This document shows positions 1 through 64,000 of a stretch of DNA of 64,000 bases, in pieces. The position numbers and the translations under genes are program-made. Each line of letters opens with the position of its first letter. Position 1 is the stretch's first letter. The stretch covers positions 1 to 64,000 of the forward strand of contig NZ_KB905147.1 of assembly GCF_000378225.1 (NCBI RefSeq), given 5' to 3'. Below the pieces are notes generated by a model that saw only the letters and a list, made by a program, of their open reading frames with translations, did no database searches and had not been told where the DNA came from. This stretch comes from Methylophilus methylotrophus DSM 46235 = ATCC 53528. GTDB lineage: Bacteria; Pseudomonadota; Gammaproteobacteria; Burkholderiales; Methylophilaceae.

Positions 1-391
1 GGTTCAAACCGCATTTGATGATTGGCGTAGCGTATATAACCACGAGCGCCCACACGAAGCGATTGCACTGGATACGCCTGTCAGTCGTTATCGCCCCAGC
101 CCGAGAGGGTTTCCGTCCAGGCTACCTGAGATTGAGTATGGACCGGATGATGCGGTGGTCACAGTGAAATGGAATGGTGAGTTGCGATACAAGGGAAAGA
201 GATTCAAGGTATCCAGCGCCTTACACAGGCATGAAGTGGCAATTCGCCCTCGCCATGATGAGGATGGCGTCTATGATGTGTTTTATGCGCATCATCATTG
301 CGAAACCATCTACTTTACACACACATGAAAAACACATTAATGTGTCAACCATGTCCTCGTACATGTATCACCTATGTCCTCGGTCTATACA
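1..391 (+). mobile_element. IS481-family insertion sequence, 3' part (cut by window edge)
   Basis: The start of the window is the distal end of an insertion sequence: the C-terminal part of its transposase, then a short non-coding tail. The tail (341-391) has two near-identical units, each ending in ATGTCCTCG followed by T or G, which resembles the repeated terminal motifs of IS481 elements. The exact outer end is uncertain because the other terminus lies outside the window. Directly beyond it begins a large repeat element whose left arm looks shortened, so the insertion sequence may have landed inside that repeat. Confidence 0.7.
2..328 (+). CDS. IS481-family transposase, C-terminal fragment
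   Basis: An open frame of 108 codons enters from the left edge and stops with TGA at 326-328. It begins VQTAFDDWRSVYNHERPHEA, the typical end of an integrase-core (DDE, rve superfamily) transposase, with the YNHERPHEAI..TP..RY stretch that follows the last catalytic glutamate. A beta-rich tail follows (VTVKWNGELRYKGKRFKVS), as in IS481/IS3-like enzymes that bind the element ends. The catalytic aspartates lie outside the window, so it cannot be judged whether the complete gene is intact. The family name rests on the C-terminal pattern and the terminal repeat style. Confidence 0.75.
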   Translation, partial: VQTAFDDWRSVYNHERPHEAIALDTPVSRYRPSPRGFPSRLPEIEYGPDDAVVTVKWNGELRYKGKRFKVSSALHRHEVAIRPRHDEDGVYDVFYAHHHCETIYFTHT

Positions 392-409
392 GCTTGTCCA
401 TAAGAAAGA

Positions 410-1015
410 AGGCAAAGAACAAGACCCCCTAGCTTCCGCTTGTTCCCTGCGTTGCTCGCCAAAATAAGCGGTCACGAAACTCGACCTGGCAGCTCACAAA
501 ATACGTGAACTGCTGCGGGACTCGAACAGTCGCTCCCTTCTCTCTTGTTTTGGCTGCGCTACTCGGCGCGTCAGATAGGGGCCTGTTTAAACCCACCACG
601 ATGAAGCATTCGTAGGCCATGTTAAATTCAGGGCGCTAGATAAAATTTCACTTCAAAGCTGAAGCCAACAACAATTTGTTTTTCATGGTGATCGCGCGGT
701 ACGCAATGCAAAAAATCTCACCAGAGGGCAAGCGTGTGGTTTTGTGGGCCCCTATCTGACGCGCCGAGTAGCGCAATCAGCGTGGGGGCATTCGGCCAGC
801 GGCTGTCCGAGCTCCGCGGTGGCTTGCGCACTGTGCAAGCCGCTAGGACGAGTTTCGCTGGACGCCCACGATGATGAGCAACGCAGGGAACAAGCGAAAG
901 CTAGGGTGCATTTCTTTTGGTTACTTATTCTTTGGGCAAGCAAAGAAAAGTAACTCGCCTACAGGCGAAAAAAAACATGACATAAAACAACCACCAATCC
1001 GTGTGAGCATACATG
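410..1015. repeat. Large inverted-repeat intergenic element, copy A
   Basis: A gene-free segment built as two related arms in opposite orientation. The left arm (about 415-590) runs from TAGCTTCCGCTTGTTCCCTG to CGGCGCGTCAGATAGGGGC. The right arm (about 747-1015) begins with the reverse complement of that end (GCCCCTATCTGACGCGCCG) and ends with CTTTTGGTTACTTATTC and a hairpin of CTTTG..CAAAG type. Copy B at 55008-55616 has the same layout. The left arm here lacks the outer GGCGAGTTACTTTC part that copy B keeps, consistent with truncation next to the insertion sequence. Short open frames inside it (744-953, 871-1059 and others) are not conserved genes. No other feature is seen in 329-1063. Confidence 0.75.
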
Positions 1016-1063
1016 CGCCCTTTAAACCAAAGAACAACCTTTTATTGCAATTCCACTAGTTCT

Positions 1064-1090
1064 GGATTCCGGCCTCCGCCAGAATGACGA
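1064..1090. repeat. Short palindromic intergenic repeat (ATTCCGGCC...GGAATGAC type)
   Basis: GGATTCCGGCCTCCGCCAGA followed by ATGACGA is an imperfect inverted repeat of the kind widely scattered in proteobacterial intergenic DNA. A related copy lies at 55716-55743 in the same orientation. Both copies sit just to the right of the large inverted-repeat element, suggesting a composite unit. It also lies immediately past the stop codon of xerD and could act in transcript 3' end formation on the minus strand, although there is no clear U tract. Confidence 0.5.
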
Positions 1091-1100
1091 TACCGAAAAA

Positions 1101-2045
1101 TCATCCTCTCGGATGATGCACCTTATGCAGCTGCTGCAACCGCTCCCTCGCCACATGCGTATAAATCTGCGTCGTCGAAATATCCGCATGCCCTAATAGC
1201 ATCTGCACCACGCGTAAATCGGCGCCATGATTTAACAAATGTGTCGCAAACGCATGGCGTAACACATGCGGGCTGATATGTTGTGAAATCCCCGCCTGTA
1301 AAGCATAGCGCTGGATAATGTGCCAGAACGCATGCCGTGTCATGGCATCGCCACGTGTGGTGACAAATACCGCGTCACTCAGACTGCCTTTTAAAATCTC
1401 GGGGCGCGCAATCGCCAGATAACGGTCTATCCATTCAGCAGCTTCCTGCCCCATAGGCACCAGCCTGGTTTTACTGCCCTTGCCTGTCACGCGCACCACA
1501 CCATCCTGCGTGCTGACTTCAGCAATACTCACGTTCACCAGTTCCGATACGCGCAGCCCACTGGCATAGAGCAACTCCAGCATCGCCCGGTCACGCATTC
1601 CGAGCGGCGTATTCACGTCGGGCGCATGCAATAAATCTTCCACCTGCGATTCGCTCAAAGTTTTAGGCAGCTGCTTGGGCATTTTTGGCGCTTCTATATG
1701 CAATGTCGGGTCTTGCTTGATGAGATTTGCCGACAGTGCATAGCGGTAAAAACGCCTGAGGGTGGCAATCAGGCGGTTAATGCTGCGCACTTTAACCAAG
1801 GGGAAACGGTATGCCAGATATTCCTGCACATGATGTGACTGCACATCCCACAAGCCATGGGCATGCTGCCTGCACCACTCGGCAAATCCTTTTAGGTCAT
1901 TGCGGTAGCTGGATAAGGTATTGAGCGACAATCCATCTTCGAGCCAGAGCTGGTCGATAAAACTATCGATTTCGGGAAAGGATGCCGCTCCTGCCAAAGA
2001 ATGCTTTTTCTGCCGCATCTGTTTTTTATTTTCTACGCTGCTCAT
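1101..2045 (-). CDS. xerD: Site-specific tyrosine recombinase XerD
   Basis: XerD acts with XerC at the dif site to resolve chromosome dimers before cell division, under FtsK control. The 314-residue protein has an N-terminal SAM-like core-binding domain (about 25-110) and a C-terminal catalytic domain. The catalytic set is visible: Arg in ASGLRVSEL, Lys in GKGSKTRLVP, HVLRHAFATH (His-x-x-Arg), His in LLGHADISTT and the nucleophile Tyr in QIYTHVARERL. The C-terminal LQQLHKVHHPRG matches XerD better than XerC. The first ATG gives about 15 residues more than usual, and a second ATG (MRQKK) is possible. It overlaps the end of the upstream ogt by 20 bp, so the two are probably co-transcribed. Confidence 0.93.
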   Translation of the reverse strand: MSSVENKKQMRQKKHSLAGAASFPEIDSFIDQLWLEDGLSLNTLSSYRNDLKGFAEWCRQHAHGLWDVQSHHVQEYLAYRFPLVKVRSINRLIATLRRFYRYALSANLIKQDPTLHIEAPKMPKQLPKTLSESQVEDLLHAPDVNTPLGMRDRAMLELLYASGLRVSELVNVSIAEVSTQDGVVRVTGKGSKTRLVPMGQEAAEWIDRYLAIARPEILKGSLSDAVFVTTRGDAMTRHAFWHIIQRYALQAGISQHISPHVLRHAFATHLLNHGADLRVVQMLLGHADISTTQIYTHVARERLQQLHKVHHPRG

Positions 2046-2502
2046 GCGCCAGCAACCAGCGTTTGATTTCCAACCCGCCTTCTATGCCTTGCATAAAACC
2101 GCCCAGGCCATTGCTAGCTACGATGCGGTGGCAAGGATTAAACAAGGGTAACGGGTTTGCACCGCAGGCGTTAGCCACGGCACGCGGACCTGAGCCCACA
2201 GCCGCCGCTAACTGGCTATAACTCCAGGTTTCACCGACGGGTATCGTGCGCATGGCCTGCCAGACACGCTGTTGGAAAGGCGTACCTCGACTGGATTGAA
2301 TGGGCTGCCAAGTCATATGCGGATTTTCAAGATAAGCAGCGACTTGATCGGCAACTGCTTGTGCACGCGGATTGGGGCTGGCTTTGACGGGCAAGGCATG
2401 CAGCAGGAATTGAAGTACCTCGCCGGTTGCATCGCTGCGCACACCGACAAAGCCGAATGGCGCCGGGATTAAAGCATCGAGTTCATCATCAAGACTTTTC
2501 AT
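2026..2502 (-). CDS. ogt: Methylated-DNA--protein-cysteine S-methyltransferase
   Basis: A suicide DNA-repair protein that moves the methyl group from O6-methylguanine (and O4-methylthymine) to its own cysteine. The 158-residue protein has the ASF/MGMT fold: TPFQQRVWQAMRTIPVGETWSY is the helix-turn-helix region and the active site is PCHR with Cys124, followed by the G-x-GG-[FY] signature. The open frame extends further upstream to 2736, but that extension runs through the rplS terminator and has no family similarity, so the ATG at 2500-2502 (MKSLDDELDA) is chosen. The gene overlaps xerD by 20 bp. Alkylation repair fits a formaldehyde-producing methylotroph, but that link is inference. Confidence 0.9.
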   Translation of the reverse strand: MKSLDDELDALIPAPFGFVGVRSDATGEVLQFLLHALPVKASPNPRAQAVADQVAAYLENPHMTWQPIQSSRGTPFQQRVWQAMRTIPVGETWSYSQLAAAVGSGPRAVANACGANPLPLFNPCHRIVASNGLGGFMQGIEGGLEIKRWLLAHEQRRK

Positions 2503-2576
2503 GCATGTATTTAACTGTAATCCCGCACATGTTGCAACTGACAGTCGCAATCCGTTATACCTTTGCAAATGGCAAT

Positions 2577-2606
2577 AAAAAAGCCCTTCAACTGAAGGGC
2601 TTTTTT
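2577..2606 (-). terminator. Rho-independent terminator of the rpsP-rplS operon
   Basis: A stem of AAGCCCTTCA / TGAAGGGCTT is flanked by A and T runs on both sides, 15 bp downstream of the rplS stop codon. On the minus strand it ends in a T-rich run, as expected for an intrinsic terminator, and it separates the ribosomal operon from ogt-xerD. Confidence 0.85.
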
Positions 2607-2620
2607 GTGCAACGCTTGAA

Positions 2621-3010
2621 TTAAGAGTTGTCTGCTGCGATTTCTTTTTCGCGTGCAACCAGTTTCTCTTTAATACGTGCAGATTTACCTGAACGCTCAC
2701 GCAAGTAGTACAGTTTAGCGCGACGCACGTCACCACGGCGTTTCACTTCGATAGAAGCGATTTGTGGGGAGTAAGTCTGGAATGTACGCTCAACACCTTC
2801 ACCGGAAGAAATTTTACGCACGATGAAGGATGAGTTCAGACCTTTGTTACGCTTGGCGATCACCACGCCTTCGTAAGCCTGTACACGTTTACGGTTACCT
2901 TCAACCACGTTTACACCTACAACAACAGTATCACCTGGGGCGAAGTCAGGGATGGTTTTGTTCAAGCGAGCAATTTCTTCTTGCTCTAACATTTTGATAA
3001 TGTCTGCCAT
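2621..3010 (-). CDS. rplS: 50S ribosomal protein L19
   Basis: L19 sits at the 30S-50S interface of the ribosome and forms part of an intersubunit bridge. The 129-residue protein is full length and shows family segments throughout: [59 protein letters not shown] and [20 protein letters not shown]. It is the last gene of the order rpsP-rimM-trmD-rplS, conserved across bacteria, but is separated from trmD by 168 bp carrying a repeat-like sequence, so it may have its own transcript start or processing site. A terminator follows the stop. Confidence 0.97.
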
Positions 3011-3024
3011 GTCAGTTCCTTTTA

Positions 3025-3178
3025 ATTGTAAAGTGGCTCGTTCCTACTCCCAAGTCACTGATTCAAACTGCACGTGTTATCTACTGCGTTGCGCGGTGCT
3101 CAACATCCTCATGTACTGCATGTACACTCCGGTGTCTGCGCGCAGTGCGCCTCGTATCTAATCCCGCTCGTACTTGAC
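3025..3178. repeat. Repeat-like spacer between trmD and rplS
   Basis: This 154-bp spacer inside an otherwise tight operon is rich in short symmetric motifs, for example TGTAC-TGCAT-GTACA and CTGCGCGCAG, and contains GGATGTTGAGCACCGCGCAA on the minus strand. It is non-coding on both strands as far as can be seen. The composition resembles dispersed intergenic repeats of betaproteobacteria, but no second copy occurs in this window, so the repeat call is tentative. It would be transcribed as part of the trmD-rplS message. Confidence 0.35.
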
Positions 3179-3922
3179 TCAGTCGCCTTGGTACTCCTTG
3201 AGTAGCCTAGCCTCTTCTTTCGTCAACGGCCTTTCAGCCAATAAATCCGGGCGTTTAGCCCTTGTTAGCAGCAGCGATTGCTGTAATCGCCATTGTCTAA
3301 TCTTTTCGTGGTGCCCTGACAGTAACACATCAGGCACCTTCAATCCTGCAAATTCTTCCGGCCTGGTGTAGTGCGGGTAATCCAGCAGGCCGTTCACAAA
3401 CGAATCTTCCTGCGCGGAATCAGCATCACCTAATGCACCTGGTAACTGGCGAATCATCGCATCCAGTAACACCATGGCCGGTAACTCACCACCACTTAAC
3501 ACGTAATCCCCGATGGAGATTTCTTCATCCACCAGGGTATCCAGCACACGCTGGTCTACACCTTCATAGCGACTGGCTAACAACACTAGTCCCGGTAATT
3601 CTTTGAGCTGCAACACTTTTTCGTGTGTCAGCGGCTTGCCTCGCGGTGATAAATGGATCACCCTGGGCGTGACTCCTTGCGACTGTAACCGCGCTTTCGC
3701 ATCACGAATGGCATTTGCCAGCGGTTCCGCCAGCATCACCATACCAGGACCACCACCATAAGGCCTGTCATCCACTGTGTGATGCACATCCTGCGTGTAT
3801 TGACGCGGATTGGTCAGGGTTAAGTGATACAAGCCACGCTGCCTGGCACGACTGGTAATGCCATGCTCCGTCAGTGCTGCAAACATCTCAGGAAACAAAC
3901 TGATGACTTCAATCTGCATCAT
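3179..3922 (-). CDS. trmD: tRNA (guanosine(37)-N1)-methyltransferase
   Basis: TrmD uses S-adenosylmethionine to methylate N1 of G37 next to the anticodon, preventing +1 frameshifting. The 247-residue SPOUT-family enzyme has the trefoil-knot segments [24 protein letters not shown] and [20 protein letters not shown] that form the SAM pocket, and the interdomain [19 protein letters not shown]. The start ATG encodes [13 protein letters not shown], the standard N terminus, preceded by one possible extra Met. It is the third gene of the rpsP-rimM-trmD-rplS operon, 30 bp after rimM. Confidence 0.96.
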
Positions 3923-3952
3923 GAGGCTCTAGTTTGCATAAAATGGCCTTTA

Positions 3953-4504
3953 TTAAAAATCTGCGTCCCAATCTACCAGCACGGTACCCGCCTGAATATC
4001 GACCTCAGGCACTGCTTCACTGGTAAATGGAATCAAACGCTCGCGATATTCTACGCGCACTTTGCCATCTTTACCTTTAACGCTGGTTGGCTGCTCTTCA
4101 CGCACCACAAGCACATCATTGGCACCGGTTTCAAACACCTGCTTAATCTTGCCAAATGCCACGCCCTGCGTATTAGTGACGCTCAAGCCAATCAGGTCAG
4201 ACCAGTAATACTCACCTTCTTCGGTTTCCGGCAATGCTTCTCGTGGCACGGCAATCTGCTGACCCTTGAGGCTAAACGCTACATCGCGGTCCGCCACACC
4301 CGTCAGCTTGATCAGCAATACATCATTGTGGATCTTGGCCTGTTCTACCGTGACTTCACGCCAATTGGGCGCTTTGCCTATCCACCAACGATCATAGTCG
4401 AGCAATCCGTCGAGGTACTCCGTGTCCGGGACAACTTTCACCCAGCCATAAACGCCATATGGGGCGACAATGCGCCCCATCACAACCATATTCTCAAACG
4501 CCAT
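3953..4504 (-). CDS. rimM: Ribosome maturation factor RimM
   Basis: RimM binds S19 and assists maturation of the 30S head domain. The 183-residue protein has the N-terminal RimM barrel (VVMGRIVAPYGVYGWVKVVP, then LLIKLTGVADRDVAFSLKG) and a C-terminal PRC barrel containing EGEYYWSDLIGL and GKIKQVFETGANDVLVV, ending with IPFTSEAVPEVD and LVDWDADF. Length and motif order match the family. It lies 22 bp after rpsP and 30 bp before trmD in the conserved operon. Confidence 0.95.
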   Translation of the reverse strand: MAFENMVVMGRIVAPYGVYGWVKVVPDTEYLDGLLDYDRWWIGKAPNWREVTVEQAKIHNDVLLIKLTGVADRDVAFSLKGQQIAVPREALPETEEGEYYWSDLIGLSVTNTQGVAFGKIKQVFETGANDVLVVREEQPTSVKGKDGKVRVEYRERLIPFTSEAVPEVDIQAGTVLVDWDADF

Positions 4505-4526
4505 TTAAATTCAGGCGTAGAAACAA

Positions 4527-4961
4527 TTACTCAGCTGCTGGTGTTTCAGCGGCAGCGGCTTCTGCGGCGGCAGCGTCAGCTTTAGCCTTAGCGGCAGCTT
4601 CTGCAGCAGCGGCATCAGCTTCAGCCTTTAACTTTGCAGCAGCTTCAGCAATGGCTTTCTCTTTGGCAGCTTCAGCTTTGGCAGTTTCTTTAGCTTTAAC
4701 TGCAGCCATGCCTTCGGCACCTTTAGCGTGGAATTTAACCAGACGCGCAACGGTGTCGGACAGTTGTGCACCGTTCTCAACCCAGTATTGTGTACGTGCT
4801 TCATCGATACGCAGGCCTTCAGCGCCAGCGCGTGCAGATGGATTGTAGAAACCAACGCGCTCGATAAAACGACCGTCACGACGGTTGCGGGAATCTGCCA
4901 CAACTACGCTGTAAAACGGGTTCTTTTTAGAGCCACCACGTGATAAACGAATAACGACCAT
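4527..4961 (-). CDS. rpsP: 30S ribosomal protein S16 with long Ala/Lys-rich tail
   Basis: S16 stabilises the 5' domain of 16S rRNA during 30S assembly. Residues 1-80 are a normal S16 ([60 protein letters not shown]). The protein then continues for about 60 residues of nearly pure Ala, Lys and Glu in repeats such as [20 protein letters not shown], bringing it to 144 residues against the usual 80-90. The tail is in frame with no stop, so this is an extension rather than a frameshift. It is probably helical and surface exposed. It is the first gene of the rpsP-rimM-trmD-rplS operon. Confidence 0.95.
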
Positions 4962-5041
4962 AATCTTGTTCTCTTAAAATGAATTTCTTTGCAGAAAGGC
5001 GCGGATTATACTTGATTTTTTAAGCCGGTGGCAAGTCTTTT

Positions 5042-5743
5042 TCACTTGCCGGAATGCGTGTTTCTGTATGGCGTTGGATCGACCACGCCCGCTTGTGCAA
5101 ATCCAGCTTTGCGGAAACGGCAGGAATCACAGACACCGCAAGCTGCGCCCTGATCATCTGCCTGGTAGCAGGAAACTGTGAGCCCGTAATCCACACCTAA
5201 CGCATGCCCCGTCCGGATAATATCGGCCTTGGTCATATCAATGAGCGGCGCATGCACGGTAATGGTTTGCCCCTCAACCGCAGCCTTGGTAGCCAGATTG
5301 GCCATCTGCTGGAAAGCCTTGACATACTCACCACGGCAATCTGGATAACCGGAATAATCCAGGGCGTTTACCCCAATAAAAATATCACGTGCCTGTAACA
5401 CCTCTGCCCAGGCCAGGGACAAGGAAAGCATAATGGTATTGCGAGCCGGGACATAGGTGACAGGAATGCCTTGCGTTTCCTGCTCGGGCACGGCGATATT
5501 GTTGTCAGTCAGGGCCGAGCCGCCAAACAGCGATAAATCGAGCTGCACCGTTTTGTGCTCTGTTGCGCCCAACGCCTTTGCCACACGTTGCGCCGCCAGC
5601 AACTCTACATTGTGCCGCTGATGGTAATCCAGGCTCAGGCAATAGCAGTCATACCCTTGTGATTTAGCAATCGCCAGGACGGTGCTGGAATCCAGCCCGC
5701 CAGACAGTAAAATGACGGCTTTGGGTTGTTGAGATGCTGCCAA
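5042..5743 (-). CDS. queC: 7-cyano-7-deazaguanine synthase
   Basis: QueC converts 7-carboxy-7-deazaguanine to preQ0 with ATP and ammonia, in queuosine tRNA-modification synthesis. The 233-residue protein begins with the PP-loop ATP pyrophosphatase motif [19 protein letters not shown], has the family stretch [19 protein letters not shown], and ends with the zinc-binding cysteines of [21 protein letters not shown]. It directly follows queE (2 bp gap), so two successive steps of the pathway are co-expressed. queD and queF are not in the window. Confidence 0.96.
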
Positions 5744-5745
5744 AG

Positions 5746-6387
5746 TTATACTCCTTGTTTCTCGCCCCAGAGGATTTTATGCAACTGCAGCTGCATGCGC
5801 ACCTTGAGATGATCCTGCAGAATCCAGCTGGCCAATGTTTCGCCACTGACATCATGAAAACTGGGAGAGAATAACTGGTCACAATGGGCCGGGAATGGAC
5901 GGGTTTGCAGCATCCGCTTAGCCCAGTCATAATCATCACGGCTGCAAACCACCCACTTCACCTCGTCTCCGGCTTTCAGTAGGGGTAGATTTTCCCAGCG
6001 GTTTTTTTCCACTTCGCCAGAACCGGGGGTTTTGATATCCATAATGATTTTTACCCGTGAATCTACATCTGCGATATCCATTGCACCACTGGTTTCCAGT
6101 GACACCTGGTAACCAGCATCACTCAAACGAGTCAATAATTCGATACATGGCTTCTGCGCCAATGGCTCGCCCCCTGTCACGCAGACATAACGCGTGTCAT
6201 AAGCGGCAATCTGCTGCATGATTTCATCCAGCGTCATATTACTGCCGCCCTTGAATGCGTATTCGGTATCACAATAACCACAACGCAAAGGGCAACCGGT
6301 CAGGCGGATAAAAATCGTTGGCAGGCCAACACGCGAGCTCTCGCCCTGCAATGAATAGAAAATCTCGAAAATTCTGAGTGTAGTCAT
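5746..6387 (-). CDS. queE: 7-carboxy-7-deazaguanine synthase (radical SAM)
   Basis: QueE is a radical SAM enzyme that rearranges 6-carboxytetrahydropterin to 7-carboxy-7-deazaguanine in queuosine synthesis. The 213-residue protein has the variant Fe-S cluster motif C32-x3-C36-x2-C39 in [18 protein letters not shown], the SAM-binding [12 protein letters not shown] and [10 protein letters not shown], and [11 protein letters not shown]. The start [17 protein letters not shown] is the family N terminus. It sits between the tol-pal cluster and queC, an order common in gamma- and betaproteobacteria. Confidence 0.96.
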
Positions 6388-6405
6388 GAGGATATGAAAA
6401 TAAAA

Positions 6406-6429
6406 CGGGCAGATATTGCTATCTGCCCG
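6406..6429 (-). terminator. Terminator after the tol-pal-cpoB operon
   Basis: A 10-bp stem CGGGCAGATA / TATCTGCCCG with a four-base loop lies between cpoB and queE. On the minus strand it is followed by TTTTATTTTC, fitting an intrinsic terminator for the tol-pal transcript. It would separate queE-queC from that operon. Confidence 0.75.
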
Positions 6430-6471
6430 CTATTATCGCCGAAATAAGCTAATTTCAATAACGAAAATCTG

Positions 6472-7341
6472 CTATTTGATACTTTCCAGCACCTTGAGGC
6501 GCTTCTGCGCACTGGGCGTCACTTCTGCCGATGGGTATGCCGCAATCAACTCTTTCAGGGTTTTTTTGGCGGCTGGGATCTGCCCCAGCTGAATCTGGCT
6601 ATTGGCCAGGTTCAGCATGGCATTAGGCGCCAGCGAATGCGATGCATAACTATCCAGGAATTTCTGCTGGGTAGCTGCCGAAGATTTGTAACTCTTGAGC
6701 GCAAACTGCACATAACCCATCCCGTACAGCGCATCAGGGGTTAACTTGCTTCCTGAGTAGTTTTTCAAAAAAGCATCATAGGCATTAAACGCTTCTTTGT
6801 ACTTGCCTGCTTGGTTCAGTGACTCAGCTTCGGCAAACGCACTCAACTCTTGCTGTGGAACGTCCGTCTTGGTATTACCGTTACCACCATTTCCAACATT
6901 GGCGCCAGGCGTTGCCGCTTGGCCACTGGTGACTGACTGGGCAAGCGTTTCCAGATTGCGCACGCGTGTATCCAAATCAGTATAAGCCGCATTCTGCTTG
7001 GTACGCATGTCTTCCAACTGGTGCGTCACCACTTCCAGGTCACCCTTGAGCTGTGCAACATCCTGACGGATTTGCTCTAGTTGGTTTTGCATGTCAAGCA
7101 AGCCCTTGCCATTGACTAATGCTTCCAGGCTTTGCACACGCTTGTCTAGAGACTGCTGTGTACGCGTCAGATCTGTAATGGCCTTTTGCTGGGCATCATG
7201 ATCGGACGTTTGCTTGTTTTCCAGCTCGAGGATGCGTTTTCTGGCTTCTGTATCATCAAATAACGCCGCATGGCTGGCTGTTGTAACAGCCAGCCCCAAG
7301 GCGATCAACGTCGCAGATAATCGCAAATTACTGACCTGCAT
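6472..7341 (-). CDS. cpoB: Cell division coordinator CpoB / Tol-Pal protein YbgF
   Basis: CpoB links the Tol-Pal machine to PBP1B so that outer-membrane constriction keeps pace with septal peptidoglycan synthesis. The 289-residue periplasmic protein has a signal peptide ending near SHA at residue 25, a coiled-coil trimerisation region (about 30-130, heptads such as LENKQTSDHDAQQKAITDL), a Gly/Asn-rich linker and C-terminal TPR repeats (YKEAFNAYDAFLKNYSGSKL, APNAMLNLANSQIQLGQ). Its start overlaps the end of pal by 14 bp, so it is the last gene of the tol-pal operon. Confidence 0.92.
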   Translation of the reverse strand: MQVSNLRLSATLIALGLAVTTASHAALFDDTEARKRILELENKQTSDHDAQQKAITDLTRTQQSLDKRVQSLEALVNGKGLLDMQNQLEQIRQDVAQLKGDLEVVTHQLEDMRTKQNAAYTDLDTRVRNLETLAQSVTSGQAATPGANVGNGGNGNTKTDVPQQELSAFAEAESLNQAGKYKEAFNAYDAFLKNYSGSKLTPDALYGMGYVQFALKSYKSSAATQQKFLDSYASHSLAPNAMLNLANSQIQLGQIPAAKKTLKELIAAYPSAEVTPSAQKRLKVLESIK

Positions 7342-7879
7342 AAACGATGTCTACGCGACGATCTTGCTGGAAGCAACCGTCATCCGCGCAGTTTGCTTTG
7401 GCACGCTCTTCACCGTAGCTCACAGTTTCAATCTGGCTATCGTTTACACCCAATACATTCAGCGCATTTTTCACCGCCACAGAACGACGCTGACCCAATG
7501 CCAAGTTGTACTCGTGCGTGCCACGCTCGTCAGTGTTGCCTTGCAGAACGACTTTAGTTTGTGGGTGAGCCACCAGATATTTGGCATGGTTAGCAATCAA
7601 AGATTTGTACTCTTCGCGGATTGCATCGCTGTCGTAATCAAAAAACACCTGGCGTTTTGCCAACTCTGCAGCACTCAATTCATCCTTGCTGGTATCCACA
7701 TCGACTGTTTTGATGTTGATTTTGTCAGTGTTGGCAGAGCTGTCAGCGTTAGAATCCTTAGCATTTGCCATTGGGCGAGTCACGCTGGAATCTTCTACTT
7801 TGGCAGGGTTCATCGGGGTGCTTTTACAAGCAGTCAACACTAACGCCAGTGCTGCAATTGTCCAAATACTCTTGTTCAT
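7328..7879 (-). CDS. pal: Peptidoglycan-associated lipoprotein Pal
   Basis: Pal is an outer-membrane lipoprotein that binds peptidoglycan and TolB and tightens the envelope at the division site. The 183-residue precursor has a lipoprotein signal with lipobox LTAC (Cys18), a Ser/Thr/Asp-rich linker, and an OmpA-like domain with VFFDYDSDAI and the peptidoglycan-binding NTDERGTHEYNLALGQRR. A ribosome binding site AAGGAG precedes the ATG. It lies between tolB and cpoB, as in most proteobacteria. Confidence 0.96.
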   Translation of the reverse strand: MNKSIWTIAALALVLTACKSTPMNPAKVEDSSVTRPMANAKDSNADSSANTDKINIKTVDVDTSKDELSAAELAKRQVFFDYDSDAIREEYKSLIANHAKYLVAHPQTKVVLQGNTDERGTHEYNLALGQRRSVAVKNALNVLGVNDSQIETVSYGEERAKANCADDGCFQQDRRVDIVYAGQ

Positions 7880-7922
7880 ACTTTCTCCTTAAAATGAGTG
7901 ACTAAAATTGACCACGGATAAA

Positions 7923-9236
7923 CTACTTGGGTGCCGCTTGCGCAGGTCCCCAAGCAGGTTCACGAATATCTCCGCCCGCTTCTGACAGGCGTTGCCTTAC
8001 TAAACCGTCCACAGTCACCGTCGCCAGGGTGCCCTTTCCACCTGCGCGCGTTGCGTACATGATGGTACGTGCGTTAGGTGCAAAAGTGGGTGACTCGTCC
8101 AACGAACCATTACTGAGCAATTTTACATCACCCGTGCCAAGATCCTGAACGGCAACCTTAAAGGAACCACCATCATTGCGGATATAGGTCAAATACTTGC
8201 CATCCGGTGAAAAACGCGGACTCACATTATAGCCCCCCTCAAACGTGACACGGGAAGCCGAGCCACCTGAAGCTGGAACTTTGTAAATCTGCGGGCGACC
8301 ACCACGGTCTGAGCTGAAATAAATATACTGGCCATCAGGTGAGAACGCTGGCTCGGTATCAATAGAGCTACTTTTAGTCACTTGCTGCAAATTGGAACCG
8401 TCCGCAGAAATTGTATAAATCTGCGAGTTAGCACCGTAAGTCAGCACCACCGCAAGCTTGCTACCATCAGGCGACCAGGCAGGGGCACTGTTATTGCCTT
8501 TAAAATTGGCAACGACTTTGCGCTCCCCGGTGTATAGGGACTGCACAAAGACAATCGGTTTCTTTTTCTCAAACGAGACATAGGCCATCTTAGTGCCATC
8601 AGGCGACCAGGCAGGAGAAATAATAGGCTCATTGGATGACACCAGTGTCTGGGCGTTAAAGCCATCGTAATCTGCAATCTGCAAGGTAAAGCGTTTGCCT
8701 ACTTTGGTCACATAGGCAATACGGGTGGCAAACGCCCCTGGTTGACCTGTGAATTTTTCGTAAATCTGGTCTGCGATCAAATGTGCAACGTGGCGGTATT
8801 GGCTGGGCGAGACGGTATAGGTCAATTGCAACAAGGCCGTCTGGCGCAGTACATCCATCACCTGCACAGACACCTTCAAATTGCCGCCCACCTGTTGCAC
8901 TTCACCTAAACTCAGACCTTGCGCTTTCAGCGCTGTCCAGTCCGTATATTTGATCTGTGACGCATTGGTTGGCAAGGCTGGCATGCCACTGGTATTGATG
9001 ATACGGAACATGCCACTACCGCGAAGATCGTTGCTGATAATTTCATGCAACCGGCTCTTCTGTGAATTAGCCGGTTCGGCCATAGGCAGAATCGCGATAG
9101 GTATCTGGATAGCACTACCACCACTGATTTCGATTTCCAAAGCAGCGTTGGCAGATGTAGCAAACATGCAGGCGAGCAGGCCAGCCAAAAAAATGCGCCA
9201 TACAGCGTATGTCAAATGACTGTAGACAGTTTTCAT
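7923..9236 (-). CDS. tolB: Tol-Pal system beta-propeller protein TolB
   Basis: TolB is the periplasmic partner of Pal and TolA. It has a signal peptide ending near SANA, an N-terminal alpha/beta domain (IQIPIAILPMAEPA, FRIINTSGMPALP) and a six-bladed propeller made of repeats such as SPAWSPDGTKMAYVSFE and EPAFSPDGQYIYFSSDRGG. The ATG giving MKTVYSHLTY is chosen because the precursor then has a normal signal length. A longer frame (ATG at 9254, TTG at 9269) is possible, and none of the starts has a clear ribosome binding site. A TATAAT box at 9272-9277 on the minus strand suggests an internal promoter between tolA and tolB. Confidence 0.93.
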   Translation of the reverse strand: MKTVYSHLTYAVWRIFLAGLLACMFATSANAALEIEISGGSAIQIPIAILPMAEPANSQKSRLHEIISNDLRGSGMFRIINTSGMPALPTNASQIKYTDWTALKAQGLSLGEVQQVGGNLKVSVQVMDVLRQTALLQLTYTVSPSQYRHVAHLIADQIYEKFTGQPGAFATRIAYVTKVGKRFTLQIADYDGFNAQTLVSSNEPIISPAWSPDGTKMAYVSFEKKKPIVFVQSLYTGERKVVANFKGNNSAPAWSPDGSKLAVVLTYGANSQIYTISADGSNLQQVTKSSSIDTEPAFSPDGQYIYFSSDRGGRPQIYKVPASGGSASRVTFEGGYNVSPRFSPDGKYLTYIRNDGGSFKVAVQDLGTGDVKLLSNGSLDESPTFAPNARTIMYATRAGGKGTLATVTVDGLVRQRLSEAGGDIREPAWGPAQAAPK

Positions 9237-9302
9237 GGTTTCAGTTTTATTCATTTGTTTTATATACAATAATTATAACGAAAAGCCCAGGTAGGTCATA
9301 GT

Positions 9303-10139
9303 TTAGCCTTTGGGCTTTAATTTCAAACGGATCTGATCCAGCAATTTTCTACGCTCTGCAGGATGATCTTCACCCGGTAAATCAAACGGCTTGGCTGACA
9401 ACACGGCTCGTATTACCGCATCATCACACACAGCATCACCCGATCCTTTGGCCAGCTTGGGCATTCCAGAAATATCGCCGGTGGCGGTCAACTGCATGTC
9501 CACCGCCAACTCCGGGTTGGATACCGGGCATAAGCTAGGATTCACATTGCTGCGGATTTTGCGCTTCATTAATTCCGCGTAATAGCCTAACACAGATGGA
9601 TCTACTGCCGCGGCGGCTGCGGCTTGTTGCGACTCCATATCCTGCTGACGCAGTGCTTCCTGGATTTTCTTAAGCTTATCCTCTTCCTCTTGTTTACGCA
9701 GGGCTTCCTGTATTTTCTTCAGTTTTTCTTCCTGTTTTTTCTGCTCAAGTTCTTTCTTTTTCTGTTCTTCTAGCTGCTTTTTTTTCTCATCTTCCTGCTT
9801 TTTGAGTGCAATTTGCGCTTCTTGTTCCGCTTGCTTGACTTGAGGGTCAGGTTTAGGCTGTGGTGGAGGTGGTTCTGGCTCCGGCGGTTTAGGCTCTGGC
9901 TTGGGTTCCGGCTCAGGCGGTGGCGGCGTCGGTTCCACGGGTTTGGTGACCGGTTTGGCCGGTTGCTTACTGGGCAGACTGTCCCATAATGTGGCTTCCA
10001 TGACACTGGGATTAACGTGCACTGCTTTCCAGTCAACCATGAAAATCATGCCCAGAAACAACAATACATGCATCAGTACAGAAAGTACTGCCGCGCGTTT
10101 GCGTATTGCCTGATCTTGTGGGGACAAATCGATTTTCAT
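9303..10139 (-). CDS. tolA: Cell envelope protein TolA
   Basis: TolA spans the periplasm and carries proton-motive energy from TolQR to Pal/TolB. The 278-residue protein has one N-terminal transmembrane helix (about 18-36), a proline-rich segment with repeats of PEPKPEPKPPEPEPPPPQPK, a long charged coiled coil (EEQKKKELEQKKQEEKLKKI), and a C-terminal domain with YYAELMKRKIRSNVNP and RAVLSAKPFDLPG. The low-complexity DNA around 9600-9950 is therefore coding, not a tandem-repeat locus. It lies between tolR and tolB. Confidence 0.94.
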   Translation of the reverse strand: MKIDLSPQDQAIRKRAAVLSVLMHVLLFLGMIFMVDWKAVHVNPSVMEATLWDSLPSKQPAKPVTKPVEPTPPPPEPEPKPEPKPPEPEPPPPQPKPDPQVKQAEQEAQIALKKQEDEKKKQLEEQKKKELEQKKQEEKLKKIQEALRKQEEEDKLKKIQEALRQQDMESQQAAAAAAVDPSVLGYYAELMKRKIRSNVNPSLCPVSNPELAVDMQLTATGDISGMPKLAKGSGDAVCDDAVIRAVLSAKPFDLPGEDHPAERRKLLDQIRLKLKPKG

Positions 10140-10188
10140 CTGGATAGGGTCGTTAAAGGATTACCACGTAGTTTGAGTCATTGGTTGC

Positions 10189-10581
10189 TTACTTTTCGTT
10201 CTGGAACAGCAAGCCAACCTTATCGACCTGTGCCTGCTTGAGCAAATCCATCACCGAGACCACCTCACCATAAGGAGTATTTTTATCAGCCGAAACCACG
10301 ACCGGCTTTTCGGCTTCTGACAGCCGTTGACGAATCAAAGCCAGCATATCATCGCGCCCCATCTCCTTACCATCCATCATGACAGTGCCCTCTTTCTTGA
10401 CTGTGACCACAATTGGATCGCCGCTTTGCTTGAGCGCTTGCCCAACTTTAGGCAACTCAACCATGCCAGGGTTCGTCATTGGAGCGGTGACCATAAAAAT
10501 CACAAGCAATACCAGCGTGACGTCGATATAAGGCACGACGTTAATCTGGTTCATCATGCGCCGTTTACGCGTTCTGCTCAT
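10189..10581 (-). CDS. tolR: Tol-Pal system protein TolR
   Basis: TolR forms the inner-membrane proton-driven motor together with TolQ. The 130-residue ExbD/TolR-family protein has one transmembrane helix containing the conserved proton-carrying Asp (INVVPYIDVTLVLLVIFMVT, Asp near residue 20), then a periplasmic domain with GKEMGRDDMLALIRQRL and VVSADKNTPYGEVVSVMDLL. It lies 11 bp after tolQ and 49 bp before tolA. Confidence 0.96.
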   Translation of the reverse strand: MSRTRKRRMMNQINVVPYIDVTLVLLVIFMVTAPMTNPGMVELPKVGQALKQSGDPIVVTVKKEGTVMMDGKEMGRDDMLALIRQRLSEAEKPVVVSADKNTPYGEVVSVMDLLKQAQVDKVGLLFQNEK

Positions 10582-10592
10582 GCGGGCTCCGA

Positions 10593-11267
10593 TCAGGCTC
10601 TACGTTGTAAAATGTTGGTAAATTCTTCGATAAAACTCTCGTAACGCACAGAGAGGCGATCAACGCCAGCGGCGAAACGGTTATAGGCAATGACAGCTGG
10701 AATCGCCGCGAATAAACCAATGGCCGTCGCCACCAAGGCCTCAGCAATACCAGGCGCCACTTGACTCAGGGTAGCCTGTGCCACATTAGACAGACCTCGG
10801 AAGGCATTCATAATGCCCCAGACAGTGCCAAACAAACCAATGTATGGACTGACAGAACCGACAGAGGCCAGGAATGGCAAATGGGAATCCAGGTAGTCGA
10901 GCTCACGGTTATAGGCTGCACGCATGGCTCGACGCGTCGCTTCCATCACATCACTGACTTCTGCATCTTTTTGCTGCTTGTAGCGGATAAACTCCTTTAA
11001 CCCAGCCTGAAAAATGCTGGCCATGCCTTGGGGCGTTTTCCTGCCAGCAGTGATGCGTTCATACAGCTCGTTCAGGTCGCCGCCAGACCAAAACTGTGCT
11101 TCAAACTGATCTACATTTTCATTTGCCGCCTTCAATGAAAACACTTTAATGAAGATATACCACCAGGAGACCAGTGAGGTCAGCAGCAAGATCAGCATCA
11201 CCAGCTGAACTGGCAAACTGGCCCCGCTCACCAGGGTAAAAATCGACATATCGTTCGTTACATTCAT
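10593..11267 (-). CDS. tolQ: Tol-Pal system proton channel TolQ
   Basis: TolQ is the MotA/ExbB-family inner-membrane channel subunit that works with TolR. The 224-residue protein has three membrane segments (about 15-37, 130-155 and 165-190), with the conserved FLASVGSVSPYIGLFGTVWGI and PGIAEALVATAIGLFAAIPAVIAYN. Its start overlaps the stop of ybgC by 4 bp (ATGA), giving the conserved ybgC-tolQ-tolR order and translational coupling. Confidence 0.96.
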   Translation of the reverse strand: MNVTNDMSIFTLVSGASLPVQLVMLILLLTSLVSWWYIFIKVFSLKAANENVDQFEAQFWSGGDLNELYERITAGRKTPQGMASIFQAGLKEFIRYKQQKDAEVSDVMEATRRAMRAAYNRELDYLDSHLPFLASVGSVSPYIGLFGTVWGIMNAFRGLSNVAQATLSQVAPGIAEALVATAIGLFAAIPAVIAYNRFAAGVDRLSVRYESFIEEFTNILQRRA

Positions 11268-11671
11268 GAAGACTCCAGTGCAATTTTGATACGGGCCGGA
11301 ATACCCGTGGGTTTAAATGAATCTGCATCCACACAGGCCACCTTGACCTGTGCCTCAATTAAAACGGTTTCACCACGCATGATTTGTTGGCGGCAACTGA
11401 AACTGCCACGGCCCATTTCCATCAATTGTGAAAACACTTCTAACTCTTCATCCAGCCGCGCTGGTTTTTTAAACTGTAGTTGCATGCTATGCACAACAAA
11501 CAACACCTGCTCTTGTTGCTTTAAAGCACCCTGGGCAAAACCAGATGCCCGCAACCATTCAGTCCGTGCGCGCTCCATAAAATTCAGGTAGCGGCTGTGA
11601 TATACCACACCACCGGCATCGGTATCCTCGTAATACACACGAACCGGGAACACGAACATATTATTGCCCAT
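11264..11671 (-). CDS. ybgC: Acyl-CoA thioesterase YbgC
   Basis: YbgC is a hot-dog-fold thioesterase of the Tol-Pal cluster, thought to act on acyl-CoA or acyl-ACP near the inner membrane. The diagnostic motif [20 protein letters not shown] contains the catalytic Asp, followed by [15 protein letters not shown]. Possible starts are GTG at 11686, ATG at 11671 and ATG at 11659 ([10 protein letters not shown]); the middle one is given. All overlap or abut the end of ruvB, suggesting read-through from ruvCAB into tol-pal. Length is about 130-140 residues, as in the family. Confidence 0.93.
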
Positions 11672-12704
11672 CTTGCCACAATTCACCTGACACCATACTT
11701 GCAGGCGCCTTCAGGCCGAAGTGCTGATAGGTTAACATGGTCGCGACGCGTCCACGCGGCGTACGCATCAGGTAGCCTTGCTGGATCAGGTAAGGCTCCA
11801 GCACATCCTCTATCGTATCGCGCTCTTCGCCAATGGCTGCAGCCAGATTATCCAGGCCAACCGGCCCACCACCAAACTTTTCAACCACGGCCTGCAACAG
11901 TTTGCGGTCCATCACATCTAACCCCTGCTGATCCACATCCAGCATTTTCAGGGCAGCATCTGCAATCAGATCAGTGACGACCCCATCCGATTTGACCTGG
12001 GCATAATCACGCACGCGGCGTAGCAAGCGGTTGGCAATACGGGGGGTGCCACGCGCACGGCGTGCAATTTCATAGGCGCCCGCCTGCTGCATGTCAACTT
12101 CGAGCAAACTGGCTGAGCGGCTCACGATCCTGGCAAGTTCGTCATGGGAGTAAAATTCCAGGCGGGCGACGATGCCAAAACGGTCACGCAAAGGATTGGT
12201 CAACATGCCTGCGCGCGTAGTGGCCCCCACCAGCGTAAACGGCGGCAAATCCAGGCGTACACTGCGTGCGGCGGGACCTTCACCAATCATGATATCCAGC
12301 CGGTAATCTTCCATGGCTGGATACAAAATCTCTTCCACCACCGGGCTTAAACGGTGAATTTCATCAATAAACAGCACATCATTAGGTTCAAGATTGGTCA
12401 GCAAGGCAGCGAGGTCGCCGGCTCGCTCCAATACAGGGCCAGAAGTCATGCGTAAATTGACTCCCATCTCTTTAGCCACGATATGGGCCAAGGTGGTTTT
12501 GCCGAGACCAGGCGGGCCAAATAGCAACACATGGTCCAGCGCTTCCTGGCGGCCACGGGCGGCATTGATGAAAATTTCGAGCTGACCGCGCGCTTTTTCC
12601 TGCCCGACATATTCGTCCAGCAGTTTAGGTCGCAGTGCACGCTCCAGCGCTTCTTCCTGAACGCTGGCACTGGCAGGCGCTACAAGTCTATCGGTTTCTA
12701 TCAT
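11661..12704 (-). CDS. ruvB: Holliday junction branch-migration ATPase RuvB
   Basis: RuvB is the AAA+ hexameric motor that drives branch migration of Holliday junctions with RuvA. The 347-residue protein has Walker [13 protein letters not shown], Walker [12 protein letters not shown], the sensor segment [20 protein letters not shown], and a C-terminal winged helix with [20 protein letters not shown]. Length is as usual. It follows ruvA after 150 bp in which no gene is seen, and its end overlaps the start of ybgC. Confidence 0.97.
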
Positions 12705-12853
12705 GAGTGATCGGCGATGAAGTGCAGTACAACACTAAACAATATAGGGCCTCATGCCGCTGTTGAAGAAGGTTATTTTTTCGTCATCATACCATGCAGC
12801 GTGTGACTATTACAGACCATGACAGTCCGCCAATGGTTGCACCTTACTCGCCA

Positions 12854-13429
12854 TTACTTGGCAAGGTACTTAAGTGCCTGGCGAATACCGTCACTGACAC
12901 TGATGCCAGGCTCCAGCATCTTGATGGTCGCCTGGGCTTCTCGCTCATGGTAACCTAGGGCCACCAGTGCATTGAGGATGTCATCCGTGGCGGCTTTCGC
13001 TGCAGGTTGCGCGGAAGTTGATCCACTAACCACAAACTTGTCTTTGAGCTCCAGCAGCAAACGCTCAGCGGTTTTTTTTCCTATGCCAGGAATACGGGTC
13101 AGCATGGAAACCTCTTGCTGGCTGACGGCCAACATCAAGTCATTGACACTGACCCCACTTAAAATCGACAGTGCAGACTTGGCACCTATGCCATTGACTT
13201 TGAGGAGTTGCTTGAAGGTATTTTTTTCCTGCTCGCTGCCAAAGCCATAGAGCAATTGCGCGTCTTCCCGCACCACCATGTGCGTTAATACCTGCACCGA
13301 CTGACCCAGCTCAGGCAGGTTGTAAAAGGTGCTCATGGGGACTTCGACCTCGTAACCGACACCATTGCAATCGATGACAATCAACGGTGGGGATTTTTCC
13401 AGCAATCGGCCATTCAGACGCGCAATCAT
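12854..13429 (-). CDS. ruvA: Holliday junction DNA-binding protein RuvA
   Basis: RuvA recognises four-way junctions and loads RuvB. The 191-residue protein begins [20 protein letters not shown] (OB-fold domain), continues with two helix-hairpin-helix motifs ([18 protein letters not shown] and [20 protein letters not shown]), and ends with the RuvB-binding domain containing [16 protein letters not shown]. The frame is open further upstream but that part overlaps ruvC. The ATG at 13427-13429 overlaps the ruvC stop by 4 bp (ATGA), a normal coupling. Confidence 0.97.
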
Positions 13430-13986
13430 ATCAATCTTCCATTTCTCACCCTGAACCCGGCGGTCGCCAATGCCCCCAGCCCTTGCCCGCCATGCGCATG
13501 ACAGATGGCACACGCCAATGCATCGGCTGAATCGGGACTAGGATTCGCGGGCAGTTTTAACAGACGCTTCACCATTTCCTGCACTTGCTCTTTTTGGGCA
13601 TGGCCATTGCCAACTACGGATTGCTTGACTTGCAAGGCGGTGTATTCGGCAACAGACAACTGGCGGATGACCGCCGCCGAAATGGCTGCCCCACGCGCCT
13701 GTCCTAATAAAAGCGTAGATTGAGGATTCACGTTAACGAACACCTTTTCAATCGCCACCTGCGTCGGCTGGTAAGTGTCAATGACTTCAAACAAGCCATC
13801 CAAGATCACTTTCAAGCGCTCGGGCAATGCTTCTTTTTCTGACTCGCCATCCTCGCTTTTTTTGGCCGCGGCAGTTTTGATCAGGCCACTGGTGACATAA
13901 GACAGCTTGCCATCTACAGCCTCAATGACACCAAAACCGGTAATCCTGAGCCCGGGATCTATCCCCAAGATGCGTTGCGAGGCCAT
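13426..13986 (-). CDS. ruvC: Crossover junction endodeoxyribonuclease RuvC
   Basis: RuvC resolves Holliday junctions by paired nicking within RuvAB-bound DNA. The 186-residue protein has the RNase H-like fold with acidic active-site residues visible in [14 protein letters not shown] (Asp7), [15 protein letters not shown] (Glu) and [16 protein letters not shown] (Asp). It is first in ruvC-ruvA-ruvB, overlapping ruvA by 4 bp, and lies 38 bp after yebC, which commonly precedes ruvC. Confidence 0.96.
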
Positions 13987-14024
13987 TAAAAATGACTCCC
14001 CCAGCCAGCGAAGAATATCACTGG

Positions 14025-14750
14025 TTACTCTTCGATCACGGCAGAAGTGTAGACGTCCTGCACGTCATCCAGGTCTTCCAGCATATCGAGGATTTTTTGC
14101 ATTTTGACGGCATCATCGCCAGTAAAGACCACCTCATTCAAAGGCTTCATGGTCACTTGTGCCATGACAGCCTTGAGGCCCGCAGCTTCCAGCGCTTCTT
14201 TGACAGTCACAAAGTCGCCGGGCGCAGTAATTACTTCAATGCTGCCGTCTTCATCGGTAATCACGTCTTCGGCACCAGCTTCGAGCGCCGCTTCCATCAC
14301 GGCATCTTCAGAAACTCCTGGCTCAAATACCAGTTGGCCACAGTGTTTGAACATAAAAGCCACGCTGCCATCAGTCCCCAGGTTACCACCGTGTTTGGTC
14401 AAGGCATGACGTACATCCATTACCGCGCGCTGACGGTTATCGGTCAGACAATCAATAATAATGGCCGCACCATTAATGCCATAACCTTCATAACGGATTT
14501 CTTCATAGTTCACACCTTCCAATTCACCCGTGCCTTTTTTAATGGCACGCGTAATATTGTCTGAGGGCATGTTTTCTTCTTTGGCCGCTGCCACTGCTGC
14601 GCGCAAACGTGGGTTCATGGCCGTATCGCCACCCCCCATACGGGCAGAAACCGTGATTTCCTTGATCAGCTTGGTGAAGATTTTGCCGCGCTTGGCATCC
14701 TGACGGCCTTTACGGTGTTGAATATTGGCCCATTTACTATGTCCAGCCAT
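14025..14750 (-). CDS. yebC: YebC/PmpR family DNA-binding regulator
   Basis: A member of the YebC family (TACO1 in mitochondria), described both as transcriptional regulators and as factors helping ribosomes through difficult sequences. The 241-residue protein has the hallmark start [20 protein letters not shown], then [26 protein letters not shown] and [20 protein letters not shown]. Length and motifs match the family well. It heads the yebC-ruvC-ruvA-ruvB group. Confidence 0.94.
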
Positions 14751-14846
14751 AGTGCTTCCTTGTATTTTTTAACAACGTTGTTGAGATCATTGAACTCACC
14801 AATTTTACCACAGCCACCTGAACGCCAAGCGACCGTCGCGCACAAC

Positions 14847-14874
14847 AAAAAAGCCTGACATGGTCAGGCCTTTT
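14847..14874 (-). terminator. Terminator after the marR-eamA operon
   Basis: A GCCTGAC / GTCAGGC stem is extended by A-T pairs and, on the minus strand, ends in a run of six T. It lies 20 bp past the stop codon of the EamA transporter gene and in front of yebC. Confidence 0.8.
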
Positions 14875-14893
14875 ATGAAAGACTAGCGCTGCA

Positions 14894-15796
14894 CTACTGA
14901 CTCTTGCCGTAAGCAGGCTGCATCATGAGAAAGGAAATCAGGCTCAGTGAAAAGATAATCAAACCCATCCCCGTCATTTCCATATGATCCGGCACTTCAT
15001 TTAACTGTATCCATGCCGCAATCACACCAATCACTGGTGCCAGCATGGATGCCATACTGGCGACACCCGCCGGCAACCGCTGCAAGGCGAACAACCACAG
15101 CAACCAGGCCAATGCACCACACAACACCACATTAAACAAAACAGCACCGATCAAGTAGGTAGACCAATCAATCGCCGGCGCAGGCACCAGCCAGGCAATC
15201 AGCACCATGGGCAGCGACCCCAGCAACATCGGCCATGCCGTCAGATTAATCAAGTCGAGCGTGGGATGGCGCTGATGCAACTGCTTGGTCATGATGGCAG
15301 ACAATGCCCATGACACGCCAGACAATACTGCCAGCAACATGCTAAAACTGTCGGCACGGATATGCAGCGGATCAAAAATAAACAACATCCCCAGCACTGC
15401 CGCAATCACCGCCAGCCATTGCCACCCGTGCACACGCTCACCCAGCATGGGCCAAGCGAACAGCAAGGTCCAGAACGGCATGGTGTAGGTCAGCACTGCC
15501 GTTTTACCAGCGCCGCCTGCTACCAGTGCCCACATCAACACGCCAGTGAAGCCCACATTCTGCAAAATGCCCAACAGCAACATCGTAGGAAACTCTGTAA
15601 GCCCCATTGGACGGCGCGTCACATACAACACAACAAACAGCACCAACGCCCCAAAAAACGTTCGCATGGCAGCAAACTGGAACGGCCCTGCATATTGCAG
15701 TGCGCTCTTCATCACTACCCAGTTATACCCCCAGATGATAGTGAGTATCAGCAGCGCAGTCATCGCTTGCGAACGTTGTTTGATCAATTGATCCAT
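14894..15796 (-). CDS. EamA/DMT-family transporter
   Basis: An inner-membrane protein of the drug/metabolite transporter superfamily, probably an exporter; the substrate cannot be read from sequence. The 300-residue protein has about ten hydrophobic helices and two EamA repeats, with the characteristic IIWGYNWVVMKSAL at the start of repeat 1 and a long GVSWALSAIMTKQL at the start of repeat 2. It is the third gene of a minus-strand cluster (marR, SnoaL-like gene, this gene) with gaps of about 30 bp, so it is likely controlled by the MarR protein. A terminator follows. Confidence 0.88.
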   Translation of the reverse strand: MDQLIKQRSQAMTALLILTIIWGYNWVVMKSALQYAGPFQFAAMRTFFGALVLFVVLYVTRRPMGLTEFPTMLLLGILQNVGFTGVLMWALVAGGAGKTAVLTYTMPFWTLLFAWPMLGERVHGWQWLAVIAAVLGMLFIFDPLHIRADSFSMLLAVLSGVSWALSAIMTKQLHQRHPTLDLINLTAWPMLLGSLPMVLIAWLVPAPAIDWSTYLIGAVLFNVVLCGALAWLLWLFALQRLPAGVASMASMLAPVIGVIAAWIQLNEVPDHMEMTGMGLIIFSLSLISFLMMQPAYGKSQ

Positions 15797-15829
15797 AAAC
15801 CTTGTTCCACGGGAGATGTGAGGTATGTA

Positions 15830-16207
15830 TTAATTCCAGATGTGCGTCACGGCCAACCACTGACCATCTGCCTGCTTTTGGAAAACAACTTGTACATTGC
15901 CGCCAAACTGCTGTTTGACACCATCTTCGCCCACCATGGCTGCTGCCCAATTCCCGGTTTGAGTCGCCATCGTATCGCTCACCACGGCCTCTTTCATAGT
16001 GAGTGCATGTTCAATGACACCTGCCTGAATCAAACCACCAAAAAAGTCAGCCACAGCCTGGCGGCCTTTAACCACCTGGCCAGCAGGTGCCGGCATCACG
16101 ATTGCGTCGTTGGCGTACAAGGCCGCAATCGCCTGTGTATTTTTGCTGTTAAACGCAGCGTCAAATTGCTGGTTCAATGTAGTTAATGTGTCTACAACAG
16201 TTGCCAT
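15830..16207 (-). CDS. SnoaL-like / DUF4440 family protein
   Basis: A 125-residue protein of the NTF2-like superfamily (SgcJ/EcaC or DUF4440 type). The pattern FDAAFNSKNTQAIAALYAND followed by APAGQVVKGRQAVADFF and VVFQKQADGQWLAVTHIWN is typical of this cone-shaped fold. Members bind or isomerise small molecules, but no catalytic role can be assigned here. A ribosome binding site (AAGGAG) precedes the ATG. It lies between marR and the EamA transporter gene in a probable three-gene operon, so it may handle the compound that the transporter exports; that is inference. Confidence 0.8.
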   Translation of the reverse strand: MATVVDTLTTLNQQFDAAFNSKNTQAIAALYANDAIVMPAPAGQVVKGRQAVADFFGGLIQAGVIEHALTMKEAVVSDTMATQTGNWAAAMVGEDGVKQQFGGNVQVVFQKQADGQWLAVTHIWN

Positions 16208-16236
16208 GGTGAAACTCCTTCATTGAAAAATCGAAT

Positions 16237-16749
16237 TTACTGATTAAAATCCCAAGCTGACATCCCGCGGTCTATCACCCCTAAAATTGCTTGTAAATCA
16301 TTACGTTGCTGCTCATTTAAGCCCTGCATGCACAACCGCAATCGCGTGTAGTAATCCGGCATCACTGCATCCAGCTTGGCTTGCCCAGCGGGCGTGAGCT
16401 GGATCTTCACGCTGCGCCTGTCTTGCGGCACAGAGATACGCTGCACTAATCCGCCTTGCTCCAACCCATCAAGCAGGCCAGTCATGCTGGCACGCGTCAC
16501 GCCCAGCTTTTCAGCTAATACCGAAGGTGTAGAGGTCAGGTCGGTTTCACGCATGAGTAAAATCAGCACCCACCAGCGTCCTTGCAGCAAGTCATGCTTG
16601 CTCAGGCAAGCATCCAGTGCGACCGACAAATCAGTCGCTACCCGCAATAACATCAGGAAGCTGGCAATGGCTGTGACATCCGCTTCTGGATAGCGTTGCG
16701 CAAACCGGCGTAATACTTCTTGAGTAGGGAGATCTCTGAGCTGCAACAT
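16237..16749 (-). CDS. MarR-family transcriptional regulator
   Basis: A winged-helix dimeric repressor of the MarR family. The protein (about 170 residues) has the recognition region LTSTPSVLAEKLGVTRASMT and wing ISVPQDRRSVKIQLTPAGQAKLD. A longer frame starts at ATG 16761, but a consensus promoter has its -10 box at 16760-16765, so transcription should start near 16753 and the ATG at 16747-16749 (MLQLRDLPTQ) is the likely start, on a nearly leaderless message. A 10-bp inverted repeat covers promoter and start, fitting autorepression. It heads a three-gene operon with a SnoaL-like protein and an EamA exporter. Confidence 0.88.
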   Translation of the reverse strand: MLQLRDLPTQEVLRRFAQRYPEADVTAIASFLMLLRVATDLSVALDACLSKHDLLQGRWWVLILLMRETDLTSTPSVLAEKLGVTRASMTGLLDGLEQGGLVQRISVPQDRRSVKIQLTPAGQAKLDAVMPDYYTRLRLCMQGLNEQQRNDLQAILGVIDRGMSAWDFNQ

Positions 16750-16787
16750 AATTAGCCTCATTATAGTTAGGTGGCTAATTATGTCAA
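16748..16787 (-). promoter_or_regulatory. marR promoter and overlapping operator
   Basis: On the minus strand, TTGACA (16782-16787) and TATAAT (16760-16765) are separated by 16 bp, a consensus sigma-70 promoter. A perfect 10-bp inverted repeat, ATAATTAGCC (16748-16757) and GGCTAATTAT (16773-16782), with a 15-bp spacer, encloses the spacer and -10 box. That is a good candidate for the binding site of the MarR protein encoded directly downstream. Confidence 0.7.
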
Positions 16788-16859
16788 GTGTAATTTTTGT
16801 TTTTCTTATGCAATCATCGGTGTATATTCTTTGTTCGTGCCCTATGAAAGGAGGAAGTC

Positions 16860-17291
16860 ATGAAGACGCTTCAACAAGTACTCTCTCATAAAACTCACCA
16901 AGGCATTATCAGTATTTCGCCTAACCGACCGGTTTATGATGCACTGGTTATCCTGGCAGAATACAAAATCGGTGCACTGGCCGTGATCAAGGATGGCGAA
17001 CTGGTGGGCATTTTCTCCGAGCGTGACTATGCGCGTGAGATCATTCTCAAGGGTCGCTCGTCCAAAACAACGCCTGTCAGTGACGTCATGACGGAAAAGG
17101 TCATTATCGGCAAAGCGTCAGACCTGGTGGAGTCAGCCATGAGCACCATGCTGGAAAAGCGCATTCGCCACCTGCCTGTGGTCGACAACGGAAAAATGCT
17201 GGGGATGCTGTCTATCGGCGATGTCCTGAAGGAAACTATTAGCTACCAGCAGGAACTGATCAAGCAGCTGGAAAGCTATATACACAGTTAA
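16860..17291 (+). CDS. CBS-domain-pair protein
   Basis: A 143-residue protein made almost entirely of two CBS domains (residues about 10-65 and 75-135), with motifs SISPNRPVYDALVILAEYKI, ALAVIKDGELVGIFSERDYA, SDVMTEKVIIGKASDLVESA and RHLPVVDNGKMLGMLSIGDV. CBS pairs bind adenine nucleotides and act as energy or ligand sensors; as a stand-alone module its partner is unknown. A strong ribosome binding site AAAGGAGG (16847-16854) sets the start. It is transcribed away from marR, and a TATATT box at 16823-16828 may be its -10. A bidirectional terminator follows. Confidence 0.88.
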   Translation: MKTLQQVLSHKTHQGIISISPNRPVYDALVILAEYKIGALAVIKDGELVGIFSERDYAREIILKGRSSKTTPVSDVMTEKVIIGKASDLVESAMSTMLEKRIRHLPVVDNGKMLGMLSIGDVLKETISYQQELIKQLESYIHS

Positions 17292-17310
17292 CAGGCTGGG
17301 TTGGTTCAAT

Positions 17311-17337
17311 AAAAAAGGGGGCAGGCTCCCCTTTTAA
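17311..17337. terminator. Bidirectional terminator
   Basis: AAAAAGGGG / CCCCTTTT stem with a short loop lies between the convergent CBS-domain gene and trhP. A and T runs flank both sides, so it can end transcription in either direction. Confidence 0.7.
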
Positions 17338-17385
17338 ATATATCAGCCCTATACGCTTAAAGGTGCTGATGCGCTGGGACTTGCC

Positions 17386-18738
17386 TTACAAATATTTGGC
17401 AACCATGGCATTATCCAAAGCACTCGCGACAATCGGCAATTTTACAAAATGCCCGCTGCCCGCCGCCTGTTGCACCGGATCGCCGCGCTTATCGAACAAT
17501 TGCTCGACCACCAGGTCGCGATTGCCGCTAGGGTGAATCAGTTGCAACTTGTCGCCGATCGCAAATTTGTTACGCGCCTGGATAGACGCAAGGCCACGTT
17601 CAGCATCGTAATCCACCACATCTCCCACATATAAACTGCGGTTAGCGCTGGAATGACCTTGTACGTAATTCTGGTGTTCGGCCGTGTGATGCCGCTGGTA
17701 AAAACCGTCGGTATAGCCACGGTTGGCCAGATTCTCAAGCTCTCCCAGTAACCGCCAGTCAAACGGCCTACCTGCGACCGCATCATCAATCGCCTGTCGG
17801 TAATTCTGGCTGGTACGCGCGACGTAGTACCGTGATTTGGTGCGCCCCTCAATCTTGAGCGAATCCACGCCAATGGCAATCAGCTTCTCCACATGCTCAA
17901 TCGCGCGCAAGTCCTTGCTGTTCATAATATAGGTGCCATGCTCGTCTTCCATGATGGGCAGCAGCTCGCCTGGGCGGCCTTTTTCCTCTATCAGGTAAAC
18001 ATTATCTGCGGCCGGATGGCGTGGCAGCGAACCGCATGAAGACAAATTGGATTTTTCCATTTCCGCCTGGAAATCGAATTCTTTCAGCCTGATGACGCCT
18101 GCTGCATCTGGCTGCGCCTCGTGTACCTTGTAATCCCAGCGGCAGCTGTTGGTACAGGTGCCCTGGTTGGGGTCACGCGAGTTGAAATAGCCCGACAGCA
18201 GGCAGCGCCCTGAGTAGGCAATGCATAACGCGCCGTGGATAAAAACTTCTAGTTCCATCTCCGGGCATTCCTGGCGGATTTCAGAAATTTCATCTAGGGA
18301 GAGTTCACGCGACAGGATGACGCGCGTCAGTCCCATGCGTTGCCAGAATTTGACGGAAGCATAATTAACCGCATTGGCCTGCACAGACAAATGGATAGGC
18401 ATCTCCGGCCATTGCTCACGTACCATCATAATCAGACCAGGATCGGCCATAATCAGTGCATCCGGCCGCATTTCAATGACTGGCGCCATGTCACGCATAT
18501 AGGTTTTCACCTTGGCGTTATGCGGGGAAATATTGCTAGCAACAAAGAATTTCTTGCCGCGCGCATGCGCCTCCTGGATACCAATGGCCAGATTCTGCAT
18601 GGAAAAATCATTTTCACGCACGCGCAAGCTGTATCTGGGCTGCCCGGCATAGACGGCATCTGCCCCGTAATCAAATGCTGTACGCATGCGGTCAAGGTCA
18701 CCCGCAGGCGCTAATAATTCAGGAGACTTCATACGCAT
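17386..18738 (-). CDS. trhP: U32-family tRNA hydroxylation protein (TrhP/YegQ)
   Basis: A U32 'peptidase' family protein that takes part in prephenate-dependent formation of 5-hydroxyuridine at tRNA position 34; proteolysis is not its real role. The 450-residue protein has KSPELLAPAGDLDRMRTAFD, GADAVYAGQPRYSLRVREND, the U32 signature ELEVFIHGALCIAYSGRCLL and Fe-S-type cysteines in NQGTCTNSCRWDYK, then SLKIEGRTKSRYYVA and a C-terminal beta barrel. The start ATG follows the yjbQ stop directly (TAAATG); a second ATG two codons later (MKSPELL) is equally good. It forms an operon with yjbQ. Confidence 0.92.
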   Translation of the reverse strand: MRMKSPELLAPAGDLDRMRTAFDYGADAVYAGQPRYSLRVRENDFSMQNLAIGIQEAHARGKKFFVASNISPHNAKVKTYMRDMAPVIEMRPDALIMADPGLIMMVREQWPEMPIHLSVQANAVNYASVKFWQRMGLTRVILSRELSLDEISEIRQECPEMELEVFIHGALCIAYSGRCLLSGYFNSRDPNQGTCTNSCRWDYKVHEAQPDAAGVIRLKEFDFQAEMEKSNLSSCGSLPRHPAADNVYLIEEKGRPGELLPIMEDEHGTYIMNSKDLRAIEHVEKLIAIGVDSLKIEGRTKSRYYVARTSQNYRQAIDDAVAGRPFDWRLLGELENLANRGYTDGFYQRHHTAEHQNYVQGHSSANRSLYVGDVVDYDAERGLASIQARNKFAIGDKLQLIHPSGNRDLVVEQLFDKRGDPVQQAAGSGHFVKLPIVASALDNAMVAKYL

Positions 18739-19158
18739 TTATTCACCGATAATTTTCACCAGCACACGTTTATTGCGGCGGCCATCAAATTCGCCATAAA
18801 AAATTTGTTCCCAAGGGCCAAAATCCAGTTGGCCGTCGGTAATCGCCACCACCACTTCACGGCCCATGATCTGGCGCTTGATATGCGCATCCGCATTGTC
18901 CTCGCCGGTATCGTTATGACGGTAACCGCTCACAGGTTCATGCGGCGCCAATTTTTCCAGCCATATCTTGTAATCGTGATGCAGGCCACGCTCGTCATCA
19001 TTGATAAATACGCTGGCGGAGATATGCATGGCATTGATCAGCACCAAGCCTTCTTTCACGCCGCTTTCGCGTACGCAAGCGATGACGTCATGAGTAATGT
19101 TCTTGAAATCCATACGCGCTGGAATGTTGAACCACAATTCTTTACGAAAACTTTTCAT
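18739..19158 (-). CDS. yjbQ: Secondary thiamine-phosphate synthase / UPF0047 protein YjbQ
   Basis: A 139-residue member of the UPF0047/YjbQ family. Some members show weak thiamine-phosphate synthase activity, and the physiological role is unsettled. The family pattern is clear: [40 protein letters not shown] (metal-binding His), [20 protein letters not shown] and [20 protein letters not shown]. It lies directly upstream of trhP with no gap, indicating co-transcription. Confidence 0.92.
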
Positions 19159-19221
19159 CTGATCCCCTTTCCGAAAGCGGATATTTTAGCACCGTGACGG
19201 AAAACGCATTTGCCATAAAAC

Positions 19222-19247
19222 AAAAAAGGCCTCCAAAGAGGCCTTGT
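19222..19247 (-). terminator. Terminator after the SoxYZ-like carrier gene
   Basis: AAGGCCTC / GAGGCCTT stem with a four-base loop, followed on the minus strand by TTTTTTG. It lies 13 bp downstream of the stop codon at 19260 and before yjbQ. Confidence 0.8.
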
Positions 19248-19259
19248 GTGCAACACTCA

Positions 19260-20048
19260 TTAGCTATTGACGTCCAGACTTTGCGTAAAGGTTTTTCCTT
19301 CATTATCAGTCGCGACGACTTCCAGTTTGCCTGGCGCATCTGGAATAAAGCTGAATTTCATATAGGGATCTTCACTGGTGCCTACGCCCACATCTACAGT
19401 CATGACTTCCTTGCCATTATAGGTAAAGGTCGCTTTATTGATGTAAAAAGCGGGCACATAGCCTTGAGAAACCAGGTCACGCTGCAAACCGGTACGCATC
19501 ACATGTTTGATATTAAACGTGGCTGTTGCTGGCTCACCAAACTTGGGCGCGTCCACATTCATTTTAATTTTACCTGCAGCAGCGCGCACCTCGGATTCAT
19601 TATTGTCCACGGTACCGCCACAGCCACCTGCCGCACGGATTTCACGCTTGGCCATATACAGCTTGCCGTCTGCCGTTTCGCCAATCAACCGAACAAAAGA
19701 ATCCGTTTCCTGGCGGATACGCGTAGACATCTGAAAACCATTCATCATCTCGGTCAAGTGATAGGTCGATGCCAGCTGAATTGGGTTAGCATCTACAATG
19801 ACGTATAACTTTTTCAATGCAACGCCATTGGCGGCGGCTTTGTCATATATCAACGTGACCGGTACTTGCGCACCGCTCTCCGCACGCCGCGGCCCTTCAA
19901 CCTTGAGAAAATCCACCTCCTGGATATCACGTTTTGGGAAAAAAGCTTCTTTCACCACTGCCCATAATTTAGGATCGGCTTCGGCATGTACTGTTGCGCT
20001 TATGCTCAAAGCCATGACCCCCAACATCATCATCCATATTTTTTTCAT
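19260..20048 (-). CDS. Quinoprotein dehydrogenase-associated SoxYZ-like carrier
   Basis: A periplasmic fusion of a SoxY-like and a SoxZ-like domain. In thiosulfate oxidation SoxY carries sulfur on the cysteine of a C-terminal GGCGG arm; here the arm is internal (RAAGGCGGTVDNN, Cys143) because the SoxZ part follows directly (IKHVMRTGLQRD, FTYNGKEVMTVDVGVGTSED, FSFIPDAPGKLEV). Such fusions occur next to PQQ dehydrogenases in methylotrophs, which suggests an accessory redox role rather than sulfur oxidation. No sox genes or dehydrogenase are nearby. The start at 20048 is chosen for its ribosome binding site (GGGGAAG); the signal peptide ends near VHA. Other ATGs lie at 20060 and 20063. Confidence 0.85.
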   Translation of the reverse strand: MKKIWMMMLGVMALSISATVHAEADPKLWAVVKEAFFPKRDIQEVDFLKVEGPRRAESGAQVPVTLIYDKAAANGVALKKLYVIVDANPIQLASTYHLTEMMNGFQMSTRIRQETDSFVRLIGETADGKLYMAKREIRAAGGCGGTVDNNESEVRAAAGKIKMNVDAPKFGEPATATFNIKHVMRTGLQRDLVSQGYVPAFYINKATFTYNGKEVMTVDVGVGTSEDPYMKFSFIPDAPGKLEVVATDNEGKTFTQSLDVNS

Positions 20049-20136
20049 GATCTTCCCCATCATTCAATTTTAATCTTCGTGAAACCATTGTCTAACGAAC
20101 ACTCACAACGATATGTGATGCGTATCACAGATGGCA

Positions 20137-20568
20137 TTAAGCTAGCTTACTGGGATCCCCCGAAGGCCGCATTTCATAATTGGGATCAGCATACTCGGCA
20201 AAATTAAGCTCAACACCATTTCCTGCCGGATCGCGCAGATTGATCTGGCGGATGCCATTGGCGAGGATACGCGTGGTATAAGCGATGCCGAGTTTTTGCA
20301 GGTGCGCTTCCATCCCAGGCATGTCATCGCAGTTAAACGACACATGGTCATAGGTGCCATGTACATGTAATTGGGGTGGCTCGGCTGTTTTGTATTCAGC
20401 CAAATGTACAACGGCCTGTTGACCAATATATAACCAGTAGCCATAAGTGGTGCTGGCTACGCGCTTGCCCACGGTTAATCCCAGTACATCGCAATAAAAA
20501 TCGCGTAACTGGTGCATGGTTTCGCGGTCAGTGCGAAAGTTAACGTGGTCAATTCCTGTTAATGGCAT
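20137..20568 (-). CDS. VOC (glyoxalase/dioxygenase superfamily) protein
   Basis: A 143-residue vicinal-oxygen-chelate fold protein. It starts MPLTGIDHVNFRTDRETMHQ with the first metal-ligand-type His, continues LRDFYCDVLGLTVGKR, then HGTYDHVSFNCDDMPGMEAH and INLRDPAGNGVELNFAEY, giving the two beta-alpha-beta-beta-beta modules. His and Glu positions fit a metal site, but the reaction (lyase, dioxygenase or other) cannot be told. The longer upstream frame lacks family similarity, so the ATG at 20566-20568 is used. It is a single gene between apt and the SoxYZ-like carrier. Confidence 0.85.
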   Translation of the reverse strand: MPLTGIDHVNFRTDRETMHQLRDFYCDVLGLTVGKRVASTTYGYWLYIGQQAVVHLAEYKTAEPPQLHVHGTYDHVSFNCDDMPGMEAHLQKLGIAYTTRILANGIRQINLRDPAGNGVELNFAEYADPNYEMRPSGDPSKLA

Positions 20569-20636
20569 GATCTTCCAATCTAATAAGTGCCGTATTAAAC
20601 GTGTGTGCAAAATATCTGCGCAATATAGTACAAAAA

Positions 20637-21167
20637 CTAATGCCCCTCAAATTGACACAGGGCAAATGTTTGGACGCCACAACTTTGCAATTGTTGCATG
20701 CCGCCCAGGTCGGGCAGGTCGATGACAAACGCGGCATGCTCCACCACCCCGCCCAGCCGACGGATCAAAGCTACCGCGGCCTGAGCCGTGCCACCCGTTG
20801 CAATCAGGTCATCGACCAACAACACCTGGCCGCCAGGACTGATGGCGTCCGTATGCAGCTCAAGCGCATCTTCACCATATTCCAGCGCATACGCTTGAGC
20901 AATCGCTTTTGCCGGTAACTTTCCGGGTTTGCGCACCGGCACAAAGCCCACGCTTAATTTGCTGGCGAGGGCGGCACCAATAATAAAGCCGCGTGATTCT
21001 ATGCCCACTATGGCATCTACAGGCTGATCGGCATAATGTAATGCCAGTGCGTCAATGGCGGCATTAAAGGCAGCAGCATCCTTGAGCAGGGTAGTGATAT
21101 CACGAAACTGGATACCTGCTTTCGGGTAATCAGCAATCGTTCTAATGTAAGCGCGAATATCCATCAT
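20637..21167 (-). CDS. apt: Adenine phosphoribosyltransferase
   Basis: Apt salvages adenine with PRPP to give AMP. The protein (about 176 residues) has YPKAGIQFRDITTLLKDAAA at the N terminus, the purine-recognition region VGIESRGFIIGAALASKL, and the PRPP-binding motif QVLLVDDLIATGGTAQAAVAL. The ATG at 21165-21167 is preceded by GGAGAG at good spacing. It is downstream of aspS, from which it is separated by a terminator. Confidence 0.95.
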   Translation of the reverse strand: MMDIRAYIRTIADYPKAGIQFRDITTLLKDAAAFNAAIDALALHYADQPVDAIVGIESRGFIIGAALASKLSVGFVPVRKPGKLPAKAIAQAYALEYGEDALELHTDAISPGGQVLLVDDLIATGGTAQAAVALIRRLGGVVEHAAFVIDLPDLGGMQQLQSCGVQTFALCQFEGH

Positions 21168-21189
21168 GCACACTCTCCTAAATCACAAT

Positions 21190-21222
21190 AAAAAACGCGC
21201 CCACCCAAGGTAGACGCGTTTT
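21190..21222 (-). terminator. Terminator after aspS
   Basis: An imperfect stem of AAAACGCG / CGCGTTTT, followed on the minus strand by a T-rich run, lies about 40 bp past the aspS stop codon and before apt. Confidence 0.7.
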
Positions 21223-21260
21223 GATGCTTGGCAAGGGCCTGTGTCACAAGCCTGGCTGGC

Positions 21261-23051
21261 CTAGCTACCAGCCACGTTTTGCTGACGCACACGGATATGC
21301 AGTTCGCGTAATTGCTTCTCGTCGACCTCGTTAGGCGCATTCGTCATCAGACATTGTGCACGCTGGGTTTTCGGGAAAGCGATCACGTCACGAATGGATT
21401 CTGCACCGGCCATCAACGTCACCAGACGATCCAGACCAAACGCCAGCCCACCGTGCGGAGGTGCACCGTATTGCAATGCATCCAGCAAGAAGCCGAATTT
21501 CTCCTGCGCTTCTTCCTTGCTGATCTTCAATGCATCAAACACTTTAGATTGCACATCCTGTTTATGGATACGCACGGAACCGCCACCGACTTCCCAGCCG
21601 TTGAGTACCATGTCGTAAGCTTTTGACAAACAGGCTCCTGGATTGCTGACCAGAAGGTCTTCGTGACCATCTTTGGGGGAAGTGAACGGGTGATGCAGCG
21701 CCACCCAACGGTCAGCCTCTTCATCATGTTCAAACATGGGGAAATCCACCACCCACAATGGCGCCCACTGACGGCCATCGACATGACCTTTTTCGTGACC
21801 GACCTTGGTACGCAAGGCACCCAGGGCTTCATTCACAATCTTCGCCTTGTCAGCACCAAAAAACACGATATCCCCGTTTTGTGCACCGGTGCGCTCAATG
21901 ATGGCTTGCAGAGCGTTCACGTGAATATTCTTCACAATCGGACTTTGCAGGCCTTCTTCGTTCAGCTTGGTAATATCGTTGACCTTGATATAAGCCAGGC
22001 CTTTGGCGCCGTAGATTTTGACGAACTCAGTGTAGGCGTCAATCTCCGAACGGCTAATGGCCGCACCATTTGGTACGCGAATGGCAGCCACGCGGCCACC
22101 GGCCATATTGGCAGCGCCAGAGAACACTTTAAAATCCACATCTTTCATCACATCGCTGAGTTCAGTGATTTCCAGTGTCACGCGCATGTCCGGCTTGTCT
22201 GAGCCGTAACGGTTCATGGCTTCAGAGAATGGCATGCGCGGGAATTTGGCTGGCAAGTCAACGTTTTGCACTTTTTTCAGCATCTGGCGGATCATCTCTT
22301 CGACGATATCCATGATGTCGTTTTCTTCCAGAAAGGAAGTCTCGATATCCACCTGGGTGAATTCTGGCTGGCGGTCTGCGCGCAGGTCTTCGTCGCGGAA
22401 GCACTTGGTGATCTGGAAGTAGCGGTCAAACCCGGACACCATGAGCAATTGTTTAAACAGCTGTGGTGATTGTGGCAACGCGAAGAACATGCCGTGATGG
22501 ACACGAGATGGCACCAGGTAGTCACGCGCACCTTCAGGGGTGGAACGGGTCAGCATCGGGGTTTCCACCTCGATAAAACCGTTTTCGTCCAGGTAGTCGC
22601 GCAGGTTTTTTGCGACCTTATAGCGCAGCATAAGGTTTTTCTGCATGGCTGGACGGCGCAAATCGATGTATCTATGCTCCAGACGTACAGTCTCAGTCAG
22701 ATTATCGTCATCCAGCATAAAAGGTGGCGTCAAGGAAGCGTTCAGCACTTCGATCTCGGTCGCCAGCATTTCCACTTCACCCGTCGGCAAGTTAGGGTTG
22801 ACCGTACCTTCAGGGCGTGCACGCACTTTACAGACCACGCGCAACACGAACTCGTTACGTACGGTTTCAGCAATGGCAAATGCGTCTTTGGTATCCGGGT
22901 CAATGACAATTTGCGCCAGGCCTTCGCGATCACGCAAATCAATGAAAATCACGCCCCCGTGGTCGCGACGACGGTGAGCCCAGCCACACAGAGTCACGGT
23001 TTGTCCAATGTGTTCGCGGTTCAGGTGACCGCAATAATGTGTACGCATCAT
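21261..23051 (-). CDS. aspS: Aspartate--tRNA ligase
   Basis: A class II aminoacyl-tRNA synthetase that charges tRNA-Asp. The 596-residue bacterial-type enzyme has the anticodon-binding OB domain ([20 protein letters not shown]), motif 2 ([20 protein letters not shown]), the bacterial GAD insertion (about 310-410) and motif 3 ([20 protein letters not shown]). Length fits full-size bacterial AspRS. It has not been tested from sequence whether it is discriminating or also charges tRNA-Asn. It precedes apt and follows a DUF502 gene by 33 bp. Confidence 0.97.
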
Positions 23052-23083
23052 AATAGTTTTATAAAATTAAAGTGGTGTTGCGG

Positions 23084-23683
23084 TTAATGGTGTTTAGGCA
23101 AGGGCGCCACTGTACCCATGCTGATGATGTATTTCAAGGCCTGATCCACACTCATGTCGAGCTCAATCACATCAGACTTTGGCAACATGAGAAAAAAACC
23201 CGAAGTTGGGTTAGGCGTGGTGGGCACATAGACACTGACGTACTCACCTGGCAAATGATTGACTACATCTCCTCCAGGGGTCCCAGTCAAAAAGGCAATG
23301 GTCCATACGCCCTGACGTGGATACTGGATCAACAGCGCCTGGCGGAAAGCATTACCTGAATCAGAAAACAAGGTATCAGACACTTGCTTGACGCTTGAAT
23401 AAATGGATTTCACGACAGGCAAGCGGATAAGCAGGCCTTCCCACAATTCAATCAATTGCTGACCAAAAATATTGGTGGCTACCAACCCCGTCGCCAACAC
23501 GATGCCTACAGTCAGGATCACACCGAAGCCCGGAATATCAATCCCAAGCCATGCTTCAGGACGCCAGGCCGCGGGGAGCAGTAGCAGGCTCTGATCCAGC
23601 GTTTGCACTAAAGTTTTGAGTACCCACACCGTAATAAATAATGGGACCAGTACCAGCAAGCCTGTAATGAAATATTTTTTCAT
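23084..23683 (-). CDS. DUF502 family membrane protein
   Basis: A 199-residue protein of the DUF502 family, of unknown function. It has two N-terminal membrane helices (about 5-27 and 52-75: YFITGLLVLVPLFITVWVLK and GVILTVGIVLATGLVATNIF), the family stretch RLPVVKSIYSSVKQVSDTLF, and VSVYVPTTPNPTSGFFLMLP. It lies between an FmdB-type zinc ribbon gene and aspS, an order frequent in Betaproteobacteria, so it is likely part of the aspS transcript. Confidence 0.88.
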   Translation of the reverse strand: MKKYFITGLLVLVPLFITVWVLKTLVQTLDQSLLLLPAAWRPEAWLGIDIPGFGVILTVGIVLATGLVATNIFGQQLIELWEGLLIRLPVVKSIYSSVKQVSDTLFSDSGNAFRQALLIQYPRQGVWTIAFLTGTPGGDVVNHLPGEYVSVYVPTTPNPTSGFFLMLPKSDVIELDMSVDQALKYIISMGTVAPLPKHH

Positions 23684-23695
23684 GGGGTTCGTTTT

Positions 23696-23959
23696 TTAGT
23701 GGCAGGCACATCCCGGATTGCACTTGGCGGAGTCGCCCGTGCTGGCAGACTCTGCTGGCTTGTTACTTGTCGCCTGGTTATTTTTGAAATCGGTGGCATA
23801 CCAGCCGCTACCGCTCAATTGAAAACTGGGAGCAGAAACTTGTTTGCTAAAGGTCTGCTGCTGGCATTTAGGGCAAGCCTCAACAGACGGCGCAGATACC
23901 TTGCGCATCAGTTCTTGCTGATAACCACACGCTGTACATTGGAAATCGTAGATAGGCAT
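23696..23959 (-). CDS. FmdB-family zinc ribbon protein
   Basis: An 87-residue putative regulatory protein. The N terminus MPIYDFQCTACGYQQELMRK with a second CPKC pair (about residues 29-32) forms a single zinc ribbon, the FmdB/CxxC_CxxC_SSSS pattern. The C terminus carries three more cysteines (AKCNPGCACH), a tail also seen in betaproteobacterial members. FmdB was named from formamidase operons, but function in most species is unknown. It is first in the order fmdB-DUF502-aspS, 12 bp before DUF502. Confidence 0.85.
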   Translation of the reverse strand: MPIYDFQCTACGYQQELMRKVSAPSVEACPKCQQQTFSKQVSAPSFQLSGSGWYATDFKNNQATSNKPAESASTGDSAKCNPGCACH

Positions 23960-24087
23960 TTGTTAACACAACCCGAAGAACAACTTGCTGAAAATTTTTG
24001 GTAAAAGCAAATTATACCTGATTCGCGTTACAAATCATAAAAACGGCCGCGATGTATTTGAATTAAAAAGACTTTAAGGAGTACACC

Positions 24088-24282
24088 ATGCAACAACTCT
24101 CGCTCAGAATCTCTTTCATGCTGACTGCATTACTTTTTCTGGGATTCGCCAGTCGCGACCTGGATATACATCACACACGCCTGTCACTTGATAAACATAG
24201 CCAAACAGGCAAGGCTGTTCCATTGCAGCTTGCGGATATTCTCTATGCAGAACCGACACTTAAAATCAAAAAAGTGAAATAG
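24088..24282 (+). CDS. Small secreted or membrane-anchored protein, unknown
   Basis: A 64-residue open frame with a good ribosome binding site (TAAGGAG, 7 bp before the ATG), so it is probably real. The N terminus QQLSLRISFMLTALLFLGFA is a hydrophobic signal or anchor, followed by a short polar remainder (DLDIHHTRLSLDKHSQTGKA) and a lysine-rich end. No family is recognised. It stands alone between fmdB (divergent) and the H-protein gene (convergent). Confidence 0.6.
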   Translation: MQQLSLRISFMLTALLFLGFASRDLDIHHTRLSLDKHSQTGKAVPLQLADILYAEPTLKIKKVK

Positions 24283-24315
24283 TCTGCGCGCTTTATCCGG
24301 CACTGCCAACCTTAC

Positions 24316-24687
24316 TCAAAGCTGGGCGTCATAAGCAGCCTGATCCAGCAATGCGTCTGCGCCACTAGCATCGGCCGCCAGTTTGAATATCCAGGTGTTA
24401 TAGGGCTGATCATTAATCTTTTCCGGCGAGGTCAGCGCGTCTTCATTAATGGTTTGCACCACCCCTGACAGCGGAGCGTAAATGTCGGAACCCGTCTTCA
24501 CCGACTCAATCAAGCCGCAAACTGTGAATTGCGCGACCGATTGGCCCACCTTGGGCGGATCCACAAACACCACATCACCAAGCATATTCTGCGCGTAATC
24601 AGTGATGCCCACCATCCATAATCCATCATCGGACTGTGCCGCCCAGGTATGGTCCTTGGAAAAGAAGTATTTCAAGCCTGCTGACAT
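24316..24687 (-). CDS. gcvH: Glycine cleavage system H protein
   Basis: The H protein carries the aminomethyl group on a lipoyl-lysine between the P, T and L proteins of glycine cleavage. The 123-residue protein has KYFFSKDHTWAAQSDDGLW, GITDYAQNMLGDVVFVDPPK, the lipoylation site ESVKTGSDIYAPLSG (Lys64) and PEKINDQPYNTWIFKL. All family landmarks are present, but no gcvT or gcvP lies within the window, so the gene is isolated here. Stand-alone H-like proteins can also take part in lipoate relay, so the exact role is open. Confidence 0.9.
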   Translation of the reverse strand: MSAGLKYFFSKDHTWAAQSDDGLWMVGITDYAQNMLGDVVFVDPPKVGQSVAQFTVCGLIESVKTGSDIYAPLSGVVQTINEDALTSPEKINDQPYNTWIFKLAADASGADALLDQAAYDAQL

Positions 24688-24812
24688 ATGATTTAAAAAT
24701 CAAAAGTTTAGTAGATAATTATTGTGCCACAGTCTGTGAAACGCACCAAAACTTATTGCGCGGAGCCGCTAAATAGGGTTAATTTTTTACACTAAAAAAT
24801 TGCGATAAGTGA

Positions 24813-24841
24813 TTGACTCTGAATAATAACTGGGCAATAAT
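24813..24841 (+). promoter_or_regulatory. Probable sigma-70 promoter of the PBP7-type peptidase gene
   Basis: TTGACT (24813-24818) and AATAAT (24836-24841) with a 17-bp spacer lie 26 bp before the ATG at 24867. A ribosome binding site-like GGAAGG follows at about 24855. Confidence 0.5.
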
Positions 24842-24866
24842 GAAACGGGTTTTTGGAAGGTGAATT

Positions 24867-25976
24867 ATGAGTTTTTACAAGCATTGTCTTAAAGTGTTGC
24901 TAATGTGTTCCATCGCTTTTGCACCTGCGGGCCAAGCCATCGCTAAGTCACCTGCTAAAAAGCACACCGTTTCAACAAGCAAACAAAAACGGGTTTCCTC
25001 ACAATACCGCGTCAACCCAGCCAAAACCAAATCGATGCGTCCGGTCAAGCTGCATTCGCATGCCAGAAAATCTGCCAGACCCGCCATAGATGCAGAAATG
25101 TTTGATTCGTTTGAGGGCAAGTCGGGCAGCCATGGCAATCTTGCCATCGCTTCTACCAAAGCGCTGGTCATGAACCAGAATACGCACGAGATCATTTACT
25201 CCAAAAATCTGGATATGCCGACACCGATTGCCTCGGTCACCAAACTGATGACTGCCATGGTAGTCCTTGATGCCAAGCTCAATCTGAATGAGCAGGTGTC
25301 TATTACCGAAATGGATGTGGATTACCTTAAAGGCACGTCTTCACGCCTGCCAGTCGGCACAACCATGACACGCGAGGATATGCTGAACCTGGCATTGATT
25401 GCCTCAGAAAACCGTGCCGCCTCTGCACTGGCCACTAATTACCCCGGCGGCAAGGCCCGCTTTATTCAGGACATGAATGCGAAGGCTGCCAGCCTGGGCA
25501 TGATGAATACCCATTTTGAGGATTCCACCGGCCTGACCAGCAACAATGTCTCTACGGCGGCAGACCTGGCCAAAATGGTCCATGCTGCATACCAATATCC
25601 GCTGATTCGCCAGATTACCACCACCTCTGATTATGATTTGAGCGTGGGCAACAGGCGCCAACCACTGCACTTCCATAATACCAATGCTTTAGTACGTGAG
25701 AGTGCCAATAGCAGTTGGGAAATCGGATTATCGAAAACCGGCTACATCAGCGAAGCCGGGCGCTGCCTGGTGATGCAAGCCACCATTGCCGGCGAACCCC
25801 TGATCCTGGTATTGCTGGATTCAGTTGGCAAACTTACCCGTATTGGTGATGCAAGACGCATCAAAAAATGGATGGAGCGCAACTACAATACACTATCGTC
25901 GAACGTTGGCGCTGATGGCGAAATTGTTTTGACTGGGTTATCCATGAGCAAATCACTGAGCGAAGACTCAAACTAG
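24867..25976 (+). CDS. pbpG: D-alanyl-D-alanine endopeptidase (PBP7-like)
   Basis: A low-molecular-mass penicillin-binding protein that cuts peptidoglycan cross-links in the periplasm. The 369-residue precursor has a signal peptide ending near QAIA (residue 26), a Lys/Ser-rich basic stretch up to about 75, then the S11 peptidase domain. The active site is SVTK (123-126) with SEN in IASENRAASALA and KTG in LSKTGYISEAG. The basic linker after the signal is longer than in E. coli PbpG. It is a single gene with its own promoter and a strong terminator. Confidence 0.9.
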   Translation: MSFYKHCLKVLLMCSIAFAPAGQAIAKSPAKKHTVSTSKQKRVSSQYRVNPAKTKSMRPVKLHSHARKSARPAIDAEMFDSFEGKSGSHGNLAIASTKALVMNQNTHEIIYSKNLDMPTPIASVTKLMTAMVVLDAKLNLNEQVSITEMDVDYLKGTSSRLPVGTTMTREDMLNLALIASENRAASALATNYPGGKARFIQDMNAKAASLGMMNTHFEDSTGLTSNNVSTAADLAKMVHAAYQYPLIRQITTTSDYDLSVGNRRQPLHFHNTNALVRESANSSWEIGLSKTGYISEAGRCLVMQATIAGEPLILVLLDSVGKLTRIGDARRIKKWMERNYNTLSSNVGADGEIVLTGLSMSKSLSEDSN

Positions 25977-25992
25977 AGCAGTTTATTTGGTA

Positions 25993-26028
25993 AAAACAAA
26001 ACCCGCGTTACCGCGGGTTTTGTTTTTT
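25993..26028. terminator. Bidirectional terminator
   Basis: AAAACAAAACCCGCG / CGCGGGTTTTGTTTT is a 15-bp, almost perfect stem with a short loop. It lies between the convergent pbpG and DUF3106 genes and is flanked by A and T runs on both sides. Confidence 0.85.
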
Positions 26029-26053
26029 AATTCTCTGTTACATCTCCAGATCG

Positions 26054-26563
26054 CTAATGTTCGGCACCATCAAATTCAGGATCATAGCCTTCAGTAATAG
26101 CCGATTTCTGTTTGCGCTCTTTCCATTGCTTGCGCAGCATTTCTTTTTTTTCTGGACTCAAGTTCTGGAACTGTTGATAACGCTTGCGTGCATTCTCACG
26201 CTCATAAGGCGTCATACGGCTCCACTTCACCAATTGATGCTGGATACGCTGCTGCTTTTGCGCATCCATTTTTGGATACTCCTTAGCAATGTCCAGCATC
26301 TTTTCACGCTGCCACGGACGTAAGGCATCCCACTCACCTGCCAAAGGCGATAACACCGACCGCTGCTGCTCTGTCAGTTGCGCCCACGTGACATTGGCCG
26401 CCGGATCTGTCGGAGACAGATCGCTTTTAATAGCTCCAATATCCGCCATCGCAACCCAGCGCTGCCCCGCCGCATCATCCAAGGTTCCCGCAAGGGCTGA
26501 CGCGCCGCTACCCGCCAAAACCGACCAAATGACCCACCCTAATAATGAATGATTTTGCATCAT
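26054..26563 (-). CDS. DUF3106 family periplasmic protein
   Basis: A 169-residue protein of the DUF3106 family, of unknown function. A signal peptide (LLGWVIWSVLAGSGASALAG) is followed by WAQLTEQQRSVLSPLAGEWD and two repeats of the type YPKMDAQKQQRIQHQLVKWS and MTPYERENARKRYQQFQNLS, which are the family hallmark (Tyr-x(3-9)-Arg-x-Gln-Trp). It is third after a sigma factor and a DUF3619 gene, the usual betaproteobacterial order, and may work with them in envelope signalling; that role is inference. Confidence 0.85.
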   Translation of the reverse strand: MMQNHSLLGWVIWSVLAGSGASALAGTLDDAAGQRWVAMADIGAIKSDLSPTDPAANVTWAQLTEQQRSVLSPLAGEWDALRPWQREKMLDIAKEYPKMDAQKQQRIQHQLVKWSRMTPYERENARKRYQQFQNLSPEKKEMLRKQWKERKQKSAITEGYDPEFDGAEH

Positions 26564-26620
26564 TTCTCATTGTTCCAAAGACTGATTCTTCTGTTAATCA
26601 CTATTGCCACTGAATACCGA

Positions 26621-26992
26621 TCAAATATTTTCGGAATATTGCCAGGGCTCAAATCCGTTATCGACAAACGCCTCTACAGGCAAATCATCACTCAGCAGCA
26701 TGGCATCGTCATTGTGACTGGCGGTCAGGACAAACAGCCCAACGGCAAAAAATACTGACAATACTGCCATGCCTGCCGTAAAAGGATGACCAAAAGATGC
26801 CCATGACAGAACATCCGCCCAGGCATGTCCTGCTTGCGAAGTTTCTGCAAACCGCTTCAACGCTGCCTGCCGCCCCTCTGCCAAGCGAGACTCAATCTTA
26901 GCAGGCAATGGTCTATCATCTTGCTTCAGCCACTCAACACCTTCGCGCAGAGAGGCAGGCAAGTCGTCCATCTGATGACGTTGTTTCCTCAT
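26621..26992 (-). CDS. DUF3619 family single-pass membrane protein
   Basis: A 123-residue protein of the DUF3619 family. The N-terminal half is cytoplasmic and charged (LPAKIESRLAEGRQAALKRF), followed by one membrane helix (FTAGMAVLSVFFAVGLFVLT, about 75-95) and a short acidic tail. It lies 4 bp after the sigma-factor gene with a strong ribosome binding site (AAGGAG), so the longer frame overlapping the sigma gene is not used. Position and topology suggest an anti-sigma-like role, but the canonical zinc-binding anti-sigma motif is absent and no such function is established. Confidence 0.82.
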   Translation of the reverse strand: MRKQRHQMDDLPASLREGVEWLKQDDRPLPAKIESRLAEGRQAALKRFAETSQAGHAWADVLSWASFGHPFTAGMAVLSVFFAVGLFVLTASHNDDAMLLSDDLPVEAFVDNGFEPWQYSENI

Positions 26993-26996
26993 AGCT

Positions 26997-27572
26997 CTAC
27001 TCCTTTTTTGGTAACCGACGGGCGCCAATCCCGGCCTGTTCTAATAATAGGGATAACGCACTGACCGCTCTCGAGCAGTGCGTTTTGACACTTCCTTCAG
27101 AACATCCCATGACTGATGCCGTTTCTGCAACATCCAACTCCTCCCAGTAACGCAGCACAAATGCTTCGCGTTGACGCGCTGGTAACTTTGTTAACGCTTT
27201 TTCGATCAATGCCATGATTTGTGAGTGTTCCAGCTGGTCGGCGGGATCACCATCGGCGCTGTCTACCTTTATGGTTTCCAGCGGGTCATAGTCTTCGTCT
27301 TCCTGCGTGCCAAAAGCGGAAAAGAGGGTGGTCCAGAGGTTACGTACCTTCTGCCGACGCCAGAAATCTCGCATGGTATTCTGCAGAATACGCTGGAACA
27401 GCATGGGATACTCCTCTATCGGTTTACTGGCATATTTATCTGCCAGTTTCAGCATCGCATCCTGCACAATATCCAGCGCAACATGGTCGTCACGCACTGC
27501 GTAAGCAGTTTGCCTGAACGCCCGTTTTTCAACCTGACGTAAAAAATCTGATATTTCTTGCGCACTCGCCAC
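26997..27572 (-). CDS. RNA polymerase sigma factor, ECF type
   Basis: A 191-residue sigma-70-family factor with regions 2 and 4 only. Region 2 includes AVRDDHVALDIVQDAMLKLA and EEYPMLFQRILQNTMRDFWR; a linker with acidic residues follows, and region 4 has LTKLPARQREAFVLRYWEEL and VMGCSEGSVKTHCSRAVSAL. The start appears to be GTG at 27570-27572. It leads a sigma-DUF3619-DUF3106 operon. Its target promoters are unknown. A 22-codon open frame with a ribosome binding site lies just upstream on the same strand. Confidence 0.9.
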   Translation of the reverse strand: MASAQEISDFLRQVEKRAFRQTAYAVRDDHVALDIVQDAMLKLADKYASKPIEEYPMLFQRILQNTMRDFWRRQKVRNLWTTLFSAFGTQEDEDYDPLETIKVDSADGDPADQLEHSQIMALIEKALTKLPARQREAFVLRYWEELDVAETASVMGCSEGSVKTHCSRAVSALSLLLEQAGIGARRLPKKE

Positions 27573-27605
27573 TACTTCATTCCCATCCTCGAGACGATCA
27601 ATGCT

Positions 27606-27674
27606 TTAAACTGATGCTCGTGCCATTTCCTCGACACTTTTTTGAGGTTGATGTGCCTTCAAAGAAATATGCAT
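27606..27674 (-). CDS. Possible 22-residue leader ORF upstream of the sigma gene
   Basis: A short frame starting ATG CAT ATT (27672-27674) and ending TAA at 27606, encoding MHISLKAHQPQKSVEEMARA plus two residues. GGGAG sits about 9 bp before the ATG. It ends 34 bp before the GTG start of the sigma-factor gene. It may be a regulatory upstream ORF or chance; no similarity is recognised. The rest of the spacer 27675-27861 shows no gene. Confidence 0.35.
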   Translation of the reverse strand: MHISLKAHQPQKSVEEMARASV

Positions 27675-27861
27675 TGTTTTTATCTCCCTGTTGCCTGCGA
27701 GTATATATCAGTTTTAATTTTATTTACTGTTAGAATAAGCCCAGAGCAGTGAAAGCACGGCCAACCATTATGACGATTAAAATAACACACATCCTCCTAA
27801 TTCATCAGCCACCGTTAACTCTCTTCTGGGCAAACGCCAGCGTGTGCATGGAGCTTTTTTA

Positions 27862-29457
27862 ATGACGGCCATGGTCTCCACTAGAGAAAGAGTGCCGGAC
27901 AGTCAGCATTTGCGTCTTTATAGCCTGTTTCGCCTTGGGGCTTCAGGCATGCTGTTTGGCAGTCAGCTCTGGCCATATTTCAGGAACGCCCCTACTGAAC
28001 CTTCAGTATCATTCTGGCTATTGCTGATATTCTTTTTATACGCAATCGCAGTCAGCGTCAGTTTTGAATCCCTGCAGGCCGAACGCGGCCTGGTATTAAA
28101 AGCGCAAACCAGCCTGGATATTGTATTTTTAGTGCTGATGATGCATTTTCTGCCAGGTAACCAGAGTGGGATTGGCTTACTACTGATCATTAATATTATT
28201 TTTGCCGGCCTTATCAGCGAAGGCCGTTTTGCCCTGTTCTATGCCGCCATTGCCACCATAGGTATTCTGCTCGAAAACACTTTCCAGGTCATACACCGCA
28301 ACCTGCCTATTAATGATTACAGCAATGCCGTGTTGCTGTCCTTGAGCTGTTTTGCCACCGCCTGGCTAGCACAAACACTGACTGCACGCATGCAAAGCAG
28401 CGAAAATCTGGCTACCCAGCGCGGCCAGGACATTGAGCACCTGGCCAAAACGAATGCCCTGATTACGCGGGAAATGCCTAATGGCGTGCTTGTCATAGAC
28501 CAGTATCAACAACTGAAACACTATAACCAGCAGGCCTGCAAATTGCTGGGGCTTGAAGAAACGATGCTACAAGCAGCCGTACAATTGCACACCCCTCTGG
28601 AACGCCTGATGCCTGCTATCATGCAGCTATTACAGACCGCACCGGCAAGTAACGCCACGTCAGACGCAGTGAAGCTCACAATCAACAACCGGGATTTAGG
28701 CATACGTTTTCACGCCATTTCTGAAAACATTGAGAATGGGGTGGTGATTTTTATTGAGGACTGGTCGCAAATTCAAACCCAAGCACACCAGGTCAAACTG
28801 GCGGCATTGGGTAGGTTGACGGCCAATATTGCCCATGAAATCCGCAATCCGCTCAGCGCCATCAGCCACGCCACCCAGCTATTGCAGGAAGATGAATTGC
28901 AACCAGGCACAGGGCGTATGCTGCAAATCATCTCGGACAATGTGCAGCGACTGGACCAGATCATCAAGGACGTGTTGGAACTGAACCGGCGTGACCGCAC
29001 CAATCAGGACCAGTTCAATATCAATATGTTTGTGCAGGAGTTTTACCAGCAATTTTGCGCGGTCGAAAAGATTGACCTGGCGAACTTTACGCTAGACCTG
29101 CCAACCAAAGAGAGTACCATTGTTTTTGACCGCAGGCATATCAATCAGATTTTGTGGAATTTATGCAAGAATGGTTGGCGACATAGCCAGCAGCAAGTCC
29201 AGAGCCTGCAGCTCAAAGTGGTCAGTGACAAAAGTGGCCAATTCATCCACATCACAATCAAGGATGATGGTGGCGGTATAGATCCTAACATCCAGCCGCA
29301 CTTGTTCGAACCATTTATGACCACGGAAAAAACCGGCACGGGCCTGGGATTATTTATTGCACGAGAGCTTGCCGAAGCCAATGGCGCAAAATTAAACTAT
29401 TCCAGTAGCTCTAATGGCACCCAATTTTCACTGACAGTTAAGAAGGCAATCGTTTAA
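27862..29457 (+). CDS. pilS: PilS-like sensor histidine kinase
   Basis: A membrane sensor kinase that probably phosphorylates the PilR-type regulator encoded next to it; in other species this pair controls type IV pilin genes. The roughly 530-residue protein has about six N-terminal membrane helices (25-190), a PAS-like domain (TREMPNGVLVIDQYQQLKHY), a HisKA domain with LGRLTANIAHEIRNPLSAIS (phospho-accepting His) and an ATPase domain with WNLCKNGWRHS (N box), IKDDGGGIDPN (G1) and TGTGLGLFIARELAEANG (G2). The ATG at 27862 is preceded by GGAG; a GTG six codons earlier is less likely. It abuts pilR (TAAATG). Confidence 0.88.
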   Translation: MTAMVSTRERVPDSQHLRLYSLFRLGASGMLFGSQLWPYFRNAPTEPSVSFWLLLIFFLYAIAVSVSFESLQAERGLVLKAQTSLDIVFLVLMMHFLPGNQSGIGLLLIINIIFAGLISEGRFALFYAAIATIGILLENTFQVIHRNLPINDYSNAVLLSLSCFATAWLAQTLTARMQSSENLATQRGQDIEHLAKTNALITREMPNGVLVIDQYQQLKHYNQQACKLLGLEETMLQAAVQLHTPLERLMPAIMQLLQTAPASNATSDAVKLTINNRDLGIRFHAISENIENGVVIFIEDWSQIQTQAHQVKLAALGRLTANIAHEIRNPLSAISHATQLLQEDELQPGTGRMLQIISDNVQRLDQIIKDVLELNRRDRTNQDQFNINMFVQEFYQQFCAVEKIDLANFTLDLPTKESTIVFDRRHINQILWNLCKNGWRHSQQQVQSLQLKVVSDKSGQFIHITIKDDGGGIDPNIQPHLFEPFMTTEKTGTGLGLFIARELAEANGAKLNYSSSSNGTQFSLTVKKAIV

Positions 29458-30963
29458 ATGGCAAATTCCTATCGTTGTCTGGTGGTTGATGACGAAACCG
29501 ATATTCGCGAACTGGTAGTACTGACACTGGAGCGCATGGGCATACAGGCAGAGAGTGCCAGTTCGGTCACCGATGCAAAACACATGCTGAATTCGTTCAG
29601 CTACGACTTGTGCCTCACTGATATGCGCCTGCCGGATGGGCTGGGGCTGGAGCTGGTACAACATATCAATGCGCAATTTCCCGGATTACCGGTGGCGGTC
29701 ATCACCGCTTATGGCAGTGCCGAGAATGCAGTGTCAGCACTCAAGGCTGGCGCTTATGACTACATTACCAAGCCAATTTCACTCAAACAATTGCGGCCCC
29801 TGGTAGAGTCCGCGCTTAAACTGTCGTCACAAAAAGAAGCGCAAGGGGCCAATACAGTCGATCTGATTGGTGCGTCACCGGTCATGAGCTATGTGCGCAC
29901 CATGATTGCAAAACTGGCGCGCAGCCAGGCGCCTGTGTATATCAGCGGTGAATCAGGCAGTGGCAAGGAATTGGCGGCCAGACTCATCCACCTCAACAGC
30001 TCACGCAAAGAGCAGTCTTTTATTGCCGTGAACTGCGGCGCCATCCCGGAAAACCTGATGGAAAGCGAGTTCTTTGGCTATAAGAAAGGGGCATTTACGG
30101 GCGCCATCCAGGATACCCTCGGCTTGTTCCAGGCAGCCAATGGCGGCACCTTGTTTCTGGATGAAGTCGCCGACCTCCCACTGGCCATGCAGGTCAAGTT
30201 GCTGCGTGCCATCCAGGAGAAAAAAGTACGCGTGGTCGGCAGTACCAGTGAAGAAGCTGTGGATGTGCGTATTATTTCCGCCACGCACAAGAACCTCAAT
30301 GCCATGATGGAAAAAGGCGAGTTCCGGCAAGATTTGTATTACCGTCTAAATGTGATTCAACTCAAAATGCCGTCTTTGCGTGAACGGCCTGAAGACATTC
30401 CAGAACTGACTGAGCGCCTGCTCGCCAAGCTGTGCCAGGCACAGGGCATTGCTATTCCCGCTATCTCCGATGAAGCCAAGGTCTATATCCAGCAGCTACC
30501 TTTCCACGGCAATGTGCGTGAACTGGAAAATATGCTGGAACGTGCCCTAGCCTTGTGTGACGGCGTCAGCATTACGGTTGAAGACCTGTCGCTCGATGAA
30601 ATACCTATAAATTTAGGTGACAAGCCGGTATTGCCATGGAATGCACCTGTCACCGAGCCATCGGTCATGACCAGCACAATTAGCGAACCTGCCATTCAGG
30701 ACGCCAGGCCGCCAGCACCAACCACAGCCAACCCATCTAACGGCAGCACCATGTTGCCCATGGATATCAGTCTATCTGATTACCTGGAAGATATTGAAAA
30801 GCGCACGATCTTGCAGGCGCTGGAAAAAACCAATAATAACAAGACCGCTGCGGCAAAACTGTTAGGTATTAGCTTCCGTACTTTGCGTTACCGTTTGTCT
30901 AAGTTAGGCTTATCCAAAGAGCAGGACCCTGATCTCGAAGAGAGTGATGGGGATGAAGAATAA
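29458..30963 (+). CDS. pilR: PilR-like sigma-54-dependent response regulator
   Basis: An NtrC-family activator of sigma-54 promoters; rpoN itself is in this window at 62217-63767. The 501-residue protein has a receiver domain with phospho-acceptor Asp55 (DLCLTDMRLPDGLGL), an AAA+ domain with Walker A GESGSGKELAAR, GAFTGA loop in KKGAFTGAIQD, and Walker B GGTLFLDEVADLP, then a C-terminal Fis-type helix-turn-helix (NNNKTAAAKLLGISFRTLRY). A Pro/Thr/Ser-rich linker of about 50 residues precedes the DNA-binding domain. The high similarity pattern to PilR and the partner kinase support the name; no pilus genes lie within the window. Confidence 0.9.
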   Translation: MANSYRCLVVDDETDIRELVVLTLERMGIQAESASSVTDAKHMLNSFSYDLCLTDMRLPDGLGLELVQHINAQFPGLPVAVITAYGSAENAVSALKAGAYDYITKPISLKQLRPLVESALKLSSQKEAQGANTVDLIGASPVMSYVRTMIAKLARSQAPVYISGESGSGKELAARLIHLNSSRKEQSFIAVNCGAIPENLMESEFFGYKKGAFTGAIQDTLGLFQAANGGTLFLDEVADLPLAMQVKLLRAIQEKKVRVVGSTSEEAVDVRIISATHKNLNAMMEKGEFRQDLYYRLNVIQLKMPSLRERPEDIPELTERLLAKLCQAQGIAIPAISDEAKVYIQQLPFHGNVRELENMLERALALCDGVSITVEDLSLDEIPINLGDKPVLPWNAPVTEPSVMTSTISEPAIQDARPPAPTTANPSNGSTMLPMDISLSDYLEDIEKRTILQALEKTNNNKTAAAKLLGISFRTLRYRLSKLGLSKEQDPDLEESDGDEE

Positions 30964-30992
30964 AAAAGGGCGACATAGTCGCCCTTTTTTAT
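30963..30992. terminator. Bidirectional terminator
   Basis: AAAAAAGGGCGAC / GTCGCCCTTTTTT with a three- or four-base loop begins at the pilR stop codon and lies 12 bp before the end of the convergent antiporter gene. A and T runs on both sides support use in both directions. Confidence 0.9.
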
Positions 30993-31003
30993 AGTTGCCA
31001 ATA

Positions 31004-32014
31004 TCAATTCAAAACAATCGCCAGATAACTGAGGTAGAACAAGCCGTTCACCAGCAGATGCCAGACAAGCAACCCACCCTTGGCGATGCAATAACGCACC
31101 CAAATCGCAGCCACCAAGGTGATTAAAATACCCAAAGCCACTTCCTGCCTGGGCGACCAGTCCGTCAACATGATACCGATGGCTGGCAGGAGTGTGCCCT
31201 GAAACACCATGGCACCGGTTATATTACCAAACGCCAGCGTATCCTTGCCTTTGCGTATCCATAAAATACTGTTCACTTTTTCGGGCAACTCTGTCGCAAT
31301 CGGAATAATCAGCAGCGATAGCAATAAAGCCGACACGCCTAAAATGGCCGCTGCGGTCTCCACCTCGTTGATAAACCCTTTGGCGCCTGCAATCAGCAAA
31401 CTCAGGCCAATCAACAATTGCAGCAGGATGGTGACCATATTGGTTGGCAAGCCTAAGCGGGACAACATCATGACATCTTCGGCCTCGGTGGCATGACCTT
31501 CTTCCACCAGGCCTTTGGAAGCTTTAATCGTCATCAGCACATACACAAAATAAATCAGGATCATGAGGATGCTGATGCCGTAACGGACGAGGGCCTGGCT
31601 ATGCGGGATAAACATGGCGATAGTGGCAAACGCAAAAGCCAGGATAAAGAAGTTAAGGTCACGGATCAGGCCAGTACGCTCTGGACGAATGTGGCCTTTT
31701 GCACCGCGTCGCTTCAGTACGGATAGGGCCATTAAGCTGATGGACAGCGTTGCCAGCATCAGGGGCGCACCTAAAATAGCACCCACACCAATATCATGCC
31801 CAGCATGACTATCGCCAGTGGATGACGTATAGGAAAAAATCGCCAGCAACGGCACCAATGTCTCTGGTAATGCTGTCCCAACCGCTGCAAAAATAGAGCC
31901 GGTCACACCTTCGGAAATACCTAGCCGCTCACCCAGATGCTCAAGCGCATTGGTAAAGACCTCAGCCGCCACCAAAATCAGCAGCAACATTAGCAATAAT
32001 TGTAAAAAAACCAT
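31004..32014 (-). CDS. Sodium:calcium antiporter family membrane protein
   Basis: A 336-residue member of the Ca2+:cation antiporter superfamily (Na_Ca_ex repeats). About ten membrane helices are visible, and two inverted repeats carry the acidic motifs FTNALEHLGERLGISEGVTG, AAVGTALPETLVPLLAIFSY in repeat 1 and IIPIATELPEKVNSILWIRK, FGNITGAMVFQGTLLPAIGI in repeat 2. The ion specificity cannot be fixed from sequence. The frame opens further upstream but MVFLQLLLMLLLILVAAEVF at 32012-32014 is a sound N terminus. It stands alone, convergent to pilSR. Confidence 0.85.
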   Translation of the reverse strand: MVFLQLLLMLLLILVAAEVFTNALEHLGERLGISEGVTGSIFAAVGTALPETLVPLLAIFSYTSSTGDSHAGHDIGVGAILGAPLMLATLSISLMALSVLKRRGAKGHIRPERTGLIRDLNFFILAFAFATIAMFIPHSQALVRYGISILMILIYFVYVLMTIKASKGLVEEGHATEAEDVMMLSRLGLPTNMVTILLQLLIGLSLLIAGAKGFINEVETAAAILGVSALLLSLLIIPIATELPEKVNSILWIRKGKDTLAFGNITGAMVFQGTLLPAIGIMLTDWSPRQEVALGILITLVAAIWVRYCIAKGGLLVWHLLVNGLFYLSYLAIVLN

Positions 32015-32140
32015 GACTGTTCCTGTCTGGCGGCAATCAACCTTGTATGTGCCCACCGCCTGGCACATATGTGCATGACAAAAGTGTACATGCGGGCGGA
32101 ATCATAACGCAATTCGCGCAAATTCACCTACAATGTTGAT

Positions 32141-32689
32141 ATGTCTTTTGCCACTGTTCCAACCATTGAAATTGACCCTTATGGCTTTGCCAATGCCGCC
32201 CAGCTGATACTGTCACCCAATCAGGACGCGCGGCCACCCGCTACCGAAGTGGATATGATTGTCATCCATAATATCAGCCTGCCGCCTCATCACTACGGTG
32301 GCCAGGGCATTATGCAATTATTCACCAACCAGCTGGATCCGCAAGCGCATCCCTATTACGCAGAGATTGCCCAGCTCAAAGTCTCGTCACATTTCCTGAT
32401 TCGCCGCACTGGCGAGCTCATACAATTTGTCAGCTGCGAGCAACGTGCCTGGCATGCCGGGGTGTCACAATGGCAGGGCCGCGAACGCTGTAATGACTTC
32501 TCAATCGGCATAGAGCTGGAAGGCAGCGATATCGAAGCATTCGAAGCAGAGCAATATATCATCTTGCAAATGTTGATCAAGGCACTACAAAAACGCTATC
32601 CAATCAGGCATATTGTCGGTCATTCGGACATTGCACCCGGTCGCAAGACTGATCCTGGTCCTTTTTTTGATTGGCAAAGAATCTCATGA
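32141..32689 (+). CDS. ampD: 1,6-anhydro-N-acetylmuramyl-L-alanine amidase AmpD
   Basis: AmpD is the cytoplasmic zinc amidase that recycles anhydromuropeptides and in many species keeps AmpR-controlled beta-lactamase repressed. The 182-residue amidase_2 domain shows VDMIVIHNISLPPHHYGG (zinc His), SSHFLIRRTGELIQFVSCEQ, RAWHAGVSQWQGR, FSIGIELEGSD and the second zinc site HIVGHSDIAPGRKTDPG. Length matches E. coli AmpD. Its stop overlaps the start of the efflux adaptor gene (ATGA). Confidence 0.94.
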   Translation: MSFATVPTIEIDPYGFANAAQLILSPNQDARPPATEVDMIVIHNISLPPHHYGGQGIMQLFTNQLDPQAHPYYAEIAQLKVSSHFLIRRTGELIQFVSCEQRAWHAGVSQWQGRERCNDFSIGIELEGSDIEAFEAEQYIILQMLIKALQKRYPIRHIVGHSDIAPGRKTDPGPFFDWQRIS

Positions 32690-33834
32690 TAACAATCGAC
32701 TGGCTAAGTGCCATCCACTGGCGCAGAATCGCGCAAAGCGGCTTCTATGGCATGATACTGGCACTCACGGCGTGCCAGGAATCGTCAACAGAAGCGCAAG
32801 AGCGGAAAAAACCATTACCTATGGTGACTGTTCATCAAGCCCAGGCAAAGACTGTTTCATTGACACAGGAAAGCGTAGGAACCCTGGAGAGCATTATTGA
32901 CCCGACCATTGCCGCCGAAATTGCCGGCCGGGTCATGCAAGTGTTGGTCCATCCGGGCCAGAGAGTCAAACAAGGACAAGTCATTGCTATCCTGGACGCC
33001 ACCGATGTGCGCTTGCAGTTACAAGAAGCCGACACTGAAGTCGCCCGCATTGAAGCGTTGATCCGCAACCAGCAGAAAATGGTGGAACGCAATCAGGCGC
33101 TGGTCGATAAAAATTTTATTTCCAAAAATGCGCTGGATGATACGACTACTCAGCTTGACGCCCTCAAACAGCAGCTATCAGGGGCAAAATCCCGCGTGGC
33201 CGCCATCAGCCATAATGGTAGCAAGCACAGAGTTCTCGCACCGACAGATGGTGTGATTGAAACACAGATTGTTTCAAATGGGGACTTTGTCAAAATTGGT
33301 GACCCGGTGGTTAAGCTCATTAACAATTCGCGTTTAAGGGCACATTTACCTTTCCCTGAAAGCATTGCGAAAACGCTTAAACCTGGTCTGCCATTAGTCT
33401 TGACCACGCCAACGGCCAGCAATACGGTCAAAACAGTGATTCGTGACATTCAGCCGCAAATAGATATCAACAGCCGCGCCGTGGATGTCACGGCCGATAT
33501 TGTTGGCCAAGCCGACTGGCAACCCGGTGCCAGTGTCACCGGTAAAGTCATCACCGGTGAGCGTGACCGTACTGTGCTCGTGCCGGAACAAAGCGTGGTC
33601 CTGCGCCCTGCCGGGGAGGTAGTTTACACACTTACGCAAACTAACGGTGAGGCCCGTACACGACAGAGAGTTGTGAAAACCGGGATATCCAGTGATGGGC
33701 AAATCGAGATTCTGCAAGGGCTGCAAGCAGGGGAATGGGTGGTTGTCGATGGTGCCGGATTCCTCACTGACGACACGCAAGTGCAGATACAAGAATCACA
33801 AACAAACACCAAGACTGAACACACACCGTCATGA
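32686..33834 (+). CDS. RND efflux periplasmic adaptor, probable lipoprotein
   Basis: A membrane-fusion (HlyD/AcrA-type) adaptor that links an inner-membrane RND pump to an outer-membrane channel. The roughly 380-residue protein has a lipobox-like MILALTACQES near residue 30, then the family parts: barrel-sandwich IAAEIAGRVMQVLVHPGQRV, coiled-coil hairpin (about 110-160), LAPTDGVIETQIVSNGDFVK and the beta-barrel and C-terminal membrane-proximal domains. The ATG at 32686 overlaps the ampD stop; an earlier ATG at 32671 lies in ampD and is less likely. It overlaps the pump gene by 4 bp. Confidence 0.9.
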   Translation: MITIDWLSAIHWRRIAQSGFYGMILALTACQESSTEAQERKKPLPMVTVHQAQAKTVSLTQESVGTLESIIDPTIAAEIAGRVMQVLVHPGQRVKQGQVIAILDATDVRLQLQEADTEVARIEALIRNQQKMVERNQALVDKNFISKNALDDTTTQLDALKQQLSGAKSRVAAISHNGSKHRVLAPTDGVIETQIVSNGDFVKIGDPVVKLINNSRLRAHLPFPESIAKTLKPGLPLVLTTPTASNTVKTVIRDIQPQIDINSRAVDVTADIVGQADWQPGASVTGKVITGERDRTVLVPEQSVVLRPAGEVVYTLTQTNGEARTRQRVVKTGISSDGQIEILQGLQAGEWVVVDGAGFLTDDTQVQIQESQTNTKTEHTPS

Positions 33835-36800
33835 CCCTGCCAGAACTCTCCGTCAAACGTCACGTGTTGGCCTGGATGCTCTCCGGCGTCATGGTTCTAT
33901 TCGGCTTGATTGCTTACCAGCGCATTGCGCTGGACCGTTTTCCGGCCATTGAATTTCCTGTCATCTCCATCACGACCACCTTAAAAGGGGCCAATCCGGA
34001 TGTGGTGGACACCAGTATCACCAGCATTCTGGAGTCCGCAGTCAACACCATGCCCGGTCTGGAGCACGTTCAATCAGCCTCGTCGCCAGGGGTTTCGGTC
34101 ATCACGCTCACTTTCAAGCTGGAAAAAAACATAGATCAGGCCTACACCGAAGTACAGTCCAAGGTAAACCAGGCGGTGCGCCGTCTGCCCCAAGAGACCG
34201 ACCCCCCCGTATTGCGTAAGGCAGAAACAAACGACTCCCCCATTTACTGGTTGGCCTTGCATGGCGACCGCACGGTACAACAACTGAACTTGTACGCGCT
34301 CAATGTGCTAAAAAAGAAACTTGAAACCATAGACGGTGTAGGTGAGGTCTTGCTGGGTGGCCGTCGGGACCGCACGATAAGAGTTGAATTTAATACTGAA
34401 CGGATGGCGGCCTATGGCTTGACCGTCAACGATCTGTTGCAGGCTTTTTCGCGCGAGCACGTACAAGTGCCGGGCGGTTTCCTGGTGCAGGCACAATCAG
34501 AAAAAATGCTCAAACTGGACATGGAATTTCACCGTGTCAATGAGCTGGAAAGCCTGATTGTCGCCAATCGCAAAGGCGCACTAATCAAACTGCGTGATGT
34601 AGCCGCCATTAAAGATGACTTGTCCGACTTCAGGCAAATTGCCCGCTATAACGGCAAACCGGCAGTCGGGCTCGGCATGATTAAAGTGCCCAATGCCAAT
34701 ACAGTAGAAATCGTGCATGAAATTGAACGGCGTTTGGCAGCCGATATCCGGCCTAACCTGCCACCAGGCATGTATTTAAGCGAGTCATACAATGAGGCGC
34801 CTTTTATTGAGAAAATGGTCGCCGCTCTCAAGGAGCATTTACTTGAAGGAACCCTGTTAGCCGCATTGATCGTCTTTCTGTTTATGCGTTCTGTGAGCTC
34901 TACCCTCATGATTTGCCTGGAAATACCGGTCTCTCTGTTGGGCGCGATTGCTGCCATGTATTTTGCCGGATACAGCTTTAACAGCATGACGCTGCTGGCA
35001 TTGTTACTATTGATAGGCGTGGTGGTGGACGATGCGATTGTCATGCGCGAAAGCATTTTGCGCCATCTTGAGCAAATCCGTGAGCAAGGTAGCCTGCACT
35101 TGCAACAATTTATAGAGCTACGCAACCGGGCCACCCTGGAAGGTAGCCGTGAGGTGACCTTTGCCGTGATTGCCGCTTCATTCTCACTGGTATGTATTTT
35201 TGCCCCGGTGATTTTCATGGATGGCGTCATAGGCAAGTTTTTTAAAGCATTTGGCCTGGTGATGACAGTGGGTGTGCTGGCCTCGCTGTTTGTTTCACTC
35301 ACATTAACGCCCATGTTAAGTGCTCGCTACCTCAAATCCGAGAATCACCGTGGTCGTTTTTACGATGCATTGGATAAGGTATTCTCCACGATGGACCGCC
35401 AGTATCGTAGCCTGATTACATGGAGCCTTCATCATCGATGGAAAGTCATGCTGGTCACTGCAGTGACCGTGCTTTCCAGTGTGTACTTTATCCAGGCAGT
35501 TGATAAAGAGTTTGCGCCCGAAGCGGATGAAAGCCGGTTTACCATCAGCTTCAAAACACCGCTCGGGTCCAGCTTGTCTTACACCCTGACCAGGTTGGAT
35601 GCGATTGAGCAAATACTAGCCAAGCATTCTGAGGATATTGCCAGCTACTTCAGTGTCATCGGCAGCGGGCAGCGCGGACAAGTCAACGAAGGTCGTATCA
35701 GCATCCGCATGCATGACAGGCAACACCGTCCTCACAGCCAGCACTTTGTAGTCAATGCGTTAAAAAAAGAGCTTGCCTCCCTCCCCGGCGTGCGGGCATT
35801 TCCGGTCCCTTCGTCTATGATACGCGGCCAGCGTTCGGAAATACTCCAATTCCTCATTAGCGGACCTAACATTCAAAACGTGGGGCTTTACGCTAAACAA
35901 ATCCAGCAACAACTGACGGACATTGATGGATTTGGCAAAATTGACATGGATTTGCAGCTGGACTTACCTCAATTGGAAATGCATGTGGACCGTGACCGTG
36001 CAGCGCAATTGGGCATCAGTGCCAATGACATCGCCAGCGCAGTGAATACATACGTAGGCGGGATGGATATTGCCAGCTATAACGACGTTGATGGCGATGG
36101 GCAACGGTATGATATCCGCCTAAAGGCAAATGAAAACGATATTCGCAGCCCCGACCACCTGCAAAGAATCTTCCTGCGCAGTGCGCAAGGCCAACTGGTC
36201 AGGCTGGATACGCTGGCCAAATTTAGCGCCAAGCTCGGCCCTGCTGTGATCGGGCGCTATGACCTGCAATACGCTGCCAACTTATATGCCAGTCCCAGCA
36301 TGCCGCTGGCCGAAGCCATCTCTCATGTGGAGAAAGTGACAGGGGCCATCCTCCCGGCAGATTACCAATTCAAGTTATCCGGGCAGGCGGAAGAGTTTTC
36401 CAAAACATTTAAGAATGTCGGCTTTATTTTTGGCCTGGCGATGATTCTGCTATATATGGTATTAGCCAGCCAGTTCAATTCCTTTCTGCAACCTGTACTG
36501 GTCATGGTGGCGCAACCGTTGGCCATGGTCGGCGGCCTGTTTGCGCTTTGGCTTACCGGCCAAACACTCAATATCTATTCCATGATAGGGCTGGTGCTAT
36601 TAATCGGCCTGGTCGCCAAAAATTCTATCCTGCTGATAGACCTTACCAACCAGTATCGTGAACAGGGCATGAGTACCAATGAGGCATTGCTTGCTGCCTG
36701 CCCCGTCAGGTTACGTCCGGTACTCATGACCTCACTGACGATTATTCTGGCCTTGCTGCCAGCCGCTTTGGGGCTCAGTGCAGGCGATGAAACGAATAAA

Positions 36801-36911
36801 CCATTATCCATCGCCGTCATCGGCGGCATGATCTCGTCGACCTTATTGACACTGGTGGTGGTGCCGGCTTTTTACTCACTGGTCTTTTCCAGAAAAGCAG
36901 CTGCCACTTAA
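33831..36911 (+). CDS. RND efflux transporter permease (AcrB/MexF type)
   Basis: A proton-driven resistance-nodulation-division pump of the hydrophobic/amphiphilic exporter class. The 1026-residue protein is full length, with 12 membrane helices and two large periplasmic loops. Visible signatures are the N-terminal LPELSVKRHVLAWMLSGVMV, the helix 4 proton-relay motif LLLLIGVVVDDAIVMRESIL (paired Asp), FMDGVIGKFFKAFGLVMTVG and helix 10-11 LVLLIGLVAKNSILLIDLTN. It is translationally coupled to the adaptor gene. No outer-membrane factor gene follows, so the pump likely borrows a TolC-type channel encoded elsewhere. Substrates are unknown. Confidence 0.93.
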   Translation: MTLPELSVKRHVLAWMLSGVMVLFGLIAYQRIALDRFPAIEFPVISITTTLKGANPDVVDTSITSILESAVNTMPGLEHVQSASSPGVSVITLTFKLEKNIDQAYTEVQSKVNQAVRRLPQETDPPVLRKAETNDSPIYWLALHGDRTVQQLNLYALNVLKKKLETIDGVGEVLLGGRRDRTIRVEFNTERMAAYGLTVNDLLQAFSREHVQVPGGFLVQAQSEKMLKLDMEFHRVNELESLIVANRKGALIKLRDVAAIKDDLSDFRQIARYNGKPAVGLGMIKVPNANTVEIVHEIERRLAADIRPNLPPGMYLSESYNEAPFIEKMVAALKEHLLEGTLLAALIVFLFMRSVSSTLMICLEIPVSLLGAIAAMYFAGYSFNSMTLLALLLLIGVVVDDAIVMRESILRHLEQIREQGSLHLQQFIELRNRATLEGSREVTFAVIAASFSLVCIFAPVIFMDGVIGKFFKAFGLVMTVGVLASLFVSLTLTPMLSARYLKSENHRGRFYDALDKVFSTMDRQYRSLITWSLHHRWKVMLVTAVTVLSSVYFIQAVDKEFAPEADESRFTISFKTPLGSSLSYTLTRLDAIEQILAKHSEDIASYFSVIGSGQRGQVNEGRISIRMHDRQHRPHSQHFVVNALKKELASLPGVRAFPVPSSMIRGQRSEILQFLISGPNIQNVGLYAKQIQQQLTDIDGFGKIDMDLQLDLPQLEMHVDRDRAAQLGISANDIASAVNTYVGGMDIASYNDVDGDGQRYDIRLKANENDIRSPDHLQRIFLRSAQGQLVRLDTLAKFSAKLGPAVIGRYDLQYAANLYASPSMPLAEAISHVEKVTGAILPADYQFKLSGQAEEFSKTFKNVGFIFGLAMILLYMVLASQFNSFLQPVLVMVAQPLAMVGGLFALWLTGQTLNIYSMIGLVLLIGLVAKNSILLIDLTNQYREQGMSTNEALLAACPVRLRPVLMTSLTIILALLPAALGLSAGDETNKPLSIAVIGGMISSTLLTLVVVPAFYSLVFSRKAAAT

Positions 36912-37846
36912 ACATCTGCCTCAGTCACCTTTGATGGTGTGGTGGCATCCATACCCACCGCGACCACCCCCATCATCACCAGCACCGTTCCGGCACCTTG
37001 TATCCACGATAGCTGTTCACCTAAAAAGAGATAAGCAAGTAAGATCGTTGATACAGGACCAATCGCGCTGATGAGGGATGCCTTGCGGCTACCCAGTTGA
37101 TGTATCCCAACATTCATTAATATCGCCGGCAAGACAGTCGCCACAATCGCCATCAGCATGGCCAATGCATACACCTGATGAGGCAAAGCCATGATTTCTT
37201 TGGTAGAACCACTGATTCCGAACTGGCATGCACTCGCAAAGGCAGCTATGCCCATCGTCAAAGCCGTAAAGCGGGTGGCTCCCAGCTTTGGGATGAACTG
37301 CCCACAACCCAGCAGATATCCCGCATACACCACCGCACTTAACAACACCAGCCACGCCCCATACATCGTCTCGCTGGAATGCAGGCCGGACAGCTCAATG
37401 TCATGCCAGACCACCAACACCACGCCTGCATAGCTCACCGTCATGGCAAACCATTCGCGGCGGGTGATATGATGCTTTAGAAAGATCGCACTCATGACGA
37501 CAACCAGGGTGGGGTAAAGAAATAAAATGACTCTCTCCAGCCCTGCCGACACAAAACGCAATCCTTCAAAATTGAGCCACATAGACCCATAGCCACCAAT
37601 CACGGCCAATATCACCAGCCATGACCAGTCCTTGATGGTTAACGTCGCAGGGGATCCCTGGCGTGCTGCCCACCAACCTAAAGCCACAAAAAACGGCAGC
37701 GCAAACGCCATACGTAATGCAATCAAATTCCCCGCGTCCACGTGATAAACGTAAGCGAGTTTCACCATAATTGCCTTGGACGAAAAAACAATGGATGACA
37801 ACAGCACCAGCGTGGCACCGTAATACGGGTGGGTAGAGTCTTTCAT
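36908..37846 (-). CDS. EamA/DMT-family transporter with attenuator-like leader
   Basis: A 312-residue inner-membrane transporter of the drug/metabolite superfamily, about ten helices, two EamA repeats (LSSIVFSSKAIMVKLAYVYH and VVYAGYLLGCGQFIPKLGAT). The family includes the E. coli cysteine/O-acetylserine exporter EamA, but substrate cannot be assigned by sequence alone. Its upstream region holds a Cys-rich leader ORF and alternative hairpins, described separately, pointing to control by cysteine or its charged tRNA. It converges with the RND pump gene, overlapping by 4 bp. The start ATG is 37844-37846 with AGGG five bases upstream. Confidence 0.87.
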   Translation of the reverse strand: MKDSTHPYYGATLVLLSSIVFSSKAIMVKLAYVYHVDAGNLIALRMAFALPFFVALGWWAARQGSPATLTIKDWSWLVILAVIGGYGSMWLNFEGLRFVSAGLERVILFLYPTLVVVMSAIFLKHHITRREWFAMTVSYAGVVLVVWHDIELSGLHSSETMYGAWLVLLSAVVYAGYLLGCGQFIPKLGATRFTALTMGIAAFASACQFGISGSTKEIMALPHQVYALAMLMAIVATVLPAILMNVGIHQLGSRKASLISAIGPVSTILLAYLFLGEQLSWIQGAGTVLVMMGVVAVGMDATTPSKVTEADV

Positions 37847-37848
37847 AT

Positions 37849-37943
37849 GAGCCCTGAATCAGTGGGGCTCGCCGGGAAGGGACAACAGATCAACCGCGGA
37901 GAGCCCGCGGTTGCAAAAGATTTACGACAAGCAGCAACCGCGG
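37849..37943 (-). promoter_or_regulatory. Attenuator-like alternative RNA structures
   Basis: Reading the minus strand, three mutually complementary segments occur: A, CCGCGGTTGC (37943-37934, inside the Cys codons of the leader ORF); B, GCAACCGCGG (37914-37905); C, CCGCGGTTG (37899-37891). A pairs perfectly with B (10 bp), or B pairs with C (9 bp, 5-base loop). A further stem GAGCCC (37870-37865) / GGGCTC (37854-37849) would cover the AGGG ribosome binding site of the EamA gene. A second GGGCTC in the B-C loop (37906-37901) could compete for that GAGCCC. There is no U run after B:C, so control of translation start is more likely than termination. Confidence 0.55.
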
Positions 37944-37984
37944 CAAGTGGTGGCGACCAGCCACAATGCCTTTCGGTTCATCAT
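37922..37984 (-). CDS. Cysteine-rich leader peptide (20 codons)
   Basis: Reads ATG ATG AAC CGA ... TGC CGC GGT TGC TGC TTG TCG TAA, giving MMNRKALWLVATTCRGCCLS with three cysteines just before the stop. The Cys codons lie on one strand of a hairpin that competes with a second hairpin further down, as in amino-acid attenuators. A promoter candidate is TTGACC (38050-38055), 17 bp, TACATT (38027-38032), the -35 overlapping the end of the GNAT gene. No good ribosome binding site is seen before the ATG pair, which weakens the case. It is too short for standard gene finders. Confidence 0.55.
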   Translation of the reverse strand: MMNRKALWLVATTCRGCCLS

Positions 37985-38051
37985 CACAACAGTAGGTTGA
38001 TTGAATTGCTTGTGCATAAGCGTTCGAATGTACGCGGGTTTTGCAGAATGG

Positions 38052-38597
38052 TCAAGTTGCAAAATGCGAGGATAAGCTTTTTTGCAATGTGATGAGTTGC
38101 ATATTTTCTACTTGCGGCTGCCACATGTCAGGCTGGTGCGGAAAAGGCAGTGTCTCCCCCGTAGGCTGGTAGCCTAACCGCCTATAAAATGCGATTAACT
38201 CCTCGCGTAAACTGATCACCATCATTTGCGCTCTTTGCATACCCCATTGAGATACCGCCAGTTTTTCGGCGGCGAGTATCATGGCCTTGCCGTAACCGCG
38301 GTTCTGCAACAGCGGTGAAACGGCAATCATGCCTAATTTGACGGTGCCAGTCTCCTCAGGATGCTGCTCAAGACAAAGACTGGCAGCCATCACGCCACTT
38401 GCATCTTCCCCAATCAAAATACACGCATCTTCACGTGCCAATAAAGCTTGTATCGTCCGTTCACTGGTTCGCACGCCGGTCAACAAATCAGCTTCCGTGG
38501 TCCATCCAGCGCGACTGGTCTCTCCCCTGTAAGCCGCATTTACCAGGGCACATAACACGGGGACATCTGATTCTTGGGCAAGACGTTGTATCAGCAT
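38052..38597 (-). CDS. GNAT-family N-acetyltransferase
   Basis: A roughly 180-residue acetyltransferase of the GCN5-related family; substrate unknown. It shows the N-terminal RLAQESDVPVLCALVNAAYR, motif B/A strand SLCLEQHPEETGTVKLGMIA and the acetyl-CoA-binding VSPLLQNRGYGKAMILAAEK (R/Q-x-x-G-x-G/A), then LREELIAFYRRLGYQPTGE. The ATG at 38595-38597 is used; a GTG three codons earlier is possible. It follows the symporter gene by about 11 bp and may be co-transcribed with it. Confidence 0.87.
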   Translation of the reverse strand: MLIQRLAQESDVPVLCALVNAAYRGETSRAGWTTEADLLTGVRTSERTIQALLAREDACILIGEDASGVMAASLCLEQHPEETGTVKLGMIAVSPLLQNRGYGKAMILAAEKLAVSQWGMQRAQMMVISLREELIAFYRRLGYQPTGETLPFPHQPDMWQPQVENMQLITLQKSLSSHFAT

Positions 38598-38608
38598 AAC
38601 GATCACAC

Positions 38609-39838
38609 TTAAACGCGAGGACCAACAGCAGTCATATGCTGCACCACCAGGCTGCCCACGATGTCTCCCTCAACATTGACAGTGGTGCGTAACGTATCCA
38701 GCAACCGGTCTATGGGCAACAAAATGGCAATGGCTTCGGCGGGCAGCCCCACACTCTGCAGCACCATCACCATGGTGACCATGCCCGCGCTGGGGATACC
38801 AGGTGCCCCCATGCCAGCAATCATCGCGGTCAAACAAACCACCAGTTGCTGGGCCAGATTCAAATCCACACCCGCCAGCTGCGCAATAAACAAAGCCGCA
38901 GCAGCTTCATAGAGCGCCGTCCCATCCATATTCATGGTCGCCCCCAGCGGGATCACAAATCCGGCAATTTCTGGCTTCACATGCAAATGCTGCGTCACAC
39001 AACGCAAAGTCACCGGCAATGTGGCACTGCTGGAGCTGGTAGCAAATGCCGTGACCAGCGCCTCGCGCGCGCCGCGCCAAAGCCACAAGGGCGAGCGGCG
39101 GGTAAACAGCCACAATACCAACGGCAACACTAGCAGACCATGCAACAAGGTAGAACCCACTACCACTGCTGCAAACCGCGCCAGCACCTGCAATATCGCC
39201 ACATCCTGTTGCGCCACCAGTTTAAACAACAACGCCGCTACGCCCAGCGGCGCCAGCTGCATGATCCAACCCACCAGCCGCATACACAAAGCCAAGCCCT
39301 GCTCAAACAAACCGCGCAAATCATCAAATTGCGCACCGCCCATCACCAGCGCAATGCCGCTTAGCAAGGCAAACATCACCACCGCCAGAATCTGGCCTTC
39401 GGCCAGCGCCTTAAATGGGTTCATGAACAGGCCATGCAAAAAACCGGCAAAAAAATCCGGCAGTGACATAGACTTTGCCTCAAACTGCTGAATCGCCCCC
39501 TCAAACATAGCCAAATGCAAGCCTGCCCCAGGCTTAAACAGATTGCTTGCAGTCAAACCAATCACAATCGCCACCAGCATACTGCTGATAAAAAACAGCA
39601 AAGTATAGCGCCATACCCTGTGCATCTGCTGATGCTGGCGCAAATTGGCAATGCCCACCACAATGCTGCAAAACACCAGCGGCACCAGCACCATTTTAAG
39701 TAAATCGATAAATAGCGTGCCTACGAGACTAGCGGCATACAACGCAGTGTCATGTTTCCCTCCATGCGCGAGCCATCCAAACAAAACACCAACAACAGCA
39801 GCGATTAATATTTGGGCATTTAGGCTGGGAAGTTTCAT
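38609..39838 (-). CDS. Dicarboxylate/amino acid:cation symporter (DAACS family)
   Basis: A 409-residue secondary transporter of the glutamate/aspartate/C4-dicarboxylate family (SDF fold). Visible hallmarks are LLKMVLVPLVFCSIVVGIAN, the re-entrant Ser-rich loop TAFATSSSSATLPVTLRCVT, the ion-binding FVIPLGATMNMDGTALYEAA, and GAPGIPSAGMVTMVMVLQSV with PIDRLLDTLRTTVNVEGD at the end. These positions bind substrate and Na+ or H+ in known members. Substrate choice between glutamate, aspartate and dicarboxylates is not decided. The GNAT gene follows closely. Confidence 0.92.
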   Translation of the reverse strand: MKLPSLNAQILIAAVVGVLFGWLAHGGKHDTALYAASLVGTLFIDLLKMVLVPLVFCSIVVGIANLRQHQQMHRVWRYTLLFFISSMLVAIVIGLTASNLFKPGAGLHLAMFEGAIQQFEAKSMSLPDFFAGFLHGLFMNPFKALAEGQILAVVMFALLSGIALVMGGAQFDDLRGLFEQGLALCMRLVGWIMQLAPLGVAALLFKLVAQQDVAILQVLARFAAVVVGSTLLHGLLVLPLVLWLFTRRSPLWLWRGAREALVTAFATSSSSATLPVTLRCVTQHLHVKPEIAGFVIPLGATMNMDGTALYEAAAALFIAQLAGVDLNLAQQLVVCLTAMIAGMGAPGIPSAGMVTMVMVLQSVGLPAEAIAILLPIDRLLDTLRTTVNVEGDIVGSLVVQHMTAVGPRV

Positions 39839-40140
39839 TCTGTGGATTTTTCAGGGTGAAAGGGTTAAGGAAATGATACTTTAACTTGCGAGGCAAAAGG
39901 CAAGGAATTTAGCAGTGCTGGCCTGAATGATGGATATTTGAATACAAATACTGCTAAGGGAAAATATCGATTTTTGGTAACTTTCAAACGCAGGTGAGTT
40001 ACACAAAACGATTGCACGAAATGAAAAAGAAACGCATTAGAGTTGGGAGCGAATCAAACTTAAATAAAATTTGCGTGACAAAGATTCGGTTAAACCCTGA
40101 CCCCTCTTAGGTGATGGCACATCGGACGGAGCCATCAGCC
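39839..40140. other. Intergenic stretch without recognised gene
   Basis: Between the symporter start and the pqqA terminator there is about 300 bp of AT-richer sequence. It should hold the symporter promoter on the minus strand. A small GATGGC / GCCATC inverted repeat lies at about 40113-40136. No conserved ORF, tRNA or repeat is seen. Confidence 0.6.
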
Positions 40141-40144
40141 AACA

Positions 40145-40171
40145 AAAAACCCGACTCTCGGTCGGGTTTCT
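40145..40171 (-). terminator. Terminator after pqqA
   Basis: AAACCCGAC / GTCGGGTTT stem with a five-base loop, followed on the minus strand by TTTTTTGTTG. It lies about 23 bp past the pqqA stop codon, so pqqA is a single-gene transcript or the last gene of one. Confidence 0.85.
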
Positions 40172-40193
40172 GTCATTTCAGCCTGAGCTAAAA

Positions 40194-40265
40194 TTATTTA
40201 TTCATCACGTACATAGTTACTTCAAAGCCAAAACGCATTTCGGTAGCAGCTGGTTTAGTCCACAT
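40194..40265 (-). CDS. pqqA: PQQ precursor peptide PqqA
   Basis: PqqA is the ribosomal peptide whose Glu and Tyr side chains are cross-linked by PqqE and trimmed to form pyrroloquinoline quinone, the cofactor of methanol and other quinoprotein dehydrogenases. The 23-codon frame starts [19 protein letters not shown] and ends in a short VMNK tail. The diagnostic E-x-x-x-Y is EVTMY with Glu15 and Tyr19, and the MWTKPA start is typical of the family. AAGGAG precedes the ATG at optimal spacing. A terminator follows directly and no pqqB-E genes lie nearby, so the gene is separated from the rest of the pathway. It is too short for routine ORF calling. Confidence 0.95.
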
Positions 40266-40398
40266 GGTGTTTCTCCTTAAAGGGTTAACAATCGATCAAA
40301 TGTGTGCACAGTATGCGCTTGGCCTTTACTTCTGTTGAGTGCTGTTTTACTTGAATGATGCTCATGATTTTCCGCAGTTGCTGATAAGCATTCAGGTA

Positions 40399-41676
40399 TT
40401 AAACCGCTTTTTCAAACACCGCAGCAAAAAATCCATCCGTACCATGCAGATGTGGCAACAACTTCAGATACTCGCCGGTATCCAGCACAATGTTTTGCTG
40501 AGCGAGTACTTCATTTGCAGGAACCAGTTTAAAGTCTGGATGCGCTTGTAGAAATGCTTCGGCAATCGCCTCATTTTCGTCGCGTAACAAACTGCAAGTC
40601 GCATAGACCACACGGCCGCCCGCTTTACATAGCTTGGCTGCACGGGCGAGGATATTGGTTTGTTTAACATTGAGTTCGGCCACATCCTGCTCGGTTTGAC
40701 GCCATTTCAAATCGGGATTTCTTCTTAACGTCCCCAGGCCGCTACACGGCGCATCCACCAGCACCCGGTCAAACTTGCCGTTGAGACGTTTGAGTTTGAG
40801 GTCGTTTTCGTTGTTGATGAGTTGTGCTTGCAGGTTGGATAATCCGCTACGCTTGAGGCGTTGACCTAGGTTATTCAGGCGTTTTTCCGAGACATCAAAC
40901 GCATATAAGCGGCCGGTGTTTTTCATGAGTGCACCTAATGCCAGCGTTTTACCGCCAGCGCCAGCACACAGATCTGCGACCATCTGGCCACGCTTGGGGG
41001 CGACCAGGTAACTGAGTAATTGGCTACCTTCATCCTGCACTTCAATTTTGCCTTCAGTAAACAAAATGTGTTTACCTATATTCAACCGGGCACCCATGCG
41101 GATACCAACAGGCGAGTGTGGCGTTGGCGTGATAACGTTATCTTTCACCGTGTTTTCTGCCAGCATGCGTGACAATACTTCTTCGCGGTTGGCCTTGATG
41201 GTGTTGACGCGCAAATCCAGGCTGGCCTGTTCGAACATACTGCGGCAGATGGTCATCGCCTCGGCTTCGCCATACTGGGCGACCAGCTTTTCCCAGAACC
41301 AGTCGCGTACATCGGCTAATACGGCAGGGGCAAAGCCTTCACTGTTTTTGGCTTTGATGGTGACCGCCCACTCCTTCTGGCGCTCATCTAGCAGGTCCTC
41401 AAGGTCGCGTATGCTTTTGCCTTCTACCTTGAGCAGCCAGGCAATGATTAATTTGCGCGTATCTTCGTGGTCATCTGGACCCTCCAGCGTCAGCGTGCTC
41501 AGGTAGCGGTAGCGGCGGAGTACACCGTAAGCAGTTTCAGCCACCCAGGCGCGGTCTTTGGTGCCCAACTCGCGGTGCTGGCGGAAAAATTCGCCTAGCC
41601 GGGCATCCGCGGGGCTTTCAAATTTGAGCAGGTCATTTAACAGCATCGCCGTCTGGCGCATCAGGGTTTGATTCAT
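40399..41676 (-). CDS. rsmB: RsmB/NOP-family rRNA cytosine-5 methyltransferase
   Basis: A SAM-dependent RNA m5C methyltransferase, probably acting on 16S rRNA. The 425-residue protein has an N-terminal helical domain (about 1-150, with FFRQHRELGTKDRAWVAETA and YGVLRRYRYL), a PUA-like linker, and a Rossmann catalytic domain: VADLCAGAGGKTLALGALM (SAM site), FDRVLVDAPCSGLGTLRRNP (motif IV Cys) and RVVYATCSLLRDENEAIAEA (motif VI catalytic Cys). The symbol is given with moderate certainty, since the family contains several paralogs. It precedes pqqA by 133 bp on the same strand and follows a DUF3108 gene. Confidence 0.85.
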   Translation of the reverse strand: MNQTLMRQTAMLLNDLLKFESPADARLGEFFRQHRELGTKDRAWVAETAYGVLRRYRYLSTLTLEGPDDHEDTRKLIIAWLLKVEGKSIRDLEDLLDERQKEWAVTIKAKNSEGFAPAVLADVRDWFWEKLVAQYGEAEAMTICRSMFEQASLDLRVNTIKANREEVLSRMLAENTVKDNVITPTPHSPVGIRMGARLNIGKHILFTEGKIEVQDEGSQLLSYLVAPKRGQMVADLCAGAGGKTLALGALMKNTGRLYAFDVSEKRLNNLGQRLKRSGLSNLQAQLINNENDLKLKRLNGKFDRVLVDAPCSGLGTLRRNPDLKWRQTEQDVAELNVKQTNILARAAKLCKAGGRVVYATCSLLRDENEAIAEAFLQAHPDFKLVPANEVLAQQNIVLDTGEYLKLLPHLHGTDGFFAAVFEKAV

Positions 41677-41697
41677 CAGGTTCTTTCAATACTTGCA

Positions 41698-42777
41698 TTA
41701 TTCGGCGATCAACCGCGTGGCAACTTGTTCAATTACCATGCCGTTTTTCTCCAGTTTTTTGATTTTGACCGGCACAAAGCGGTAATCGCTGGCCAGCCAT
41801 AAGTCTACTTTTTCATCAGTATCGCCACGCGTATGGGCAATATGCACGGTCTGGATGGTCTGGTCGGCAATGACAAGGGGTTCTTCACCTTCAAACATAT
41901 ATTCGTACTCTCCCAGCCGGCGGCCGTTTGTCAGCGTGACATGCATTTCCTGCAACGGCGGCACAAACATAAACTGGTACATAAAACTCAGCAAGTCTTG
42001 CGTATTGCCACGCAAATCCAGCCGCTGCTCGCCCTTACTCGTTTTCAGGGTAATGATATTGGTTTCCCAGTCAAACGTGGCCTCATACGTTTTACTGGCG
42101 CGGCTACCAAACGCATAGCGATAAAAATGCGGCTTTAATCCGCGCGGGCTGATTTCACCCTGACTTTGCTGCTCCAGCGAAGGATACAGCAATTTTAGTA
42201 GCCCTTTGCCTTCTACCAGCCAGCGCAGCTTGTAACTGCCTGACTCTTCTCGCACATACTCAATGTTTGCAGTACCTGCTGGACGCTCATCTCCATTGAC
42301 GAATACGGAAAAGTCAGTACTTACATGCTGGTAAGGCACAGGTTTAGCGTCTTCCGCCCCGTTCTCTGGATGATCCATTTCATGCCAAGCGGTGATTTCT
42401 GCCAACCTTGCCTGCTTTTCTTCTTCACTGATAGCAGATTGCGGCTCAGTGACGTCTGTGTCAGGGACCTGCTCATTCACTGCTGACGCTTCAACCGGCG
42501 ACGCAGGGCTGGAGGGAGGTGGCTCTGGCTTGGCTGCCCTCTGCCTGGCTGATTTTGGCGTAACCGTTGGGACAGCTAACGCTGCAACCGGCGATGATGG
42601 TGGCAGTAAACGTGCCTGTAATACCGCTGGAGCCGGCTTCTCATTTACAAACCAGCTACGCCAATCAACCTCGCTAAAGAAGAACACATGTAGCAATAAC
42701 GAAAGGCATAACGCCAGCGCCAATGGCCAGGAAACATGCTGTTGAATCCAGTGTCGCAGGCCGGATGATTGCATCAC
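41698..42777 (-). CDS. DUF3108 family protein with N-terminal membrane anchor
   Basis: A 359-residue protein of unknown function. One membrane helix (about 15-35: WPLALALCLSLLLHVFFFSE) is followed by a Pro/Ala/Ser-rich linker to about residue 130, reminiscent of TonB-type spacers, then a periplasmic DUF3108 domain with YKLRWLVEGKGLLKLLYPSL, TYEATFDWETNIITLKTSKG, NTQDLLSFMYQFMFVPP and VDLWLASDYRFVPVKIKKLE. The domain is clearly homologous to the next gene upstream. It lies 24 bp after that paralog, and the pair sits between purM and rsmB. Confidence 0.82.
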   Translation of the reverse strand: MMQSSGLRHWIQQHVSWPLALALCLSLLLHVFFFSEVDWRSWFVNEKPAPAVLQARLLPPSSPVAALAVPTVTPKSARQRAAKPEPPPSSPASPVEASAVNEQVPDTDVTEPQSAISEEEKQARLAEITAWHEMDHPENGAEDAKPVPYQHVSTDFSVFVNGDERPAGTANIEYVREESGSYKLRWLVEGKGLLKLLYPSLEQQSQGEISPRGLKPHFYRYAFGSRASKTYEATFDWETNIITLKTSKGEQRLDLRGNTQDLLSFMYQFMFVPPLQEMHVTLTNGRRLGEYEYMFEGEEPLVIADQTIQTVHIAHTRGDTDEKVDLWLASDYRFVPVKIKKLEKNGMVIEQVATRLIAE

Positions 42778-42801
42778 GCGCTTCCCGATGGGAAAACCCC
42801 G

Positions 42802-43509
42802 TTATTGACCGGTGATACTGGTGATCACCTGCTCCATATGTTTACCATCATCCTTCACTACCAGCTTGACCGGCAGATATCCTTTATCCTTTGCCAGATA
42901 GAGGGTCTTCTCACCTTCAGCATCGGTCAGTTTAACGACTTTAAATGTACCAGCTTCAGTTTCCAGGGGGGTACTTTCCTCAGTGACCACAAACGCATGC
43001 GGAGAAAGTTTTTTACCGTTTGCAACGGCTAGATTAACCCCTTTTCCCTTCGGCGGTTGCCACATCCAGCAATACATTACACTTAATAAATCCTGGCTAC
43101 CTTTGGCCAATTTTTCGGTTTCCTGGGCATCTTTAATCTGCATCTTGAGCACTTTTTTGGCCCAGTCAAACTCGCTGATCAAGGTTTTATTGGGATGCTT
43201 GGACTGTCGCGACTCAAAACGATCAGGACGCAAAGCATTACTGATAATAAGGCCCCGACTTGAAAGTGTGCGCTCACCCATGAGCTTGTAAATGCCTTTT
43301 CCCTCTGCCAGGGAGTCGATCTGGTAACGGTTGCCCGTGACATTGAGCTGGTCTTCAACGGTAGCGATGCTGACGCCTTGTTGCAATAAGTCATATTTGA
43401 GCGTGAGCTGCTTGGGTGCCGCCGATAACAATGGCGACACCAGCAGCACGATAATCGCCAATACACTGGCGATGTAATGACGATAGCATTGCCGACGAAA
43501 AAGCAGCAT
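42802..43509 (-). CDS. DUF3108 family periplasmic protein
   Basis: A 235-residue paralog of the neighbouring DUF3108 protein, without the long linker. A signal peptide (IASVLAIIVLLVSPLLSAAP) ends near residue 30. Shared landmarks are YQIDSLAEGKGIYKLMGERT, ISEFDWAKKVLKMQIK, GSQDLLSVMYCWMWQPP and TLYLAKDKGYLPVKLVVKDD. Function is unknown. Its start overlaps the stop of purM (TAATG), so it is translated with purM; purN, which often follows purM, is not at this position. Confidence 0.85.
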   Translation of the reverse strand: MLLFRRQCYRHYIASVLAIIVLLVSPLLSAAPKQLTLKYDLLQQGVSIATVEDQLNVTGNRYQIDSLAEGKGIYKLMGERTLSSRGLIISNALRPDRFESRQSKHPNKTLISEFDWAKKVLKMQIKDAQETEKLAKGSQDLLSVMYCWMWQPPKGKGVNLAVANGKKLSPHAFVVTEESTPLETEAGTFKVVKLTDAEGEKTLYLAKDKGYLPVKLVVKDDGKHMEQVITSITGQ

Positions 43510-44555
43510 TACACCACCACAGTAGGCGCTTCACCCGCCTGCTGCGCACGAATGTGGCCAATGCGGTAAACCGTTTCACCGGCCTCGGCCAATACCGCCT
43601 GAGCCTGCTCAGCATGCTCGGCCGCAACAATCACCGCCATCCCGATACCGCAGTTAAAGGTACGGTACATTTCCAGCGGCTCGATATTGCCTTGTGTCTG
43701 CAACCACTGGAACAGTGGTGGCAAGGTCCAGCTAGATTTCTGCACTTCTGCCGTCAGGCCTTGGGGCAATACACGAGGAATGTTCTCGGTAATGCCGCCG
43801 CCGGTAATATGCGCCATGCCCTTCACGGGCAAGGTTTCCAGCAACTTGAGGATAGACTTTACATATAATTTGGTTGGTGCCATGACCACATCTTTGAACT
43901 TGCGGCCATGAAAATCTGATTCCATATCAATGCCTGATTTTTCAATCAGTTTACGGATCAGGGAGTAGCCGTTGGAGTGTGCGCCGCTGGACGCCAGGCC
44001 TAATACGACGTCCCCTGCCTTGATCGTAGAGCCATCAATAATGTTTGCTTTGTCGACACAACCGACAGCAAAGCCAGCCAGATCATATTCACCCGCTGGG
44101 TACATGCCAGGCATTTCGGCAGTTTCACCACCCACCAGCGCACAGCCAGACTCTTCACAGCCTTGCGCAATGCCCTTGATCACCGCTGCCGCAGTTCCCA
44201 CTTCGAGTTTGCCACAGGCAAAATAATCGAGAAAAAACAGCGGTTCGGCACCTTGCACCAGGATATCGTTGACACTCATTGCGACCAGGTCTATACCCAC
44301 GGTATCGTGTTTGTTCAACTGGAAAGCCAGTTTGAGTTTGGTACCCACGCCATCAGTCCCGGAAACCAGCACTGGCTCCTTGAATTTTTTGGGCATGGCA
44401 AACAGCGAACCAAAACCGCCGATACCGCCCATGACTTCAGGACGTAGCGTGCGTTTGGCAAACGGTTTGATTTGCTCGACCAAGGCATCACCCGCCTCGA
44501 TATCGACACCGGCATCACGGTAGGTGATAGAAGTTTTATCAGAAGAAGTCGTCAA
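43509..44555 (-). CDS. purM: Phosphoribosylformylglycinamidine cyclo-ligase
   Basis: PurM (AIR synthetase) makes 5-aminoimidazole ribotide in purine synthesis. The roughly 348-residue protein has [80 protein letters not shown] and [20 protein letters not shown]. The start is a TTG at 44553-44555 giving [14 protein letters not shown], the family N terminus; the frame opens further upstream only through another TTG, and no ATG precedes the conserved part. It overlaps the DUF3108 gene by one base, and perM diverges from it. Confidence 0.95.
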
Positions 44556-44731
44556 AGTACTCTCGTTTCTTTCAATGCGATTAATCAGGTGAACGGCTGT
44601 AAACAGCGCCGATGTTTGCAACAAAGCGCGATACAGCGTTGAAATTCAGTATAATTTTAAAATAATCATTATTTTAACGCATCTTGCCACTTCGACCTAT
44701 GCCGGATTGCGGATGTGTGTGACAGGTGCCC

Positions 44732-45862
44732 ATGTCTGACCAAGAACATCAGAAGTCTATTGCAACGCAGTTTGTCAGTGACCATCGCTGGTGGATCGTG
44801 ACCGCTGTCGTCATCTACCTGTTTTACTTACTTGAACCTATCCTGACCCCTTTTCTGGCGGCGGCTGTCATTGCCTACATGCTGGACCCATTGGTCGACA
44901 AATTAAGCGAAGTGGGCTACGGCAACCGGCAAGTCGGTCGCACCCTGGCAACCTTACTGGTCATGACTGGCGTGATCCTGGTCGTCACTGGCTTACTGCT
45001 GATCATCATCCCCCTATTGCAACAACAATCCACGCTGATTGCCCAACGCCTGCCACTGTTATTGGATCACTTTCACCAGCAAGTCGAGCCCTGGCTGTTG
45101 CAACAGTTCGGTATTCGCCTAAATATTGACCGCACCGACATACAGAAACTGATTAGCGAGCACTGGCAAACAGCTGGCGGCATGATAGGCAATGTGCTGC
45201 TGAGTGCCGGGCAAAAAGGATTGAGCCTGATCGGCATGCTTGCCAACATATTGTTGCTGCCTGTGGTCCTGTTTTACTTCCTGCGCGACTGGGATGCCAT
45301 GATGGCCGAAATCGGTGACCTGATTCCGCGTGACTGGATAGGCCGGTTACAGACGCTCTGCCGGGACATCGACAGTGTGGTGGCTGAATTCTTACGCGGG
45401 CAGTTATCAGTCATGCTCTCGTTATGCGTGTTTTACAGTATTGGCTTGTGGCTGGTGGGCCTCGACATGGCCCTTTCCATAGGCATGATTGCCGGGCTAC
45501 TCAGTTTTGTGCCCTACCTCGGTTTTGCACTGGCTTTTATCATGGCTGTATTGCTGGCGTTGCTGCAATTCGCCTCTCTACCCGAAGTGATTCCTGTGTT
45601 GCTGGTATTTGGGGTGGGGCAATTCGTCGAAAGTTTTTTCCTGACGCCTATCCTGGTCGGTGACCGTATCGGTTTACATCCTGTGTTGGTAATTCTGGCT
45701 TTAATGGCTGGCGGGCAACTGTTTGGGTTTGCCGGCGTATTGCTGGCACTACCGGTCAGCGCTGCCATTGCTGTTGGCGTTCGCCGCACCAAACAAAGCT
45801 ATTTGCGTAGCGAGGCATATTTAAGCAGCCAACCACAAATCATCCAAACGCTGGATGAATGA
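44732..45862 (+). CDS. perM: AI-2E / PerM-family transporter
   Basis: A roughly 376-residue inner-membrane protein of the AI-2E family, whose members are described as autoinducer exporters or Na+(Li+)/H+ antiporters; role here unknown. About seven or eight helices are visible, beginning WWIVTAVVIYLFYLLEPILT, with family motifs FLAAAVIAYMLDPLVDKL, FYFLRDWDAMMAEIGDLIP and FVPYLGFALAFIMAVLLALL. The ATG after GTGCCC is chosen for its AGGTG ribosome binding site. The order purM(divergent)-perM-hda is common in proteobacteria. Confidence 0.88.
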   Translation: MSDQEHQKSIATQFVSDHRWWIVTAVVIYLFYLLEPILTPFLAAAVIAYMLDPLVDKLSEVGYGNRQVGRTLATLLVMTGVILVVTGLLLIIIPLLQQQSTLIAQRLPLLLDHFHQQVEPWLLQQFGIRLNIDRTDIQKLISEHWQTAGGMIGNVLLSAGQKGLSLIGMLANILLLPVVLFYFLRDWDAMMAEIGDLIPRDWIGRLQTLCRDIDSVVAEFLRGQLSVMLSLCVFYSIGLWLVGLDMALSIGMIAGLLSFVPYLGFALAFIMAVLLALLQFASLPEVIPVLLVFGVGQFVESFFLTPILVGDRIGLHPVLVILALMAGGQLFGFAGVLLALPVSAAIAVGVRRTKQSYLRSEAYLSSQPQIIQTLDE

Positions 45863-45888
45863 CTGCCTGAAGACTAGAAATTAACGCT

Positions 45889-46488
45889 GTGAAACAACTG
45901 TTACTGAATATCCAACCGCCTGCTGCACCAGGCTTCGATAACTTTATCCCCGGCCAGAACCAGGAGGCGCTAGCAAGCTTGCAAGACGTACTATCCGGCG
46001 TGGCCACCACACGCTTTATTTACCTGTGGGGCGAGCCTGGCAGTGGCAAAAGTCACTTGCTGCTTGCCGCCCAGGCCATGGGGGCGCATATTGCAGATGA
46101 TGTGCATACACTGGATGAAGAGTCACAAATCATCCTGTTTGATACGTACAACCAGATCAAGGCCGAAGGCGGCATGTTGGTCACGGCTGGCAGCCATGCG
46201 CCCACTCAAATGGACTTGCGTGACGACCTGGCTACCCGGCTGGCGTGGGGACTGGTTTACCAATTACATCCCTTGAGTGACGATGAAAAAGCCCATGCCC
46301 TACGTGCCCACGCCCGCGAGCGCGGCATGAAATTGCCAGATGAAGTGATTGCTTACTGCCTGCGGTATTTACGCCGGGATTTGCCCACCTTGATGGCAGT
46401 GCTGGAGGCGCTCGATGAATGGTCACTGACAACCAAGAAAGCAATCACACTGCAATCTCTGAGGAAAATGCTGCAAGACTCCTTATAA
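45889..46488 (+). CDS. hda: DnaA inactivator Hda
   Basis: Hda with the beta clamp stimulates ATP hydrolysis by DnaA and so limits re-initiation of replication. The 199-residue DnaA-like AAA+ protein starts with the clamp-binding-type QLLLNIQPP, has FDNFIPGQNQEALASL, Walker A YLWGEPGSGKSHLLLAAQAM and the sensor 2 region YLRRDLPTLMAVLEALDEWS. It lacks a DNA-binding domain, as expected. The start is GTG (45889-45891). It follows perM by 26 bp. Confidence 0.93.
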   Translation: MKQLLLNIQPPAAPGFDNFIPGQNQEALASLQDVLSGVATTRFIYLWGEPGSGKSHLLLAAQAMGAHIADDVHTLDEESQIILFDTYNQIKAEGGMLVTAGSHAPTQMDLRDDLATRLAWGLVYQLHPLSDDEKAHALRAHARERGMKLPDEVIAYCLRYLRRDLPTLMAVLEALDEWSLTTKKAITLQSLRKMLQDSL

Positions 46489-46498
46489 AGGCTTGCGT

Positions 46499-47662
46499 TT
46501 ATTCCGCGCCAAAGCTGTAGCGGTTCTTGCCATTCTTTTTCGACTCATACATGGCTTTATCTGCCACATGCAGCAACTGTTTGACGTTCTTGCCATGATG
46601 CGGGAATTCGGCAATCCCAATGCTGACACCAATCTCCAGCGGAATGCCATTGACTATCACCGGCTGTGCAAATAACTGTATGAGGCGATGCGCCAACTGC
46701 GTCAACTCCAGGCGATGCAAATAACTGCTGACGACCAACACAAATTCGTCTCCCCCTTGGCGCGCCAGAAAGTCAGACTGCCTGAGTATTTTTTTAAACC
46801 TGTTTGCCACCTCTATCAGCAAGGCATCGCCCAGCTCATGGCCATAGGCATCATTCACTTGCTTGAACCCATCCAGGTCCATAAAAAAGACCGCGAACTG
46901 TTTGGAGCCTATCCTGGCTAAATCGTAAGTATTTTCCAGATAAACATTCACACTACGGCGATTGGGCAAACCAGTCAGCAAATCATGATCAGCCTGATGA
47001 CTAAGCTGTTTCGCCACGGCCTGATTTTCGATGACTTGCCCCAGCAAGTTGGTGGTGTTGATATAAGAAAACACCAAGACGCTGATAATCACAATACCCA
47101 ATATAATTGCCACCGTGACTGACACCACAATGCGATTGCGAATAGCTTGCTCAAACCCCTGCCGTTGCATGATCAACTGCTCATCAATCTGCGCTACATA
47201 CCCATCAATCAGTTTCATCAACTCTCGTCCGCGATCCCTACTCAATGAGAGATGCGGGACATATTCGCCTGCATGGATCTGCACCTGCACACTTTTATCC
47301 ATAATATTAAATTTCTGCTGAACCAGGTGCTTGATTTTTGTAAGCAATGATCTCGTGGCCGAATCAATAGCCCAACCATTTTCGAGCTGGGCAATGGCTT
47401 GCGAAGCCTCATCACGTCCTCGTTCAAGTGTGTCCAGAAATAAGACATGTCCCGTCAGCAAATATCCACGCTGCCCATTCTCAGCATTTGTCATGGCCTT
47501 GCTTAGTGCCACCAGCTGATAGCGCTGTCTATCGACCAGATCCTTTTTCTCTGAATAATCCACAAGCTGATACATGGCAACAAAAAGCCCCATCATTGAG
47601 ACGCACAATAATGCGGAAGCAATGATTAACTGGATAAGTATTCGTCGCTTGTAGTTAAACAT
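46499..47662 (-). CDS. Diguanylate cyclase with CHASE3-like sensor
   Basis: Makes the second messenger cyclic di-GMP from two GTP. The 387-residue protein has an N-terminal membrane helix (about 10-32), a periplasmic helical CHASE3-like region with MTNAENGQRGYLLTGHVLFL, a second helix (about 178-200), and a GGDEF domain. The active site GGDEF is intact (ARQGGDEFVLVVSS, near residue 305), and the inhibitory site RxxD (RQSD) lies the usual five residues before it, so product feedback is expected. It is convergent with hda, only 10 bp apart. Confidence 0.92.
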   Translation of the reverse strand: MFNYKRRILIQLIIASALLCVSMMGLFVAMYQLVDYSEKKDLVDRQRYQLVALSKAMTNAENGQRGYLLTGHVLFLDTLERGRDEASQAIAQLENGWAIDSATRSLLTKIKHLVQQKFNIMDKSVQVQIHAGEYVPHLSLSRDRGRELMKLIDGYVAQIDEQLIMQRQGFEQAIRNRIVVSVTVAIILGIVIISVLVFSYINTTNLLGQVIENQAVAKQLSHQADHDLLTGLPNRRSVNVYLENTYDLARIGSKQFAVFFMDLDGFKQVNDAYGHELGDALLIEVANRFKKILRQSDFLARQGGDEFVLVVSSYLHRLELTQLAHRLIQLFAQPVIVNGIPLEIGVSIGIAEFPHHGKNVKQLLHVADKAMYESKKNGKNRYSFGAE

Positions 47663-47775
47663 ACGGATTTATATCGTCATTTTTTTGCGCAGATTAAATC
47701 AAAGCAGAATAAATCCATGATACGACCAGTCTGAATATAATAAAATATAGTTTTGATAGATAACCACTATCCACC

Positions 47776-49407
47776 ATGCTCAGAATTACTGAAATCAAAC
47801 TGCCGATTGAGCTTGCCGACACGCTCAAACATCAAGACGACCAAATCAAGGCCGCCATCCTCAAACGCCTGGAAATTCCTGAAACGGATTTAATCCGCTT
47901 TGAGATTTTCAAGCGCGGCGTGGATGCACGTAAATCCCATGCTATTCTTTATGTGTACAACCTTGATGTAGAGGTTAAAAACGAAGCCAAGCTATTGGCA
48001 CGCTTTAAAAAAGATCCGCACATCAAACCAGCACCCGATACCCGCTATCATTTTGTCGCGCGTCTACCAGCGATCAAATCCCACAGACCCGTCGTGATTG
48101 GCTTTGGACCGGCCGGTATTTTTGCTGCGCTCATTCTTGCTCAGGCCGGATTCAATCCCATTGTGCTTGAACGTGGCAAGGAAGTACGCAAACGTACCAA
48201 AGACACCTGGGGGCTCTGGCGCAAACGCACGCTAAACCCTGAATCCAATGTGCAATTTGGCGAAGGCGGTGCAGGCACTTTTTCGGATGGCAAACTCTAC
48301 AGTCAGATCAAAGACCCCAAGCATTACGGCCGCAAAGTCTTGCAGGAATTCGTCAAGGCGGGAGCGCCAGAAGAAATTCTTTACGTCAGCCATCCACATA
48401 TTGGTACATTCCGTTTGGTCGGCATGGTCGAAGAAATGCGCAACACCATTATCAGCCTGGGCGGTGAGATTCGCTTTGAAAGCCGGGTGACCGACATTGC
48501 CATCGAAAACAACCAGGTGCAGGGCGTCACGCTACATAGCGGTGAATTTATCCCGACCAATCATGTGGTACTCGCGGTAGGCCATAGCGCGCGCGATACC
48601 TTTGAAATGGTGCATGAAAAAGGCATTTATGTGGAAGCCAAACCATTCTCGATAGGCTTCAGGATTGAGCACCCGCAAAGCCTGATAGACCGTGCCCGCT
48701 ATGGTAAAAGTTACAGCGATGACATTCTTAAAAAACTGGGCGCGGCGGATTACAGGCTGGTGCATCACGCACAAAATGGCCGCAGTGTGTATAGCTTTTG
48801 CATGTGCCCAGGCGGCACCGTGGTCGCCGCCACCTCTGAGCCAAACCGTGTGGTTACCAATGGCATGAGCCAATATAGCCGCAACGAGCGCAACGCCAAT
48901 GCCGGGATTGTGGTCGGCATCACACCAGAGGTGGACTACCCAGGCCACCCACTGGCGGGCGTCGAGTTCCAGCGCCAGCTGGAAAGCCAGGCCTATGTGC
49001 TGGGAGGCAGCGACTATTCCGCCCCCGGCCAATTGATTGGCGACTTTCTCGCCAACCGGCCATCTACACAATTCGGCGAAGTACAACCTTCATATACCCC
49101 AGGCGTCCATTTAACCAATCTGGATACCGCACTGCCAGAATTCGCCATTACCGCCATGCGCGAAGCGATTCCAGCCTTTGCCAAACAGGTGCCAGGATTC
49201 GACCTCTCAGATGGCGTATTGACCGGCGTAGAAACCCGCACCTCCAGCCCGATCCGTATCAAACGCGATGACGATACCCTGCAAAGCATCAACACCAAAG
49301 GCCTGTTCCCCTGCGGTGAGGGCGCTGGCTATGCCGGGGGCATTCTGTCAGCCGCGGTGGATGGCATTAAAGTGGCGGAAGCTGTTTCGCTATCACTCAC
49401 TTCCTGA
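47776..49407 (+). CDS. FAD-dependent oxidoreductase (NAD(P)/FAD family)
   Basis: A 543-residue flavoprotein widespread in bacteria and annotated only as an FAD-dependent dehydrogenase. A small N-terminal domain (about 1-100, ETDLIRFEIFKRGVDARKSH) precedes the FAD site PVVIGFGPAGIFAALILAQA and GFNPIVLERGKEVRKRTKDT. Further family motifs are NVQFGEGGAGTFSDGKLYSQ, a cysteine-bearing SFCMCPGGTVVAATSEP and FPCGEGAGYAGGILSAAVDG at the end. The substrate is unknown. A perfect palindromic terminator follows. Confidence 0.88.
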   Translation: MLRITEIKLPIELADTLKHQDDQIKAAILKRLEIPETDLIRFEIFKRGVDARKSHAILYVYNLDVEVKNEAKLLARFKKDPHIKPAPDTRYHFVARLPAIKSHRPVVIGFGPAGIFAALILAQAGFNPIVLERGKEVRKRTKDTWGLWRKRTLNPESNVQFGEGGAGTFSDGKLYSQIKDPKHYGRKVLQEFVKAGAPEEILYVSHPHIGTFRLVGMVEEMRNTIISLGGEIRFESRVTDIAIENNQVQGVTLHSGEFIPTNHVVLAVGHSARDTFEMVHEKGIYVEAKPFSIGFRIEHPQSLIDRARYGKSYSDDILKKLGAADYRLVHHAQNGRSVYSFCMCPGGTVVAATSEPNRVVTNGMSQYSRNERNANAGIVVGITPEVDYPGHPLAGVEFQRQLESQAYVLGGSDYSAPGQLIGDFLANRPSTQFGEVQPSYTPGVHLTNLDTALPEFAITAMREAIPAFAKQVPGFDLSDGVLTGVETRTSSPIRIKRDDDTLQSINTKGLFPCGEGAGYAGGILSAAVDGIKVAEAVSLSLTS

Positions 49408-49424
49408 TTAGGACTCCGAAATAG

Positions 49425-49466
49425 TCCCCATAAAAAAACCTGCCTAGGCAGGTTTTTTTATGGGGA
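49425..49466. terminator. Bidirectional terminator, 42-bp perfect palindrome
   Basis: TCCCCATAAAAAAACCTGCCT is followed with no spacer by its exact reverse complement. The hairpin core GCC/GGC with A7 and T7 runs on either side serves as an intrinsic terminator for both convergent genes, the flavoprotein and ahpF. Confidence 0.9.
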
Positions 49467-49472
49467 TGCCAT

Positions 49473-51038
49473 CTATTGACGAATCAGGTAATCAAACGCC
49501 CCCAGTGCTGCATTTGACCCTTCCCCCATCGCAATGATGATCTGCTTGTAGGGAATCGTAGTCACATCCCCTGCCGCAAATACGCCCGGTAACGAGGTGG
49601 CATTGTGGTGGTTAATTTCAATTTCACCATATTTACTCAGGTCCAGGGTGCCTTTCAACCAGTCACTGTTGGGTACCAGGCCAATCTGGATAAACACGCC
49701 TTCCAGTGCCAGATGCTTGTTCTCGCCACTGACGCGGTCGGTGTAGGTCAAGCCATTCACACGTGTGCCGTCACCAGTGATTTCTGTGGTTTGGGCGCTG
49801 GTCAAGATCGTCACGTTTTCCAGTGAACGCAATTTGCGTTGCAATACCGCATCTGCTTTCAGCTCAGTATCAAACTGCAGCAAGGTGACATGCCCAACGA
49901 CACCAGCGAGGTCAATTGCGGCTTCCACACCGGAGTTACCACCGCCAATCACTGCGACATGCTTGCCTTTAAACAACGGACCGTCACAGTGCGGGCAGTA
50001 TGCCACACCTTTGTTTTTATACTCGCTCTCACCAGGGACGTTAAGGTTTTTCCAACGCGCGCCTGTCGCCAGAATCACTGACTTACTACGCAGGGTCGCA
50101 CCGCTTTCAAGTTTCACCTCGATCAACCCGGCATGCTTGTTGTCGGTTTTAGCGGGCTCAGCCAGACCTACCGCGCGCTGTAAAGGCATGATATCGACAT
50201 CATAGGTTTTGACGTGCTCTTCCAAAGCAGCCACCAGTTTTGGCCCGTCAGTTTCTTTGACAGAAATAAAGTTTTCAATCGCCAGGGTATCGTTGACCTG
50301 ACCACCAAAACGTTCCGCCACAATCCCGGTACGTATGCCTTTACGCGCTGCGTAAATCGCAGCAGAAGCTCCTGCAGGACCGCCACCCACTACCAGCACA
50401 TCAAATGGCTCCCTGGCATTGAGTTTTTCGGCCTCTTTTGCCACTGCCCCAGTATCCACTTTGGCCAGAATTTCTTCGACCAACATACGGCCGGAAGCGA
50501 ACATCTCGCCATTAAGGAAAGTGGCTGGTACCGCCATGATGTTGCGCTCATTGACTTCGTCCTGAAACAGCGCGCCGTCAATCACGGTGGTCTGGATGCG
50601 TGGGTTGAACACGGTCATCAGCGTGGTTGCCTGCACGACATCCGGGCAGTTATGGCAAGACAAGCTCATATAGACTTCAAAATTCAAATCGCTATCCAGC
50701 GCCTTGATCTGGTCAAGCACATCCTGCTCCACTTTTGGTGGATGGCCGCCGGTCCACAACAACGCCAGTACCAATGAGGTGAACTCATGGCCTAACGGAA
50801 TCGCCGCGAAACGCACACCATGGGTTTCGCCTTCTTTGGCAATCACGAATGACGGTCTGCGTGCATCATCGCCAGTCTCGTCCAGGCTAACCTTGTCGGA
50901 CAACGCGGCAATTTCTTGCAACAGTTCACGCATTTCTGCCGCACGCTCACTATTATCCAGCGAAGCAATCAAACGGATAGGCTGGCGCAACATGCCTAGG
51001 TAGGTTTGTAACTGGGCCTTTAAGGTATCATCTAACAT
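49473..51038 (-). CDS. ahpF: Alkyl hydroperoxide reductase subunit F
   Basis: AhpF is the NADH-dependent flavoprotein disulfide reductase that reduces AhpC. The roughly 521-residue protein has an N-terminal double-thioredoxin domain with the redox pair in [18 protein letters not shown], a linker, and a thioredoxin-reductase-like part: FAD motif [20 protein letters not shown], active disulfide [20 protein letters not shown], and [20 protein letters not shown]. The ATG at 51036-51038 is preferred because GGAG is then 7 bp away; an ATG two codons earlier abuts that site. It is downstream of ahpC. Confidence 0.95.
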
Positions 51039-51131
51039 ATTCATTCTCCAAAATCACGGCTGGTGCATTTCTTCAGGCAACAACAAGCCGTGGCCATCAT
51101 GCATGGCAATCAAAAATGGTTGGGGGAAACT

Positions 51132-51204
51132 CGCTCAGGAAAAACCACAGTGACAACTCATCCACTCAGTGACTTTTCCTGAGCGCCCTGCCTGCGCAGG
51201 GCGT
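51132..51204 (-). promoter_or_regulatory. Hairpins between ahpC and ahpF
   Basis: Two nested inverted structures lie in the 189-bp spacer: CGCTCAGGAAAA (51132-51143) with TTTTCCTGAGCG (51174-51185), a perfect 12-bp repeat, and next to it CGCCCTGC / GCAGGGCG with a four-base loop (51184-51203). On the minus strand neither is followed by a T run. They may act as a processing or partial read-through site that makes ahpC more abundant than ahpF. Confidence 0.5.
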
Positions 51205-51227
51205 TGCTCATACCAATCTCAACGAGA

Positions 51228-51791
51228 TTAGATCTTGCCTACCAAGTCCAAAGATGGAGTCAAGGTTTTTGCACCTTCGTTCCACTTGGCTGGGCACACC
51301 TGGCCTGGGTTAGCAGCGGTGTATTGCGCAGCCTTCAATTTGCGCAAGGTTTCTTTTACATCACGGGCAATTTCGTTGCTGTGTACTTCAACAGTCTTGA
51401 TCACGCCGTCTGGGTTGATCACGAAGGTACCGCGTAATGCCAAACCTTCTTCATCAATATGCACGTCAAAAGCACGTGTCAATTGGTGAGTTGGATCACC
51501 CACCAGTGGGAATTTTGCCTTGCCTACTGCAGGTGAAGTCTCGTGCCAAACCTTGTGGGAGAAGTGGGTATCGGTGGTCACGATGTACACTTCAGCACCA
51601 GCCTTCTGGAATTCTGCGTAGTTGTCAGCCGCATCTTCAACTTCTGTTGGGCAGTTGAAAGTGAACGCTGCCGGCATGAAAATCAACACTGACCATTTGC
51701 CTTTTAAAGACTCGTCAGTCACTTCGATAAATTTACCGTTGTGGAATGCTTGCGCCTTGAATGGTTGTACTTGTGTGTTAATCAATGACAT
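51228..51791 (-). CDS. ahpC: Alkyl hydroperoxide reductase subunit C (peroxiredoxin)
   Basis: AhpC reduces hydrogen peroxide and organic hydroperoxides with electrons from AhpF. The 187-residue typical 2-Cys peroxiredoxin has peroxidatic Cys47 in FTFNCPTEVEDAADNYAEF and the resolving Cys in GQVCPAKWNEGAKTL, plus VTTDTHFSHKVWHETSPAVG. It is full length with the C-terminal tail. AAGGAG precedes the ATG. Upstream, a TATAAT box and a palindrome at the right distance for an OxyR-type activator are visible. Confidence 0.96.
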   Translation of the reverse strand: MSLINTQVQPFKAQAFHNGKFIEVTDESLKGKWSVLIFMPAAFTFNCPTEVEDAADNYAEFQKAGAEVYIVTTDTHFSHKVWHETSPAVGKAKFPLVGDPTHQLTRAFDVHIDEEGLALRGTFVINPDGVIKTVEVHSNEIARDVKETLRKLKAAQYTAANPGQVCPAKWNEGAKTLTPSLDLVGKI

Positions 51792-51880
51792 GTAGTTCTC
51801 CTTTATGATTTATAAAACACGGGTTAATTAAAGATTTGCTGTGTTTCCACAGCGAATGGATGCATTTTAAGCATACACAT

Positions 51881-51933
51881 ATTATATGTAAAATTGATTG
51901 TTTTAATTTTATTGATAAATATTATTAATCAAT
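51881..51933 (-). promoter_or_regulatory. ahpC promoter with possible OxyR-type site
   Basis: On the minus strand TATAAT (51881-51886) is a good -10 box, but no -35 consensus is present. An AT-rich inverted repeat ATTGAT-N11-ATCAAT (51911-51933) lies where a LysR-type activator such as OxyR would bind. The 5' leader would be about 80 bases. Confidence 0.4.
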
Positions 51934-51950
51934 AAAGCCATCCGTTAAAA

Positions 51951-52790
51951 TCAGGCCGAGACCGTCACCTGCCCATGACCTTCATAGCCCAGATTATCCT
52001 GCCAGTTTACCGCAATCACATCACCAGCCTTGGCATCCTTGAGGTAAAAGGTGAAATACGGGTTGCGAGAAATACCGGTGCCGGTTTGCGCATCCACAAC
52101 CACCTGCCCGTTGAGTACCACCTGCATGAGTTGCATAAAATGTGCGGGCATGCGTTGACCATCATCGTTTTTACTACGGCCAGTACGCATGGGATGCAGA
52201 ATAATGATCTTTAGTTCAGTGATGTTTTTGCCCAAGGAGCCGTCTTCCAATATGCGCGCTCGCATTTTCATACTGGTGGCAAACGGTTCTTCACGTTCGC
52301 TACCGGCGCAGCCATCTTCCAGCACAACCACCTGTCGGCGCTGTTGCTGAAACTGGCCATTGACCTGTTGCAACAAGGCAATCACTTCGCCTGATTGCGC
52401 CAGTTTGACACGTGTCACCACTTTGGGCAGCACCTGTTTACCCAACTCAAAACTGGCAATCAGCGGGGTTGGATTTGCGTCCGCCAGCAAGCGCAAACTG
52501 CGCACACTGCCTGCTGGCTGATAACTGGTCAGCTCGACTTGTACTACTGCCCCATTTTCCGCCTTTTGCGGTGCTTCGATCTGCAAATCAGCTGAAACAG
52601 GCACTGCTGTCGCTTCGAGCGCCGCCATCACCTGATCAGTTTGCTTGGCCTCAAAGGCTTGCGCAAACCAAGTTGCAGCCTCCAGCTTACGCGAGACCAG
52701 CCAGAATGGCATGGCTGCCAACGCCAAACCAGCCTTTAACCAGATCCGCCGTTGCCCCCATGGCCTGAGATCATCATCCATTTTTATCAT
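51951..52790 (-). CDS. SoxYZ-like fusion protein with twin-arginine signal
   Basis: A second SoxY-SoxZ fusion of 279 residues, distantly related to the carrier at 19260-20048. The N terminus GQRRIWLKAGLALAAMPFWL is a twin-arginine-type export signal, so it may be folded before export. The SoxY-like part ends in VVVLEDGCAGSEREE (Cys161), a variant of the usual GGCGG arm, and the SoxZ-like part has IIILHPMRTGRSKNDDGQRM and VVDAQTGTGISRNPYFTF. Its role is not known; it may carry a thiol-bound group in the periplasm. The start overlaps the end of the BepA-like gene by 17 bp. Confidence 0.82.
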   Translation of the reverse strand: MIKMDDDLRPWGQRRIWLKAGLALAAMPFWLVSRKLEAATWFAQAFEAKQTDQVMAALEATAVPVSADLQIEAPQKAENGAVVQVELTSYQPAGSVRSLRLLADANPTPLIASFELGKQVLPKVVTRVKLAQSGEVIALLQQVNGQFQQQRRQVVVLEDGCAGSEREEPFATSMKMRARILEDGSLGKNITELKIIILHPMRTGRSKNDDGQRMPAHFMQLMQVVLNGQVVVDAQTGTGISRNPYFTFYLKDAKAGDVIAVNWQDNLGYEGHGQVTVSA

Positions 52791-54339
52791 CGCCTTGCTC
52801 CAGCTTGAGTTGCTGCCTGAGTGTTTTCAGCCGAGCTTCTACCTTGGATTGCAGATAGAAATCACCATCTTTTGCTTTACTGGCAATCTCAAACTGGTCG
52901 ATCGCCCGCGGCAAATCATATTTGCGCACATAGCTTTCACCCAGTGCCTGGTGGCGCAGCATTTGTTTGCCTTGCCCCTGATAGGCTGCTGCCAGCCAAT
53001 CCCAAAGTTTGGGGTCATCAGGAAAAGCTTCCAGTTGCTTTTGAATAAACGTCACCGCTTGCGGCCACTGGTTGCTGCGGATCAGCAGCTCAGCCTCCCC
53101 CTGGGCAAGAATGCGGTGTTTGGGATATTGCTGCAACCCTTGTACAAATTGTGTCTGCGCTTGTGCCACCTGACCCAATTTGGCCAACGTCAGTCCTTTC
53201 AGCGTCACCAGATAAGGGTTATTCATGCCATGTTGCACCAGCCAGTCCACTTCCACCTGCGCATTTTTAGCCTGATTTGACCGCAGAAAGGCATAAGCCA
53301 ACCCGTAATGCTCAGCGATTTCATTCTGAAAACGCCCTTCACTAATGTTGTTTTGGAACTCTTCCACCATTTGCGATGGCGCCCCTTGGAAAGCGCGTAT
53401 TTTTGCCCGCATCAGGAAAAACGTCAGACTCTCATTGATCTGTTTGTAAGGCAGGTTTTGCACACGGTTACCGATATCCGCAATCCGCTCACTGGTTAAT
53501 GGGTGGGTGCGTAAATAACTGGGCATATTACCGCCATCTGAAAAGCGGGTTGCGCGTTGCATGGTGGTAAAAAAGGCAGGCATGGCACGCACATCAAAAC
53601 CAGCGTCCTGCAATATGGTCAAGCCGACCCGGTCTGCCTCACGTTCATGTTCACGCGTGTAATCCAACTGCTTTTGAATCCCCGCCGCCGAGGCGGCAGT
53701 CATGGCACCCATCCCTACCTGCGGATTGGAGCGGGCAATCAACAGCGCCAGCGCCGTGGCTGCAATATTTTTGAACATATCGTATTTTTGCGACGCCAGC
53801 ATACGCGCCAAATGGTGCTGGGTCACATGGCCGATTTCATGGCCGAGCACACTGGCCAGCTCTGACTCACTGTTGGCCGCCATAAACAAACCCGTATGTA
53901 CGCCAATCACGCCGCCTGGCATGGCAAACGCGTTAATACTTTTATCCTGCACCACAAAAAAGTAAAACTTTTGCTGTTTGTCGGGGCTGCTTTCGCCCAA
54001 TCGCGTACCCAAGGCCTGTAAATAATCCGTGACTTCGGCGTCATCCAACACATCTTGACTCGTTGCCACTTGTTTGAGAATCTGATTGGCAATCTTTTCC
54101 TCATCCCGCAGTGACAACACTGTTTGTGAGGCATCACCCAGCTCCGGCAACTGGTTGGAAGAGTCTGCGGGTAAATTCAAGTCCAAATCCGGCTCGTAAG
54201 GCTTACCGGAAAACACACCTGTGGCATTATTGGCCAGCAACCCCTGAGAGGGCGTCAGCAACAAGCCGCACACAAGCAACCCGCGCATAACGTAGCGAGC
54301 ACCTGATGGATAAGCATGTTTAATCTCATTAAAAACCAT
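52774..54339 (-). CDS. bepA: M48-family metalloprotease, BepA-like, with TPR repeats
   Basis: A periplasmic zinc protease and chaperone for outer-membrane protein assembly. The 521-residue protein has a signal-like helix (about 18-35), zinc motif HEIGH (167-171) in LASVLGHEIGHVTQHHLARM, third ligand region YTREHEREADRVGLTILQDA, FLRTHPLTSERIADIGNRVQ-type stretch and C-terminal TPR repeats (about 340-510). A later ATG (54288) would place the signal at the N terminus. The overlap with a SoxYZ-like gene downstream is unusual, since bepA is not normally linked to such carriers. Confidence 0.88.
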   Translation of the reverse strand: MVFNEIKHAYPSGARYVMRGLLVCGLLLTPSQGLLANNATGVFSGKPYEPDLDLNLPADSSNQLPELGDASQTVLSLRDEEKIANQILKQVATSQDVLDDAEVTDYLQALGTRLGESSPDKQQKFYFFVVQDKSINAFAMPGGVIGVHTGLFMAANSESELASVLGHEIGHVTQHHLARMLASQKYDMFKNIAATALALLIARSNPQVGMGAMTAASAAGIQKQLDYTREHEREADRVGLTILQDAGFDVRAMPAFFTTMQRATRFSDGGNMPSYLRTHPLTSERIADIGNRVQNLPYKQINESLTFFLMRAKIRAFQGAPSQMVEEFQNNISEGRFQNEIAEHYGLAYAFLRSNQAKNAQVEVDWLVQHGMNNPYLVTLKGLTLAKLGQVAQAQTQFVQGLQQYPKHRILAQGEAELLIRSNQWPQAVTFIQKQLEAFPDDPKLWDWLAAAYQGQGKQMLRHQALGESYVRKYDLPRAIDQFEIASKAKDGDFYLQSKVEARLKTLRQQLKLEQGDDKNG

Positions 54340-54448
54340 GAAGTTCAGCGTTTACAATTGGTGGCCTGGTGACAGACCTAACACAGTGACCCAAACTTGT
54401 TATGATAACGGCTTAATCGCTTGAGTTCATCCTTTTAAAGCAACCCTT

Positions 54449-54937
54449 ATGACAAAACAAACTTCAGGCCTGACCCATTTCAACGCCCAAGGCCAAGCAC
54501 ACATGGTCGATATCGGCGACAAAGCACACACCAAACGTGTCGCTATCGCCGAAGGCCTCATCACCATGCAAGCAGCCACCTTGCAAACCATCCTCCAAGG
54601 CAATGCCAAAAAAGGCGACGTGCTGGGCATTGCCCGCATTGCCGCCATCCAGGCCAGCAAAAAAACCAGCGACCTCATACCGCTCTGCCACCCGCTTAGC
54701 CTAAGCCGCGTCGATGTCAGTTTTATGGCAAATGAAACGCAACACAGTATTACTTGCCGCGTGCAATGTGAAACTACCGGGCAAACCGGAGTAGAAATGG
54801 AAGCCCTTACCGCGGTGCAGGTGGGCTTGTTGACGATTTATGATATGTGCAAGTCGATTGATCGCGGCATGACGATGTCTGACATCAGACTACTGGAGAA
54901 GCATGGTGGGAAGAGTGGGGATTGGGTGGCAGATTAA
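54449..54937 (+). CDS. moaC: Cyclic pyranopterin monophosphate synthase
   Basis: MoaC closes the pyranopterin ring in molybdenum cofactor synthesis, acting after MoaA. The 162-residue protein is full length, with [20 protein letters not shown], the active-site [18 protein letters not shown] and [40 protein letters not shown]. It stands alone here, divergent from the BepA-like gene and upstream of a repeat-filled region. Confidence 0.95.
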
Positions 54938-55007
54938 ACAACACAATCTACCCCATAAAAACATCATTTTTAAAAAGCAGATTTTATATTGAGGTATTCC
55001 TTTCACC

Positions 55008-55616
55008 TCTCGGCGAGTTACTTTCTGTTGCTTGCCCCACAGAAAGTAACCAAAGAGGAGGGCACCCAGCCATCACGGCCTTTGGCTCCCTTGCGTTGCT
55101 CAACAAAATAAGCCGGTCACGAAACTCAACCTGGCAGCTTATAAAAATCATAAGCTGCTGCGGGATTCGGACAGTCGCTCCCTCTACTCTTATTTTGTCT
55201 CCGCTACTCAGCGTGATGGGATGGGATTTATCTCGCTAAACTTACATCGTGAAAGATTGGACGTTTTGAAACTCCAATTCTTTTTTAATTCATGAAAGCT
55301 TGCATTCGCATGGTTTTTTGAGCCCCCATCTGACGCGCCGAGCAACGCAGGGTTGGCGGGAGTACTCGACCATCGGCTGTCCGAGCTCCGCAGTGGCTTG
55401 CGTCTTGTGCATGCCGCTAGGATGAGTTCTGCGAGCGCTTATGCCTAAGTCCGGCAAAGCAACGAACCAAAGTCCTAAACCGAGCAACGCAGGATAAAAG
55501 CGGAAGCTAGGGGTGCACTTTCTTTTGGTTACTTATTCTTTGTGCAAGCAAAGAAAAGTAACTCGCCGAAGGGCGAAAAAGAACATCACAGAGAACAAGA
55601 AACCATCCGCGTGAGC
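55008..55616. repeat. Large inverted-repeat intergenic element, copy B
   Basis: The more complete copy of the element at 410-1015. The left arm (55008-55235) begins CTCGGCGAGTTACTTTCTGT and ends near CTACTCAGCGTGATGGG; the right arm (55316-55616) begins CCCCCATCTGACGCGCCG and ends TTTGGTTACTTATTCTTTGT, GCAAAGAAAAGTAACTCGCC. The outer ends are inverted repeats of each other, and both arms carry the pattern TAGCTTCCGC...CCTGCGTTGCTC in opposite orientation. A GCAGCTTATAAAAATCATAA-type hairpin lies in the left arm. No conserved ORF is seen. The whole spacer 54938-55821 holds this element, a short palindromic repeat and no gene. Confidence 0.8.
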
Positions 55617-55715
55617 ATACATTCCCACCCTACAACTTCCCAAAGAAAGATTTATAGAGAGTAGCAAGTGCAACACTCGCTCTGATGTTTTAGCAAGGTT
55701 AGCATTAACCTCGCC

Positions 55716-55743
55716 GAGATTCCCGCCTCAGCCGGAATGACAA
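55716..55743. repeat. Short palindromic intergenic repeat, second copy
   Basis: GAGATTCCCGCCTCAGCCGG followed by AATGACAA matches the motif at 1064-1090 in the same orientation and again lies to the right of the large inverted-repeat element. It is an imperfect palindrome of the GGAATGAC type common in proteobacteria. Confidence 0.55.
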
Positions 55744-55821
55744 CATTACAAGTGCGCAACTCCACAAAATCACGGAGACAGGCGGAGTAGTGCCTGAAAA
55801 TAAAAGAATAACCTTCTCGAC

Positions 55822-56832
55822 TTAAGCCAACAACACTGCAATCCGCCGCGCGCATTCTGGTGCCATGGTCACGCCATAGCGAAAATGTCCTGTATTCAAA
55901 TACAGATTCTCAATCTGAGGGTGTCTACCAATCGTAGGAATATTATGCGGCGTTCCTGGCCGCAACCCGCTCCAGTGTTTGACAATGGGCTGCCCTTTCA
56001 ACTCAGGCAACATGGCTTCGGCTTTTTGCAGCATTTCCTCCCGCATACTGTCCGTCACCCCGGTATCAAACCCGACGTCTTCCAAACTACTGCCAGCCAA
56101 CAAATGGCCATCTCGCCGCTGCAGCATATAGAACCCATCGCGGTACAGGATGTGCGGTAGTAAACCCGGTAGCATTTGGTACAACAGCATTTGTCCTCGC
56201 ATAGGCTTAATGTCCAGGCTAAGCGCTGTTTGCTTGAGCAGCTCAAAACTCCACGCACCCGAAGTCACCACAAATACATCCGCAGATAAGATTTCGCCAC
56301 TGGTCGTTTGCCAATGCTTGATAGAGGACGCCCCTTCTTGTAGAGGCATCAGCTGCGTCTGTTCGCGTAGCGTCACACCATGTTTGATCAGCCAGGCCTT
56401 GAGCGATTGCAATAAGCGTGGATTACGGATTTGTACTACTTCTGGAATCAATAGGTCTTGCCCTTGCTGGATCACTTCCAGACCAAAACGGTGGCACCAC
56501 GCTATGGCCTGCTGGCGGTCGAATGGGGGCCGGATCAGCATGCCACTACGGGTACATTCGGGATCTATACCGGTTTCAGCAAAGAGTTCGGCACTCACCG
56601 CCGGATAAGCACGTGCCCCGGCAAGGGCCAGTTCGTTGACCACATCCTGGTAAAACCAGGGCAAGAGCGGGAAAGCAATGCCTGCACCTGCCCAGGAGGA
56701 TTCGCCTGAGGTTTGGGCCGCGACGATATTGCGTTCTACCAGTGTGACCGTGTGGCCTTGTTTGCGTAATTGCATGGCGGTGAGGCATCCGACGATACCC
56801 CCACCAACCACAATGACTGATTTGTTAGCCAT
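55822..56832 (-). CDS. thiO: Glycine oxidase ThiO-like FAD oxidoreductase
   Basis: A 336-residue DAO-family flavoprotein. ThiO oxidises glycine to an imine used in making the thiazole of thiamine. The N-terminal FAD motif is SVIVVGGGIVGCLTAMQLRK, followed by VAAQTSGESSWAGAGIAFPL; the C-terminal part has GHLLAGSSLEDVGFDTGVTD, HWSGLRPGTPHNIPTIGRHP and LYLNTGHFRYGVTMAPECAR. No other thi genes are nearby, so a related D-amino acid oxidase activity is not excluded. It lies 68 bp after the antiporter gene on the same strand. Confidence 0.82.
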   Translation of the reverse strand: MANKSVIVVGGGIVGCLTAMQLRKQGHTVTLVERNIVAAQTSGESSWAGAGIAFPLLPWFYQDVVNELALAGARAYPAVSAELFAETGIDPECTRSGMLIRPPFDRQQAIAWCHRFGLEVIQQGQDLLIPEVVQIRNPRLLQSLKAWLIKHGVTLREQTQLMPLQEGASSIKHWQTTSGEILSADVFVVTSGAWSFELLKQTALSLDIKPMRGQMLLYQMLPGLLPHILYRDGFYMLQRRDGHLLAGSSLEDVGFDTGVTDSMREEMLQKAEAMLPELKGQPIVKHWSGLRPGTPHNIPTIGRHPQIENLYLNTGHFRYGVTMAPECARRIAVLLA

Positions 56833-56899
56833 ACCTGTTTTCTGAAAGGATTGAGCGCCTGGCAGAAAAGCTCTGCCAGAAGCTAAGGGGCGTATTGTC

Positions 56900-58876
56900 T
56901 TACGGTTTACGGCCAGAAATCAAATAGACTTCCATGGCGATGAGGGCAGCATTGCTGCCAAGTAATACCAGGATATCCCCTTCAGTAAGTACGATATCAC
57001 CGCGTGGAGCGATTGGTTCTGGCATATTGAGGCGGCGCAGTTGTTTGACCTCGACGGCAAAATCTTCAAACGGGATATGATCCAGCCGGAGGCCATGTGC
57101 ATAAAAGTTTTTATACATTTCCACCGAGTGCAATTGTGGCAGAGCCGCAGTGGTGGTATCCGCGTCACTGACCCCACGGAAGTAGCCTTTGAACATCTTG
57201 TAACGCTCTTCGCGGAACATACGGATACGTTTGACCACACGATTGAGCGGGATGCCAAGCGTTACTAACGCATGCGAAGCCAGCATGAGGCTACCCTCCA
57301 GAATTTCTGGCACCACCTCGGCTGCACCGGCATCACGTAATACATCCATTTCACTGTCATCATGCGTTCGCACAATCACCGGCAGGCTGGGATTTTTCTC
57401 TTGAATCACATGCAAGACTTTCATAGTGGCCCGGGTTTCGGCATAACTGACAATCACGGCTTTAGCGCGACCCAGCCCCGCGGCCTCCAGCACAGAGCGC
57501 CGGCCAGCATCCCCATAAATCACGTTTTCCCCCGCAGCAGCCGCTTCCTGCACACGGCTGGCATCCATATCCAACGCCACATAAGGGATATTTTCTTCAC
57601 GCAAAAAGCGTCCCAGGTACTGCCCGCTACGACCATAGCCGCAAATAATGACGTGGTCACGCAGGTCCTGGCTATGCTCCTGTATCTGATCGACCACCTT
57701 GATGCTGTTGCGGGTGTAGCTCTTGACCAGTGCGCGCGCGATACGCCCGTTGTTTTGAATAAGAAAGGGGGCCACCAGCATGGACAGCACCGCGACCGAC
57801 AATACCAGTTGCAATGCATTTCCATCAATCAACTTGGTTTGCAACCCCAATGCCAGCACGACAAAACTAAACTCACCCGCCTGACCGAGAATGATGCCGG
57901 TACGCACGCCTACGCCCATTTCAAAACCATAAAACCTGGTCAGAAAAGCGATCAGGCCTATCTTGAATAGCAGGAAAAAGATGAGTAGAAAGACGATCAA
58001 TGCAACATGGTCAACGAGCACTGACACATCAAGCAACATGCCGACACTGATAAAGAATAAGCCTAATAAAATATCGCGGAATGGTGCGATATCTGACTCC
58101 ACTTGATAACGGTATTTGGTCTCCGAGATCAGCATGCCTGCCACAAACGCACCCAGCGCATAAGACAGGCCCACAAAATTGGTCGCAGCGGCCATCAGCA
58201 ATGTCACCATCAGCACATTGAGCACGAACAACTCGCGTGAGCGTTGCTTGGCGACTAGTTCAAACCAGAAATTCAGGGCATTTTTACCGAACCTGAATAA
58301 CAAAAACAGCAATACCGAGGATTTAAACAGGGTCAGTCCCAGCACATCCAGCCAGTTGTCACTGTGTGATCCCAGTGTCTGGATCAAGACTAGAATTGGA
58401 ATCACCGCCAGGTCCTGGAACAGCAACACACCAATACTCAAACGACCGTGGCGGGAGTTGAGGTCTACACGTTCCATCAGGATTTTTGACACAATTGCAG
58501 TCGAAGACATGGTGATAGCAGCACCAATAATGAAAGCAGAAGTCAGGCTGAGGCCAGCCAGCTTGCCTAGTACCAGACTGGCCAGCAACGTCAGGACAAC
58601 CTGGCCCCCACCCAAGCCGAACAGGGTTTTGCGCATGGCATACAATTTGGGCAGGCTAAACTCAAGACCAATACTGAACATGAGGAACACAATGCCAAAC
58701 TCGGCCACTTGGCGGCCACTCTCTTCATCTTCCAGCAAGCCCAATGCGTGCGGCCCGAGCACGATCCCAATCATGAAGTAAGCCAGCATGGCTGGTAAGC
58801 CGAGGATACGGAACAGGCCGACGGCAAATACCGAACTGGTGAGTAGCAATAGTAAATGGATCAGGGAATCAAACAT
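56900..58876 (-). CDS. Monovalent cation:proton antiporter-2 (KefB/YbaL type)
   Basis: A 658-residue CPA2-family protein likely exporting K+ (or Na+) for H+. It has 12-13 membrane helices (1-380) with GLPAMLAYFMIGIVLGPHAL and LSIGVLLFQDLAVIPILVLI (the conserved Gln-Asp pair of the family), a cytoplasmic TrkA-N nucleotide-binding domain (HVIICGYGRSGQYLGRFLRE), and a TrkA-C domain near the end (about 560-650). The Kef glutathione regulation site is not obvious. The gene is isolated, divergent from kdsD. Confidence 0.9.
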   Translation of the reverse strand: MFDSLIHLLLLLTSSVFAVGLFRILGLPAMLAYFMIGIVLGPHALGLLEDEESGRQVAEFGIVFLMFSIGLEFSLPKLYAMRKTLFGLGGGQVVLTLLASLVLGKLAGLSLTSAFIIGAAITMSSTAIVSKILMERVDLNSRHGRLSIGVLLFQDLAVIPILVLIQTLGSHSDNWLDVLGLTLFKSSVLLFLLFRFGKNALNFWFELVAKQRSRELFVLNVLMVTLLMAAATNFVGLSYALGAFVAGMLISETKYRYQVESDIAPFRDILLGLFFISVGMLLDVSVLVDHVALIVFLLIFFLLFKIGLIAFLTRFYGFEMGVGVRTGIILGQAGEFSFVVLALGLQTKLIDGNALQLVLSVAVLSMLVAPFLIQNNGRIARALVKSYTRNSIKVVDQIQEHSQDLRDHVIICGYGRSGQYLGRFLREENIPYVALDMDASRVQEAAAAGENVIYGDAGRRSVLEAAGLGRAKAVIVSYAETRATMKVLHVIQEKNPSLPVIVRTHDDSEMDVLRDAGAAEVVPEILEGSLMLASHALVTLGIPLNRVVKRIRMFREERYKMFKGYFRGVSDADTTTAALPQLHSVEMYKNFYAHGLRLDHIPFEDFAVEVKQLRRLNMPEPIAPRGDIVLTEGDILVLLGSNAALIAMEVYLISGRKP

Positions 58877-59080
58877 GCAATTGTTCTAAGCACTTATGTC
58901 AGGCCACAAACACATGCCAGCCTGTAAATCATTGATAGAGGTAGTCAAGGATATATTCTGAAACAGACTTGTTTCAAGTGGATGCATCCTGCCACAAAAC
59001 ACTATTTTATGCAAAAAATGTGCCTGGCAACAAAAAAACCGTAAAAAAATGGCCTTTTGCTTTCTTGCCAAGGGACTCAC

Positions 59081-59102
59081 TTGTTATACTAACCCGCCAT
59101 GA
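59081..59102 (+). promoter_or_regulatory. Extended -10 promoter at the kdsD start codon
   Basis: TTGTTATACT (59081-59090) holds an extended -10 (TG-N-TATACT). The ATG of kdsD begins only 8 bases after the -10 box, so transcription should start at or within two bases of the start codon. No ribosome binding site is present before the ATG, consistent with a leaderless message. Confidence 0.5.
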
Positions 59103-60100
59103 ACACAGCAAACGATGGTGTCCACCTTGTGAAAAGCGCTGACATCGTGACACGTGCACGAGGCATACTGTTACACGAAGCCGATGAAATACGCCAACTG
59201 GCAGACCGCCTGGGCAGCGCGTTTGAAGCCGCAGTGCATATGATCCTTGATTGCCGCGGCCGCGTGGTAGTGACAGGCATGGGAAAGTCCGGTCATATTG
59301 GCGGCAAAATTGCTGCCACACTGGCGAGTACCGGCACACCTGCTTTTTTCATGCATCCGGCCGAGGCGAGTCATGGTGACTTGGGCATGATTACATCTGA
59401 GGATGTCGTCATTGCCTTGTCGAACTCCGGCGAAAGCGACGAAATTATCAACATTCTTCCAGCCATCCGTCGCATAGGTGCTCGCATTCTGAGCATTACT
59501 GGTAGCGAAAGCTCTACCTTGTCGCGCGAATCCGAGGTGCATTTAAGTGCTGCTGTCAGCCATGAAGCCTGCCCACTCGGCCTCGCACCGACAGCGAGCA
59601 CCACCGCAGCATTGGCGTTAGGTGACGCGCTTGCACTCTGTGTACTTGATTTGCGTGAATTCACTGCCGAGGACTTTGCACGCTCACACCCTGGTGGAAG
59701 CCTGGGTCGTAGACTACTGGTCAGAATTAAAGATGTAATGCGCACCGGTAATGCTGTTCCCTGGGTGAACGAACAAGCCACAGTGCAGGATGCCATTACG
59801 CAAATCTCCAGCAAAGGCATGGGATTTACTGCTATTGTGGATCACCAGCATCATCCGATCGGCATTTTTACGGATGGGGATTTACGCCGCTTGTTTATGC
59901 AAGGCAAGAGCCATACCCTGACTGCCATTACTTCAGTCATGAATACACACCCCCGCTTACTAGGGACGCAACAAATGGCAGTGGATGCAGTTAATCTGAT
60001 GGAGCAATATAAAATTAACGGTTTTTTGGCAGTGGACGAGCAACAACAATTGATAGGTGCGTTTAATATGCACGATTTACTGAAGGCGAAAGTCGTTTAG
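59099..60100 (+). CDS. kdsD: Arabinose-5-phosphate isomerase
   Basis: KdsD converts ribulose 5-phosphate to arabinose 5-phosphate, the first step towards Kdo of LPS. The 333-residue protein has an SIS domain (VVVTGMGKSGHIGGKIAATL, STGTPAFFMHPAEASHGDLG, ALSNSGESDEIINILP, and CPLGLAPTASTTAALALGDA with ARSHPGGSLGRRLL) and a C-terminal CBS pair (IKDVMRTGNAVPWV, IGIFTDGDLRRLFMQGKS). The start at the first ATG gives a normal length. It leads kdsD-lptC-lptA-lptB-rpoN; the usual kdsC phosphatase gene between kdsD and lptC is missing here. Confidence 0.95.
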   Translation: MNTANDGVHLVKSADIVTRARGILLHEADEIRQLADRLGSAFEAAVHMILDCRGRVVVTGMGKSGHIGGKIAATLASTGTPAFFMHPAEASHGDLGMITSEDVVIALSNSGESDEIINILPAIRRIGARILSITGSESSTLSRESEVHLSAAVSHEACPLGLAPTASTTAALALGDALALCVLDLREFTAEDFARSHPGGSLGRRLLVRIKDVMRTGNAVPWVNEQATVQDAITQISSKGMGFTAIVDHQHHPIGIFTDGDLRRLFMQGKSHTLTAITSVMNTHPRLLGTQQMAVDAVNLMEQYKINGFLAVDEQQQLIGAFNMHDLLKAKVV

Positions 60101-60126
60101 GCCAGCTGGTCTCCTGGAATTCACGC

Positions 60127-60780
60127 ATGCTTAAACACCCAATTCTATTGCCAATTGCGTTAATGCTGTTTTTAGCGCTTCTGACATTCTGGATCAATCA
60201 GACTGTCCAGGAGCAGGGCCTCAGCATTAGCCGCTTGAACCGTCATGACCCAGACTATATGCTGCATAACTTTGTCAGCACACGAACCAATGCGACCGGC
60301 AATACCAAATATGTGCTGGCGGCGATAGAAATGCGTCACTTTCCGGACAATGATTACACAGAACTGAAACGCCCGCGTTTCACCCAGTTCGGCTTGGACA
60401 AGCCATACACACAAATTTATGGTCAGCGTGGAAAGATTTCCGCCAATGGTAAACTGGTAGAGTTTAACAAGCAGGTGAAATTGATCCGTCAAGGCACAGC
60501 CGAAAAGGGTGAAATGCAGCTCCACACTGAACAGTTAACCATGGAACCCGATACTGAAGTCGCTTATACCGACTTACCGGTCAAGATTTACCAAAAACCG
60601 GCAACCGTCGTTACCGGTACCGGCCTACGCTTTGACAACAAGGCACAGACCACGCAATTATTTAACCGGGTTCACGTGCATTATGAGCGCGCACCGGATG
60701 CAGCCAAAGCTGCAACCCCGGCAAAACCTGCCGAAAAAACAGGTAATCGGAAAGAAATAGTAAACCGTAAGGGTCGTTGA
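60127..60780 (+). CDS. lptC: LPS export protein LptC
   Basis: LptC is the bitopic inner-membrane protein that hands LPS from LptBFG to LptA. The 217-residue protein has one N-terminal helix (ILLPIALMLFLALLTFWINQ) and a beta-jellyroll periplasmic part, with the family pattern DPDYMLHNFVSTRTNATGNT and ETEV-like VAYTDLPVKIYQKPATVVTG before a polar Ala/Lys-rich tail. It lies 26 bp after kdsD and 15 bp before lptA in the conserved LPS transport cluster. Confidence 0.88.
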   Translation: MLKHPILLPIALMLFLALLTFWINQTVQEQGLSISRLNRHDPDYMLHNFVSTRTNATGNTKYVLAAIEMRHFPDNDYTELKRPRFTQFGLDKPYTQIYGQRGKISANGKLVEFNKQVKLIRQGTAEKGEMQLHTEQLTMEPDTEVAYTDLPVKIYQKPATVVTGTGLRFDNKAQTTQLFNRVHVHYERAPDAAKAATPAKPAEKTGNRKEIVNRKGR

Positions 60781-60795
60781 TTCTGGAGAAATGAG

Positions 60796-61452
60796 TTGAA
60801 TACGCACAAGCCATTATTTTATGTCAGCTGTTTGGCCTTATGGACATTGCTACATTGGTCAACCAGCGTATTGGCTGAAGAATCGGACCGTGACCAGCCT
60901 ATTGAGCTGGAGGCTGACACGGTGACTGTGAATGACGCCAAGAAAATCAGTGTGTACACAGGCAATGTCATCCTCAACCAGGGCACCTTGCAGATCAAGG
61001 CTGACAAAATGATTGTGCGCGAAGACCAGGATGGTTTCCAGCATAGCACCTGCACGGGCAACCCTACCACCTTCAAGCAAAAGCGCACGGGCAAGGATGA
61101 GTGGATGCAAGGCAGTGGCCAGCGTATTGAATACAACGCCCGCATGGACAAGGTACAACTTTATACCAATGCCTGGGTCAAACGCGGTGAAGATATCGTA
61201 ACTGGCGACTACATCAGCTATGACGCCAATGCTGAATATGCTGAAGTGATCGGTGGCACCAAAGCCAACCCGAATGGCACCGCAGGCAGTCGCGTGAAGG
61301 CGACCATCCAGCCGAAAAACAAAACCACCCCGCCAGTGATTGATAACAAACCCAATTCGCAGCAAGGCCTGCGCATGAACCGTTCACTGCAACTCAAAGT
61401 TGAGCCGGTGCCCAGCGATGCTGGCAGCGAACCTAAGAAAGAGCAACAGTAA
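60796..61452 (+). CDS. lptA: LPS transport periplasmic protein LptA
   Basis: LptA forms the periplasmic bridge that conducts LPS to the outer membrane. The 218-residue precursor has a signal peptide ending near VLA, then the OstA/LptA jellyroll: [40 protein letters not shown] and [21 protein letters not shown] hydrophilic C-terminal tail is longer than in E. coli. The start is TTG (60796-60798) with GGAG about 9 bp upstream. It precedes lptB by 11 bp. Confidence 0.92.
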
Positions 61453-61463
61453 AGACCTGGCCC

Positions 61464-62210
61464 ATGCAGACAAGCGCTTTATCAGAACATAATCATTTAC
61501 ACGTCAGTCACCTGAAAAAAGCCTATCAGGGCCGCACAGTGGTGAAAAACACGACGTTGGAGCTTCACAGCGGCGAAGTCATTGGTTTGCTGGGCCCTAA
61601 TGGCGCTGGTAAAACCACCAGTTTTTACATGATTGTCGGACTTGTAGCCCTGGACGACGGTGAAATCAGCCTGAATGGCGCTGATGTCAGCCACGCGCCC
61701 ATGCATGAGCGCGCACGCATGGGCCTCGCTTACCTACCGCAAGAGGCTTCCATCTTCCGTAAAATGTCGGTCACCGACAATATTATGTCCATTCTGGAAA
61801 CGCGTCCCTATAACGACGAAGAGCGTGAGGCAAGGCTGGAATCATTACTGGATCAGCTGCATATCCAGCATATCCGCAACAGCCAGGCCATGAGCTTGTC
61901 TGGCGGTGAGCGCCGTCGTGTGGAAATCGCACGATGCCTGGCCACGGACCCGAAATTCATCCTGCTGGACGAGCCCTTTGCCGGGATTGACCCAATTGCA
62001 GTGATTGAGATCCAGAAAATCATCCGCTACCTGAGCAGCCAGAATATTGGCATCTTGATCACTGACCACAATGTACGCGAAACTCTGGACATTTGTGATC
62101 GCGCATATATCGTCAATGAAGGCGCCGTGTTTGCGGCTGGCACACCCGACGAAATCATCCAGAATGAAGGTGTTCGTGAAGTTTACCTGGGTAAGAACTT
62201 TAGGTTGTAA
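61464..62210 (+). CDS. lptB: LPS export ABC transporter ATP-binding protein LptB
   Basis: LptB is the ATPase that powers LPS extraction by LptFGC. The 248-residue ABC protein has Walker [16 protein letters not shown] (about 42-52), Q-loop [18 protein letters not shown] (family-typical), signature [20 protein letters not shown], Walker [21 protein letters not shown] and the H-loop [20 protein letters not shown]. Length and sequence are canonical. The rpoN start follows after 6 bp. Confidence 0.97.
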
Positions 62211-62216
62211 TTTGTT

Positions 62217-63767
62217 ATGAAGCAAAACCTGCAATTACGCATTTCACAAAACCTGGCACTGACTCCGCAGCTACAACAGTCTATCCGTCTGTTACAGTTA
62301 TCCACATTGGAGCTCAGCCAGGAGCTGGAAACCATTCTTCAGGAAAACCCGTTGCTGGAGATGGCCGATGGAGAAGAAGGCGAGTTTGAGGACAATTCAG
62401 CAACCCCTACCGAAACTATAGAATCAGTCCATGCAGACGATGCCAACTCGTTTGACCTGGCCACCCAGCAAGAAATTACTGCACCTGCCGAGACGCTGCG
62501 CGAAGACTTACATGATGAACTTGGCAGCAATGAAGGCGAACTGGCTAATCTTAGCGAAGAATTCAATCCTCCCGAATTTGAAGATAATTACGAGGAGTTT
62601 GGCAGCACCAGCAACTGGGATGAGGCAGGCCGCAACAACCTTGATGATGAGGATAGTGATTTTTCGCGTCAGGATGCCAGCAATATCAGCCTGCGCGAGC
62701 ACTTGCTGGATCAGATTCAACTGGCGCATTTGTCACAGCGGGACATGACGCTGGTCAAGTTACTGCTCGACAGCATTAATGACGACGGCTACCTTGAGCA
62801 AGACTTGCAGGAAATTGTTGAACACCTGCCGATTGAGCTCGAAGTCGAGCTGCTAGAACTTGAGACCGCACTCAAACTGATACAGAATCTTGATCCGGTA
62901 GGTGTCGGCGCCCGTGACTTGCGGGAATGCCTGTTATTGCAACTGCAACACTTGCCGGCAGAGACGCCTTATTTACGTACGGCCATGGCACTCGCAAAAG
63001 ATCACTTGGCCCTCCTGGCCAACAAAGACTTTGTCAAACTGCGCAAACTGCTCAGTTGCGATGAAACCGCACTTAAAGGTGCGCAACAACTGATACGCCA
63101 GCAAAACCCCAAACCTGGCAGCGAATTTGCCACCTTTAGTCACGACCACTTTATCCAGCATGATGTGGTGGTCAAAAAAATCAAAGGTATCTGGGTCGCA
63201 TCGCTCAACGATGGCGTGATTCCCAAACTGCGGATCAACCAGCTGTATGCTGACATCCTCAAACGCAACCGCGAAAGCTCAGGCCAGTATCTGCAAAGCC
63301 AGATGCAGGAAGCGAAATGGATGATCAAAAATATCCAGCAGCGCTTCTCCACCATTCTGCGCGTGTCGCAAGCGATTGTAGACCGTCAGCGCAATTTCTT
63401 TGAGCATGGCGACATTGCCATGCGGCCATTGGTGCTTCGTGAAATTGCCGAAGAGCTAGATTTGCATGAAAGTACTGTTTCACGGGTCACCACGCATAAA
63501 TATATGCTCACACCACGTGGCGTTTACGAGCTCAAATATTTCTTTGGCAGTTCGGTGGCGACTGATGCGGGGGGCTCTTGCTCAGCGACGGCCATCCGCG
63601 CCTTGATCAAGCAAATGGTGGCCGAAGAAAATCCGAAAAAACCGCTTTCGGATAACCAGATCACAGATACATTGGCTCAACAAGGCATTGTGGTCGCGCG
63701 CCGCACCATTGCCAAATACCGTGAGTCTTTAAATATTCCGCCCGCCAATTTACGCAAATCGCTTTAA
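62217..63767 (+). CDS. rpoN: RNA polymerase sigma-54 factor
   Basis: Sigma-54 directs polymerase to -24/-12 promoters and needs activators such as the PilR encoded in this window. The 516-residue protein has the Gln/Leu-rich activator-contact region (LRISQNLALTPQLQQSIRLL, then LSQELETILQENPLLEM), an acidic linker (about 55-150), the core-binding domain, DNA contacts with FEHGDIAMRPLVLREIAEEL and ESTVSRVTTHKYMLTPRGVY, and the RpoN box GIVVARRTIAKYRESLNI. It is the last gene of the cluster; hpf and ptsN, which often follow rpoN, are absent, replaced by a terminator and the convergent tyrS. Confidence 0.97.
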   Translation: MKQNLQLRISQNLALTPQLQQSIRLLQLSTLELSQELETILQENPLLEMADGEEGEFEDNSATPTETIESVHADDANSFDLATQQEITAPAETLREDLHDELGSNEGELANLSEEFNPPEFEDNYEEFGSTSNWDEAGRNNLDDEDSDFSRQDASNISLREHLLDQIQLAHLSQRDMTLVKLLLDSINDDGYLEQDLQEIVEHLPIELEVELLELETALKLIQNLDPVGVGARDLRECLLLQLQHLPAETPYLRTAMALAKDHLALLANKDFVKLRKLLSCDETALKGAQQLIRQQNPKPGSEFATFSHDHFIQHDVVVKKIKGIWVASLNDGVIPKLRINQLYADILKRNRESSGQYLQSQMQEAKWMIKNIQQRFSTILRVSQAIVDRQRNFFEHGDIAMRPLVLREIAEELDLHESTVSRVTTHKYMLTPRGVYELKYFFGSSVATDAGGSCSATAIRALIKQMVAEENPKKPLSDNQITDTLAQQGIVVARRTIAKYRESLNIPPANLRKSL

Positions 63768-63770
63768 ACA

Positions 63771-63797
63771 AAAAGGCCGCAGATGCGGCCTTTTTTT
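63771..63797. terminator. Terminator between rpoN and tyrS
   Basis: AAAAGGCCGC / GCGGCCTTTT stem with a short loop and a T7 run on the plus strand. It lies just after the rpoN stop; A residues on the other side allow action for the convergent tyrS too. Confidence 0.9.
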
Positions 63798-63812
63798 ATT
63801 GCTCGAGCGTCT

Positions 63813-64000
63813 TTATTTAATCGTGATTTTCGCAAACTTGCGCTTGCCCACTTGGGCGACTACCGTCACGCCTTTAGACAATGGTAGATTCTTGTCTTCA
63901 ACCTTGACGCTATCCAGCTTGACGCCGCCCTGCTGTACTGCACGCATTGCTTCACTGGTGCTTTCTACCAGCCCCGCCTGCTTCAATAACTGGCTAATGC
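63813..64000 (-). CDS. tyrS: Tyrosine--tRNA ligase, C-terminal fragment (window edge)
   Basis: The last 62 codons of a minus-strand gene cut by the window edge. The sequence [37 protein letters not shown] is an S4 RNA-binding domain, followed by [18 protein letters not shown], the normal end of bacterial tyrosyl-tRNA synthetase. The catalytic part lies outside. The S4 pattern alone could fit other S4 proteins, but the terminal match favours TyrRS. Confidence 0.85.

Follow-up and report, generated by a model that had tools for sequence, protein, structure and literature searches.

A candidate Leu-Trp leader with a Shine-Dalgarno mimic ahead of EamA/DMT-family transporter genes: comparative evidence for a putative translational attenuator in betaproteobacteria

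In the E. coli trp attenuator, a leader peptide with Trp codons is combined with mutually exclusive RNA pairings, and mycobacteria possess leaderless Cys-rich uORFs that lack a 5' UTR. The B. subtilis gene ycbK encodes what we take to be a DMT/EamA protein. Described as an uncharacterised putative efflux gene, it answers tryptophan at the level of translation, the TRAP protein binding over its Shine-Dalgarno sequence, and no ribosome-sensing leader is mentioned for it in the available parts of PMC13170310 and PMC3971595; ycbK under TRAP thus sets an example of how a comparable gene can come under Trp control. The RNA of S. meliloti trpLE(G) begins at the ATG of trpL and again joins a Trp-codon leader peptide to mutually exclusive pairings (PMC7298713, available part), the output of trpL attenuators being transcription termination before trp biosynthesis genes. 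In toiL of E. coli topAI-yjhQ, stalling on a uORF refolds the RNA and opens a downstream ribosome site that is hidden at rest; according to the accessible text of PMC12121999, toiL responds to a wide range of antibiotics, and its pairing extends over the full length of the uORF. The BmrB leader of bmrCD in Bacillus also uses a leader peptide and alternative stem-loops to control a transporter, here of the ABC type and by transcription attenuation that answers antibiotics (PMC4191407, available part).

Here we describe a leader preceding an EamA/DMT-family transporter gene. Among the literature found, and as far as its text was accessible, toiL offers the nearest mechanism in print and trpL the nearest anatomy. 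With toiL it would share the uORF, the hidden downstream ribosome site and stall-driven refolding, but it differs in that its Leu-Trp site is fixed, that four segments follow one another and are joined by a Shine-Dalgarno mimic, and that the target is a DMT transporter gene. With trpL it shares the Trp-codon peptide and the exclusive pairings, and the near-leaderless start predicted for its uORF resembles that of S. meliloti; in contrast to trpL, the ribosome site of a transporter gene would be the output, there is usually one Trp codon, and the window has no U run. The mycobacterial uORFs resemble it in the start without, or almost without, a 5' UTR and in the Cys codons, the latter being dispensable in the present leader. 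No relay by a Shine-Dalgarno mimic was found for toiL or trpL in the available parts of PMC12121999 and PMC7298713. Among the literature matches listed, from which subscription papers were largely absent, we found no description of the leader and no paper combining leader-peptide attenuation with EamA; neither EamA nor DUF6 is mentioned in the accessible text of PMC2965389. Rfam gave no match at gathering score in the window or in 14 loci. The strongest sub-threshold Rfam match within the leader, P37 (18.2 bits versus 50), was rejected, as the hairpins agree but the sequence hardly does.

The window, a stretch of 64,000 nucleotides from Methylophilus methylotrophus, encodes the transporter on the minus strand (36908..37846; 312 aa; PF00892, E = 1.1e-33). 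Downstream, an AcrB-family RND transporter gene (PF00873, 33831-36911) is convergent on it, the 3' ends overlapping by 4 nt. Upstream on the minus strand, the last base of a GNAT gene is 38052, and the first of the EamA gene is 37846. The sequence from GNAT stop to EamA ATG (38051..37847, minus) confirms the 205-nt spacer before the EamA gene given in an initial annotation of this DNA. The best promoter score (9/12) belongs to a -35 box TTGACC (38050..38055, minus), overlapping the end of the GNAT gene, and a -10 box TACATT (38027..38032, minus) separated from it by 17 nt; in relatives the -10 box reads TAAATT, TATAGT or TAAAGT. The box ends 9 nt before a uORF ATG at 38017. This distance is 6-10 nt in all 50 leaders compared, all of which reach a promoter score of at least 9/12, as against 1.9% of shuffled upstream regions. 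The uORF is predicted to be near-leaderless, its 5' UTR measuring about 0-4 nt. This would explain the lack of a strong ribosome binding site, listed as a weak point in the initial annotation.

The uORF itself (37922..38017, minus strand; 31 codons, MHKQFNQPTVVMMNRKALWLVATTCRGCCLS, stop TAA included) ends in LWLVATTCRGCCLS; it is a candidate predicted from the sequence, and its translation is presumed. It places a short uORF between promoter boxes and regulated gene, as in attenuators. The 20-codon ORF noted initially does exist (ATG at 37984, stop ending at 37922), but it lies inside the longer frame: its ATG is internal, and the better start, 33 nt upstream at 38017, is the only ATG in the relatives L014-L016, which have 29-aa leaders.

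Four pairing segments and a pair of competing strands follow, all on the minus strand. Segment 1, TTGTGGC (37960..37966; mostly CTGTGGC outside the window's family), contains a near-invariant control codon, the Trp codon TGG (37961..37963), and is predicted to pair with segment 2 when the window sequence is folded. Segment 2 (GCCGCGGTTGC, 37934..37944) lies in the uORF and can partner segment 1 or 3; segment 3 (GCAACCGCGG, 37905..37914) can partner segment 2 or 4, and segment 4 (CCGCGGTTG, 37891..37899) is a partner of segment 3. A Shine-Dalgarno mimic GGGCTC, termed E' (37901..37906), shares bases with both the end of segment 3 and the loop of 3:4. The anti-Shine-Dalgarno strand D, GAGCCC (37865..37870), can pair with E' or with E, the GGGCTC adjoining the ATG of the gene (37849..37854), which goes together with a Shine-Dalgarno-like AGGG (37855..37852). 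Segments 2, 3 and 4 correspond to A, B and C of the initial annotation, whose pairings (A:B, 10 bp; B:C, 9 bp with a 5-nt loop), GAGCCC/GGGCTC stem at the gene start and second GGGCTC are exact in the sequence. Its anatomy thus holds for A, B, C and both GGGCTC copies, but it had overlooked segment 1, the start at 38017 and the codon for Trp.

The partner strands and D read GGGCTC/GAGCCC in the window and GGGTCT/AGACCC in many relatives; elsewhere the match is GGAT/ATCC (L097 and L102) or GGACTTTA/TAAGGTCC (L079). When the uORF is folded from the Leu-Trp codons to the stop, the CUG-UGG-C region pairs with segment 2 in the window. This 1:2 hairpin is also seen by eye in most leaders outside the family (18/20), but in most family leaders the predicted partner of segment 1 is instead GCCAC, immediately before segment 2. 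The anatomy is close to the classical series 1:2, 2:3, 3:4 with control codons in segment 1; the output of the switch differs from that series, consisting in the pairing of D against E at the ribosome site. An intrinsic terminator with a U run, typical of trp leaders, is absent from the window, where no U run follows segment 4, in agreement with the initial annotation. T runs of at least four occur in 5/50 leaders, three of them with a doubtful segment 4. In L082 and L083 such a run follows segment 4, and the 3:4 hairpin may also be an intrinsic terminator there.

We propose, at a confidence just short of evenly balanced, that the leader is a ribosome-mediated, trp-type attenuator acting on translation initiation, with a shortage of charged tRNA-Trp as its probable signal. 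The near-leaderless uORF would be translated as soon as the mRNA is made. A ribosome running to the stop codon would cover segment 2, whereupon 3:4 could form and bury the mimic E'; D would then pair with the true Shine-Dalgarno strand E and the transporter would be OFF. It would be OFF as well if no ribosome is present: 3:4 and D:E would be formed, and segment 1 would be tied up in a hairpin whose other arm is segment 2 or the sequence next to it. Stalling of the ribosome on the Leu-Trp codons would leave segment 2 free to take segment 3; once 2:3 has formed, D would move to E' and the transporter start site would become free (ON). Scarce charged tRNA-Trp would be the most likely cause of such a stall, and the transporter would be a Trp-starvation-induced DMT carrier that imports or scavenges Trp or a precursor. 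If Trp shortage is indeed the signal, an exporter makes little sense, hence the prediction of an importer or scavenger; to our knowledge, such a role is not established for this transporter family. We infer the sign of the response (stall = ON), the Trp-tRNA signal and the substrate. Most leaders have a single Trp codon, a low number for attenuation by an amino acid.

The search for the transporter covered 150 genomes from the family of the window. Upstream DNA of an orthologue was read in 41 family genomes (30 loci and 12 fetched upstream regions, one genome occurring twice), and the leader is present in 32 of them. These 32 keep the short ORF and do not break both the A:B and the B:C pairing, the loss of which the initial annotation had named as evidence against its proposal. 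Two of them deviate, the distal ATG being out of frame in L005 and an ATG missing from the leaderless position in L041. In L005 (G139) the transporter also has an in-frame stop besides the out-of-frame leaderless ATG, possibly a decaying locus or assembly errors. No such uORF was seen in the other nine family genomes read (L013, L021, L023, L031, L033, L036, L038, L039 and L040). A much diverged leader with other segment sequences, in some cases with a longer 3:4 loop holding E', occurs in L026, L027, L028, L030, L035 and L037; none of these genomes is listed by a covariance model of the leader (R1), which matched 28/187 family genomes.

R1 also matched one genome of another family of the order (L079), before an EamA gene. 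With the L079 protein as query, 142 of 300 genomes of the order gave a match; of 29 order loci read, 19 have the leader, two of which were already known from the family, and 60 further upstream regions, a part of the rest, added L113, L116 and, in odd form, L115. Other families of the order carry it as well. A second model (R2) runs from segment 3 to the ATG of the gene, contains no uORF sequence and was built from 26 leaders. In the order it matched 32/399 genomes (20/158 genera). Of the 31 matches inspected (all but G315), 29 represent the leader, which in 21 of these genomes had already been recorded; the other two, L197 and L198, do not. Among 274 genomes of the class, R2 found one further leader, L200, in a different order, and three non-leaders besides the window's own match; 200 genomes of the phylum gave three non-leaders besides that match. 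The R2 matches rejected as leaders (L197, L198 and L201-L206) all lack an EamA match. Altogether nine leaders were found without use of the uORF, all from R2 and all with an EamA gene downstream (9/9); L115/L196 came from a signature scan as well. The first signature detector recovered 17/50 known leaders and 13 others, with 7/132 shuffled upstream regions positive, and among the 13 others L115 proved real. In L115/L196 (G343) CTGTGG does not share the frame of the likely uORF, and the only Trp lies several codons earlier; the leader may have decayed, or the assembly, which is fragmented, may contain a sequencing frameshift.

A scan with a DNA pattern that fixes no reading frame returned 101 stretches, 80 of them readable as loci. 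EamA lies directly downstream in 49/80 (52-69% identity to the L079 protein), and 47 of these 49 have a -10-like box at leaderless distance by a loose test. Among the 80 loci no other target gene was seen: the 31 without EamA look like chance, except for L247 and L278, where the leader is present close to the point at which the available sequence ends. The records matched by the pattern include Gallionella, Sideroxydans, Sulfuricella, Thiobacillus and Ferrovum, which we take to be betaproteobacteria (GTDB order Burkholderiales); a few EamA-linked ones are labelled Methylococcaceae, Rhizobium or Gammaproteobacteria, all of them MAGs and assigned by label only. Within the genome of the window we found no second copy, R2 listing one match there; matches to segment 3 with two mismatches are scattered (23, versus 8 for a reversed control pattern). 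In L086 and L105 the EamA gene has no leader. Judged by eye, the gene directly before it has a C-terminus similar to that of cysteine synthase CysM in L086 and of 2-isopropylmalate synthase LeuA in L105.

Which codons might be sensed is indicated by the leader peptides. Of 53 distinct aligned leaders, 50 have Trp at position 0 and 14 have it at +2; the three that lack it at position 0 were placed by hand so that a later LW falls at +2. Leu precedes at -1 in 49, and Arg occupies -2 in 30 and is absent in 23. All 88 distinct leader peptides contain Trp, partly by selection because many were picked by the motif LW or the pattern CGACTGTGG; a conserved Trp control codon in segment 1, as in trp-type leaders, is thus present, with the same proviso for its count. 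In the nine leaders found without the uORF, Trp occurs in 9/9 and at the segment-1 site in 8/9, the exception being L196, where it lies elsewhere. The pattern CGACTGTGG is read as Arg-Leu-Trp in an ATG-started uORF in 49/49 EamA-linked pattern loci. Family leaders change their Arg-Lys-Ala-Leu codons synonymously around a constant TGG, and these changes beside the Trp codon suggest a constraint on the peptide. As judged from these sequences, the conserved control site is Leu-Trp in segment 1, not Cys. At least two Trp codons occur in 16/88 distinct peptides; the window, with one, lacks the several Trp codons of known trpL leaders.

The fold of the window sequence alone is unremarkable (z = -2.0; 6/200 shuffles as good), so the case rests on conservation, and in comparison among relatives the leader parts are conserved far more than by chance. 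On the R2 alignment, 3:4 and D:E together have 83.5% of cells paired and 11/17 pairs changed on both sides; none of 500 shuffles was as good, and slid controls were 35-42% paired. Taken separately, the 3:4 helix is 86.9% paired with both-side changes in 6/10 pairs, and D:E 78.4% with such changes in 5/7. For D:E' the values are 89.9% and 4/8; 8/500 shuffles reach that number of double changes, but 0/500 reach the covariation score, and a control slid by -3 also has four double-change pairs but is 37% paired. Since D:E and D:E' both covary, one strand, D, is matched to two others, which supports the initial proposal of two GGGCTC copies competing for GAGCCC. In a first family alignment D:E was only 69% paired, strand E being misaligned there; by eye, the aligned D:E helix is interrupted in L081, L092, L095 and L096.

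Because MAFFT put segment 2 three columns off between clades, 2:3 was tested by permutation instead, with segment 2 chosen by consensus motif and not by pairing; L003, a near copy, was dropped, and segment 3 of L088 is off by one. Over 31 leaders 247/310 positions are paired, more than in any of 5000 permutations, the signal residing in six core positions (the outer four are not significant, 519/5000). For 1:2 there is no covariation in the same number of leaders (200/217 pairs possible; 459/5000 permutations as good), as segments 1 and 2 vary too little for it to appear. All these shuffle and permutation statistics ignore relatedness. Mutually exclusive pairings with covariation are therefore found for 2:3, 3:4, D:E and D:E'; the check that had been suggested, covariation of the pairings in relatives, came out positive for A:B and B:C as well as for both D helices.

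The switch was followed by equilibrium folding of the RNA free of the ribosome footprint, i.e. from 13 nt beyond the first base of the P-site codon, and read out as expected D:E versus D:E' pairs in 50 leaders, segments 3 and 4 being placed automatically and wrongly in at least L026, L027, L032, L037, L091, L097, L098 and L102. Mean Shine-Dalgarno accessibility under ribosome masks did not separate the states at equilibrium, and masking segment 3 was uninformative, since the duplex ran into E'. For the window, the prediction is 6.0 D:E and 0.0 D:E' pairs without a ribosome and 6.3 and 0.0 with a ribosome at the stop, so that the downstream ribosome site is predicted to be sequestered at rest, as in translational attenuators. 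A stall at the Trp codon raises D:E' from 0.0 to 5.6 and lowers D:E from 6.3 to 2.4. In all 50 leaders a ribosome at the stop leaves more D:E than D:E' pairs, although D:E is under one pair in L026, L027, L028, L037, L091 and L098, at least partly from misplaced segments. The Trp-codon stall raises D:E' by more than one expected pair in 16/50 leaders and lowers it that much in none; 15 of the 30 family leaders but only one of the 20 outside (L093) belong to the 16. The switch is thereby predicted for the window and about half of the family leaders. In the remaining 34/50 the equilibrium fold is unswitched on stalling, and kinetic folding must be assumed for them.

Scanning the stall along the window uORF gave a mixed state 8 codons before Trp, the earliest position shown, ON from 7 codons before Trp to 4 after, and OFF from 5 codons after Trp to the stop, all three Cys codons included. 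With an ON zone of about a dozen codons, the fold does not single out Trp. The scan covered 21/50 leaders, chosen to include switching ones; 13 have at least three expected D:E' pairs at the Trp codon, L113 shows only a trace of a switch, and L014, L025, L029, L079, L081, L083 and L088 essentially none at the positions shown. For the scanned leaders that do not switch, folding would have to proceed during transcription, with 2:3 forming while segment 4 is still to be made. With the stall imposed and segment 4 blocked, D:E' exceeds D:E in only 8/50 leaders, which speaks against a simple model.

Several other explanations have to be weighed against an attenuator that reads Trp-tRNA. According to the initial annotation, cysteine is the signal: a stall at the Cys codons of segment A would control a cysteine/O-acetylserine exporter, the function of E. 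coli EamA. Three Cys codons do lie near the end of the window leader and at least one is found in 60/88 distinct leader peptides, but 28/88 have none, and in the window a ribosome on any of the three is predicted to produce the same OFF fold as one at the stop; L093 is an exception among the scanned leaders, its Cys standing four codons after Trp in the ON zone. Moreover, the Cys codons of the window are located within segment A or next to it, so that the need for A to pair is enough to keep them in place, and the one just past A is replaced by Tyr or Phe in relatives; conserved Cys codons placed to switch the RNA are thus lacking. With Cys dispensable, its codons in or beside a pairing segment and a stall on them in the window indistinguishable from finishing, the cysteine reading fails. 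An equivalog of E. coli EamA is likewise missing from the NCBIfam matches, a library which may hold no such model. We consider cysteine control very improbable, and what stands of the initial proposal is a leader-peptide attenuator with mutually exclusive helices that would act on the ribosome site of the EamA gene. A TnaC-like arrest leader, in which Leu-Trp in the exit tunnel lets a small molecule stall the ribosome near the stop, seems improbable, too. The 8 to 16 residues after the first Trp in the 50 leaders are close to the spacing in TnaC, and the synonymous changes around Trp suggest selection on the peptide; against this, the distance from Trp to the end varies, the residues after Trp are little conserved, and an end-stalled ribosome would mask segment 2 of the window, the OFF state in our model. 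To a structured but unregulated leader that sets only a low basal translation rate we likewise give little chance: D:E prevails over D:E' at the stop in 50/50 leaders (six with D:E under one pair), as such a leader would have it, but it leaves unexplained why the alternatives 2:3 and D:E' covary beyond permutation and shuffle controls and why the Trp codon is in frame in 49/49 EamA-linked pattern loci.

The main rival, possible but in our estimate unlikely, is that the same switch senses a slowing of ribosomes in general, caused by antibiotics or translation stress, with the Leu-Trp region as the stall place and the EamA protein exporting a drug or toxic metabolite. The predicted ON zone of the window, at least a dozen codons around Trp, would suit it; according to the available parts of the papers, toiL answers at least five classes of ribosome-targeting antibiotics (PMC12121999), and BmrB does likewise for a multidrug transporter by transcriptional attenuation (PMC4191407). 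What it leaves unexplained is Trp fixed at one place (50/53) and frequent two codons on (14/53). In ErmDL, ribosomes stall less with telithromycin once Trp replaces the final Arg of Arg-Leu-Arg (PMC8298421, accessible text), and RLW is therefore unlikely to be a ketolide arrest motif; Arg at -2 is, besides, absent in 23/53 leaders. Erythromycin is less strict than the ketolide on the arrest motif. The idea of RLW as a macrolide arrest motif finds no support in the available text of PMC8298421.

The transporter itself gives few hints. Besides PF00892 there is a sub-threshold match to a sugar-transporter profile; no NCBIfam family scores above cut-off, the best being TIGR00950 (65 bits versus a cut-off of 230), weak YddG-like matches stay far below theirs, and no PDB relative was found by sequence. 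The DMT carrier YddG exports aromatic amino acids (PMC13170310, available part), which counts against the starvation-induced reading, since such a gene would not need export. Ten neighbouring proteins from six loci (PEBP, DsbB, ABC permease, P-type ATPase, LuxR-type regulator, glyoxalase, TPR, XhoI-like, globin and YebC) show no pattern and no hint of Trp. In L175/L217 (G480) the EamA gene matches the query in two pieces and is possibly frameshifted or interrupted.

Going beyond the trp-type attenuator proposed above, we tentatively suggest, rating it as somewhat doubtful, that the leaders form an undescribed, widespread class of translational attenuators, present in betaproteobacteria and in one or more lineages of a different order, in which a Leu-Trp uORF reads Trp-tRNA charging and a four-segment switch with a Shine-Dalgarno mimic serves a dedicated DMT importer induced by Trp starvation. 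A plausible reading of a single genome, that of cysteine, was overturned here by comparison. If our proposal is true, attenuation of the trp kind would have been moved from a terminator to a ribosome site, with the Shine-Dalgarno mimic as relay and the near-leaderless uORF as sensor. An orphan EamA/DMT family of methylotrophs, iron oxidisers and sulfur oxidisers would be tied to a definite signal, and the substrate of an uncharacterised carrier would become directly testable.
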